Assembly: GCA_002753745.1 (NCBI GenBank)
Contig: PEAR01000006.1
Coordinates: 1-39,765 of the forward strand
Length of the DNA: 39,765 nt
Direction: 5' to 3'
DNA from: Candidatus Omnitrophota bacterium
GTDB taxonomy: Bacteria > Omnitrophota > Gorgyraeia > Zapsychrales > Fredricksoniimonadaceae
Shown here: piece after piece, positions 1 through 39,765 of the stretch
Numbering within the stretch: the first letter of the stretch is position 1
How the letters are laid out: the number at the start of each line of letters is the position of its first letter
Position numbers and translations under genes: made by a program
The notes under the pieces: model-generated
Database searches by the model: none
Told to the model about the DNA's origin: nothing
The model's input: only the letters and a program-made list of their open reading frames with translations

Positions 1-2718
1 AATACCGCCGACCGGATCCTGTTTCGGATCGAGCGCTGACAATTCAACGGCCGCCATTTCTGCCAGCAGCCGTGTTTTTGTGTCACTGAAACCTTTGATA
101 TAGTTCATGTCGGCCACCCGATCCTGCCGCTCCAGACGGATCTTGTCGTCAGCTTTTTTAAATTGCGACAGTCGGCTGGCCGATAAGGAACTAAGAGGAA
201 TATTAATGTCCTCACCCAGCTCCCGCGAGTGGATCACGATCCGCCGGTTATTTTCATCAAGGGAGGCCGAAAACATCACCGGGCCATCATCGAGCGGGCC
301 GGCCCCTTCCCGGGACGGTACCCAGCGCGTGCGAAACGCCCCTTCAAAAAGATTCTTAAGCACTTCACCGGAAGTCGCACGGATAACCGGCATCACCATA
401 ACCGGCGTCCCGGCATATTGATAGTGTCGGGCAAAGAATTCCCGTAACCGGTTTAACGCTGTTTTGAAATCCTGGGCACGTTGGACATCTACCGCTTCCG
501 GCGGCGTTTCAGCCTTGCTGATCAATCCCGCCAGCGCCGTATCAACCTGGCGGGCTTCGGCCAATACCGGCTGAGGAATTTCGAGTCCCTGCTTTTTGTC
601 TGTTTTCTTTGCAGCTTTACGCCCGGGATACTTTTTATTAAGCTTCTCATTCGTCTCAAGCGCGTTGAACCGGCGAATCAGATAATTCTTCAGATACCAA
701 ATGTCCTCGGCACTAACGCTTCCTGCCTCCGTCTGGTTATAAAGCTTAAGGATAATTTCTTTCGTTATGGGATTCTTGACCGCCTCCAGCTTCTCTTGGA
801 TTAGCGGCTCACCAAAGATCTTCCCGAGTTGGTCGCGAACTAAACCCTCCAGCAGGACATCCGCCCCGGGCTTCTTCGCCTTAACATCATTAGCCAGCGC
901 TGTCAAAAGTGAACGGACGGAAGAAATCGCTGACCCCGACGCCACAACCTGCTCAGGTGCCGCCGGGGCCTCCTTCACTTCAGGCTGGTCCAATGCCGGC
1001 TGACGGCGCGCCTCTCCCGCCGGTCCCGGTTCCATCTCCGCGCCGCTGCCGAAAACCCCGTAACGGGGATGCAGGATCATCAGCATCAAAGCAAGGTAAG
1101 CGGAAACAAATCCGGCCTGCAGGCCCGAACTGACAGGGACGTGGACCTCTTCCTGAGGGGCTGCCTTGACCACCGGCTCCGGATGCAACGCCAACTGTCG
1201 CTCCAACTCCTGCTGATATTCCTGCGGATAATTATCTATCAGATAGTCCCGGATCCCGTTCTTATACGCGGCCCGGATCCCGCTATTTTTGATCACATTA
1301 AAATAAAATTCGATCGTGAATCCCTTGAGATCCAGGCTGGCATCATTCAGCAGCTTTTTATTTTTACTGATAAACCCGATGACCGCGTAAAGATCATCCT
1401 CCGTTAACGAGGTGTTCAATAAGATTTCCTTTAGATGCACGATCTTCGTGGTGTCTTTCTTGACGCTGATCTCGGCCAACAGGGGAGCGATTTCCAGGCG
1501 CGAAAAGCCGGCTGTAGCCGCGATGGCCGCCGGTACCGAAGAACTCGCCTCAACTCCCTCCGGAGCCGTCTGTGCCAACACGCCGCAAGCGCCGACACAG
1601 GGCAACAGTCCCACCGCCAGAACAAAAACATTGAACTTTTTCGACATCCAGCTTTTCGCGCGTGTCAGCATGGAAGGCGTCGAGCCGATATGGACCGCCA
1701 TTTGCGCAAAACTGCACCCGCCTGAGAAATACTTGCGCGGGATAAGCTCATTCGTGTAAATATCCTCTTCTTCCCGGACAATGCCGTAAACACCCTTCTT
1801 GAACGCGGCGACATATTTCTCAAAAATAGCCTGGCTGGCTTTCTTGTCATTGATATCAATACCACCGAGCTTTCGATGATCGATATATTTAACCTGAAGG
1901 ATCGAACGCGCCGCTTTTTCTTTATACCAATGTGCCAAAATAACCGCCTGGTAAATCTGGCGCAGCTGCATAAAATGCGCCCCTTCGTTTACTTCCTTCT
2001 CGATCGCCGGAACGATCACCTCACGCAGCGCCGCACGGGTAATAGCGACATCCTCGCTGTCATTGGCGACACCCGCAGCCTGGCGCGCCTGATAATCCAC
2101 ATCCAGCTCAACCTTCAATGAATTGCCAGCAACCAGCACTTTGCCGCCATCCTCATAAACTTCGGCATCACCGGGAACGATCCAGACCTTGTTAAGCATC
2201 TCAATAGGAATATCCGTAGTCCCGAACTTTTTGAACAGATCATGATACACTCGCGCCCAGAACTGCTTCCCCAGGACTTCGTCGGGATGCAGCATGGCCG
2301 CGCTTAACTGTTTCAAAACATAATCCTGGTCCAGGAGATCCCGGCCCAGCGCCGTATTACCCAATGTTTCCGGCACGATACGATCGCTCTCATAAGGCGA
2401 AAGGTTCACCCACAGATCATTCTTCGGCATCGTTAACGCTGCGAGAAAATACCTCACCTGAGCCAGCGATTCTGTCCTTAACGCACTGTCGCTTAATGGC
2501 TTTGAACCCTGGTCAATAATAAAATCGATCTTGAATGGTGTCTGAGGAACGATCATCAATCCCCGAAGAAGTAACGGTGCATATTGAATTTCTGCAGCAG
2601 GAACAAGACTGGCCGTTTGAGACCACGCGGGAGACGCTATCGTTGACAAAAGAAAACACACGGCGACCAGCGCAGCAATGATCTTTCGGTATGAATAGCG
2701 TCTTAATATACTTCCCAT
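1..2718 (-). CDS. Large secreted paralogue P1 (5' part; runs off the left edge)
   Basis: An open frame of 906 codons runs from an ATG at 2718 to the left edge of the window without a stop; I checked it in 60-base blocks over most of the first third and at several later points. AAGGATGG just upstream is a plausible ribosome site. The N terminus is a signal peptide (basic start, hydrophobic core, probable cleavage at AWS-Q near residue 33). Residues about 45-340 match P2 and P3 closely: DLWVNLSP near 110, the block DLLDQDYVLKQ near 130, FWARVY, EKEVNEG, and PRKYFSGG near 335. A second hydrophobic stretch (about 362-380, lipobox-like LLPCVGAC) follows, then a Pro/Ala-rich region and another hydrophobic stretch near 530-545. 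The visible end reads VGGI, where P2 and P3 have the C-terminal GGIDL motif, so the stop is probably just outside the window. Function unknown; probably exported. Confidence 0.85.
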   Translation of the reverse strand, partial: MGSILRRYSYRKIIAALVAVCFLLSTIASPAWSQTASLVPAAEIQYAPLLLRGLMIVPQTPFKIDFIIDQGSKPLSDSALRTESLAQVRYFLAALTMPKNDLWVNLSPYESDRIVPETLGNTALGRDLLDQDYVLKQLSAAMLHPDEVLGKQFWARVYHDLFKKFGTTDIPIEMLNKVWIVPGDAEVYEDGGKVLVAGNSLKVELDVDYQARQAAGVANDSEDVAITRAALREVIVPAIEKEVNEGAHFMQLRQIYQAVILAHWYKEKAARSILQVKYIDHRKLGGIDINDKKASQAIFEKYVAAFKKGVYGIVREEEDIYTNELIPRKYFSGGCSFAQMAVHIGSTPSMLTRAKSWMSKKFNVFVLAVGLLPCVGACGVLAQTAPEGVEASSSVPAAIAATAGFSRLEIAPLLAEISVKKDTTKIVHLKEILLNTSLTEDDLYAVIGFISKNKKLLNDASLDLKGFTIEFYFNVIKNSGIRAAYKNGIRDYLIDNYPQEYQQELERQLALHPEPVVKAAPQEEVHVPVSSGLQAGFVSAYLALMLMILHPRYGVFGSGAEMEPGPAGEARRQPALDQPEVKEAPAAPEQVVASGSAISSVRSLLTALANDVKAKKPGADVLLEGLVRDQLGKIFGEPLIQEKLEAVKNPITKEIILKLYNQTEAGSVSAEDIWYLKNYLIRRFNALETNEKLNKKYPGRKAAKKTDKKQGLEIPQPVLAEARQVDTALAGLISKAETPPEAVDVQRAQDFKTALNRLREFFARHYQYAGTPVMVMPVIRATSGEVLKNLFEGAFRTRWVPSREGAGPLDDGPVMFSASLDENNRRIVIHSRELGEDINIPLSSLSASRLSQFKKADDKIRLERQDRVADMNYIKGFSDTKTRLLAEMAAVELSALDPKQDPVGGI

Positions 2719-2868
2719 TTTACCATCCTTTATAAAGCACGGCCCTCTCGCTCCTGTACTTATAAGGATACAACATAAAAACGCCCAAAAACGCCGTTTG
2801 GACCAAAACCAGGAAAACGGTTTCTCTGACGGAAGTAAAAGATATTCAGGAAAGAAGACTTTAATTAT

Positions 2869-2884
2869 GCCGGAAAAATCCGGC
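2869..2884 (-). terminator. Weak hairpin after the NlpC/P60 gene
   Basis: A perfect 6-bp stem (GCCGGA/TCCGGC) with a 4-nt loop lies 24 bases beyond the NlpC/P60 stop. On the minus strand it is followed by ATAATTAAAG rather than a clean T-run, so it is a weak candidate terminator separating the peptidase gene from P1. Confidence 0.3.
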
Positions 2885-2907
2885 GAAGGACTGGCGGCAG
2901 GTCAACG

Positions 2908-4254
2908 TTAGTTCTTCAAAAGGCGGGCTGAAAGAGTGCGTTCAAGAAGGGATCCTTTGGAAGACCCGGCCCCCAGGTCAAGGGAGGTAACAGCCACACG
3001 CCCGATGACCCGCGCACGCTGTGTTCCATCCGGCATCGGTTCACGATAGGCCCAGGCGGAATGAATGGCGAAGGGTTTGTCGCTGTAACTTCCTAAATAA
3101 AGCACGATATGACCTTGAAGACGAAGGATCGTTGCGGCGCCCAGGCCGTTCTTGACAATAATGGCCGACTTTTCTGCCGGCGTTAACTTCTCACTAAACC
3201 CGCCCAGCATCGCACCGACTTTACCCTGCTCAGCCGAATTCCGGGGCAACTGAAGGCCGACGGTCGCAAAAACCATCTGAATAAACCGTGAGCAATCCTG
3301 ACCGCCGTTCATGTCGCCCCAACCATACGGCGCATCGAGCATTTTAAACGCCTGCTCATAAATCACGCGCGGGGTAAACGCCAGTGGACCGGCGGAGGCG
3401 TCTTTCTTGGGAATATACGCGGCCACAAATTTAACGTCGCCTTCGGCAGACACTGTCGGGACGTCTACTTCCCAAAATGCAGGAGACAGACTTTTAAACG
3501 CCAATGTCGTCCCCATGCGGACGGCAGTCAAATACTCGGTCATTTCCTTGTCCAGAAAAAGATCGGCCCGGGCGCTGGTAATGATCAACGGCCGAAACGA
3601 CAACAGACGCTTGGCAAAAACCGCGTGCGGCGCCCGGGCCACGCTGGCCACCGTCACCCAACCCGAACTAATGGCGTCGTGCACATAAAGCCACTGATGA
3701 TCCCGACTGTGCGCCAGCACCACCACCGGCTCGCCCAGCTCAAGGCCGCTGTTCTGCACTTCATCAAAATCCACATCTCCCGGCTCGGCATACAAAGGCT
3801 GAGCTGTCGGCAACAACCGCAAGGCTGTCGACTTAACGATAAAACCGCAAAGCACCGCAACCTTGTCCGGGACCGAATCGACCTCACGGTCAAAACCGGC
3901 AATGAAATCAGGACTGACCGCTTTTCCGTCAGAGCCGTACAAGGTCCGCTTCTTCAACCCATCGATAATCCCGGATAACTGGGCACGCACCTTAACCCCC
4001 GGCAACTCTGCCGGCACCCTCGCCAGATCTTCAGTAAAACCACCAGCGGTCAGACGACGGTTAAACTCCGTGATACTTTTACCCGTCATGATAAGCTCAT
4101 CCGGCGACGGATGCCGCGCCACCCAAAATCCGGCGGAACGCATTTCGGATGTCACACCCGGTAAACCCGAAGGCGCCGCGACATTAACCTTTACCTCATC
4201 ACTCCAGGCCAGGCCGGCGATCAGGCAGAAAACAATCGACAAAGCTGTGCGCAT
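2908..4254 (-). CDS. Secreted SH3/NlpC-P60 (C40) peptidase, probable murein-peptide endopeptidase
   Basis: This 448-residue protein starts with a signal peptide (hydrophobic core at residues 4-17, cleavage near WSD). The middle (about 130-270) looks like the SH3-type wall-binding region typical of YkfC-like enzymes. The catalytic NlpC/P60 domain is at about 305-410: Cys in GGQDCSRF near 320, His in GHIVLYLG near 383, and a third polar site in FAIHSAW near 398. Family members cut the gamma-D-glutamyl bond in peptidoglycan stem peptides. The gene overlaps the DUF819 gene by 34 bases and lies in the same operon as a dipeptide epimerase, which handles the L-Ala-D-Glu product of such a cut; the pairing resembles Bacillus ykfB/ykfC. 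A GGGGA ribosome site precedes the ATG. Confidence 0.85.
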   Translation of the reverse strand: MRTALSIVFCLIAGLAWSDEVKVNVAAPSGLPGVTSEMRSAGFWVARHPSPDELIMTGKSITEFNRRLTAGGFTEDLARVPAELPGVKVRAQLSGIIDGLKKRTLYGSDGKAVSPDFIAGFDREVDSVPDKVAVLCGFIVKSTALRLLPTAQPLYAEPGDVDFDEVQNSGLELGEPVVVLAHSRDHQWLYVHDAISSGWVTVASVARAPHAVFAKRLLSFRPLIITSARADLFLDKEMTEYLTAVRMGTTLAFKSLSPAFWEVDVPTVSAEGDVKFVAAYIPKKDASAGPLAFTPRVIYEQAFKMLDAPYGWGDMNGGQDCSRFIQMVFATVGLQLPRNSAEQGKVGAMLGGFSEKLTPAEKSAIIVKNGLGAATILRLQGHIVLYLGSYSDKPFAIHSAWAYREPMPDGTQRARVIGRVAVTSLDLGAGSSKGSLLERTLSARLLKN

Positions 4255-5387
4255 AGTATCCCCAAATAAGTTCCCACAATATTGCCCATAATAGCCAGCA
4301 GCAACCCGACCGATGCCAGCCCCGGCTCGAAAACTGCCGCCACCACTGGCGCGGAAGCAACCCCGCCAATATTAGCCTGGCTGGCCGCGGCGATCAAAAA
4401 CAACGGCGCCCGCAGGATCCTGGCGCCAACCAGTAAAAAGATCAAATGCACCGCAATGATCACACAACCACCGCCGATCAGGATAACAGATGCCCCCACA
4501 TTCGACAATGACGCTTTGGCGCCGATCGCCGTCAGGACAAAATACAACATCAAGTACCCAATCTTGGTCGCGCCGGCGCTTTCCATTTTCCGCGCTGGTG
4601 TAAAAGACAGGCCAAGGCCCATAAAACTCACAATGATGATGGCCCAGGCATACGGACTTAAAATATCCTTCACCTGCGGCATCAGTCTCGCCAGATACTG
4701 TGCCGTCAACCCGGCGACAGCAGAACAAAATAGCAGAAAGATCCCTCCTGGCAACGTTAACTTTACTAAAGCGGTCTTTACTCCCCTCGCCCTGGTTTTA
4801 AGCTCGTCTAATACCGAGCGCTCCGACCGGTTCCACTGATCAAACGCCGGCTGCCACTTAACGGCCGCGATCAGCAGGCCCATCCAGACATACGGTACGA
4901 TCGTATCCACCACCACCATCGGCAAGAAAACCGCATCCGGCACGGACATCGCCTCTTTCACCGCAATCATGTTGGCGCTGCCGCCCGTCCAGGACGCCGA
5001 CAGCGCGCCGAATCCCGCCCAGAAAGCCGCGCCCACCCAAGGCTTGACCAAAACATAAGCCGCCGCCGCGCCAACAATAACACCGGCACTGCCAATAAAA
5101 AACATCCCCAGCGCCTTGCCGCCCAGCCGAAAAATAGCACGCACATCAACCGTTACCAATAACAGAAAAAGCGACATCGGCAGGATATTCGTCGTGATCA
5201 GCGAAAGCACCGGCGCTTTAGGATCAATCAATCCAAAGGTCGACGCCAGCATTGGCAGGAAATAGATGAAAAATACTGACGGAAGAATATTGAACACAGC
5301 GTCAAAGCGCTTCTGTCGCGCTGCAAGCAAAACCATTGCTTCGATCGCCATAAGAATAACAATGATTGCCAAAGGATCTTTCACCAT
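4221..5387 (-). CDS. DUF819-family integral membrane protein, candidate peptide permease
   Basis: This 388-residue protein consists almost entirely of hydrophobic segments, with about ten predicted membrane spans. Sequence features recall the DUF819 (YjcL-like) family: an N-terminal PLAIIVILMAIEAM span, SASWTGGSANM near 135, and Gly/Ala-rich NIGGVASAPVVAAVFEPG near 350. The family has the look of a secondary transporter but no firmly established substrate that I know of. Here it overlaps an NlpC/P60 peptidase gene and lies near a dipeptide epimerase. I recall a similar trio in Bacteroidetes, so import of murein-derived peptides is a reasonable inference from context only. No strong ribosome site precedes the ATG, and the gene begins 18 bases after the ygiQ stop, so translation may be coupled to the upstream gene. 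Confidence 0.75.
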   Translation of the reverse strand: MVKDPLAIIVILMAIEAMVLLAARQKRFDAVFNILPSVFFIYFLPMLASTFGLIDPKAPVLSLITTNILPMSLFLLLVTVDVRAIFRLGGKALGMFFIGSAGVIVGAAAAYVLVKPWVGAAFWAGFGALSASWTGGSANMIAVKEAMSVPDAVFLPMVVVDTIVPYVWMGLLIAAVKWQPAFDQWNRSERSVLDELKTRARGVKTALVKLTLPGGIFLLFCSAVAGLTAQYLARLMPQVKDILSPYAWAIIIVSFMGLGLSFTPARKMESAGATKIGYLMLYFVLTAIGAKASLSNVGASVILIGGGCVIIAVHLIFLLVGARILRAPLFLIAAASQANIGGVASAPVVAAVFEPGLASVGLLLAIMGNIVGTYLGILCAQLCRLFSA

Positions 5388-5405
5388 AACAGATAACTCA
5401 ACCCC

Positions 5406-7160
5406 TTATAAACGTTTCCCGATAATGCGCAGGGCTTTTTCGATAAAAGGGCCGCTGCGCGCATTTTGCGGCTGAATAAGCGCACGCTGCATTTCACGCT
5501 CGGAAAGATTTTTAGGTACGTACACCCGCTCGCCGGTAAAAGGATGCATCGCGGTATGATACATGCACCCCGAGACGGTCATCGGCAAAGGAATAAAATC
5601 CTGCACCTGCTCAGGGTTCATGCCGCGCTTTTTGAGTGTGGTGGCACAGTTATACGCCTCGTTGAGATCACACCCGGGATGGGCGGTAATAAAGTAATTG
5701 GCCAGGTACTGGCGGCTTTTAAGTCCCGCATTAATCAGCTCAAACTTGCGCACAAATTCCTCATACTTGGCATGCGGGGGCTTGTTCATCAGCGCCAGCA
5801 CCTTGTCGTCGGTATGCTCGGGCGCCACTTTCATCTGGCCGCTCACATGATGCGCGCACAATTCCTTAAAATACGCCTGGGCTTCCGCCTCGATCAAGAG
5901 GTCATACCGCAACCCGCTGCCGATAAAAACATGTTTGACGCCGGGAACCTGACGGATCGCGCGGTACAACTCAAGGCATTGATCATAACCCGCTTTCAGT
6001 GACGGGCACTTGGACGGCATGATGCAATGCTTGTCGCGGCACGGACCATGGGTTTCCCAGTTGCGGCAGGAAGCGGCATACAGATTCGCCGTCGGCCCGC
6101 CGACATCCGAGATCGTCCCCCGGAAATCCGGGTCTTTGGCCATGCGGCGAACTTCATTTAACACCGAATGCTGGGTGCGGCTTTGGATCACGCGCCCCTG
6201 ATGCATCGCAAGGCCGCAAAATGAGCACTCGCCCGAACACCCGCGCACCACCGTGATCGACCAGCGCACCGTTTCAAAACCCTTGACCCCGCCCTGCGCG
6301 TCATAAGACGGATGCCAGCGCCGGGCATACGGCAAGTCATAACTTTTATCCAACTCTTCCGACGACAATGGCAACGCCGGCGGATTTTGCAGCACCACAC
6401 GATCCCCATGCGGTTGCGCCAGTACTTTACCGGTCCGCGGATTCATTTCATCATACGCCAGGCGGAACGCTTTATTAAACGCTTTGGGATCAGCCGAAAC
6501 CTCGTCATAAGAAGGCAGCATCACGGCGCCTTCGGGGACCTGGCCGGGCTTCACACCCGCCACCGTCCCCCGCACATCCGTGATCATGGCGCAACCCTGA
6601 CCCTGATGCAGCCGGTCAACCACCTCGCATACCGGCCGCTCGCCCATCCCGTAAACCAGAATATCGGCTTTCGCATCCAGCAATAATGAACGGCGCACCG
6701 CATCATCCCAATAATCATAATGCGCCAACCGCCGCATGCTGGCTTCGATCCCGCCGAGAATGATCGGCAACCCCTTGAAGGCCGCGCGCAAGCGATTGGC
6801 ATACACAATGCTCGCCCGGTCCGGGCGCCGGCCGGTTTTACCGCCGGGAGCAAAATCATCTTCCCGCCTTGCCCGCTTATTAGCCGAATAATTGGCCACC
6901 ATCGAATCTACATTGCCCGCCGTAACCATGGCGCACAACCGGGGCCTCCCCAAACGCACAAAATCATCCTGCTTACGCCAGTCCGGCTGGGCAATAATTC
7001 CTACCTTATATCCCCTCGACTCCAGCAAACGCCCGACCAACGCAGTGCCATAAGACGGATGATCCACATAAGCATCACCAGTCACCAACAAGACATCAAG
7101 CTCCTTCCAACCGAGCCTGGTCATTTCATCATGGAACATGGGCAAGAATTTAGCAGCCAT
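5406..7160 (-). CDS. ygiQ: YgiQ-family radical SAM protein
   Basis: The protein has 584 residues. The N terminus (MAAKFLPMFHDEM... with TGDAYVDHPSYG near 27-38) is typical of YgiQ and resembles a B12-binding-like fold. The radical-SAM cluster motif is RGCSGECSFCG near residues 305-316 (CxxxCxxC), expected to bind a 4Fe-4S cluster and S-adenosylmethionine. Cys-rich CRDKHCIMPSKC near 375-385 and the C-terminal MHPFTGERVYVPK are also YgiQ hallmarks. The exact reaction is unknown. The ATG shares one base with the epimerase stop (TAATG), and its ribosome site GGAGGAGG lies in one arm of a GC-rich palindromic repeat, so this repeat now supplies the initiation signal. Confidence 0.92.
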   Translation of the reverse strand: MAAKFLPMFHDEMTRLGWKELDVLLVTGDAYVDHPSYGTALVGRLLESRGYKVGIIAQPDWRKQDDFVRLGRPRLCAMVTAGNVDSMVANYSANKRARREDDFAPGGKTGRRPDRASIVYANRLRAAFKGLPIILGGIEASMRRLAHYDYWDDAVRRSLLLDAKADILVYGMGERPVCEVVDRLHQGQGCAMITDVRGTVAGVKPGQVPEGAVMLPSYDEVSADPKAFNKAFRLAYDEMNPRTGKVLAQPHGDRVVLQNPPALPLSSEELDKSYDLPYARRWHPSYDAQGGVKGFETVRWSITVVRGCSGECSFCGLAMHQGRVIQSRTQHSVLNEVRRMAKDPDFRGTISDVGGPTANLYAASCRNWETHGPCRDKHCIMPSKCPSLKAGYDQCLELYRAIRQVPGVKHVFIGSGLRYDLLIEAEAQAYFKELCAHHVSGQMKVAPEHTDDKVLALMNKPPHAKYEEFVRKFELINAGLKSRQYLANYFITAHPGCDLNEAYNCATTLKKRGMNPEQVQDFIPLPMTVSGCMYHTAMHPFTGERVYVPKNLSEREMQRALIQPQNARSGPFIEKALRIIGKRL

Positions 7161-8398
7161 TACCTCCTCCCTCCCCGGGAGGGGGAAGGTTCAAAGCATT
7201 TTTGATGAAAAGACAATATATTTCCGGGCTTAGCTTTCGTCACATCAAATTCGCCGCGGACGTTTACGTATGGTGAACGCGCCAACGGGCCTTTTATAAA
7301 AAATGTTGTATCCAGATCAATAAAATCGAAACATCCCAGACCTGCGGCGAAATGAGCCGCAGCCGTTATGGCCAAAGCACTTTCCATCATGGCCCCGATC
7401 ATCAGCTTAGCACCTGTTGCTCTAGCCAGGCGGACAATCGCCTCTCCCTCCAAAAAACCACTCTTCATCAGCTTAATATTGATCGCATTAACTGATCCCG
7501 ATTTAAGGGCAAAAACAGCTGACTTTAAAGAACTTACGCTTTCGTCAGCGCAGACAGGAATACCTGCCGAGCGGGTTAATTGTTTCAATCCATCCCAATC
7601 ATCTTTTTTCACCGGCTGTTCCAAAAGCACAGGCACCACACCTTTAGCCTTCAGCGTTTTCAAGAACTTCAGCATCACTGGTGCCGTAAACGCCTGGTTA
7701 GCGTCAAGAATAATTGAAGACTTGGGCGCCCGTTTCGCAACCATCAACACCCGCTCAATATCCAACTCCGGCTCGCGCCCCACCTTGATCTTAAACGTGC
7801 GAAACCCGCGCTTGTAGAAATCCCTCGCCGCCGCTTCAGCCTCAATCAGCGAACCAATCACAATCGTAATATCCGTCGACAGCTTCACCGGTTTATCCCC
7901 GAACAACCGCCACAACGGGATCTTCATCGACCGGGAAAAAGCATCCAGCACCGCCATTTCAAACGCGGCCAAAGCTGCCCCATTCATGGCGGAGCCATGG
8001 GGCAGCGGTGTGCCGACCCCAGTCAGGTCGGCCAAAGCTGCCCCATTCATGGCGGAGCCATGGGGCAGCGGTATGCCGACCCCAGTCAGGTCGGCCAAAG
8101 CCGCATGATTGCCTTCAAACTTTTCTTTAAAGGCGCCCAGCAAACCACGATAATCCGAAATATCCTCCCCCACCAGCGCCGCGCCAGCCTCTTTCAAATT
8201 CGCGGTCGTCTGCGGAATGGTTTCCCCCGTAATATGCGTCGCCACCGCCGCCTCACCGTAACCGCATATGCCATCTTCCAGTTGAATACAAAACAAAACA
8301 TTCTCCAGCGACTGATGCTGCCCCGTCGCAATACGAAACGGGGAATATAACGGCGCCAATAACGGGCAAACTTTAATATTCCTGACGATCATCGACAT
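7160..8398 (-). CDS. Dipeptide epimerase (enolase superfamily) with a 42-residue repeat insertion
   Basis: Enolase-superfamily enzyme of 412 residues. Visible active-site motifs are KIKVG (two catalytic Lys, near 203), LDANQAF (metal Asp), LLEQPV (metal Glu), CADES (metal Asp), NIKLMKSG (Lys on the opposite face) and the DLDT motif near the C terminus, which in dipeptide epimerases contacts the substrate amino group. L-Ala-D/L-Glu epimerisation in murein peptide recycling is the best guess, supported by the NlpC/P60 gene in the same operon. Two oddities: residues about 101-143 are two tandem 21-residue repeats inserted just before the ALAAFEMAVLDA helix, where relatives have none, and the last residues (PSPSRGGRR) are encoded by a GC-rich palindrome. 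It lies 4 bases after nhaD, with GGGGTGA as a ribosome site. Whether the inserted enzyme is active is unknown. Confidence 0.88.
   Translation of the reverse strand: MSMIVRNIKVCPLLAPLYSPFRIATGQHQSLENVLFCIQLEDGICGYGEAAVATHITGETIPQTTANLKEAGAALVGEDISDYRGLLGAFKEKFEGNHAALADLTGVGIPLPHGSAMNGAALADLTGVGTPLPHGSAMNGAALAAFEMAVLDAFSRSMKIPLWRLFGDKPVKLSTDITIVIGSLIEAEAAARDFYKRGFRTFKIKVGREPELDIERVLMVAKRAPKSSIILDANQAFTAPVMLKFLKTLKAKGVVPVLLEQPVKKDDWDGLKQLTRSAGIPVCADESVSSLKSAVFALKSGSVNAINIKLMKSGFLEGEAIVRLARATGAKLMIGAMMESALAITAAAHFAAGLGCFDFIDLDTTFFIKGPLARSPYVNVRGEFDVTKAKPGNILSFHQKCFEPSPSRGGRR
7163..7193. repeat. GC-rich palindromic repeat, copy 1 (epimerase 3' end / ygiQ ribosome site)
   Basis: This is an imperfect inverted repeat centred near 7176. 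Its right half GGGAGGGGGAAGGTTCAA is the exact reverse complement of the left arm of the perfect palindrome at 38747-38777. It encodes the last residues of the epimerase and carries the GGAGGAGG ribosome site of ygiQ. Two substitutions in the left arm break perfect symmetry, possibly selected for ribosome binding. Confidence 0.75.
7971..8096. repeat. Two tandem 63-bp palindrome-bearing units inside the epimerase gene
   Basis: Units 7971-8033 and 8034-8096 differ at one base (Thr versus Ile codon). Each contains two inverted repeats. In unit 1 these are GCTGCCCCAT (7974-7983) with ATGGGGCAGC (7997-8006), plus a nested CATGGC-gga-GCCATG, and GCCGACC (8012-8018) with GGTCGGC (8026-8032). The length is a multiple of three, so the reading frame is kept. 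The design resembles the in-frame palindromic elements known from Rickettsia, although these sequences are not the Rickettsia ones. Confidence 0.9.
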
Positions 8399-8402
8399 TC
8401 AA

Positions 8403-9674
8403 TCACCCCACCAGCCGATAAATAAGCAAATACGCGCCAATGCCGGCCAAATACCCGATCAGCGCCGGTAAAGAAATTTTCTTGAGATACCAAAGAAAAT
8501 TGATTCTCTCCATCCCCATCACAACCACGCCGGCGGCAGAACCAATAATAAGAATGCTCCCCCCCGTCCCAACGCTAAACGCCAACAGCTCCCAGATCTT
8601 TGAATCCATCGGATACTTCACCACATCATACATCCCCATCGTAGCGGCCGTCAGCGGGACATTATCCACGATCGCCGACAAAATCCCAAGCGCTGTCGCA
8701 ATGATATCCTTATTCCCAAAATACATATCCATCCAGCCCGCCAGACTTTTTAATACTCCCGCCGTTTCCAGCGCGGCAACCGCGAGCAGAATCCCGAGAA
8801 AAAACAAAATACTGCTCATATCAATCTTATGCAGCGCCTGCGGCACTTTCAAATGCTCCCGCTCTTCTCCATGAGTCATATCCGTCACCAGCCACAGCAA
8901 TCCCAGCCCCAATAGTATCCCGACGAACGGCGGCAAGCCCGTCAGCCCTTTAAAGACCGGAACAAAGATCAACGCCCCCAGCCCCAGGAAAAACACCCGC
9001 TTCATCCCGGGCGTCGCCGTTTCGGCAGGCCGCGCCACCGCGATTTCCGGCCCTTTTTTCATCACAGCCGCAAACCAGGCCAGAGGCACAACCATGGATA
9101 TCAGGCTAGGGATAAAAAGCGTTTCCATGATCCGCAGTGAGCTGATCCGGCCGCCGATCCAAAGCATTGTGGTTGTTACGTCCCCGATCGGCGACCAGGC
9201 CCCGCCCGCGTTAGCCGCAATGATAATCATGCTCCCAAAAACCATCCGCTCTTCCTTGTCATCAATCAACCGATGCAGTAAAGAAACCATCACGATCGCG
9301 GTCGTTAAATTATCCAATACCGCCGAAAGAAAAAACGTGATCAAAGACACCACCCACAAGAGCACCTGTTTGTTCCTGACCTTCAAGGCATTGGTAACAA
9401 CCGCAAACGCCCCGTGTGTTTCCATCAACTGCACGATCGTCATCGCGCCCACCAGAAAAAAAACGATCTGCGCCGTCCCTTCCATGTGATGCCCCAGCCG
9501 CTCAACGATTCCCGACACCGATCCATTCAGCACAAATGCCTGCTGGGCGGCCAACAACACCCAACAGCCCACCGCCGTCAACAAAGCCGCCGAGGTCTTG
9601 TTCACCCCGATCTTATGCTCAAAAGCAATTGCCGCGTAGCCAAGAACAAACACCATCATCATCAGATTTATCAT
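8403..9674 (-). CDS. nhaD: NhaD-type Na+/H+ antiporter
   Basis: From the preferred start this is a 424-residue protein with about a dozen membrane spans. Family marks include FFLSAVLDNLTTAIVM near 110 and AIVDNVPLTAATMGMYD near 340, the paired unwound-helix motifs of the ArsB/NhaD (ion transporter) superfamily, and NAGGAWSPIGDVTTTM near 160. It should exchange sodium for protons across the inner membrane. An ATG at 9689 overlaps the stop of the SWIM gene, but the ATG at 9674 is preferred: it has AGGAGA five bases upstream and matches the usual MIN... start of NhaD. It sits between a helicase-type pair and the murein-peptide genes with only short gaps, so it is probably co-transcribed, but a functional link is not evident. 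Confidence 0.9.
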   Translation of the reverse strand: MINLMMMVFVLGYAAIAFEHKIGVNKTSAALLTAVGCWVLLAAQQAFVLNGSVSGIVERLGHHMEGTAQIVFFLVGAMTIVQLMETHGAFAVVTNALKVRNKQVLLWVVSLITFFLSAVLDNLTTAIVMVSLLHRLIDDKEERMVFGSMIIIAANAGGAWSPIGDVTTTMLWIGGRISSLRIMETLFIPSLISMVVPLAWFAAVMKKGPEIAVARPAETATPGMKRVFFLGLGALIFVPVFKGLTGLPPFVGILLGLGLLWLVTDMTHGEEREHLKVPQALHKIDMSSILFFLGILLAVAALETAGVLKSLAGWMDMYFGNKDIIATALGILSAIVDNVPLTAATMGMYDVVKYPMDSKIWELLAFSVGTGGSILIIGSAAGVVVMGMERINFLWYLKKISLPALIGYLAGIGAYLLIYRLVG

Positions 9675-9685
9675 ATTTTCTCCTG

Positions 9686-10447
9686 TCATGGACTTATTTT
9701 CTTCTCATCCCCGCGCCGCACCTTCGTCGGTTTCCTTTTAGCGCCAGCGGAGATATCAATGCCAAAAATTTCCGACAGATCACCCTCTTCAATCATTTTA
9801 CCCTTTGCCGGCCGCGCCAGCGTTGTTTTAATGCTCGCCTTGTTAACCAATTCCATATGGTCAACGTTCCTAAGCTTAAACAATAATTCAGGCTCGAGGT
9901 CAAGGCGATTGCCAACGCCATAAAGAACAGCCGCCACATGCTTGCACATCGTTGCCCAGTCCGGACAGGAACATTTAAGCGCGATTTCCTTCGGCAAGGG
10001 AAAAAGCCCGTTATGCCGGTCGATCATACTTTTCATCACCCCGGACGAAAACCGCCCCTGCAGTAACTCAATCACTGAGTCAATCTGGCCGGAACAATTC
10101 TTCAGAATATCAGTCCACTTCTTTGCATCAAGAGCATTAATGACGATGTGAACCTTGTAAAGCGACGACCCCTGAACTAACGCCTCAATCTTGCCATGAT
10201 CAACCTGCAGGTGAACCACAGAACCATTGCGCACATATGTCCGGCCGCGAGGCAGACGATTCGCGTAATCACTAAACGATTCCAGATGATCGCACCACGC
10301 CTTACCCCAAAACGTCCGCGCGAGCGTCCGTCCTTCGATTTTAACCGGGAACACCTTCTGCCCTTTTTTCATCAGCTTTGCCGCGGCCTTCGCCGCTTTC
10401 CTGCGACGTTCTGCCACTGGAACATATGGAGCCCAAACGTAATACAA
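9686..10447 (-). CDS. SWIM zinc-finger protein, partner of the SNF2 helicase
   Basis: This is a 253-residue protein with a SWIM zinc finger near 158-172: CSCPDWATMCKH fits the CxCx(n)CxH pattern expected to bind zinc and then DNA or protein. The N terminus (YYVWAPYVPVAERR) and the GRTLARTFWGKAWCDHLE block near 41-58 are typical of bacterial SWIM proteins encoded beside SNF2 helicases. The start codon is TTG with GGGGA upstream; no nearer ATG fits the family start. The gene begins 14 bases after the SNF2 stop, so the two are almost certainly co-translated. In other bacteria the SWIM finger can be fused to the helicase; here it is separate. Function in chromatin-like remodelling or transcription recycling is inferred. 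Confidence 0.85.
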   Translation of the reverse strand: MYYVWAPYVPVAERRRKAAKAAAKLMKKGQKVFPVKIEGRTLARTFWGKAWCDHLESFSDYANRLPRGRTYVRNGSVVHLQVDHGKIEALVQGSSLYKVHIVINALDAKKWTDILKNCSGQIDSVIELLQGRFSSGVMKSMIDRHNGLFPLPKEIALKCSCPDWATMCKHVAAVLYGVGNRLDLEPELLFKLRNVDHMELVNKASIKTTLARPAKGKMIEEGDLSEIFGIDISAGAKRKPTKVRRGDEKKISP

Positions 10448-10461
10448 TTTTAATCCCCCTG

Positions 10462-13128
10462 CTAATTTTCAACAACCGCGGAATTGATATCAAGCGACAC
10501 AACCTTGAGCAATTCCTCATTTGATAATTCCGTCAGCATCGCGCTGTCAGAGCCTTCCAGAATTTTGTTGGACATATCCTTCTTGGATTCAATCAATGCG
10601 TCAATCTTTTCCTCAAGCGTTCCTTTGCAAACAAATTTATGGACGAGCACATTCTTTTTTTGCCCTATCCGAAACGCGCGGTCTGTGGCCTGATTCTCAA
10701 CAGCCGGGTTCCACCAGCGGTCAAAATGAATCACATGGGAAGCCGCCGTGAGATTCAGCCCCGTTCCACCGGCCTTGAGCGACAGGACAAAATACGGCGG
10801 GCCATTGTCTTTCTGAAAACATTCCACCATCCCGGAACGCTGTTTAATCGGTGTCCCGCCGTGAAGAACCAGTCCCCTCCTGCCAAAAACGGATTGCAGA
10901 AAATCATCCAGAGGGCCGGTCATTTCCTTAAACTGCGTAAAAATCAGAACCTTCTCCTGTTTTTCCGCAATAACCTCACAAAGCTCCCTGAGCCGCAGGA
11001 ATTTACCGCTATCCGATTCTTTAAAAATACCATCCTTCACAAACTGCGCCGGATGATTGCAAATCTGTTTAAAGCGCATCAAATAGGAAAGAATAATCCC
11101 GCGCCGCTGGATACCCTCCGCCTCAGCAATATCGGCGGCCAAGGTCTCAACAGAACGCTGATAAAGAACCGCCTGCCCTTTGGAAAGCGAACAAAACGTC
11201 TTGAGCTCCGTCTTGTCCGGAAGATCGCTGATGACACTCTTGTCTGTCTTGAGCCTCCTCAAAATATACGGCCTCAACAGCGATCGCAAGGCGGCATACG
11301 GGCCCTCGCTATTTTTGGTTTTACGCTTCACAAATCCGTCGAACGCTTTCGCCGACCCCAGCAGTCCCGGCGAAACAAAATCAAACAACGACCACAAATC
11401 AGACAAATGATTCTCCACCGGCGTACCGGTCATTGCGATTCTGTTTTTTGTTTTAAGCGCCTTGACGGCTTTGGTTTGTTTGGCCGACGGATTCTTGATA
11501 GCCTGGGCCTCATCCACGATAATAATGCCCCACTCGCGTTCCGACAGCCAACCCAATCTGGAAACAGAACCATAGGTCGTTATCACAAGATCTATATCAT
11601 GGCCCGAAGGCTGGCCGATTCCGTTGCCGCTGGGGTGTGCAATCCAATATTTTAGCGACGGAGCAAACCGGTCAATTTCCGCTTTCCAGTTTCCAATCAG
11701 AGATGCCGGGACAATCAACAGTGCCGCGTCAAGCCCGAATTCTGACCGCCTGAGCAAAAGTAGCGCAAGAACCTGAATCGTCTTTCCAAGTCCCATATCA
11801 TCGGCCAGCACCGCGCCAAGCCGCATCCGGCACAACGTTTGAAGCCACGAAACCCCCTTCATCTGATACGGACGAAGTTCAGCCTTCAATGTTGTTTTCA
11901 AAACCTGTTCAATTCTCCGACTTATCTCGGGCGAACGCATGGCTTCCATGGCCCGTGAAAGCCACTGACCGGAAACAACGCGCGTTAATGATCGCAGTTC
12001 CTGATCGTCGCCATCGCCCGCTATTCCCTGCACGCCTGAAAGCCAGCGCAAGCCTTCCGCGAGCGTCACCCCGCCGTCCTTCGCCGATCTGGCCACCGTT
12101 CTCCACTGTGACAAAAGGTCTCCCAGCTTCTTTTGATCAACCTCAACCCATTGCCCCTTAAAGAAAACCAGATTATCACTGCGGCTCAACAGATCCCGGA
12201 CTTCCTGCTCATTAAGCTGCTGGTCGCCCATCACCACGCTCATCTGAAAATCCATGAGCGCGCCCAAACCCATCTCCCCGGGCTGTTTCTCGCCGATACG
12301 CACCTGAACCTGCGGCCGGTTGGGCTGTTTCGGTTTCCACCAGTTCGGTACCTTGACAAAAATGCCCGCTTTGGTAAAGACAGGAATATCTTTCAGGAAC
12401 CTGTAAGTCTCGGAGGGCGTCAACGCGAACGGATGATAAATATCGCCGGCCTCAACGATCTCTTTAAGATAACCACTTTCCAGGGAAGCTTTTTGAATGG
12501 GCTCAAGCAATCTTAACAACACATTTCGGTTTTTAGCCTCGCCATACTCTTCAAGCGCCTTGGCCAGCGGCAAATGCTGAAACCGCCCGTCTTCGCCAAC
12601 TTGATGGGCATAGGTAGCAAGAAAAGCAAACGGCGATTCAGCGGATTTTGGATTCTCCGCCAAATGAAAACAAACCCTTCCCAATATACTGACGCCCGAA
12701 TGCCGTGCCTCAAAAAAATCCGCCGGACTCAGGCCTGATGAGAGAATTTCTTCCTGAAGCGCGTCTTCAATATCAAACCACACCCCCTGAAAACACTCCG
12801 CGTCACAATACTCCGCCCCCTTCATCGGAGGGAGAGTCAACAGGAATCGAGCCAGATCGGATTCCGGAATTGAGATGCGAATTGGACTTGCAGACAAGTC
12901 CCGCTGGCCTAAATCCGGTGTCGCCGCAAACAGGGAGAGATAAAGCCGCGCAACGTCCTTCCAGAATGCGAATGAGGGCTCTTCGGTAAAAGCATCGTGC
13001 GCCGCGTCCAGCGCGAGCAAGCCATGCCCGGAGCTTTTGGAAAAAGCCGTCAAAAGTTCCGGGCTCTTTACTAACTCATCTCCCTCAATATAAAGCCGTT
13101 TACCCGGCGAACAGTAAAGTTGCAACAT
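10462..13128 (-). CDS. SNF2-family DNA-dependent ATPase / helicase
   Basis: The protein has 888 residues. The N-terminal half (about 1-400) matches the SNF2-associated region of bacterial members. ATPase motifs follow: LADDMGLGKT (motif I) near 443, VDEAQAIKNP (motif II, DEAQ variant of DEAH) near 538, AMTGTPVENHLSDLWSL (motif III) near 565-580, LHGGT and SLKAGGTGLNLTAA (motif V), and QATDRAFRIGQ (motif VI) near 816. It should translocate on duplex DNA using ATP. It lies 14 bases after the DUF4143 ATPase gene and 14 bases before the SWIM gene. The ribosome site before the ATG is weak, which suggests translational coupling. Confidence 0.92.
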   Translation of the reverse strand: MLQLYCSPGKRLYIEGDELVKSPELLTAFSKSSGHGLLALDAAHDAFTEEPSFAFWKDVARLYLSLFAATPDLGQRDLSASPIRISIPESDLARFLLTLPPMKGAEYCDAECFQGVWFDIEDALQEEILSSGLSPADFFEARHSGVSILGRVCFHLAENPKSAESPFAFLATYAHQVGEDGRFQHLPLAKALEEYGEAKNRNVLLRLLEPIQKASLESGYLKEIVEAGDIYHPFALTPSETYRFLKDIPVFTKAGIFVKVPNWWKPKQPNRPQVQVRIGEKQPGEMGLGALMDFQMSVVMGDQQLNEQEVRDLLSRSDNLVFFKGQWVEVDQKKLGDLLSQWRTVARSAKDGGVTLAEGLRWLSGVQGIAGDGDDQELRSLTRVVSGQWLSRAMEAMRSPEISRRIEQVLKTTLKAELRPYQMKGVSWLQTLCRMRLGAVLADDMGLGKTIQVLALLLLRRSEFGLDAALLIVPASLIGNWKAEIDRFAPSLKYWIAHPSGNGIGQPSGHDIDLVITTYGSVSRLGWLSEREWGIIIVDEAQAIKNPSAKQTKAVKALKTKNRIAMTGTPVENHLSDLWSLFDFVSPGLLGSAKAFDGFVKRKTKNSEGPYAALRSLLRPYILRRLKTDKSVISDLPDKTELKTFCSLSKGQAVLYQRSVETLAADIAEAEGIQRRGIILSYLMRFKQICNHPAQFVKDGIFKESDSGKFLRLRELCEVIAEKQEKVLIFTQFKEMTGPLDDFLQSVFGRRGLVLHGGTPIKQRSGMVECFQKDNGPPYFVLSLKAGGTGLNLTAASHVIHFDRWWNPAVENQATDRAFRIGQKKNVLVHKFVCKGTLEEKIDALIESKKDMSNKILEGSDSAMLTELSNEELLKVVSLDINSAVVEN

Positions 13129-13142
13129 TTATTAAACCCGCT

Positions 13143-14414
13143 TTAGGCCTCCAGAAGCCACTTGTAGATCGGCTTAACCACAATAACTTTGCCATCCTGC
13201 GAGATATCCTCTTGAGTGTCTTCCGTTAGAATAAACGATGTTTTCAATTTAAGCTCATCCATCGCTTTTAACAAAGCATTAACCTCCCGCTGACGGGTCT
13301 TTTCATTATCAAGGTTATCGGCAACCTGAATAAGCGTTATGTCCTTGCGTCCGGATTTAGTCAGAAAATCAACCTCCAGACCATTGGCCGTTTTATAATA
13401 ATAGATCTCCGCAAACTTCCTGCGAAGCTCGAGAAAAACAAGATTCTCAAGAAATTTCCCCTTATTTTTCGAAAACTGAAAAGCCACAGACTCGGCAAGG
13501 CCATTATCAACACAATAAACCTTCTTTAATGACGCCAACTGTTCTTTGAGCGAATATGAAAACTTCCTGACAAGAAAAATCAAGTAACTATTCTCAAGGA
13601 AATCCGCGTAACTTTTAATTGTATTCATGCTCCGGACATCCAACATCTTCGTCAAATTGTTATAGGAAAATGTGGTGCCGACATTGCTTAACAAATAAAG
13701 TCCCAGCTCCCGCAAAGGCTTAACTTGCTTAATCCCATACCTCGCCACAATATCCCGATAGAGGATATCTTCATAAACACGTTTTAAAAGATCCGGCTCC
13801 TGATATCTCAGATATTCCGGCATCCCGCCGTGCCTGAGATATTCGGCAAAATGCTTCTTGATCGCCGCCCGTTCCACAGTTAACAGCGTGCCATTCGACG
13901 GCAATTGGAAACCCTTAAATGTCAGAAACTCTACAAAAGAGAAAGGAAACAACTCAATATTAACATTTCTGCCGGTAAGTCTTGTTCCCAATTCCCGACT
14001 TAAAAGTGAAGCATTTGATCCAGTTAGAAAGAATTTACAACCCTTAATCTGCATGCGGTTTACAAAAACTTCCCATCTGGGAACATTTTGAATCTCATCG
14101 AAGAAAAATACTTTCTTCTCCCCATACAATTCAAGAAAGACCTCATAAAGACCGTTGAAGTCCTCTGCGGTAAAGTCTATTAAACGCTCATCCTCAAAAT
14201 TTAAGGAATAAACGCCAGCTTTGTAGTATTGATTCAAAACCTGGCACAATAACGTTGATTTCCCACACCGGCGTATCCCGGAAACAACAACGGCATGAGG
14301 CAAGGAAGCATACTTTAAGGCTGTACCTAAAACAGTCCTGGGTATCCTCAGCTCAATATTCCTGCGATCTTGTTCTTGCTCAAGGATGACTTCTTTCAAG
14401 ATAGACTTCTGCAT
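13143..14414 (-). CDS. AAA-type ATPase with DUF4143 C-terminal domain
   Basis: From the preferred start this is 423 residues. Walker A is GIRRCGKSTLL near 47-57, Walker B is FFFDEIQNVPRWE near 105-117, and FLTGSNASLLSRELGTRLTGR near 130-150 is the sensor/arginine region of this family. The C-terminal half carries the DUF4143 signature (FLENLVFLELRRK near 328-340 and GLEVDFL near 356-362), a nuclease-like fold without known activity. The family is widespread, often horizontally acquired, and of unclear role. I prefer the ATG at 14414 because GGAGGC lies just upstream; the ATG at 14435 lacks a ribosome site. A consensus-like promoter lies upstream, so this gene probably opens the operon. The coding sequence looks more AT-rich than its neighbours. 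Confidence 0.85.
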   Translation of the reverse strand: MQKSILKEVILEQEQDRRNIELRIPRTVLGTALKYASLPHAVVVSGIRRCGKSTLLCQVLNQYYKAGVYSLNFEDERLIDFTAEDFNGLYEVFLELYGEKKVFFFDEIQNVPRWEVFVNRMQIKGCKFFLTGSNASLLSRELGTRLTGRNVNIELFPFSFVEFLTFKGFQLPSNGTLLTVERAAIKKHFAEYLRHGGMPEYLRYQEPDLLKRVYEDILYRDIVARYGIKQVKPLRELGLYLLSNVGTTFSYNNLTKMLDVRSMNTIKSYADFLENSYLIFLVRKFSYSLKEQLASLKKVYCVDNGLAESVAFQFSKNKGKFLENLVFLELRRKFAEIYYYKTANGLEVDFLTKSGRKDITLIQVADNLDNEKTRQREVNALLKAMDELKLKTSFILTEDTQEDISQDGKVIVVKPIYKWLLEA

Positions 14415-14450
14415 AACGCCTCCAATAGCTCTCATTCACAGTGAGAAGAT

Positions 14451-14480
14451 ATCATACAAAGCTCTCATTGTCAATGACAA
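14451..14480 (-). promoter_or_regulatory. Sigma-70-like promoter of the ATPase-led operon
   Basis: On the minus strand, TTGTCA (14475-14480), an 18-bp spacer, and TATGAT (14451-14456) place transcription start near 14444, thirty bases before the ATG at 14414. A perfect inverted repeat TTGTCA-a-TGACAA covers the -35 box. The 10-mer AGCTCTCATT occurs twice on the plus strand (14427 and 14460), 33 bases apart, bracketing the -10 region; these could be operator half-sites. Confidence 0.6.
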
Positions 14481-14500
14481 CAACGGACGCCTCCATCGCA

Positions 14501-14614
14501 GGCTCTACGCCAACTCAAGCCGCCCTAAGCACTCAAGGGCATAAGCGCGAAAAACGCACCTTCTGCGGCATCCCGAAATATTCAGCCAAAAGGTACATTT
14601 GTTTTCCGTAGATA
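14501..14614 (-). pseudogene. Relic of a second hipT 3' end
   Basis: Two blocks match the 3' end of the intact hipT gene at 18937-19135. Block 1 (14502-14543) matches its last codons and stop (shared run GCTCTACGCCAACTCAAGCC). Block 2 (about 14547-14625) matches the region some 130 bases further inside, including CCCGAAAT and CAGCCAAAAG. About 90 bases between the blocks are missing and no reading frame survives. The homology runs up to, and slightly over, the P2 stop codon at 14615-14617, so the junction lies exactly at the end of P2. Confidence 0.85.
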
Positions 14615-17600
14615 TTACTTTTTCTCGCCCAAGAATACTTTTAAATCCGTCATTGGCAGGACATTCATTATCACGGGAATAAACCCTGGGGCATTTTGCA
14701 TCTGCTCAAGCATGGCCGCGTCAACTTTCAGATTAATGCCTTCGCCGGAATTCCGAACTTCAAGCGGCGCTCTATCCGCGGTTAAATCAATACCCCCAGG
14801 CCCCGAATCTTGAGCGGCATCACTGCCTTTGCTGATATGTTCAACGATTACCCGAATAATCTTTTCCTCTCCCATAAAACCCTTCGTTAGTCGCCATCTG
14901 TCGACAATTCCCTCCAAATCACTTTCGCGCAGAATTTTCCCGTCAAGCCCCGCTTGATAAACATCAGAAATTGCATGAAACAGAGGAGACTGTTCATCAG
15001 ATAAGAACTGAATCCGCGCAAGACAGGCTTTGGTTAAAGGAAAAGCCATAAAAGTCTCCGGCAACTTCTTAACCACCGCATCAACTTCACTTGCGGATAA
15101 ATGCTTGAATTGATTTCTAAACCGGCTGGCCTCGACCCTTTCAGTCATTTGCAGTACAAAACTTGTTCCCGGCGATGGCGCACCTGGCGCATAATCAAGG
15201 AAACTGCCATCAACCGCCGCAGAAAACCCTGAATATCCGGTCATATCCGATAATCGCCCTGTCCGCAGGCTAAACACCACTAATGCCAGCCACGGAAATT
15301 CACCATTTTTGATAATTCCTCTGAACACAGATGAATATTTTCGATACACCTTGGGAATAATTTCTTCATCCTCCTCACAGGCCTTGAGAAAATTGCGAAT
15401 AATCGCATCCTCGCCAGCTCTCAAATCCTTCGCGTAATCATTCAAGCGCGTCAACTTCATAAAAGGCTTTTCGCTATGGCTTCCGATCGCCTCCATCAAT
15501 ATCAGGGCCGTCGTTAAAAATATATTTTCCCCCTTCGTATTCTGCCTCATTTGGGAAAATAATGACTTAAGATATTCAACGTTCTCCTGCGAGAGCAACA
15601 CCTTCCTGTCTGCAAAAACATGTTTAGGCGCTACCACCACCGTGCGCACGGCCGGCGCCGGCAGGAGCTTAAAACCATATTCCCCATTTAAAATTGCGCG
15701 CCAGAACTCCGGTTGCTCAGCCATAAATTGTCGCTCTATCCCCCGATAAACCGACGTTTCAATATTAATGGCCATGACGTCCCTATCCATCTTTAATGAA
15801 ACCACAGGGTCACTGTCCACTCCCGAAACTTCAACTTTCGCCCCGGCCATGGGAGCCGTATAAAAGTAGAACGAAATCGTCGCCGCATTTTTGCGCCAAT
15901 GTACAGGCGTCCATTCAACAGTGCTCCCGCGAATCAGAATTCCATCTTCCACCTGATGACCACTGTTAAAACTCCACTGACCATCACGTTGAACAAGCAC
16001 TTGAAATCTTTCCGTTCCCGCAATCCCGTCCTGCGATTGAGAGCTCGCGCTAAAAATCCTGGAGACATCTCCATCGGAATCCAGGTGAAATGACGGATTA
16101 TTCCGAAGAACCTGCAACATTGATGAATCCGCCTGCCGCCCATCCTGGTCGGCATCAGGGCCTTGCGGTCTTAAATATTTCCTGGCGATTTTTTTAAGGG
16201 CCTCGGCCTTTGGCGATGGAGGAAGCGCGTTTAATCCTGCAATAATCACCTCGAAACACATTTTCTTGCGCGCTTGCAATCTTTCGGCGTATATCTGGAT
16301 TCCATCCATCCCACGGGCTTTCGCGGCCGCACGCAAGGCTTCGGGCATGATCGTATTCATCCGATGCAAAGCGTGATCCAGGCGCTTTAAATCAAGTTTC
16401 TCAATCTGATAATCCCAAAAAAATTCGAACGCGCTTTCGATATCAATACGACCATGTATATTCAATTTTCCCCAAAGATCATGATTGCTAAGATCCAAAT
16501 TGTAAAGAATGTAGCGATCCCTGCCCGCTATTCTTTTCGTTGACAAATTTCGCGCCCCTTGAAAATCGAAATCTGTACTTCCCGTAAACAATAAATACAC
16601 CAGCAGTTCCTCCAAACCCGACGAATCGGGTTGATTAAGATCTTTAATCGTCATTTGGTCAACATCAGCCCTCAAATCAGCCGCCAGACGATCCGAACTT
16701 CCTGATTGATTAAGCAGGCCTGCGGCCACGGAAGGAACGGCCAGAACATCTTTCGTATTTACCTGATAAATCCCCGGCACATTGGCCCCAAGCTCTTTGG
16801 CGATCCAGAAGTTCAATAATTCACGCTGTACACTGATACGATCCTTCGCTTTTAGAAAATACCCTCGGCCGGCTTTCCGTGCCAGCCAAACCCAGTCTGA
16901 AACCCGCTCACCGATATCCTGAGCCTCAATGCGCATGATTTCCGTCCCATCGCCCGCCAGCGATTGTGAAGCGTCCTTACGCATTGCCTGTGCCCGCGGA
17001 ATCTGCCCGGCCGCAATATGCCCGCCCTGCCCGTCTTCTTGTGCCTGTTTTTTCTCCTCACGAAACCTGCCCGAGAGTTTCTGCAGTAAAACCCTGAGAA
17101 TAGACTGATTTGTCCCCGCACTTTCAGGCACCTCTGAAAAATCCGTTGTCACTTTCATGGCCGCACTCATAACCCTGTCCTGGGCCGAAAAGCCGCCGGA
17201 GAAATATTTTCTCGGGATTAACTCCGCCGAAACGGCATCCCGCTCCTCTTTGACCAGATTAAACGCACCCTTTTTAAAGGCGGCGACATATTGTTGCCAG
17301 ATTTGTTCGGGGTCGGTAAATGCGGGATGGGAGGAGTCGGCAGCAAACAAACTGTCTGGGTATTTTGTACCCTGGATTTTGTTTTTATCAACATATACCT
17401 GGGATAACAGGCTTTCCTTGATTTTCTTTTTGTACCAGGCGGCGAGGATTAAGGACTGATAGACTTGGCGCAACTGGGCGAAGTTTTGGCCTTCGTTGAC
17501 TTCTTTTTCAAGGATGGGGATGATAATATCGCGGAGAATTTGTTTGGCCATATCGCTGGGCGCAATAAATTGCGCCCCTACGTTCATAGATGATTGACCG

Positions 17601-18664
17601 TCGGCGCTCAACAAACTTCCGACTCCATTCACGAATGCCGGGCCGCTGGGGCTCGATACATTTCCCCCGACGTTCATCGATGCCTGGCCGTCGGCGCTCA
17701 ACAAACTTCCACCTCCGTTCACGGACACCTGGACGGCTGCGCTCAACAAACTTCCACCACCGTTCACTGATGCCGGGCCGTCGGCGCTCGATACATTTAC
17801 CCCGGCGTTCATCGATGCCTGGCCGGCGGCGCTCAACAAACTTCCGCCTCCATTCACGGATGCCGGGCCGCTGGGGCTCGATACATTTCCCCCGACGTTC
17901 ATCGATGCCTGACCGTCGGCGCTCAACAAACTTCCGCCTCCATTCACGGATGCCTGGACGTAGGGGCGCGATTTATCGCGCCCAGCGTATTGGCGATTAT
18001 CATTTTTCTCCAACGCCAAATAATCCGTCTCCAACATCACCTTCAAATGACTGTTAACGATATACGCCGTGGCGGCTTGGGCATTCTCGTACACCACGGC
18101 CTTGTCAGGCATAATCCAAACTTTGTTGAAGGTATCAACCGGGATATCCGTAGTGCCGAATTTTTCATACGTTTCCTTGTAAACCCGGGCCCAGAATTTC
18201 TTGCCCGTCTCGCCCTCGGGATACAAAAGCGATGAAGTGATTTGTTTAAGAATATAATCCTGCGCCAGCAAATCGCGGCCCATTTCGGTTTGGCCAAAGG
18301 CGTCGGGGATAATGCGGTCTTTTTCATACGGGCTTAAGTTAACCCAAAGGTCTTTTTCAGGAACGGTTAAGGACGCAAGGAAATATTTGATAAGGCGTTG
18401 AGTGTTCCCTGCATTGGAGAGATCTAACGGGTCACCCGCATGGTCGTCACCCTTGTCCAGAATGAAATCCAGGCGCAAGGGATTATTGGGATAAACCTTG
18501 ATGCCTTTAAAAACTGACGGATTAAAAGACGGGCTTAAATTGACCAGCGTGCCGGGCACTGGCAAAACACGCATGCTCTGCGCATAGGAAGGCATCACGC
18601 TTGTCATTAAAAACACGGCAAGCGTCACGGCACAAATAATTCTGTTTGTAAATCTTCCCCCCAT
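14615..18664 (-). CDS. Large secreted paralogue P2 with repeat insertion and kinase-like domain
   Basis: The protein has 1349 residues. A signal peptide (cleavage near SYA-Q, residue 29) is followed by the module shared with P1 and P3: DLWVNLSPYEKDRI near 108, DLLAQDYILKQ near 130, FWARVY, EKEVNEG near 388, PRKYFSGGF near 485. A low-complexity insertion interrupts it at about 226-370. Residues about 580-760 look like a protein-kinase-type fold: GYFLKAK (Lys) near 600, an acidic residue in the RELLNFWIAKELG helix, GSTDFDFQGARNL (Asp...Asn) near 700, and YNLDLSNHD (metal Asp) near 722. No family name can be assigned to the rest. The last 60 residues are the GGIDL...GFIPVI tail also found in P3. 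Probably exported, perhaps through the T2SS encoded further right. The start ATG has GGGCGGAGA upstream. Confidence 0.85.
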   Translation of the reverse strand: MGGRFTNRIICAVTLAVFLMTSVMPSYAQSMRVLPVPGTLVNLSPSFNPSVFKGIKVYPNNPLRLDFILDKGDDHAGDPLDLSNAGNTQRLIKYFLASLTVPEKDLWVNLSPYEKDRIIPDAFGQTEMGRDLLAQDYILKQITSSLLYPEGETGKKFWARVYKETYEKFGTTDIPVDTFNKVWIMPDKAVVYENAQAATAYIVNSHLKVMLETDYLALEKNDNRQYAGRDKSRPYVQASVNGGGSLLSADGQASMNVGGNVSSPSGPASVNGGGSLLSAAGQASMNAGVNVSSADGPASVNGGGSLLSAAVQVSVNGGGSLLSADGQASMNVGGNVSSPSGPAFVNGVGSLLSADGQSSMNVGAQFIAPSDMAKQILRDIIIPILEKEVNEGQNFAQLRQVYQSLILAAWYKKKIKESLLSQVYVDKNKIQGTKYPDSLFAADSSHPAFTDPEQIWQQYVAAFKKGAFNLVKEERDAVSAELIPRKYFSGGFSAQDRVMSAAMKVTTDFSEVPESAGTNQSILRVLLQKLSGRFREEKKQAQEDGQGGHIAAGQIPRAQAMRKDASQSLAGDGTEIMRIEAQDIGERVSDWVWLARKAGRGYFLKAKDRISVQRELLNFWIAKELGANVPGIYQVNTKDVLAVPSVAAGLLNQSGSSDRLAADLRADVDQMTIKDLNQPDSSGLEELLVYLLFTGSTDFDFQGARNLSTKRIAGRDRYILYNLDLSNHDLWGKLNIHGRIDIESAFEFFWDYQIEKLDLKRLDHALHRMNTIMPEALRAAAKARGMDGIQIYAERLQARKKMCFEVIIAGLNALPPSPKAEALKKIARKYLRPQGPDADQDGRQADSSMLQVLRNNPSFHLDSDGDVSRIFSASSQSQDGIAGTERFQVLVQRDGQWSFNSGHQVEDGILIRGSTVEWTPVHWRKNAATISFYFYTAPMAGAKVEVSGVDSDPVVSLKMDRDVMAINIETSVYRGIERQFMAEQPEFWRAILNGEYGFKLLPAPAVRTVVVAPKHVFADRKVLLSQENVEYLKSLFSQMRQNTKGENIFLTTALILMEAIGSHSEKPFMKLTRLNDYAKDLRAGEDAIIRNFLKACEEDEEIIPKVYRKYSSVFRGIIKNGEFPWLALVVFSLRTGRLSDMTGYSGFSAAVDGSFLDYAPGAPSPGTSFVLQMTERVEASRFRNQFKHLSASEVDAVVKKLPETFMAFPLTKACLARIQFLSDEQSPLFHAISDVYQAGLDGKILRESDLEGIVDRWRLTKGFMGEEKIIRVIVEHISKGSDAAQDSGPGGIDLTADRAPLEVRNSGEGINLKVDAAMLEQMQNAPGFIPVIMNVLPMTDLKVFLGEKK
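17554..17987. repeat. 434-bp in-frame block bounded by 30-bp inverted repeats
   Basis: The ends 17554-17583 and 17958-17987 are inverted copies of one 30-bp sequence, CGCTGGGCGCRATAAATY followed by GCGCCCCTACGT. Each end is itself a perfect palindrome: 9-bp arms GGGCGCAAT/ATTGCGCCC at 17558-17577, and GGGCGCGAT/ATCGCGCCC at 17964-17983, each with a 2-nt loop. The only two differences between the copies (A to G and T to C) pair with each other, so both hairpins stay perfect. The block lies in a loop of the shared module where P1 and P3 have only about 20 residues, which supports insertion. In P2 it is translated, beginning GRDKSRPY and ending QFIAPS. Confidence 0.9.
17581..17940. repeat. Eight tandem 45-bp repeats (15 residues each)
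   Basis: Exactly eight 45-bp units plus a partial ninth lie between the inverted repeats. Two unit types alternate in part. In protein they read roughly ASVNGGGSLLSADGQ and ASMNVGGNVSSPSGP, small-residue-rich and probably flexible. Units differ by a few substitutions only, so the expansion is fairly recent. There are no unique spacers, so this is not a CRISPR array. Confidence 0.9.
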
Positions 18665-18893
18665 TCTCCGCCCTCTCTTAACACGGACACCAGCACCATG
18701 TTAAGTATACACTGTAAATATGGGGAAACAGGCTGTTTACGGGGTTGGGCGGGAAAACGTTTTCCTAACTTTACATAACCCTTTACAACAATTGAACTTT
18801 ATTGCCTCATTAAAAGAGCTCCCAAGAAAAATAGCGCCTCCAGCCCTTGACAAAACATACTCAGGTGACGGTTTCTCGTGATTATCCATGTTT
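18665..18893 (-). promoter_or_regulatory. Repeat R1: promoter region of P2
   Basis: This gene-free stretch of about 230 bases is homologous to 20461-20690 (R2). Conserved parts read toward P2: TATACT as -10 (18704-18709), the palindrome AAACAGGCTGTTT (18726-18738) at the -35 position where no good -35 hexamer is seen, and GGAAAACGTTTTCC (18752-18765), a perfect 14-bp palindrome near -50. The pattern suggests an activator-dependent promoter. The 3' part, containing CAGCCCTTGACAA on the plus strand, is also conserved but unexplained. Between 18894 and 18938 I see nothing. Confidence 0.6.
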
Positions 18894-18938
18894 CGAACGA
18901 TTCTGAAATGCTACCCACCAATTCCACCATCTGATGCT

Positions 18939-19814
18939 CTACGCCAACTCAAGCCGCTCGAAGCGCTCAAGGACAAGTTTATCGAACGCTTCCGCGAGAT
19001 CCTTTGGGAGCAACGACCCGGCAATGACTGTCCGGACATTTTCTTTCTGACCCGCAAAACGCGCAAAACGCACCTTCTCCGGGATCCCGAAATAATCAGC
19101 CAAAAGATTCATTTGTTTTCTGCTAATATTGCTCTTTTTACCCTGAATGGTCAATGCCGATTCATCAACCTCATTCGGCAGAACGATCCGGGAACACACC
19201 AGATCATAAGCCGGAGCCAAACGCACACGGCCTTCCTCATCATAGATGATCGAGTAATTCTTCACATGCGCATCACCGTTGCCGATAAGAAAATTAAAGA
19301 CAACCAGCTCGAAAAACAACTGAACGTCCAGCCCCGGCACCTCGGAAACGGCCTTGAGTTTCCGGCCGATCTCCTCCACAGAACCGTCGTATTTGTTTTC
19401 TTTCCCAAGCACTTGGGCGAAGTCTTCCTGATGAACTTTAAAACGACCCACCCGATCAAAACGCTTAACCACATAGGCCAGGCTGTGGTCTTTTAAATGA
19501 ACCAGACAATGCGGCGGGACATTGATGCCGAGATTTTCGGCAACACCCATGCACAATTCCTCGTTCTGCGGAAGATGGGCAAACGCCTGCACCTGCGGCT
19601 TTAAAATATACTGTCCGCCATCACCCGTCACCTCCAGACGCGCCTCGCCGTCTTTGCCGGCCAATCGCACCGAAAGCTTCGGCTGCACGCCGGAAATAGA
19701 CATCTTCCCGACCATCTCCTGGGCCTTCAAGGAAACTCCGGCCAACGTCAGGTCGATCACCGGCTCCTGATCAATACCAAAAACTTTACGCCACGACGAT
19801 GCCCCATTCTTCAT
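18939..19814 (-). CDS. hipT: HipT-like serine/threonine kinase toxin
   Basis: This HipA-type kinase core has 291 residues and lacks the usual N-terminal subdomain, which is encoded separately by the gene before it. The Gly-rich loop reads MSISGVQPK near 38-46; its Ser-Ile-Ser pair matches the autophosphorylation motif of HipT. Catalytic residues are visible in NGDAHVKNYS near 180 (Asp and Asn) and APAYDLV near 200 (metal Asp). The C-terminal helices (PKDLAEAFDKLVLERF) complete the fold. Known HipT phosphorylates tryptophanyl-tRNA synthetase; the target here is untested. The ATG overlaps the hipS stop (ATGA), so the two are translationally coupled. A decayed 3' copy lies at 14501-14614. Confidence 0.85.
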   Translation of the reverse strand: MKNGASSWRKVFGIDQEPVIDLTLAGVSLKAQEMVGKMSISGVQPKLSVRLAGKDGEARLEVTGDGGQYILKPQVQAFAHLPQNEELCMGVAENLGINVPPHCLVHLKDHSLAYVVKRFDRVGRFKVHQEDFAQVLGKENKYDGSVEEIGRKLKAVSEVPGLDVQLFFELVVFNFLIGNGDAHVKNYSIIYDEEGRVRLAPAYDLVCSRIVLPNEVDESALTIQGKKSNISRKQMNLLADYFGIPEKVRFARFAGQKENVRTVIAGSLLPKDLAEAFDKLVLERFERLELA

Positions 19815-20140
19815 GCCGCACCGCTTTCCTTGACCGTAACCGCGCCGATCGTATTCTCACCCGTCACCAGAAGAATCCCGAAATGATCCGTTTGATCAAT
19901 CTTTTTTGTAGCACACACAATGTCCCGGTACCAGCCTTCTGCCGTCATTCCGGAAAAAAACGAAAACAACACCGGCGACTCAAAAGCCCCTTCCTGTAAC
20001 GGCAACGACAAAGAAACGGCGCAACCAGTCTTCACATAGTCCGGCGCATAAGAAAACCGGTAACCCTGATCTGTCTCCTCCAAGATACCGGCCAATCGGT
20101 TTTGATAAAAAACATCGGCTTTACGTTTATTCTTTGCCAT
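19811..20140 (-). CDS. hipS: HipS-like protein (separate HipA N-terminal subdomain), probable antitoxin
   Basis: From the ATG at 20140 this is 109 residues and matches the HipA N-terminal subdomain: VFYQNRLAGILEE near 10-22, YRFSYAPDY, SLSLPL near 49, FFSGMTAEGW near 68, and FGILLVTGENTIGAVTV near 87-103. In tripartite HipBST systems this small protein neutralises HipT. A longer reading with 28 extra codons is rejected, since it would lie wholly inside hipB; the chosen start overlaps hipB by 14 bases. The ending ATGA overlap with hipT fits a three-gene operon. Confidence 0.82.
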   Translation of the reverse strand: MAKNKRKADVFYQNRLAGILEETDQGYRFSYAPDYVKTGCAVSLSLPLQEGAFESPVLFSFFSGMTAEGWYRDIVCATKKIDQTDHFGILLVTGENTIGAVTVKESGAA

Positions 20141-20330
20141 TACGCACAACCTCAAGATGGTAACCCAGGAAGTCAAGAACCTGACTAACCTTGTCCAGAC
20201 GCACAGTGATCTTGCCCTGTTCAAGCTCTCTCACAAAACGCAAACCCACTCCGGCACGTTTAGCAAACTCGATTTGGTCTAGTCCAGATTTCTTCCTGAG
20301 TTCCTGCATTGCCTTTCCAATATCTTTCAT
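20127..20330 (-). CDS. hipB: HipB-like XRE-family DNA-binding protein
   Basis: From the ATG at 20330 this is 67 residues. It has a helix-turn-helix at about 10-55 (MQELRKKSGLDQIEFAKRAGVG then FVRELEQGK), close to the short Y4mF/HipB regulators. It should bind the two palindromes upstream and repress the operon. An in-frame ATG at 20378 would put the first operator inside the gene and is therefore unlikely. The chosen ATG has no clear ribosome site and lies only about 9 bases from the operator, so a short leader is possible. Confidence 0.85.
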   Translation of the reverse strand: MKDIGKAMQELRKKSGLDQIEFAKRAGVGLRFVRELEQGKITVRLDKVSQVLDFLGYHLEVVRNGKE

Positions 20331-20338
20331 GCCATAAA

Positions 20339-20360
20339 TATACACCCTTAAGGGTATAAT
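20339..20360. promoter_or_regulatory. Hip operator O1
   Basis: A perfect palindrome ACCCTTAAGGGT (20344-20355) within TACACCCTTAAGGGTATA lies just before hipB. The same motif recurs at 20411-20430. HipB-type regulators bind such TA-flanked inverted repeats. Confidence 0.75.
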
Positions 20361-20410
20361 TTCAATAATTATTATCAAAAATATTCAATTATTAAGATTT
20401 ACATACAAAA

Positions 20411-20430
20411 ATACACCCTAAAGGGTATAA
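20411..20430. promoter_or_regulatory. Hip operator O2
   Basis: The sequence ATACACCCTAAAGGGTATAA differs from O1 at one central base. The two centres are 71 bp apart, about seven helical turns, so cooperative binding or looping is possible. O2 sits right at the junction with the R2 relic. Confidence 0.72.
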
Positions 20431-20436
20431 CCACAG

Positions 20437-20690
20437 CTGTCCGGTAAAACTTCCACCCATTCCCTGCCATTTCTTAACACGGCCACCAACACTATGTTAA
20501 GTATACACTGTAAATCCAGGAGAACAGGCTGTTTGCGGCATCGGGCGAGAAAGCGTTTTCCTGGTTTTCTATAACTCTTTGCACACGTTGCCATTGATTG
20601 CCGGCTAAAAAACGCCCTTAAGAAAAAATAGTGCCTCCAGCCCTTGACAACGTTATCAGGTGATGGTTTCTCATTATTATCCACTTTTTA
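20437..20690 (-). pseudogene. Repeat R2: promoter and first codons of a lost P2-like gene
   Basis: The stretch aligns with R1 over its whole length: the shared block at 20472-20525 includes TATGTTAAGTATACACTG, AACAGGCTGTT is kept, and the GGAAAACG palindrome is partly eroded. Homology continues past the ancestral start codon (20458-20460) into about seven codons: MGGSFTG here against MGGRFTN in P2. Then it stops abruptly beside operator O2. The conserved -10 (20500-20505) points at hipB 170 bases away, so this orphan promoter may now feed the hip operon. Confidence 0.8.
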
Positions 20691-20722
20691 AAAACTGGCG
20701 ACATCCGATAAATTCAAAGAAA

Positions 20723-21036
20723 TCAAACGATAGCCGAGGGGGCCACCAGGCCATTGGGCTTGGGGTATTTCATTCCGAGCGCCGTGAGGCGGTTGGCAAT
20801 GATGAGCGATACCGCGAGATTGCGGTACCATTTCTTGTTGGCAGGGATCACATGCCATGGGGCGTGATCGGTTGATGTGGCATTGATCGCGTCTTCATAC
20901 GCTTCCATATATTTTGACCAGAACGCACGCCGCCATCGCAATCAACCTGGCTTAAACGAACCTTCTTCCCCGGCATTACCAGGTGAAGGTCTTTCAAAGA
21001 AATTTTAAGCAGGTCTTTAAAGTTACGACTGGACAT
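20723..21036 (-). pseudogene. Polyphosphate kinase 2 (ppk2) pseudogene with large internal deletion
   Basis: The 5' part (ATG 21036, AAAGGAG upstream) encodes the PPK2 N terminus, MSSRNFKDLLKISLKDL through GKKVRLSQVD. Near 20940 the frame jumps to the PPK2 C terminus: FWSKYMEAYEDAINATST, HAPWHVIPANKKWYRNLAV and a TGA stop at 20723. Intact PPK2 has about 260-300 residues; the Walker motifs and the whole central kinase core are missing and the two parts are in different frames. It cannot make a working enzyme. The R2 relic ends about 30 bases away. Confidence 0.88.
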
Positions 21037-21077
21037 GATGCTCCTTTGATTAACGAGGCGCCAACAACGCACATAAG

Positions 21078-21109
21078 AAAACCCCTCTGCCGGTTTCCCG
21101 ACAGAGGGG
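21078..21109 (-). terminator. Intrinsic terminator of the cold-shock gene
   Basis: An inverted repeat (CCCCTCTG 21082-21089 with CAGAGGGG 21102-21109, extended inward by CGG/CCG) is followed on the minus strand by TTTTC. It lies 26 bases beyond the csp stop. Confidence 0.88.
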
Positions 21110-21134
21110 CTTATGAGGTCATTTCTGAAACGAA

Positions 21135-21335
21135 TTAGAGCTTAACAACGTTCTTAGCCTGTTCGCCCTTAGGACCGGTGGTGATTTCAAACTCAACCGC
21201 CTGGCCTTCGCTTAAAGATTTGTAGCCCTCACCCACGATCGCACTGTGATGCACGAAGACGTCCTTTCCGGACTCGGGAGTAATGAAGCCAAAACCTTTT
21301 TTGTCATCAAACCACTTAACTTTACCTTTTGCCAT
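21135..21335 (-). CDS. csp: Cold-shock protein (CspA family)
   Basis: A 66-residue single OB-fold domain with both RNA-binding motifs, KGFGFITP (residues 13-20) and DVFVHHSAI (26-34). Family members bind single-stranded RNA and DNA and melt secondary structure, acting as RNA chaperones and antiterminators. The ribosome site AAAGGAGG is very strong. The gene has its own promoter, a leader of about 118 bases with a terminator-like hairpin, and its own terminator, so it is monocistronic. Confidence 0.96.
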
Positions 21336-21388
21336 TTGTATTACCTCCTTTTTCTATAAAATTTAAGTCGAGTACGGCAGAGCCAAAT

Positions 21389-21426
21389 AAAAAAACCGCA
21401 GGGCACACTACCTTTTCCCCTACGGT
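21389..21426 (-). terminator. Terminator-like hairpin inside the csp leader
   Basis: On the minus strand ACCGTAGGG (21418-21426) pairs with CCCTGCGGT (21395-21403) through nine pairs including one G-U, with a 14-nt loop, then seven T's (21389-21395 region). It lies after the csp promoter and before the csp start. It may also catch read-through from uup. Confidence 0.75.
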
Positions 21427-21460
21427 CCAAGATTACTTGTGCTCACTCAACTCGGGAGCA

Positions 21461-21489
21461 AGTATGACCGATGAACGATGTTTTGTCAA
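21461..21489 (-). promoter_or_regulatory. csp promoter
   Basis: TTGACA (21484-21489), a 17-bp spacer and CATACT (21461-21466) on the minus strand place the start near 21453. It begins only 20 bases after the uup stop. Confidence 0.7.
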
Positions 21490-21508
21490 GAGGTGAAATG
21501 AAGTATTA

Positions 21509-23398
21509 TTATTTCCGGGCTTCAAGCTCTTCCCAGCGACGGTAAGAAGCGAGAATCTCGGCCGCCAGACTTTCGGTTCGCGACTTGGCCGCAGCAATTT
21601 CCTGCGGATCTTTTTTGTAGAACTCGGGATCGGAGAGCGTAGCGCACAATTTAGACTGCTCGTATTCCATTTCTTCGATCCGTCCGGCGAAGCGTTCAAG
21701 CTCACGCATCTCATTGAAGGATAGCTTGGCGCTTGTGGATGGCTTGGCAACCGCTGCCGACGGCTTCGCCGTTTTAACCTGGGACGTAACCGACGGGGCC
21801 TGATGAGCTTTCTGTTCCAACCAGTCGTCATAACCGCCGGGATATTCATTGATATCGCCATTACCCTCAAAAACCAAAGTCGAAGTGACGACGTTATTGA
21901 TGAACGCGCGGTCATGACTGACCAGGATCAGCGTACCGGCATATTCCACCAGCAATTCTTCCAGAAGCTCCAGCGTCTCCATATCCAGGTCATTGGTCGG
22001 TTCGTCCATCACCAGGACATTGGCCGGCTTGGTGAACAAGCGGGCCAGGAACAGACGGTTACGCTCACCGCCGGATAAAACTTTTACCGGCGTACGCGCG
22101 CGGTCGGGCGTGAACAGAAAATCCTGCAGATACCCGATCACATGCCGCGGTTTGCCGTTAATAATGACGCTGTCGGATTCGCCGCAAATATTCTCGATCA
22201 CGCTCTTCTCGCCATCCAGCCCTTCGCGGAGCTGATCATAATAAGCCACCTGAAGTTCAGTGCCGAAACGGATCGACCCTTTGGTGGGCGCCATTTTATC
22301 AAGCAGGATACGCAACAATGTGCTTTTGCCGCAGCCGTTGGGCCCGATCACGCCGATCTTGTCGCCGCGCATGATATTGGCGGAGAAATCGCGGATCAGG
22401 CACTTGTCGCCGTAACTAAAGCCGATGCGGGATGCTTTCACAATCAAATGGCCGGAAGGATCAACCTCCTGCATCCGCATGCGCACCGATCCGTCGCGGG
22501 AACGCAGGGCGGCCTTCGCGGCGCGCATTTCTTCCAGAGCCTTCACGCGCCCCTCGTTGCGGCAGCGGCGCGCCTTAACGCCCTGACGCACCCAGATCTC
22601 TTCTTCGCCGAGCCTCTTGTCAAATTTTTCCAGCCGCGCTGCCTCATTGGCATCGCTCAATTCCCGGCGCTCCAGATATGTCCGGTAATTACAGTCCCAG
22701 CTGAACAGCTTGCCGCGATCCAGCTCAAGAATTCTCGTCGTTAAATGTTCCATGAACTGACGGTCGTGCGTAATAAAAAACACGGTGCCCTGATATTCCT
22801 TCAGAAAGCCTTCGAGCCAGATGATCGAATCAATATCAAGATGATTGGTCGGCTCATCGAGCAACAGAACATCGGGCTTGCGCACCAGCGCCCGCGCCAG
22901 CAGCGTACGGCGCTTCTGCCCGCCGGACATATTCCTGAATTCATCATCACCGTTCAACTTTAGTTTTCCGATGATCTGCTCGGCCTGATGGTCCAGTTCC
23001 CAGCCATTGGTACGGTCAAGTTCAGACTGCAGCACGTCAAGCTTGCGCAGGATCTCCTTGGAATGATCGGTCTGCATCATATGTGTGACGTGATGATAAT
23101 CCTTGAGCAGTTTCGCCCGCTCGCCCAGGCCGGAGAGGACCACTTCGAACACCGTGCCGTCAACTTCTTCCGGAACATCCTGCGGCAGATAGGCCACCTC
23201 AAGACCCTTTTGAAAACTTACAACACCGCCGTCCGGCCCGTTTTCGCCGGCCAGGAGCCTCATCATGGTGGTCTTGCCGGTGCCGTTACGCCCCAGCAGC
23301 GCAATACGCTCACGCGCCTCGATCTGAAGGCTCACGCCATCAAGGACCCGCGGACCGCCAAAAGCAACAACTACTTCCTGTAAACTGATTAATGCCAT
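21509..23398 (-). CDS. uup: ABC-F family ATPase, Uup-like
   Basis: The protein has 629 residues and two ABC domains with no membrane spans. Walker A motifs are GRNGTGKTT near 37 and GPNGCGKST near 347; signatures are MSGGQKRRT near 157 and LSGGERNRL near 441; Walker B/EQ sites are LLLDEPTNHLD and VMDEPTNDLD. The linker (about 240-300) is rich in Lys, Arg and Glu. The C-terminal 90 residues are a charged coiled coil (AGRIEEMEYEQSKLCATL), the mark of Uup, which binds DNA or ribosomes. ABC-F proteins act on the ribosome. The gene follows the 75-residue ORF by 14 bases in an operon led by rho. Confidence 0.9.
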   Translation of the reverse strand: MALISLQEVVVAFGGPRVLDGVSLQIEARERIALLGRNGTGKTTMMRLLAGENGPDGGVVSFQKGLEVAYLPQDVPEEVDGTVFEVVLSGLGERAKLLKDYHHVTHMMQTDHSKEILRKLDVLQSELDRTNGWELDHQAEQIIGKLKLNGDDEFRNMSGGQKRRTLLARALVRKPDVLLLDEPTNHLDIDSIIWLEGFLKEYQGTVFFITHDRQFMEHLTTRILELDRGKLFSWDCNYRTYLERRELSDANEAARLEKFDKRLGEEEIWVRQGVKARRCRNEGRVKALEEMRAAKAALRSRDGSVRMRMQEVDPSGHLIVKASRIGFSYGDKCLIRDFSANIMRGDKIGVIGPNGCGKSTLLRILLDKMAPTKGSIRFGTELQVAYYDQLREGLDGEKSVIENICGESDSVIINGKPRHVIGYLQDFLFTPDRARTPVKVLSGGERNRLFLARLFTKPANVLVMDEPTNDLDMETLELLEELLVEYAGTLILVSHDRAFINNVVTSTLVFEGNGDINEYPGGYDDWLEQKAHQAPSVTSQVKTAKPSAAVAKPSTSAKLSFNEMRELERFAGRIEEMEYEQSKLCATLSDPEFYKKDPQEIAAAKSRTESLAAEILASYRRWEELEARK

Positions 23399-23412
23399 AA
23401 ATTAAACCGGGA

Positions 23413-23640
23413 TTAATAATTAAAGAGATCTCTTAACGCGAAATTGCGCTCGGGCTTTAATGTGCGCAGGGCCTCGAGGATCTTGTGCTGCGCGTTCGGC
23501 GTGAGATAACGGCCGGTACGGCCTTTATGGACGACTTTGAACGTCAGCTGTTGAGTGGAGGCATTTACCAGGTCGGCATTCGACAGCGCAAGCGACGTCA
23601 TCAGCGCATCAAGCGGCTGGACTCCCCGCAGATCAGGCAT
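23413..23640 (-). CDS. Small conserved-looking hypothetical protein (75 aa)
   Basis: The ATG at 23640 overlaps the rho stop by 8 bases and the gene ends 14 bases before uup, so it sits inside a compact operon. The sequence has SNADLVNASTQQLTFK followed by KGRTGRYLTPNAQHKI, a pattern I recall from unnamed small proteins in other bacteria, where the second part is basic and helix-forming. No domain name can be given. A TTG one codon earlier is a possible alternative start. Basic charge and its place between rho and uup would fit a nucleic-acid or ribosome role, but this is speculation. Confidence 0.7.
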   Translation of the reverse strand: MPDLRGVQPLDALMTSLALSNADLVNASTQQLTFKVVHKGRTGRYLTPNAQHKILEALRTLKPERNFALRDLFNY

Positions 23641-24640
23641 CAATAACCTCGCCCATCGCGGCCAGAAATTCTTTATTCGTCGGATATTTGGTCAGCTGTT
23701 TGATCAGCGCATTGCCCGCCTCGACCGAATTATAATGCAGCAGCGCACGACGCAGCATTTCGACCTTTTTCATCTCTTCGGGTTCCAGCAGCAGCTCCAT
23801 TTTGCGGGTAGCGCTCTTGGGGATATCGATCGCCGGATAAATGCGGCGATTGGACAATTCCCGAGACAGAACGATCTCCATATTGCCCGTCCCCTTAAAT
23901 TCCTCAAAGATCACATTATCCATCCGGCTGCCGGTATCGACCAGAATGGTCGCAAGGATCGTCAGCGATCCCCCGTGCTCGATCTTGCGGGCCGCACCAA
24001 AAATACGGCGCGGCACTTCCATGGCCCGTGAATCCAGCCCGCCGGATATCGTGCGCCCGGACGAACGGCCTTCGGCATTGTGCACCCGGGACAAGCGCGT
24101 TAATGAATCAATCAGCACCACCACGTTATGGCCGGCGCCCGCCTCGCAACGAGCCTGACGCATCAGTTCATCGGCGATCCGCACATGATGCTCATAATCC
24201 TGGTCAGACGATGACGCCCGCACATCCGCGGTCACGCTGCGTTTAAAATCGGTTACTTCCTCCGGCCGTTCATCGACCAGAAGGCAATATAATTTAACAT
24301 CAGGATACCCTTTATTGATCGCCTGACAAATATGCTTGAGGAACGTTGTTTTACCTGAACCCGGCTGAGCAACAATAAGCCCGCGCTGTCCCATACCGAT
24401 AGGGCAGATCAAGTCAAGCGCGCGCACCGTCATTTCCGAACTGCCATCCTCGAGACGAATCCGGGGCGAAGGATCGATCGGCGTGCCTTCATAGAACCTG
24501 GCCTCATCGCCATCCAGGGGAACGCGCTGAACAGAACGCGGCCCCTGATGCGGCGGCACATGACGGCCCTTCATCGGATGCGCGGGATTATTACGACGGT
24601 TACGCCCGCCGTGATTTTTGGGGTGATACAAAGAACTCAT
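23633..24640 (-). CDS. rho: Short Rho transcription terminator lacking the N-terminal OB domain
   Basis: The protein has 335 residues; E. coli Rho has 419. The ATPase core is complete: GQRGLIVAQPGSGKTT (Walker A) near 83-98, LLVDERPEEVTDFKR near 119-133, LIDSLTRLSR (Walker B) near 177, GRTISGGLD (R-loop) near 195-203, FGAARKIEHGGSLTI, and DTGSRMDNVIFEEFKGTGN near 232-250. Missing are the N-terminal helical bundle and the cold-shock-like OB fold that bind C-rich rut RNA. Instead the first 45 residues are a Pro/Arg/His-rich, disordered-looking tail. The Q-loop reads SVTADVRAS rather than LVKGEVVAS, so a key Lys is replaced. An in-frame stop upstream rules out a longer version in this frame. Confidence 0.9.
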   Translation of the reverse strand: MSSLYHPKNHGGRNRRNNPAHPMKGRHVPPHQGPRSVQRVPLDGDEARFYEGTPIDPSPRIRLEDGSSEMTVRALDLICPIGMGQRGLIVAQPGSGKTTFLKHICQAINKGYPDVKLYCLLVDERPEEVTDFKRSVTADVRASSSDQDYEHHVRIADELMRQARCEAGAGHNVVVLIDSLTRLSRVHNAEGRSSGRTISGGLDSRAMEVPRRIFGAARKIEHGGSLTILATILVDTGSRMDNVIFEEFKGTGNMEIVLSRELSNRRIYPAIDIPKSATRKMELLLEPEEMKKVEMLRRALLHYNSVEAGNALIKQLTKYPTNKEFLAAMGEVIDA

Positions 24641-24753
24641 TGGCTTGATATCATCATTTATTTGGTTTTACCGGCGGTACCTGGAGGTTTCTCAAACTGC
24701 TGTCTTCTGAAATGATCCCATGGAAGGAGCCGGTGTTTTGAATTTGATGCTTA

Positions 24754-24783
24754 AGCATACCATGAGAAATTAAAAAATGCCAA
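24754..24783 (-). promoter_or_regulatory. Promoter of the rho / small ORF / uup operon
   Basis: TTGGCA (24778-24783), an 18-bp spacer and TATGCT (24754-24759) on the minus strand place the start near 24747, leaving a leader of about 107 bases. No terminator was seen between P3 and this promoter. Confidence 0.55.
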
Positions 24784-24815
24784 AATATTTACAGCCTCTT
24801 GCTGAATCACGCAAA

Positions 24816-27089
24816 TCAGCGGTTTATGTTAGCCGGCTCGATACGGTAAATCACCGGTGTAAACCCGTATATATCAAGCTGCGACCAGTCCTGCTGGTTG
24901 ACCGGCAAAATGACGCCCGCCCCATCGCGCCTGATCTGCAGGCCGAGCCTCTTCACATCAAGGTCTATACCGCCGACGCGTTTTTCAAAACCCTGGGAAG
25001 CATCCGCCGCTTGTGCCGGACTGGCACCGTTAACAGCATTAGTCTCTTTTCCCGAACTGACAGGATGCAGATTCACCTTCATCCAGTCCAGCAAACGGAC
25101 AAATCCCGCTTTAGTATCAGGATCCGTCTCGCGGGCGGCCTGCTGACGGACCGCATCAATAACATCACTCCTGACCGGCTGCATGGAAAGCAGCGTCACC
25201 GCCGATATTGACCGCTGGTCACGGGATCCATCCTGCAGAAAATGCAGCAGCTTTCCCCGCGCCTTTTCCAGAATCTCTTGATGGCCTTCGATTTCCTGAA
25301 TACGCTTCAATACATTGATCAGCACCCGCAGGACCAATTCTTTTTCGTGCGGGCCTTTGGCCGCCTGCACCATCAGCTGATCCACCCCTTTATCAAAATT
25401 GAACAGCAAGGCAGCAAACATGGCTTCCCTGACCGGAAACTCTTCTTTTTCATCCAGAACCTTGTCAACGATACGAGGAACGATATTATCTCCCCGTTCG
25501 ATTTGTCGACGGATAAAAAGCAGAAACGACGCATTGGATTTATCCACCCCCAGACGCATCAGCTTCACATAACTTTCAAAAACATCCGAACCATTGATCT
25601 GAAACAGCGTTTCACCAACATCCAAAAGCACTCTTAACCGTCCCGGCTTATCCAGCCGCTCATAGAACATCACCACATCCTGGCTGAATCCCTGGCCAGA
25701 CTGCCCATAACTGCGAATATCTGCCAATGCCGCAAGCTGATCACTCTCATTTGTTGACCCCAGCCTTTTTCTGATGCTGTCCGACAAAACAGGCGTTAGC
25801 GTTGAAGGCACGGCCTTGATATCAGGCCCTGCGGACTTGTTTGACGGGATAGACCCATCAGCAGGCAAAGAAAATGACAGCAAAAAACTAAGAAACAACG
25901 CTTTGGGGATCATGGCGTATTTACTTTTCATCACCAGGTCAAGGCCCGGAGAACTTTCCCTTAACCCCGCCGATATCCTGACCAAATCCCCTTTGGTCTC
26001 CTCGGCAGGACTGGAGGGCCGCTCACCCGTCTCGATGCCCTCGGCCTCAAAACGCTTCATCATGCCAGCCGGAGCAAATCCGCCAGAGAAATATTTACGC
26101 GGAAGCACTTCGCCGGTAACAGGATCGGCTTCTTCACGAATAAAGTTGTAAACACCATTCTTCGCCGACTCAAGATACCGGGCATAAACAGCCTCTTTCC
26201 CAAGACCGTCACTAAATTCAATCCCGCTAACCCTGTTTTTGTCCGCATACACCTTTCCCAACAGGCTTTCCTTCAAACGGACCTTGTACCACGCCGACAA
26301 GATCATGGCCGCGTAGATCTGGCGAACACCGGCAAAATTGGCGCCCTCATTGACTTCTTTTTCCAGGACCGGCAGAAGAATCTCCCGCAAGACCCGTCTG
26401 ACAACGGCTTGGGAACCTTCAGCTTCCGGAATCCCGGCATGACGCATAGCGTTATAGTCGCTGTCAAGCATCACCCTCAGACGACTTTGCGTGATCATGA
26501 CTTTACCGTCGTGCTCCCAGACCCTGGCTTCGGCGGGCACGATCCAGACCCGGCTAAAATTATCCATGTCAATGTCTATTGTCCCGAGCGCGCGCGCCGT
26601 ATCCGCATAGACCCTGGCCCATACCTCTTTACCCGGCACGTTCTCCGGCGAAAGCAGCGATGACGAGAATTGTTTCAAAATATAGTCCTGCGCAAGAAGG
26701 TCCCGGCCCATAACCGTACGGCCAAACATCTCGGGGACAATGCGGTCTTTTTCATCCGGAGACAGATTCACCCAAAGGTCATCTTCCGGAACAGTCAATG
26801 AAGCCAAGAAATATTTAACCGCTTTCTCCGCTTCAGACCGAAGCTCTTTTCCGGAAACCCGGTTCGTTCCGGTATCCATAAGAAAATCAAACTTGAGTGG
26901 ATCATTGGGATTAATGACCATACCCCTGAGGATAGCCGGCGTCAACACACCACTAATGCCGATCATTTTCCCCGATTCGGGCAAAACAAGGCCCTGCGCA
27001 TAGCCCGAAACCTGGCTCAACGATAAAATAACAACCAAACATAACATTACGATCCGTTTCCAAAAGCGGAAACGGCGCCAACCCGCCAT
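24816..27089 (-). CDS. Large secreted paralogue P3 with HEAT-like helical region
   Basis: The protein has 757 residues. Signal peptide with probable cleavage at GYA-Q near 32. The shared module spans about 45-335: DLWVNLSPDEKDRIV near 105, DLLAQDYILKQ near 127, VWARVY, EKEVNEG near 243, PRKYFSGGF near 333. A second hydrophobic stretch (IPKALFLSFLLSFSLPADG, about 395-413) resembles another signal peptide or a membrane anchor. Residues about 455-690 form repeated amphipathic helices (VREAMFAALLFN, ELVLRVLINVLKR, RSISAVTLLSM), consistent with HEAT-like repeats. The tail starts at GGIDL near 708 and ends with GFTPVIYRIEP. The gene lies 14 bases after the LamG gene, so the two secreted proteins are probably co-expressed. 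GGGGAG precedes the ATG. Function unknown. Confidence 0.85.
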   Translation of the reverse strand: MAGWRRFRFWKRIVMLCLVVILSLSQVSGYAQGLVLPESGKMIGISGVLTPAILRGMVINPNDPLKFDFLMDTGTNRVSGKELRSEAEKAVKYFLASLTVPEDDLWVNLSPDEKDRIVPEMFGRTVMGRDLLAQDYILKQFSSSLLSPENVPGKEVWARVYADTARALGTIDIDMDNFSRVWIVPAEARVWEHDGKVMITQSRLRVMLDSDYNAMRHAGIPEAEGSQAVVRRVLREILLPVLEKEVNEGANFAGVRQIYAAMILSAWYKVRLKESLLGKVYADKNRVSGIEFSDGLGKEAVYARYLESAKNGVYNFIREEADPVTGEVLPRKYFSGGFAPAGMMKRFEAEGIETGERPSSPAEETKGDLVRISAGLRESSPGLDLVMKSKYAMIPKALFLSFLLSFSLPADGSIPSNKSAGPDIKAVPSTLTPVLSDSIRKRLGSTNESDQLAALADIRSYGQSGQGFSQDVVMFYERLDKPGRLRVLLDVGETLFQINGSDVFESYVKLMRLGVDKSNASFLLFIRRQIERGDNIVPRIVDKVLDEKEEFPVREAMFAALLFNFDKGVDQLMVQAAKGPHEKELVLRVLINVLKRIQEIEGHQEILEKARGKLLHFLQDGSRDQRSISAVTLLSMQPVRSDVIDAVRQQAARETDPDTKAGFVRLLDWMKVNLHPVSSGKETNAVNGASPAQAADASQGFEKRVGGIDLDVKRLGLQIRRDGAGVILPVNQQDWSQLDIYGFTPVIYRIEPANINR

Positions 27090-27103
27090 AACTCCCCCCC
27101 GAA

Positions 27104-29410
27104 CTACCAGGTTAATGTAAACGCCACACTAATCTTCTTTGAGAATGTTTGCTTCAGCTTATCAAGTTTTTCAGGATCCAGAGAGCTTTGCTGATAAGTG
27201 ACGGCATCTCCAGGAACAATACCCCACGTCAGCCCGCTGATCCCCGTCGGGTTCCCGCCGCATAACGGCAAAGCGGCATAACCTATCCCATTGGCAATCG
27301 ACTTCTGCCAGGCACTGTCGCTGCTGTAATTTTCCATAAAAGCATTAACTGTAACCCGAGCTCCATTCTGTGAAATATTCGCCTTGGTCAACGGAACATA
27401 TTTCGATGTGCTCCCGATCGTTACGGGCAATTCACCGGTATAACCGGTCCAGTCCGCCGAACCGCATACCAAATGGTCGGTGGTCTTATACAATCCCGAA
27501 TAATTACTGATCGAGACCGGGGCATCACCGGGAACTTCATTTGCGACCGCATTATAATCCCCGGAGCTAAAATGATAATTTGTTCCGAAACCGGAATTAG
27601 CACTTATTCCGCGACTGGTCTTAACCCACTCTCCAACAGCTTCACTCTGAACAAAATAAAGCTGGCTGCCGTTAAACTTAACAAAATTCTCCTTATGCCT
27701 AATGCTCAACTTGTAATTGGAAAAATCTGAATAATAGAACGCAGACGACCCGTCGTTCGTCGTTGTCGTCTGAACACGTCCCACCTGCGCATTAACCTGC
27801 GGCTTCGGAGTATCAAAATATTTCGAGTAATTCACAAGGGGATCAACGGGAGATACGTAATTTGTCGTGGTGATCGGCCCCGGGCCATCCGAACAGGCCC
27901 CGCCGCCGCCATCGGCGGAAGCACTCGCGGCCGCCCGAACTTCTGCCGGAACACTGGCCGCTGCGGCACTGATCTTCTTTACGGACGATGCGGCGCGCAA
28001 GGATTGCTCCGGGACATCAGATCCGTTGATCCAGGCTTTGTTATTAAGCTGCACCTGCCAGATCGGCTGGTAAACTGCCAAAATTGATGCAGCCGACTGC
28101 CCTTTAGGCAGCAGATGATACTTCTCCAACTTGGTGATCAGATCAATATAAAACTGCCGCTGCTGTTTCCATTTCGCCATCAAATACGCCTCCATTTCAC
28201 GGGGATCATTAATGACGGCAGGCACCCGAAGCGACCAGGAAGGCTGATATGTCTCGGAAAGGGACTCCAACTCCGCCGAACACTGAGACAAGGAAGGTTC
28301 TGTCAGCGTGGCACAGGAATCACCGCCAAGGATCGACAGATCAACGTTGCGAAAATCATTTCGTTCACTTAAATACAACGCTGAAATACTATTCGCCGAA
28401 AGCATGTAATTATAAATCTCCAGCTTTGCCAGGCTGCCCTTAAAAAGATGCTCTGATGGATCTATCGCCCCGATCAACACCGGCCCCCCACCCCGGGGCC
28501 CGAGCTTCGTTTGAACGGTGGCCACAAGCTGACCGTCGATATAATACTTAGTCTCGCCGCCAGGGATGATTGTCCGCGCAACATGATGCCATTTGCTATC
28601 CATCGGAAGCAAGGCAGACGGCGCTTCTGTTAAGGGTAGCACCTTGATCCCGTCTGCAACGAAACTCACCTGAACTTCGGCCCTCTTTGAATACACGTTT
28701 CCCGGCGCATACGTACAAACACTAATCTTCTTGGGGGCACTATTCACATCGGCACATATCCTAAAGCTGTCGGTTCCTGCCGGCAAGTCATTGGTGATGG
28801 CAGCAGCGCCCGCATCGCTGACATCAACATGATACGGCAGTGTTTTTCCTGAATTGTCTTTCCATGAAATATACATCACCCTTTTATTCAATGCAGCATC
28901 AATGCCCCCATCCTGGACAACCAGTCCGGTCGGTCCGCTGATTGTCGATGCATCAACTGTTCCCGGAACGACACTGAATCCCTTTGACTGGCCAATGATC
29001 TCGATAGCGAATTCCTTATTACCTTTCATGCCTTTGCTAAGAATTGCGTACGTTTTACCCACATAATTGTCATAAACCGGCTTAACCCAAAAAGCCACCG
29101 TTGTATAACCCATGTTCAGGGCAGAGCTTGCCGACACTGTCACATAAGTATCCACACCATTGAAAAAAGCCAGATTTTTATTACTAACACCAGTACCAAA
29201 CTGGAAATCTCCGCTGCCTGTGCCAGTATGCCCATTGCCCGAAACATCCGTAAAATCCCCTAAAAATTCATACTGGGCAACTAAAGCTGGTGATGGCGTC
29301 GAAATGGGTGATGGGCTGGGGCTGGGGCTTGAGCCAGGACCCGCAAATGACAAAAGAGGAAAACAGAAAAACAACAAAAAAACAAAACTAACTGTAAATT
29401 TTATCTTCAT
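27104..29410 (-). CDS. Secreted LamG/concanavalin-like lectin-domain protein
   Basis: From the ATG at 29410 this is 768 residues. That start has GGAGAAC upstream and begins a clear signal peptide (MKIKFTVSFVFLLFFCFPLL, cleavage near SFA-G); a longer frame to 29524 lacks both. A Ser/Pro linker follows, then a LamG-like jellyroll at about 40-340: DVSGNGHTGTG near 52, TTVAFWVKP near 98, WHHVARTI near 270, YYIDGQLVAT near 285, FKGSLAKLEIYN near 325. A loop of about 150 residues interrupts the fold. The rest (about 350-768), containing a few Cys and a Thr/Ser-rich stretch, is unrecognised. LamG domains bind glycans or proteins, so a surface or extracellular adhesive role is likely. It shares an operon with P3. 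Confidence 0.8.
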   Translation of the reverse strand: MKIKFTVSFVFLLFFCFPLLSFAGPGSSPSPSPSPISTPSPALVAQYEFLGDFTDVSGNGHTGTGSGDFQFGTGVSNKNLAFFNGVDTYVTVSASSALNMGYTTVAFWVKPVYDNYVGKTYAILSKGMKGNKEFAIEIIGQSKGFSVVPGTVDASTISGPTGLVVQDGGIDAALNKRVMYISWKDNSGKTLPYHVDVSDAGAAAITNDLPAGTDSFRICADVNSAPKKISVCTYAPGNVYSKRAEVQVSFVADGIKVLPLTEAPSALLPMDSKWHHVARTIIPGGETKYYIDGQLVATVQTKLGPRGGGPVLIGAIDPSEHLFKGSLAKLEIYNYMLSANSISALYLSERNDFRNVDLSILGGDSCATLTEPSLSQCSAELESLSETYQPSWSLRVPAVINDPREMEAYLMAKWKQQRQFYIDLITKLEKYHLLPKGQSAASILAVYQPIWQVQLNNKAWINGSDVPEQSLRAASSVKKISAAAASVPAEVRAAASASADGGGGACSDGPGPITTTNYVSPVDPLVNYSKYFDTPKPQVNAQVGRVQTTTTNDGSSAFYYSDFSNYKLSIRHKENFVKFNGSQLYFVQSEAVGEWVKTSRGISANSGFGTNYHFSSGDYNAVANEVPGDAPVSISNYSGLYKTTDHLVCGSADWTGYTGELPVTIGSTSKYVPLTKANISQNGARVTVNAFMENYSSDSAWQKSIANGIGYAALPLCGGNPTGISGLTWGIVPGDAVTYQQSSLDPEKLDKLKQTFSKKISVAFTLTW

Positions 29411-29457
29411 ATTGTTCTCCAGATTGATAATCCGCACTGACCGAACGATACAAGGCA

Positions 29458-29485
29458 AGTATGACACACAAAAATACCGTTTCAA
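29458..29485 (-). promoter_or_regulatory. Promoter of the LamG-P3 operon
   Basis: TTGAAA (29480-29485), a 16-bp spacer and CATACT (29458-29463) on the minus strand place the start about 40 bases before the ATG at 29410. Confidence 0.5.
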
Positions 29486-29775
29486 GGGCCAGCGACATAT
29501 TTCAAGCAAACGCTTCCTGTGCACACTTACCGTCGGAATCGAGAAATTCTTGTTGTTGATCAGCGCTAAATATATCCCGAATTCAGCTGAATTCCGGCAT
29601 CCATGATCCTAAGCACAAAATATATGCTTGCCATTACGCCGAAGATCGTTCATCTATTCAAGTCCACCAACGAAAAGATAACGTTTTCCCGATTTGCATT
29701 TCGCATCAAAATGATCTAACCTTTATCTATAAGACCTTTTGACGATAACCATTGTTTCACAACAGGGAGATTGTT
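29486..29775. promoter_or_regulatory. Intergenic region between divergent LamG and C25 peptidase genes
   Basis: This stretch holds a perfect 16-bp palindrome GAATTCAGCTGAATTC (29579-29594), midway between the two genes and a possible operator. AACGTTTTCCCG (29680-29691) also occurs in the P2 promoter at the same distance from the start codon (about 85 bases). TATAAG (29728-29733) is a plausible -10 for the C25 gene, but no clear -35 is visible. No RNA gene was recognised. Confidence 0.45.
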
Positions 29776-32700
29776 ATGGGCTCATTTATCCGCAAAGCGT
29801 TCATGGCCGGCTGTCTGTTTTCCTTTATATACGCCGCCACCGCTCAGGCCGCTGTTCAAAACAACACGATCTCTATCGAAGTCAATTTCCCTCAGCCCGT
29901 TATTTCAACCAGCACGATCGATCGAAGCTATGATCATGTTGAAATGACCGGCTTATTGACCGCCGGCGCTCCGGGAGAACCCATGCTGCCGTCCAAAGGG
30001 GTTAATATCCTGATCCCCAGCGGGAAAAAAGTTAAATCTGTTACCTTCACACCCGGCGCTATTACTTCTGTGGTTGGTGAGTTCTATATTGAACCCGGCC
30101 AGCGCAATTATCCGATCAGCAAACTGGAAAGCCTCAAGCCCGCAGCCGACCAGCCGCTGCCGGCCATTTATCAGCAAAATCCAAAACAAACCAAGCTTTA
30201 TCCGGCCAACAATCTTACTTATCTTGGCACGCAGATCAAACATGGCGCCTCAATCGCCGTTATCAATGTCTGCCCCATCCGTTACAATCCGACCACGCGC
30301 AATATTTCATATTATCAAAGCATGATCGTCACAGTCACTACCGTGGCCGATCCTTCATATAAACGAAAAGAAACTTCCGCATCTTTATTAAAAACAAAAA
30401 CCGCTCCTGGAAAAATTTCGCAGGACCTGCAGGAAATCATTGACCTGATCGACAATAAAGACGCCGTGTCTGTGACGGCGGCCGGCCCCAAAATGAAAGA
30501 AAGCGCCAACGCATCAAACCCGCTCGAGCTGGTGGCGCCAAAAATGTTTACGGATTCAAAAACTGCGATTAGTACGCCGTGGAAAACATCTTTATCAACG
30601 CTTGGATCCGGACCTTACCCCTACGTTATTATTACCGGAAACGATAACCTTAAAGAAGCCTTCGCCCCCCTGATTGACCGTCGCACGAAGAAAGGGTTAC
30701 CCGCCATTACGGTCACCACAAAATGGATCACGGACATGCAATATCCCGGTCCAGATAAACAAGCCCGGATCAGAAACTTTATTATTGATGCCTACAATAC
30801 CTGGGGCACCCGCTACGTCCTTCTCGGCGGGGACAACAACATCATTCCCGCCCGGCTTTTGAATGCCCAAATCGCAGGCGACTCAGATACTGTGAAAGCT
30901 GAATATATGATCGCATCTGATGTTTATTATGCCTGCCTGGATGGAAGCTATAACGATAACGGCAATGGAGACTATGGGGAACCCACCGACGGCCCAGGCG
31001 GCGGCGAAGTCAACTTGTGGAGCCGGGTCTATGTCGGCCGGTCGCTGGTCAGCACGACCGATGAAGTCAAAAACTTTGTTAACAAAACGCTCGCCTATGA
31101 AGATTCAACCGATAAATCCCTGAGCAAAAACTACATGATCGGCGAATACCTGGATTTCGGCCCTGATAAACGCGCCGATGCGTATATGGAAGAAATCCGG
31201 CTTGGAAAAACAGTGCCCACCGGCACACTGTTGGATTTTTCAACCCAGGGGTTCATGACTAATCCGGATCGGGCCGTCGACACGAGCACCGCCTATATCC
31301 CTAACAATTCCTCTGACCTCAACGTTATCATGAACCCCGATGTATTCAACCTGATGAATACCGGCGTTCACTTGATCAACCATCTGGGCCATTGCCAAAA
31401 CGACCAGTGCCTGACACTGTACAAAAATGAAGTTGATACGCTAACCAATAAAAATTATTTCATTATTAACTCCCAGGGCTGCTATCCCGGCTCTTTTGAC
31501 GGCGGGCTCCCTACTACCTATGTCGACGGCCAGGAAAAAAAAGACCGCATCAGAAAATCTGTCGGAAATAACTTTGATTGCGTGGTCAGGCACTATACGA
31601 TCCAAAAAGGCGGCGCCGTTGCTTTTATCGGCAACACGCGCTACGGCTGGGGGTCCAGGAGCAACACGCTCGGCACCAGCCAGTACTTTCAACGCCAATT
31701 CTGGCACGCTTATTTTGCCAACAGCATTGCCCAGCTGGGAAAAATGAACCAGGCATCCAAAGAGGCGAACATCAATTATATGAACGCCACCGCCGGGCAC
31801 CGCTGGGTCTATTTTACAGTAACGCTCTTCGGCGATCCGGCCCTTGAGATCAACTCACACTACGGCCCTTTTGCAACGCCGGTGTCAACCAGCTGGCAGA
31901 ACCTCTCGGCTGACGGCACCCAGGCCGAGCTCGTCGTGGGGATGGAAGCTTTTAACAATGACGCCACCGGCGTAACTGTTGCCGCCATGAAAACCGATTC
32001 TGCGGATGCCTTGATCGTTAATGAAGGCAATGTGCCGCATCCATCGGCCTATGCCACCATCCCTAAGGGTAAGATCGTGGATAATACTCTGGCTCCATTT
32101 AAAATCAAATTTCCGTTAAGTGTTTTTGCCTCAAATGACTACAGCGCAACTATTACCCTGCGCGTGAAACAGCCCGGCAACTATTTTGCTGAAAAAGAGG
32201 TCACCGTCCCGTTTCCAAATCCGCGAGAAAGGAAAATCCCTTCTTTCGCCAGCGAAACATCCGCTCCGGCAATCGCCAATGACGTTATTTACTGGCAGGA
32301 CGATCGCGAAGGAAACCAGGAAATTTATTCCTATGATCCTAAAACCAATGAGAAAAGCCAGGTATCCCTCAACATCAGCAAAGATTACAAGACCAATCCC
32401 AAAGCTAGCGGCAATTACATTGTCTGGACAAACACCCCCCGGGATAAATCAACTGACTCAACTATCTATCTCTATAATTTAAGCACCCGGTCTGGGAAGA
32501 CCATCTCTGCCCTGGGCGCGTCTCACCCGGATATTTCCGGCGATTATGTCACCTGGGAAGATAACCGCAGTACGCCCAACAAATCAAGAGTCTATCTCTA
32601 TCAAATTTCGACCAACAGCAGCCAACAGATCGCTGTCAGTAATTTTAACCAGCACAATCCAAGAGTTCTTGATACATCGTCGAAAACAAAACCAGCCTAC

Positions 32701-34131
32701 ATGATTGTCTGGGAGGAGGATCGGACGAATACCCCCAACAGCCTGCGCAATATCGTCCTTTTCAATTATCCAGCCAACAACAAGCCGGTAACCATCTGCA
32801 AAGTTGAAGACTCGAAAAATCCCGTCTTCGCCTCTACACAGGCCATCCTGGCGGAACATTTTTCTGCCAACCATTGGAACATTTATCAGTATCTAATTTC
32901 CGGCGAAACCGGTTCGCTGCTCACCAAAGATGGCGGTGACAGCCATAACCCTGCCGCGGCCAATAACATGTTCGTCTGGGACACCACCGACAGCAATGGA
33001 AACACTGATATTTTCTCAACTACAAACCGCAAGCAGCTTACCAGCGACCCAAAACCTCAAACGCATCCCGCTTTTTCAGGCAACATCATTGCCTGGGTAG
33101 ACGAACGTGGCGAACATCCCGAGATTTATTTCTATAACCGTTCAACGACTGCACCGACGGCAACGGTTTCCATTAACAACGGCGCCAAAGAAATTGTTAC
33201 AGAGCACCCGGAAAACCAAACGCCTGTTACGCTTACCTTTACTACAACACCCGGTGCCAGCGGCTTTGGGCCGGCCGTTAGCATGCAAATCAATAACGGT
33301 AATTTCGAACCTTTTACCAACTCAAAGAGCATCCTTTTACCCCCAGGTACCGGCTTACAAATTATCAGAGTCAACTTTTCTGACGCCCTGGGAAATAAAT
33401 CCACCGCCAGCACCAGCATTAATGTCTTAACCGCCGCAACATCAGGCAGCATCAAGATCAATGCCGGAGCTAAAACTGCGCCTATTGACACAACGACCGT
33501 CAGCCTGACACTCTCCGCCCAGTTCAACGGAACTGCGGCGAGCAACAGCTCCAGCGCTAAAATGCGTTTTTGCCTGAACTCAGCTGCGTCATGCACGGCC
33601 AACGATCCAACCGGCTGGACGAATTATGAACCGTTTAGCGCATCTAAATCCATCGCCCTGACCGGCGAACACGGCACACGGTATGTTTCGGTCATGTTTA
33701 AACAAGAAAAGAACGTGGCCAAAGGCATCGCCGGACAAGTAAGTCCTGTTTACACAGCCGCGATCTATTGGCTGAGACCACGGTCAGTCACGGGCAGCAT
33801 CCAGATCAACAATGGCGCTGCCACCGTACCGGCAACAGCAACAAGCGTGACTCTCAACCTGTCATCAACTGATTACTATAGTGATCCTTCTTTTGAAGGC
33901 ATGCGCCTGCAAATCGATCCGCCAACCATGACCATGCGGATCTGCAAAGGAAATGCGGCAGCGTGTCCGGCGACAGACGCCAGCAAATGGTCGGCCTATG
34001 AATCTTTTAAAACCACAAAATCCATGGCCTTAACCGGCACCACTCACGGTGCGCGCGCCTTCTCGGTCATGTATAAAGATGAAGCCGGGACGGTATCTCC
34101 TGTTTATACGACAACTACGACCTGGCAATAA
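29776..34131 (+). CDS. Secreted C25 (gingipain-type) cysteine peptidase with propeller and Ig-like domains
   Basis: From the ATG at 29776 (AGGGAGA upstream) this is 1451 residues. Signal peptide with cleavage near AQAA (residue 26), then a propeptide-like region to about 270. The peptidase domain (about 275-690) shows YVLLGGDNNIIPAR near 347-360, the catalytic His in NHLGHCQ (His539) and the catalytic Cys in INSQGCYPGSFDG (Cys569), the dyad order of gingipains. From about 815 to 1120 repeated IYWQDDREGNQEIYSYD-like units suggest a beta-propeller. Three related Ig-like repeats follow (starting near 1125, 1222 and 1342; common marks INNGA and FxxxKSxxL). No Por-type sorting tail is seen; the adjacent T2SS is a likely export route. 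It is the only plus-strand gene here. Confidence 0.9.
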   Translation: MGSFIRKAFMAGCLFSFIYAATAQAAVQNNTISIEVNFPQPVISTSTIDRSYDHVEMTGLLTAGAPGEPMLPSKGVNILIPSGKKVKSVTFTPGAITSVVGEFYIEPGQRNYPISKLESLKPAADQPLPAIYQQNPKQTKLYPANNLTYLGTQIKHGASIAVINVCPIRYNPTTRNISYYQSMIVTVTTVADPSYKRKETSASLLKTKTAPGKISQDLQEIIDLIDNKDAVSVTAAGPKMKESANASNPLELVAPKMFTDSKTAISTPWKTSLSTLGSGPYPYVIITGNDNLKEAFAPLIDRRTKKGLPAITVTTKWITDMQYPGPDKQARIRNFIIDAYNTWGTRYVLLGGDNNIIPARLLNAQIAGDSDTVKAEYMIASDVYYACLDGSYNDNGNGDYGEPTDGPGGGEVNLWSRVYVGRSLVSTTDEVKNFVNKTLAYEDSTDKSLSKNYMIGEYLDFGPDKRADAYMEEIRLGKTVPTGTLLDFSTQGFMTNPDRAVDTSTAYIPNNSSDLNVIMNPDVFNLMNTGVHLINHLGHCQNDQCLTLYKNEVDTLTNKNYFIINSQGCYPGSFDGGLPTTYVDGQEKKDRIRKSVGNNFDCVVRHYTIQKGGAVAFIGNTRYGWGSRSNTLGTSQYFQRQFWHAYFANSIAQLGKMNQASKEANINYMNATAGHRWVYFTVTLFGDPALEINSHYGPFATPVSTSWQNLSADGTQAELVVGMEAFNNDATGVTVAAMKTDSADALIVNEGNVPHPSAYATIPKGKIVDNTLAPFKIKFPLSVFASNDYSATITLRVKQPGNYFAEKEVTVPFPNPRERKIPSFASETSAPAIANDVIYWQDDREGNQEIYSYDPKTNEKSQVSLNISKDYKTNPKASGNYIVWTNTPRDKSTDSTIYLYNLSTRSGKTISALGASHPDISGDYVTWEDNRSTPNKSRVYLYQISTNSSQQIAVSNFNQHNPRVLDTSSKTKPAYMIVWEEDRTNTPNSLRNIVLFNYPANNKPVTICKVEDSKNPVFASTQAILAEHFSANHWNIYQYLISGETGSLLTKDGGDSHNPAAANNMFVWDTTDSNGNTDIFSTTNRKQLTSDPKPQTHPAFSGNIIAWVDERGEHPEIYFYNRSTTAPTATVSINNGAKEIVTEHPENQTPVTLTFTTTPGASGFGPAVSMQINNGNFEPFTNSKSILLPPGTGLQIIRVNFSDALGNKSTASTSINVLTAATSGSIKINAGAKTAPIDTTTVSLTLSAQFNGTAASNSSSAKMRFCLNSAASCTANDPTGWTNYEPFSASKSIALTGEHGTRYVSVMFKQEKNVAKGIAGQVSPVYTAAIYWLRPRSVTGSIQINNGAATVPATATSVTLNLSSTDYYSDPSFEGMRLQIDPPTMTMRICKGNAAACPATDASKWSAYESFKTTKSMALTGTTHGARAFSVMYKDEAGTVSPVYTTTTTWQ

Positions 34132-34146
34132 TCAAATCCTGACAAC

Positions 34147-34185
34147 AAAAGACCCGGGTTTCCATGATGGAAACCCGGGTCTTTT
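34147..34185. terminator. Strong bidirectional terminator
   Basis: A perfect 17-bp stem (AAAAGACCCGGGTTTCC with its complement) and a 5-nt loop lie between the convergent C25 and gspM genes. T-runs occur on both strands, so it can end transcription from either side. Confidence 0.95.
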
Positions 34186-34206
34186 GTTTAATAGAAATAA
34201 TAAAAA

Positions 34207-34737
34207 CTACGGCTTCAGACGGATCTGGCTGACGACCAGCGACCCGCGCAGGGACGTGGCGACATCAGAATATTTTTCCACCGACATTTCGTCGATCCCG
34301 AAATAACAGGGCGAGGCCTGAGCCAGATAAATGAATTTCGCGAAAGGTCCCCACTGACCTTCCCAAACAACCTCCACCGAATAAATCTTGTAAAAGCCCT
34401 TGTCCTGCGATGCCCGCGGCTGGATATTAACAATATGGATACTGGCCGAATTTGCCGCGAACTCCAGGCTGTCGACCATCTGGGAGGTTTCCTCGCCGTC
34501 GGACGCCGCCACCTTGATATGGGAGGCGATCACCTGGTAAAGAGCATCCAGCTCCTTTTCACGGCCCACGATCGAGGAGGCCTTTTGCAAACGCCGGCGC
34601 GCGGCGTCAATACGGCTGTCCAGCGCGTTCGCGCGGTCTTTGGCCGGAAGGACAATGCCCCAAACCAGGACATAGATCCCGACCAGAAGAACGAACACCA
34701 CGGCAACAATCTTTTCCCGCTGAGAAATCTTGATCAT
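34207..34737 (-). CDS. gspM: T2SS GspM / PilO-like inner-membrane protein
   Basis: A 176-residue protein with one N-terminal membrane span (IVAVVFVLLVGIYVLVWGIVL, residues 10-30), then a coiled coil (ALDSRIDAARRRLQKA, about 38-53) and a C-terminal ferredoxin-like domain, the plan of PilO and GspM. These form the inner-membrane assembly platform with GspL. It is the last gene of the cluster, one base after gspL, and reads into the strong terminator. The name rests on topology and position, since sequence conservation in this family is low. Confidence 0.72.
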   Translation of the reverse strand: MIKISQREKIVAVVFVLLVGIYVLVWGIVLPAKDRANALDSRIDAARRRLQKASSIVGREKELDALYQVIASHIKVAASDGEETSQMVDSLEFAANSASIHIVNIQPRASQDKGFYKIYSVEVVWEGQWGPFAKFIYLAQASPCYFGIDEMSVEKYSDVATSLRGSLVVSQIRLKP

Positions 34738-34738
34738 C

Positions 34739-36139
34739 CTAATGCCTGTCCTTTATCCCGAGCACAATTTTAAAGAAATTGACCTCGCCCCGGGCCTCGA
34801 TCCGCTTGTTAACAAATTCCAGGCCCACCTTGTTGAACCATCCCGACGACAATAATGCTTTCTGGAAAATATTGATATCCTCATTACGCAGCGCCACGCC
34901 CTGAAGGACCATGGAATACCCCTGCGACAGCGATAAGGACGCCAGCGACATGCCCGGCGGAATGGACTGATAGATCGCCGCGATCACATCGCTTAAAAAG
35001 ACCCGCTCATTGATCAGTGCCGCCAGCATGCGGATCCGGCCGGTCTTCTCTTCGATCTTGTTCACTTTAACTTTAAGAGCGGACGCCCGGCGCTCCAGCG
35101 ATTCTGCGTAAAACCCGCCCTTGATGCGCTCGACACTAAACGCCATCACCAGTGCAAAAAGGGTCAACACGCCGGCCACCGCCACGCGCAGGGCCATGGA
35201 ACGCTTCGCCCGCTGGTGGGCACCCCACTTGATATCCTCAGGGATCAGGTCAAAACCTTTTTCCTGCGCCCAGGCCACCCCCATCACAGACGCGCGCAAG
35301 GCCTTACCTGCCTCTTCATCCTCACGGCGTTTCCACTGAGCCTTCTGCCCGGGCTGGGTCCAGTGCACCGGCATGGCAAATTCTTCCGTCAGCATCTGGC
35401 AGAACCCTTCCACCCGGGGCTCCTGGGAAACAAAAACAATCGCAGATGGCAAAGGTCCCGTTTTCTGCTTGGCATAATTCGACAGGGTCATATCCAGCTG
35501 CCGGACAAAACCCTGCACGCTCCCGCCGGTCAGCTGCGTATAACCCCAATCCAGCTGCCGCGACGTAAAAACTTTCCCGTGCCCGCAGAAACACAATTCA
35601 CATTCCGTCGCCGCCAGGTCCACCACACACACCGACGCTTCCTGCGCCACGATGCTAAAACGCAGGCACCATTGCGCCAGGCCCCAGGAGCTCAAGGTCA
35701 TATGTTTAAGCGGCATACCGGCCGCCACGCACACACGGATCACCCGCTGATACTGCTCGCGCAGCACCGCAACAAGGACCACGCTCGAATACCCGTCACC
35801 CGTCCCGCCGACCGCCATGTAATCCATCGCCACATCTTCGCGGGCATACGGCACCTGGGAAACACACTGCAGTTCCACCATCTGGCGCAGCTCTTCCGTA
35901 TCCAGCGACGGCAGGATCATTTGGCGCATGACCACGTTCTTACGCGGAAACACCACCCACACCTCCGTGCCGGTCTTGACAAAACCCTTCCGACGAATGA
36001 TCTCCGTCAACTCAAGGTCTGCTGCCTCCGCCGTGAGGCCGCTGATATCCTTCGTGGCGGAAAAAACAAAAACATCTCCCGCGGCCTGAAGGACGCTGAT
36101 CTGTGCTTCCGCGATCATGATCACTGTGCGTAACGTCAT
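34739..36139 (-). CDS. gspL: T2SS GspL (PilM-PilN fusion type)
   Basis: The protein has 466 residues. The N-terminal part (about 1-300) resembles the actin-like PilM/GspL cytoplasmic domain: VWVVFPRKNVVMRQM near 61-75, ELRQMVELQCVSQVPY near 83-98, and SVCVVDLAATECELCF near 167-182. A single membrane span (about 315-335) follows, then a coiled coil and a PilN-like periplasmic domain (FLSDVIAAIYQSIPPGMSLASLSL near 372-395). In GspL the two parts are joined like this; in type IV pili they are separate proteins. It links the GspE ATPase to the pseudopilus platform. It starts one base after the gspK stop. Confidence 0.82.
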   Translation of the reverse strand: MTLRTVIMIAEAQISVLQAAGDVFVFSATKDISGLTAEAADLELTEIIRRKGFVKTGTEVWVVFPRKNVVMRQMILPSLDTEELRQMVELQCVSQVPYAREDVAMDYMAVGGTGDGYSSVVLVAVLREQYQRVIRVCVAAGMPLKHMTLSSWGLAQWCLRFSIVAQEASVCVVDLAATECELCFCGHGKVFTSRQLDWGYTQLTGGSVQGFVRQLDMTLSNYAKQKTGPLPSAIVFVSQEPRVEGFCQMLTEEFAMPVHWTQPGQKAQWKRREDEEAGKALRASVMGVAWAQEKGFDLIPEDIKWGAHQRAKRSMALRVAVAGVLTLFALVMAFSVERIKGGFYAESLERRASALKVKVNKIEEKTGRIRMLAALINERVFLSDVIAAIYQSIPPGMSLASLSLSQGYSMVLQGVALRNEDINIFQKALLSSGWFNKVGLEFVNKRIEARGEVNFFKIVLGIKDRH

Positions 36140-36140
36140 A

Positions 36141-37106
36141 TTATTCCCTGTGCCATTCCCAGATCTTCGGCCAGCGGTTGGCGTCTTTCTTCTCCACCAC
36201 CGCCTCGATCACTGCCTTTATCCCTGAATTCTCATCTACCCCCACCACGCGCACCCGCCAGAAATTCTTGACATCGTTCTGTACAATGCTCTTGCCATCA
36301 TCGGCCGTAAACGGTTCGCCATCCGCCCCGTCGCGCGCCGCAATCTGCTGACGCGTGGCTTCATCCGGTGAAGTGCCCCCCGCTGCCGGCGCGAAAGAAG
36401 CCGCATTGTCGGCCCGCAAAACGGCGTTTGAGGCCGAGACCGGATTGGAATTCGCCGTCTCCGACGAATCTTTGGGATAAACGGTCAAATACTCACGGAC
36501 TTTATTTAAAACATCAACCGTCATCCCGTCACATACGAGCAGTTCATCCACACGGTCAAAAGACTTCTGCTTTTGTTTGGCCGAAGCTGTTGAACCATTT
36601 GCATCCGTGATCCATGTCGCGGCACAAACCGAAACAGCCGCTGCCTGATTTGCCGGCATTCCGGCCTGTGTTAAAAGATCGGCCAGAATCTTGTCGGCAT
36701 TATTAACATTGATCCTGTTCAAATTAAACCGTCGATCCTCATCGCTAAACCCGTACACGATCCGGGAGGAGCCATCCTTTGAGTAACCCCGGGTCACATA
36801 ACAGATATCCGCGTGCGCCCGGTCTCCGGTACTTACCTTTTTAAAAAACGTCTCGGGCTTTTCATCGCCAGGGTCAAAACCGCAAGCGTAAAGGCTGGGG
36901 CATTTGGCCTCGGCATGCGCCAGCATGTTAAGCGCGTAGGTCATCCCCGAGCGGGCGGCCGCATACGCCTTCACGCGGCTGACCGCGTCCGAAACAAACC
37001 ACACCTGACCGCCCGTCAACCGGCCGATCGCCAGCGCCATCAGCGACAACAGGATCATGGTCCACATGACCGACGCCAGAATTATTCCCGATTCGCCGCG
37101 GCGCAT
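36141..37106 (-). CDS. gspK: T2SS minor pseudopilin GspK
   Basis: A 321-residue protein beginning with RRGESGIILASVMWTMILLSL-type prepilin sequence (short basic leader, Gly before the cleavage site, hydrophobic helix to residue about 27). It lacks the usual Glu at +5, as is common for GspK. Typical GspK marks are KAYAAARSGMTYA near 45-57 and DEDRRFNLNRIN near 126-137, the latter preceding the helical insertion domain. GspK caps the pseudopilus tip. It overlaps gspJ by one base. Confidence 0.85.
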   Translation of the reverse strand: MRRGESGIILASVMWTMILLSLMALAIGRLTGGQVWFVSDAVSRVKAYAAARSGMTYALNMLAHAEAKCPSLYACGFDPGDEKPETFFKKVSTGDRAHADICYVTRGYSKDGSSRIVYGFSDEDRRFNLNRINVNNADKILADLLTQAGMPANQAAAVSVCAATWITDANGSTASAKQKQKSFDRVDELLVCDGMTVDVLNKVREYLTVYPKDSSETANSNPVSASNAVLRADNAASFAPAAGGTSPDEATRQQIAARDGADGEPFTADDGKSIVQNDVKNFWRVRVVGVDENSGIKAVIEAVVEKKDANRWPKIWEWHRE

Positions 37107-37906
37107 TATTTCTCCGTAAAAGTATCTTTAACCGAATCCAAATGCCTCACGCGAACCTTATAGATCGTCGTTCCCCCCTGCGGATAGGGCTTAACCGTTC
37201 CCGGGGACTGGTACTCCGTCGGCAAATAAACCGTCCGGGCCAGGGTTAACACGTTCCGGGCCCGAAACACCACCCGGACCGCCGCGGGCAGTTTATTGTC
37301 CGTCACCGCCCAGTTCTCCTGAAAGACCAATCCCGGCCCCGGCTTATTGGGATCTTCCATCGCACCGTAAGAGAAAACCAGATCATCGGGATACACGCCG
37401 GCCGCCAGCACTTCAGTCGCCGCCGTGTCACTTTTTGTCCCGGTGACCAGATCCTTAAACGAAACTTCCTCCCTCAGTAACAGCTTCCCGTGATCCATCG
37501 AACTGCCGTTGATATTCAGTTCTTTCAGCGAGGATACATGCCGCCCGATACGCGTCACAAAACGGACACCCTCGTCGATCGTGCCCACCCGGTACGTCAC
37601 CTGCACGATACCCTGGGAACCACGGGTCAGCAAAGTCAACCGGTCTTTGGTCCCTGTCAATGACATCGGCATGGCATTCATCTTTGAAAGATCGATCGCT
37701 ACCGCATTCTCAATATCACGCGCCATCAACCGCATGGCTTTCTGCACTTCGTACGTCCCGTGCGCCATCCGGCGGACCGAGGCTTCCAGATGGATGCCGC
37801 CCCACAGCATTCCTGCCAGCACCAGCGCGATCAGCGAAAAGATCCCCATGCCCAGCAGGATCTCAATCAGGGTAAATCCGCGCTTAAGGTGTTGTTGAGG
37901 CATCAT
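37106..37906 (-). CDS. gspJ: T2SS minor pseudopilin GspJ-like
   Basis: A 266-residue protein with a class III prepilin signal: KRGFTLIEILLG at residues 8-19, cleaved after Gly with Glu at +5, then a hydrophobic helix to about 35. The beta-rich C-terminal part (DRLTLLTRGSQGIVQVTY near 88-105) fits GspJ, which joins GspI and GspK in the tip complex. The start overlaps the gspI end by 23 bases; two adjacent ATGs are possible starts. Assignment among minor pseudopilins rests partly on gene order. Confidence 0.78.
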   Translation of the reverse strand: MMPQQHLKRGFTLIEILLGMGIFSLIALVLAGMLWGGIHLEASVRRMAHGTYEVQKAMRLMARDIENAVAIDLSKMNAMPMSLTGTKDRLTLLTRGSQGIVQVTYRVGTIDEGVRFVTRIGRHVSSLKELNINGSSMDHGKLLLREEVSFKDLVTGTKSDTAATEVLAAGVYPDDLVFSYGAMEDPNKPGPGLVFQENWAVTDNKLPAAVRVVFRARNVLTLARTVYLPTEYQSPGTVKPYPQGGTTIYKVRVRHLDSVKDTFTEK

Positions 37907-38279
37907 TAGTCTTCTCGGCCATCACCAGATCCACCTTCAACCGACGGGTATTCTTTCCCGACGGACACGCTGCCGCAACAGAAACCTGCGACAGGCCGTT
38001 GCCGGCCTCCTCCATCGATTCTCCAGGCGCGGACTCGAATGAACATTTGTCCAGCGGCTGCGGCACATCCTCTTTAGCGGGAATATCTCCCGGCAGTGTC
38101 ATTCCAGACGCTATTTTCCCGATCCGTTCTTCAAGTAAGGTCAAAACTACCGCCTGGTCCCGCTGGGCGACCACCGACACCTGCTGAGCCCGAAATGACT
38201 GCATGATATAAGTCGAACCGATCCCCACCACCACCACGCACGCCAGCGCCTCCAACAGGACCGAGCCGCGCTTACTCAT
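37884..38279 (-). CDS. gspI: T2SS minor pseudopilin GspI-like
   Basis: A 131-residue protein with a short prepilin leader MSKRG, then SVLLEALACVVVVGIG with Glu at +5. AVVLTLLEERIGKIASG near 43-59 is like the conserved helix of GspI. GspI initiates pseudopilus assembly with GspJ and GspK. The ATG overlaps the gspG stop (ATGA). Confidence 0.75.
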   Translation of the reverse strand: MSKRGSVLLEALACVVVVGIGSTYIMQSFRAQQVSVVAQRDQAVVLTLLEERIGKIASGMTLPGDIPAKEDVPQPLDKCSFESAPGESMEEAGNGLSQVSVAAACPSGKNTRRLKVDLVMAEKTNDASTTP

Positions 38280-38704
38280 TTCGCGTCGGACTCCCAGTTG
38301 GTCACATCATCCTTGCTCTCAATGCCATCCGGTCCCAACGACGAAAGATCATAAGAATCCTTGTTATGCGTACCGGGCGAAGCATAAACATAAGCCCGTC
38401 CCCAGGGATCTTTCGGGACCGCGCGTTTTTTTAAATACGGACCATTCCAGTTATTCGGTGCGGGCTCGGGCATCTTGGAACTGGCCAACGCGGCCAGCCC
38501 CTGTTCGGTCGTCGGATAAACACCGGTATCCATATGAAAAAGATCCAGCGCCGTCCCGATATTCGACTCAATATCCGTGCGCGCCGCCGTCTTTTTAGCC
38601 TGATCGCCGCGATTCAGAATGTTCGGCGCCACCATCGCTACCAAAACGCCGATGATCATCACCACCAGCAGAATTTCAATCAATGTAAACCCGCTTCGCC
38701 TCAT
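38276..38704 (-). CDS. gspG: T2SS major pseudopilin GspG
   Basis: From the ATG at 38704 this is 142 residues. The leader MRRSG is followed by FTLIEILLVVMIIGVLVAMV, the canonical prepilin helix with Glu at +5. GspG hallmarks include FHMDTGVYPTTEQGLAAL near 55-72, WNGPYLKK and PKDPWGRAYVYASPG near 91-112. GspG forms the pseudopilus shaft. A start eight codons earlier (38728) is less likely because GGGAGGC lies just before the chosen ATG. Confidence 0.95.
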   Translation of the reverse strand: MRRSGFTLIEILLVVMIIGVLVAMVAPNILNRGDQAKKTAARTDIESNIGTALDLFHMDTGVYPTTEQGLAALASSKMPEPAPNNWNGPYLKKRAVPKDPWGRAYVYASPGTHNKDSYDLSSLGPDGIESKDDVTNWESDAK

Positions 38705-38746
38705 ATTAGCCTCCCATAATCTTGACATTTCATCAATAAACGCTTG

Positions 38747-38777
38747 AACCTTCCCCCTCCCGGGGAGGGGGAAGGTT
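38747..38777. repeat. GC-rich palindromic repeat, copy 2
   Basis: A perfect inverted repeat: 15-bp arms (AACCTTCCCCCTCCC and its complement) around a single base. It overlaps two bases of the gspF stop codon and lies between gspF and gspG. A diverged copy ends the epimerase gene at 7163-7193. It might act as a transcript-stabilising or attenuating hairpin that raises gspG over gspF. Confidence 0.85.
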
Positions 38778-39765
38778 ACTGGATCATCTCATTCATTTTA
38801 AACATGGGCAGCAGCATGGCGATCACCATGAATCCGACCACCCCTACCACACCCACCAGCACCGCCGGGCCCAGAATCGTCACAAAAGTCTGGGCGGTAT
38901 CGTTCATCCGGCGTTCGCACAAAACCGTCAATTTAAAAAATCCGCGTTCCAGCCGACCGCCTTCTTCGCCGACCGCCAGCAAGTTCAGCGACAGTTCAGG
39001 AAAAAGCGCGCTGCCTTTAAGCGCCTGCGAAACACCGGAACCGGCCTTTACCTTCTGCACCGCAGCTTTTATATCCGCCTTAAAAACCGTATTCTCCACC
39101 ACTGCCGAGGCGGATTCGAGCGCGGCAGAAATGATCACACCGTTCTGCAACAATGTACCCAGCGTCCGGGAAAACCGCGAGGTCTCGGCATCCCGCAAAA
39201 ATTCATTAACAATAGGAATCGTAAGAAAGAACCGCTCGGCCGCCATACGGCCCGCCGGATCAAGCCACAGCCGCCGCAACCCGTACCCGATCGCCGCCAG
39301 CACCCCCAAAATCACCCACCAGTACGCCGCACAAAAACCGCTTACCGCCATCACGATCTGGGTCGGCAGCGGCAACGCGGTGTCCATATCTTCGAACATC
39401 GCCGTCATGCGCGGCAAAATGAAGGTCAGCATTACCGCCATCGTTAAAATACCGACGCAAAAAATGATCCCCGGATACAACAACGCCCCTTTGACCTTCG
39501 AGCGCATTTCCAGGTCTTTATCACAAAAATCCGCCAGATTAACCAGCACTTCCGAAACATTGCCCCCCGACTCGCCGCAGCGAACCATCTGCACGAAGAT
39601 CGGCGAGAAAATGCCCGGGAACTGCCCCATTGCCGCCGACAGGGAACTGCCTTCCTGGATAGCCCGGCGCATCCTGACCAACGCCGGCGCGATCACCGGA
39701 TGCTGTTTCTGGCGCGACAACAGATCAAGCGCCTTTAGGATCGGCAATCCTGCATCCAACAGATC
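38776..39765 (-). CDS. gspF: T2SS inner-membrane platform protein GspF (5' end outside the window)
   Basis: The last 329 residues of GspF are visible; the frame stays open to the right edge. Two T2SSF domains are seen: the first ends near FCDKDLEMRSKVKGALLYPG before a membrane span (IIFCVGILTMAVMLTFILP), the second contains FSRTLGTLLQNGVIISAAL and GSALFPELSLNLLAVGEEGG, then a C-terminal span (VGVVGVVGFMVIAMLLP). GspF is the core of the platform on which GspE drives pseudopilus growth. The gspE and gspD genes are presumably to the right. Confidence 0.93.
   Translation of the reverse strand, partial: DLLDAGLPILKALDLLSRQKQHPVIAPALVRMRRAIQEGSSLSAAMGQFPGIFSPIFVQMVRCGESGGNVSEVLVNLADFCDKDLEMRSKVKGALLYPGIIFCVGILTMAVMLTFILPRMTAMFEDMDTALPLPTQIVMAVSGFCAAYWWVILGVLAAIGYGLRRLWLDPAGRMAAERFFLTIPIVNEFLRDAETSRFSRTLGTLLQNGVIISAALESASAVVENTVFKADIKAAVQKVKAGSGVSQALKGSALFPELSLNLLAVGEEGGRLERGFFKLTVLCERRMNDTAQTFVTILGPAVLVGVVGVVGFMVIAMLLPMFKMNEMIQ

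Follow-up and report, generated by a model that had tools for sequence, protein, structure and literature searches.

The stretch of Omnitrophota DNA analysed here (39,765 nucleotides; the whole stretch is hereafter the window) carries a minus-strand gene whose reading frame passes through two adjacent, hairpin-bearing 63-bp units. The features of the locus are as follows.

7160-8398, minus strand: host gene, a dipeptide-epimerase-like protein of the enolase superfamily (412 aa), with an insert of 42 residues after GNHAALA
7970-8032, plus strand, antisense to the gene: unit a of the 63-bp element, CAAA GCTGCC...GGTCGGC (repeat finder; model R2, E 3e-14, with this copy in the model's training set)
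8033-8095, plus strand: unit b, 62/63 identical to unit a (repeat finder; model R2, E 3e-13, with this copy likewise in the training set)
7974-8006, plus strand: hairpin A of unit a, arms GCTGCCCCAT/ATGGGGCAGC, apex GGCGGAGCC (DNA folding and covariation over 22 copies)
8012-8032, plus strand: hairpin B of unit a, stem GCCGACC/GGTCGGC, loop CCAGTCA (DNA folding and covariation)
8037-8069, plus strand: hairpin A of unit b (DNA folding and covariation)
8075-8095, plus strand: hairpin B of unit b (DNA folding and covariation)

The host protein matched the Pfam MR_MLE_N/C domains, and its best NCBIfam match was L-Ala-D/L-Glu epimerase, at a score under the cut-off. Homologues in the PDB were consistent with a dipeptide-epimerase-like identity, and the 42 residues were missing from the solved structures. 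The first-pass annotation had described two near-identical 63-bp units, each with two hairpins, that add 42 residues without a frameshift or stop. This description was borne out by the repeat finder (62/63), by the folding scores and by the empty sites discussed below, and the open reading frame at 7160-8398 (minus strand) indeed stays open through both units, from which the peptide DLTGVG(I/T)PLPHGSAMNGAALA is translated twice. In the register of the repeat finder, the direct repeats (2 × 63 bp, one mismatch) lie at 7966-8091, while the register of the family is 7970-8095. The position given earlier, 7971-8096, was the right place but one base off, inside 10 nt (CGGCCAAAGC) over which the empty site leaves the boundary ambiguous. 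Compared with dinucleotide shuffles, single units folded with a z of -3.4 to -3.8, and both units together with about -7.5 on either strand. At the other end of the gene, the palindrome CCTTCCCCCTCCC/GGGAGGGGGAAGG (window 7162-7191) codes for the epimerase C-terminus, PSPSRGGRR; it was found again at window 38748-38777 and also in frame beside a 63-bp unit in G000:C26 (L112).

An open reading frame with a plausible translation is compatible with the 42 residues being part of the native epimerase fold or a lineage-specific extension of the protein. However, protein alignments with related genomes break at the insert (query residues to about 102, resuming at about 138-141), and two genomes of the same genus, G003 and G001, have an empty site in which GNHAALA is followed directly by AFEMAVLDAF. 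The same residues in distant epimerases, which by the earlier account would have refuted the reading as an insert, were absent from the aligned relatives and the solved homologues. With these empty sites refuting it and the same DNA architecture present in unrelated genes, a native origin has virtually no probability in our estimate. An AlphaFold model of the enzyme from the single sequence had a pLDDT of 39, too low to be informative. The epimerase probably works with the insertion, which would lie at the surface, and no benefit is implied.

Adjacent, near-identical units in a MAG of 240 contigs could also arise from an assembly artefact or from slippage of 63 bp at this locus alone, and the tandem copy number of two at the epimerase rests on this one assembly. 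Such an origin is highly improbable, given that homologous single units with covarying stems are present at further loci and in 12 more assemblies and that the frame is kept. The duplication had been called recent; the single mismatch fits that age, but the duplication is not datable, because repeats can be homogenised.

The family to which the units belong was revealed by the loop motif of hairpin B only. Searches with the exact 126-bp stretch or with hairpin A gave nothing useful in this genome, its relatives, phages, plasmids, genome_contigs or viral contigs (a lone viral match was attributed to chance), and a hairpin-B palindrome whose loop was left free showed no enrichment (205 matches versus 287 in the control). 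A relaxed hairpin-B search led to G000:C89:3695, a copy in frame in a CusB-like gene, in which the parts follow the same order as in the window: hairpin A (arms GCTGCC/GGCAGC), a short spacer and hairpin B. More copies were obtained by searching relatives with the motif TGCCGNCCCCNGTCAGGNCGGC. With covariance model R1, built from ten copies, this genome yielded 10 copies and G001 about 9, and several further genomes from the same family had one or two each. Model R2, built from 22 copies, was applied to 237 genomes from the phylum; it matched 16 times in G223, a genome from a different family, and once each in G163 and G253. The search of the unit across genomes that had been suggested earlier found the exact sequence nowhere else but did find dispersed, diverged copies, in total at least 46 spread over 13 genomes of uncultured Omnitrophota (at least 44 besides the two window units; 1-16 per genome), the genomes being fragmented MAGs. 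Among 25 genomes of other phyla, all preselected for a chance match to the degenerate motif, R2 found none; matches of that motif in other phyla scored at most 25 bits and were rejected as chance. We found no paper tying such elements to Omnitrophota.

The canonical unit is 63 bp long, or 21 codons. It starts with YRNAG (C at position 1 in 28/32 copies, A at position 4 in 30/32 and G at position 5 in 31/32) and continues with hairpin A, which has arms of 7-10 bp and, in 25 of the 32 copies, the apex GCGNAGC. This apex usually sits within NGAGC-GNA-GCGAN, the outer N-N pair of which covaries (C-G, A-T, T-A); in the window copies the apex is wholly Watson-Crick (ATGGC GGA GCCAT). A 4-nt spacer, mostly GGAG or GAAG, and then one T lead to hairpin B, with a covarying 7-bp stem and the loop YCVGTCA. 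Over 22 aligned copies, both partners vary in 16 of the 20 pairs, and double-change cells number 90 versus 24 in shuffles; for 21 matches, 20 of them outside model building, the figures were 68 versus 23 in an alignment fitted to the model. Two G001 copies have a third palindrome (AAAAGACAAGGATTCTTGTCTTTTG...) nested in the apex of hairpin A (L121 ~1461; L109; L090), and one copy bearing it lies inside ThiH with the frame intact. Many units of G223 are preceded by the palindrome GGGCGCCCCTTGTGGGCGCC and followed by CGTCGTT.TGGCGCG (L227, L231-L233, L235, L237, L238), which suggests a larger composite element.

Strong hairpins, compensatory changes and the intergenic position of some copies would also suit a cis-acting structured RNA, such as a regulatory element or terminator-like hairpin, that is kept for its function. 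In contrast to this expectation, the copies occupy both orientations and many unrelated coding regions, close relatives are without a copy at the same site, and Rfam has no match to the element (a tRNA was the sole match). In addition, the apex GCGNAGC is a known DNA mini-hairpin. We consider an RNA function very unlikely. The high stability of DNA mini-hairpins built from GCGNAGC and tandem G.A pairs leads us to favour a single-stranded DNA intermediate.

In-frame copies were found in genes for MnmA, MetG, ThiH, a CusB-like adaptor, a DRB0094-type RNA ligase, the ATP synthase delta subunit (AtpH), an IF-2B/MtnA-type isomerase and an MlaE permease protein, and one hot spot in a large secreted protein family accounts for six. 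Genic copies use both orientations and several frames, and 5 of the 9 loci of this genome are in frame within genes. In the curated set, each of the 19 genic copies has a length divisible by three, versus 3 of the 11 non-genic copies; since the set was sorted by hand and covers the intergenic G223 copies (mostly 63 bp) in part, this contrast partly reflects the canonical length. The unit has 3.57 of its six reading frames open (~60%), no more than chance as judged from shuffles, and a special coding potential was ruled out. The unit is probably tolerated in genes because its length equals 21 codons and about 60% of its frames are open. The parsimonious explanation is tolerance plus purifying selection, which would remove frame-breaking insertions, rather than a designed coding element.

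Comparison with empty sites of the same genus gave exact inserts of 63 bp in three genes, namely MetG (21 aa between GYGS and DEA), MnmA (21 aa between RRP and SCCGL) and the CusB-like gene (21 aa between GPKA and GEF), and of 2 × 63 bp in the epimerase. The inferred empty targets are CATC^CGAGCC, CGGC^CGAGCTG, AAGC^CGGAG and CGGC^CAAAGC. The single inserts measure 63 bp with 2-3 nt of ambiguous overlap at most, so a fixed target duplication is absent. Across 31 copies, the consensus of the right flank, CGAAGC, is identical to the CGAAGC with which the unit starts, and the left flank tends toward a GC end, like the end of the unit; the target therefore resembles the element's end-to-start junction (GC^CGNAGC). 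Direct repeats of at least 10 nt of the unit 5' end at G038:C19 and at G001:C31, C32 and C50, which a duplication-free mechanism leaves unaccounted for, may be remnants of tandem copies.

The same flanks bear on whether the unit is a classic MITE, which is moved by a cut-and-paste DDE transposase and has terminal inverted repeats and a fixed target-site duplication. The right flank equals the first 4 nt of the unit in 6 of 31 copies, and pairwise 10-nt similarity exceeds that of shuffles (p 0.0001), as this explanation would have it. However, the flank match is mostly the shared consensus, terminal inverted repeats of usable length are absent, and the three single-copy genes with empty sites show the small ambiguous overlap and no 4-nt duplication. 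A MITE is unlikely, if less so than the alternatives above. A 4-bp target duplication (CAAA, TGGA, CTAA) was considered and fails at the three single-copy empty sites.

Taken together, these results make it very probable that the epimerase insert is two tandem copies of a protein-less, REP-like, non-autonomous 63-bp mobile element of Omnitrophota that integrates without a fixed target duplication. That it is a dispersed mobile palindromic element is nearly certain, its mobility being deduced from dispersed copies and empty sites. The earlier reading is supported: a two-hairpin element entered the gene of a metabolic enzyme in frame and was duplicated in tandem, in a lineage unrelated to Rickettsia. 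We hypothesize that the element moves as a folded single strand whose hairpins are recognised, and that an enzyme supplied in trans would integrate it at short junction-like sites in the manner of REP and IS200/IS605 elements. Tandem copies might form by re-insertion beside an existing junction or by slippage. Hairpin recognition, the absence of target duplication and the junction-like target point to movement of the REP/IS200 type, while for a specific single-stranded DNA mechanism we see roughly even odds.

Ends of IS200/IS605 and the non-autonomous elements derived from them have subterminal hairpins, no target duplication and a short target motif; the 63-bp element is just two hairpins, without a transposase or a known tetranucleotide target. 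The small dispersed repeats of cyanobacteria are likewise very small, protein-less and inserted at particular targets, but they differ in sequence, in the two-hairpin architecture and in the in-frame habit. A Y1 transposase (PF01797) is present in 24 of 32 genomes of the family. It was absent when searched for in G001 (about 9 copies) and G003, both of which carry units, and the stretch read at the sole Y1 locus of this genome (L243) has no unit; the mobiliser may have been lost. In this co-occurrence comparison the Y1 transposase did not track the element, which speaks against it as the mobiliser, and at these places no RAYT flanked by the element was found.

GTAG-tagged, RAYT-associated REPs and REPINs (PMC3733652, PMC3116915, PMC2817692) offer the next comparison. 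GTAG REPs, which are known in the PVC superphylum, the group of Omnitrophota, are also short dispersed stem-loops with compensatory stem changes (reported for REPINs in PMC3116915) that are sometimes intragenic and code for 20-30 aa. GTAG REPs have GTAG, or a GYAG or GYRG variant, at one foot of the stem-loop; in the unit, a GNAG-like tag precedes both hairpins (22/32 at the unit start, positions 2-5; 17/32 in the spacer), with NNAG in 29/32 copies and exact GTAG in few. The unit is a fixed pair of unlike hairpins in direct order, whereas head-tail dimers are rare in GTAG families, and it has 1-16 copies per genome, with about half of this genome's loci genic, whereas GTAG REPs are mostly extragenic and high in copy number. 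A REPIN is two inverted REPs that form one long hairpin, unlike the two separate and different hairpins found here.

CGTC REPs (RPE-4, RPE-6) have a CGTC tag, a stem of 8-9 bp starting with A-T and a loop of 4-5 nt; the 63-bp unit starts with CGNAG, and its stem B has 7 bp from G-C and a 7-nt loop. The Rickettsia palindromic elements, reviewed in PMC10969869, are similarly palindromic, in frame in unrelated genes and tolerated by the protein, but as described they are larger (~150 bp) or CGTC-tagged (RPE-4, RPE-6) and differ in architecture and phylum. No Rickettsia came up when genome_contigs was scanned with the degenerate motif. Although REP-like in several traits, the element is outside the REP, REPIN, CGTC and MITE definitions.

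The first-pass annotation had treated in-frame palindromic elements as a matter of Rickettsia, which is incomplete, as cases of 20-30 residues are known elsewhere, for example in Opitutus and Thauera, whose genes contain REPs (PMC3733652). REPs of this size within genes, of both the GTAG and the CGTC type, occur in several phyla, with the highest numbers in Opitutus terrae and Rickettsia conorii (PMC3733652), and the 63-bp element adds a variant to in-frame palindromes outside Rickettsia. We raise only tentatively, and with some doubt, that it is an undescribed minimal class of mobile DNA, with a fixed, frame-neutral length of 63 bp, two unlike hairpins in direct order, its own junction as target, no duplication, a mobiliser other than Y1/RAYT, and repeated 21-residue additions to core enzymes (MetG, MnmA, AtpH). 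Core enzymes of a phylum distant from Rickettsia are thus shown to gain new peptide segments from palindromic mobile DNA, and clean before/after pairs within one genus allow tests of how a protein accommodates 21 arbitrary residues. The exact length of 63 bp, the junction-mimicking target and the absence of a Y1 transposase that tracks the element bear on how REP-like elements move without a dedicated transposase, a matter already noted for CGTC REPs (PMC3733652).

Further repeats and inserts were also noted. A secreted protein of 1349 aa (window 14615-18664, minus strand) contains an in-frame tandem array of 8 × 45 bp (17598-17957) bounded by 40-nt inverted arms, GGGCGCAAT..ATTGCGCCC (17547-17586 / 17955-17994). 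The array occupies the hot spot after LKVMLETDY, where relatives have a 63-bp unit, whereas a paralogue at 24816-27089 is uninterrupted at that point. In two genera, one shared site holds similar inserted peptides, AANQRA..RDGGGVPDPVN.A (L244 1475-1543, G001:C59; L099 1501-1563, G017:C95), which suggests a single insertion kept for long. A perfect 22-nt inverted repeat with a 1-nt loop (window 34144-34188), directly after the 1459-aa open reading frame, is probably a terminator.
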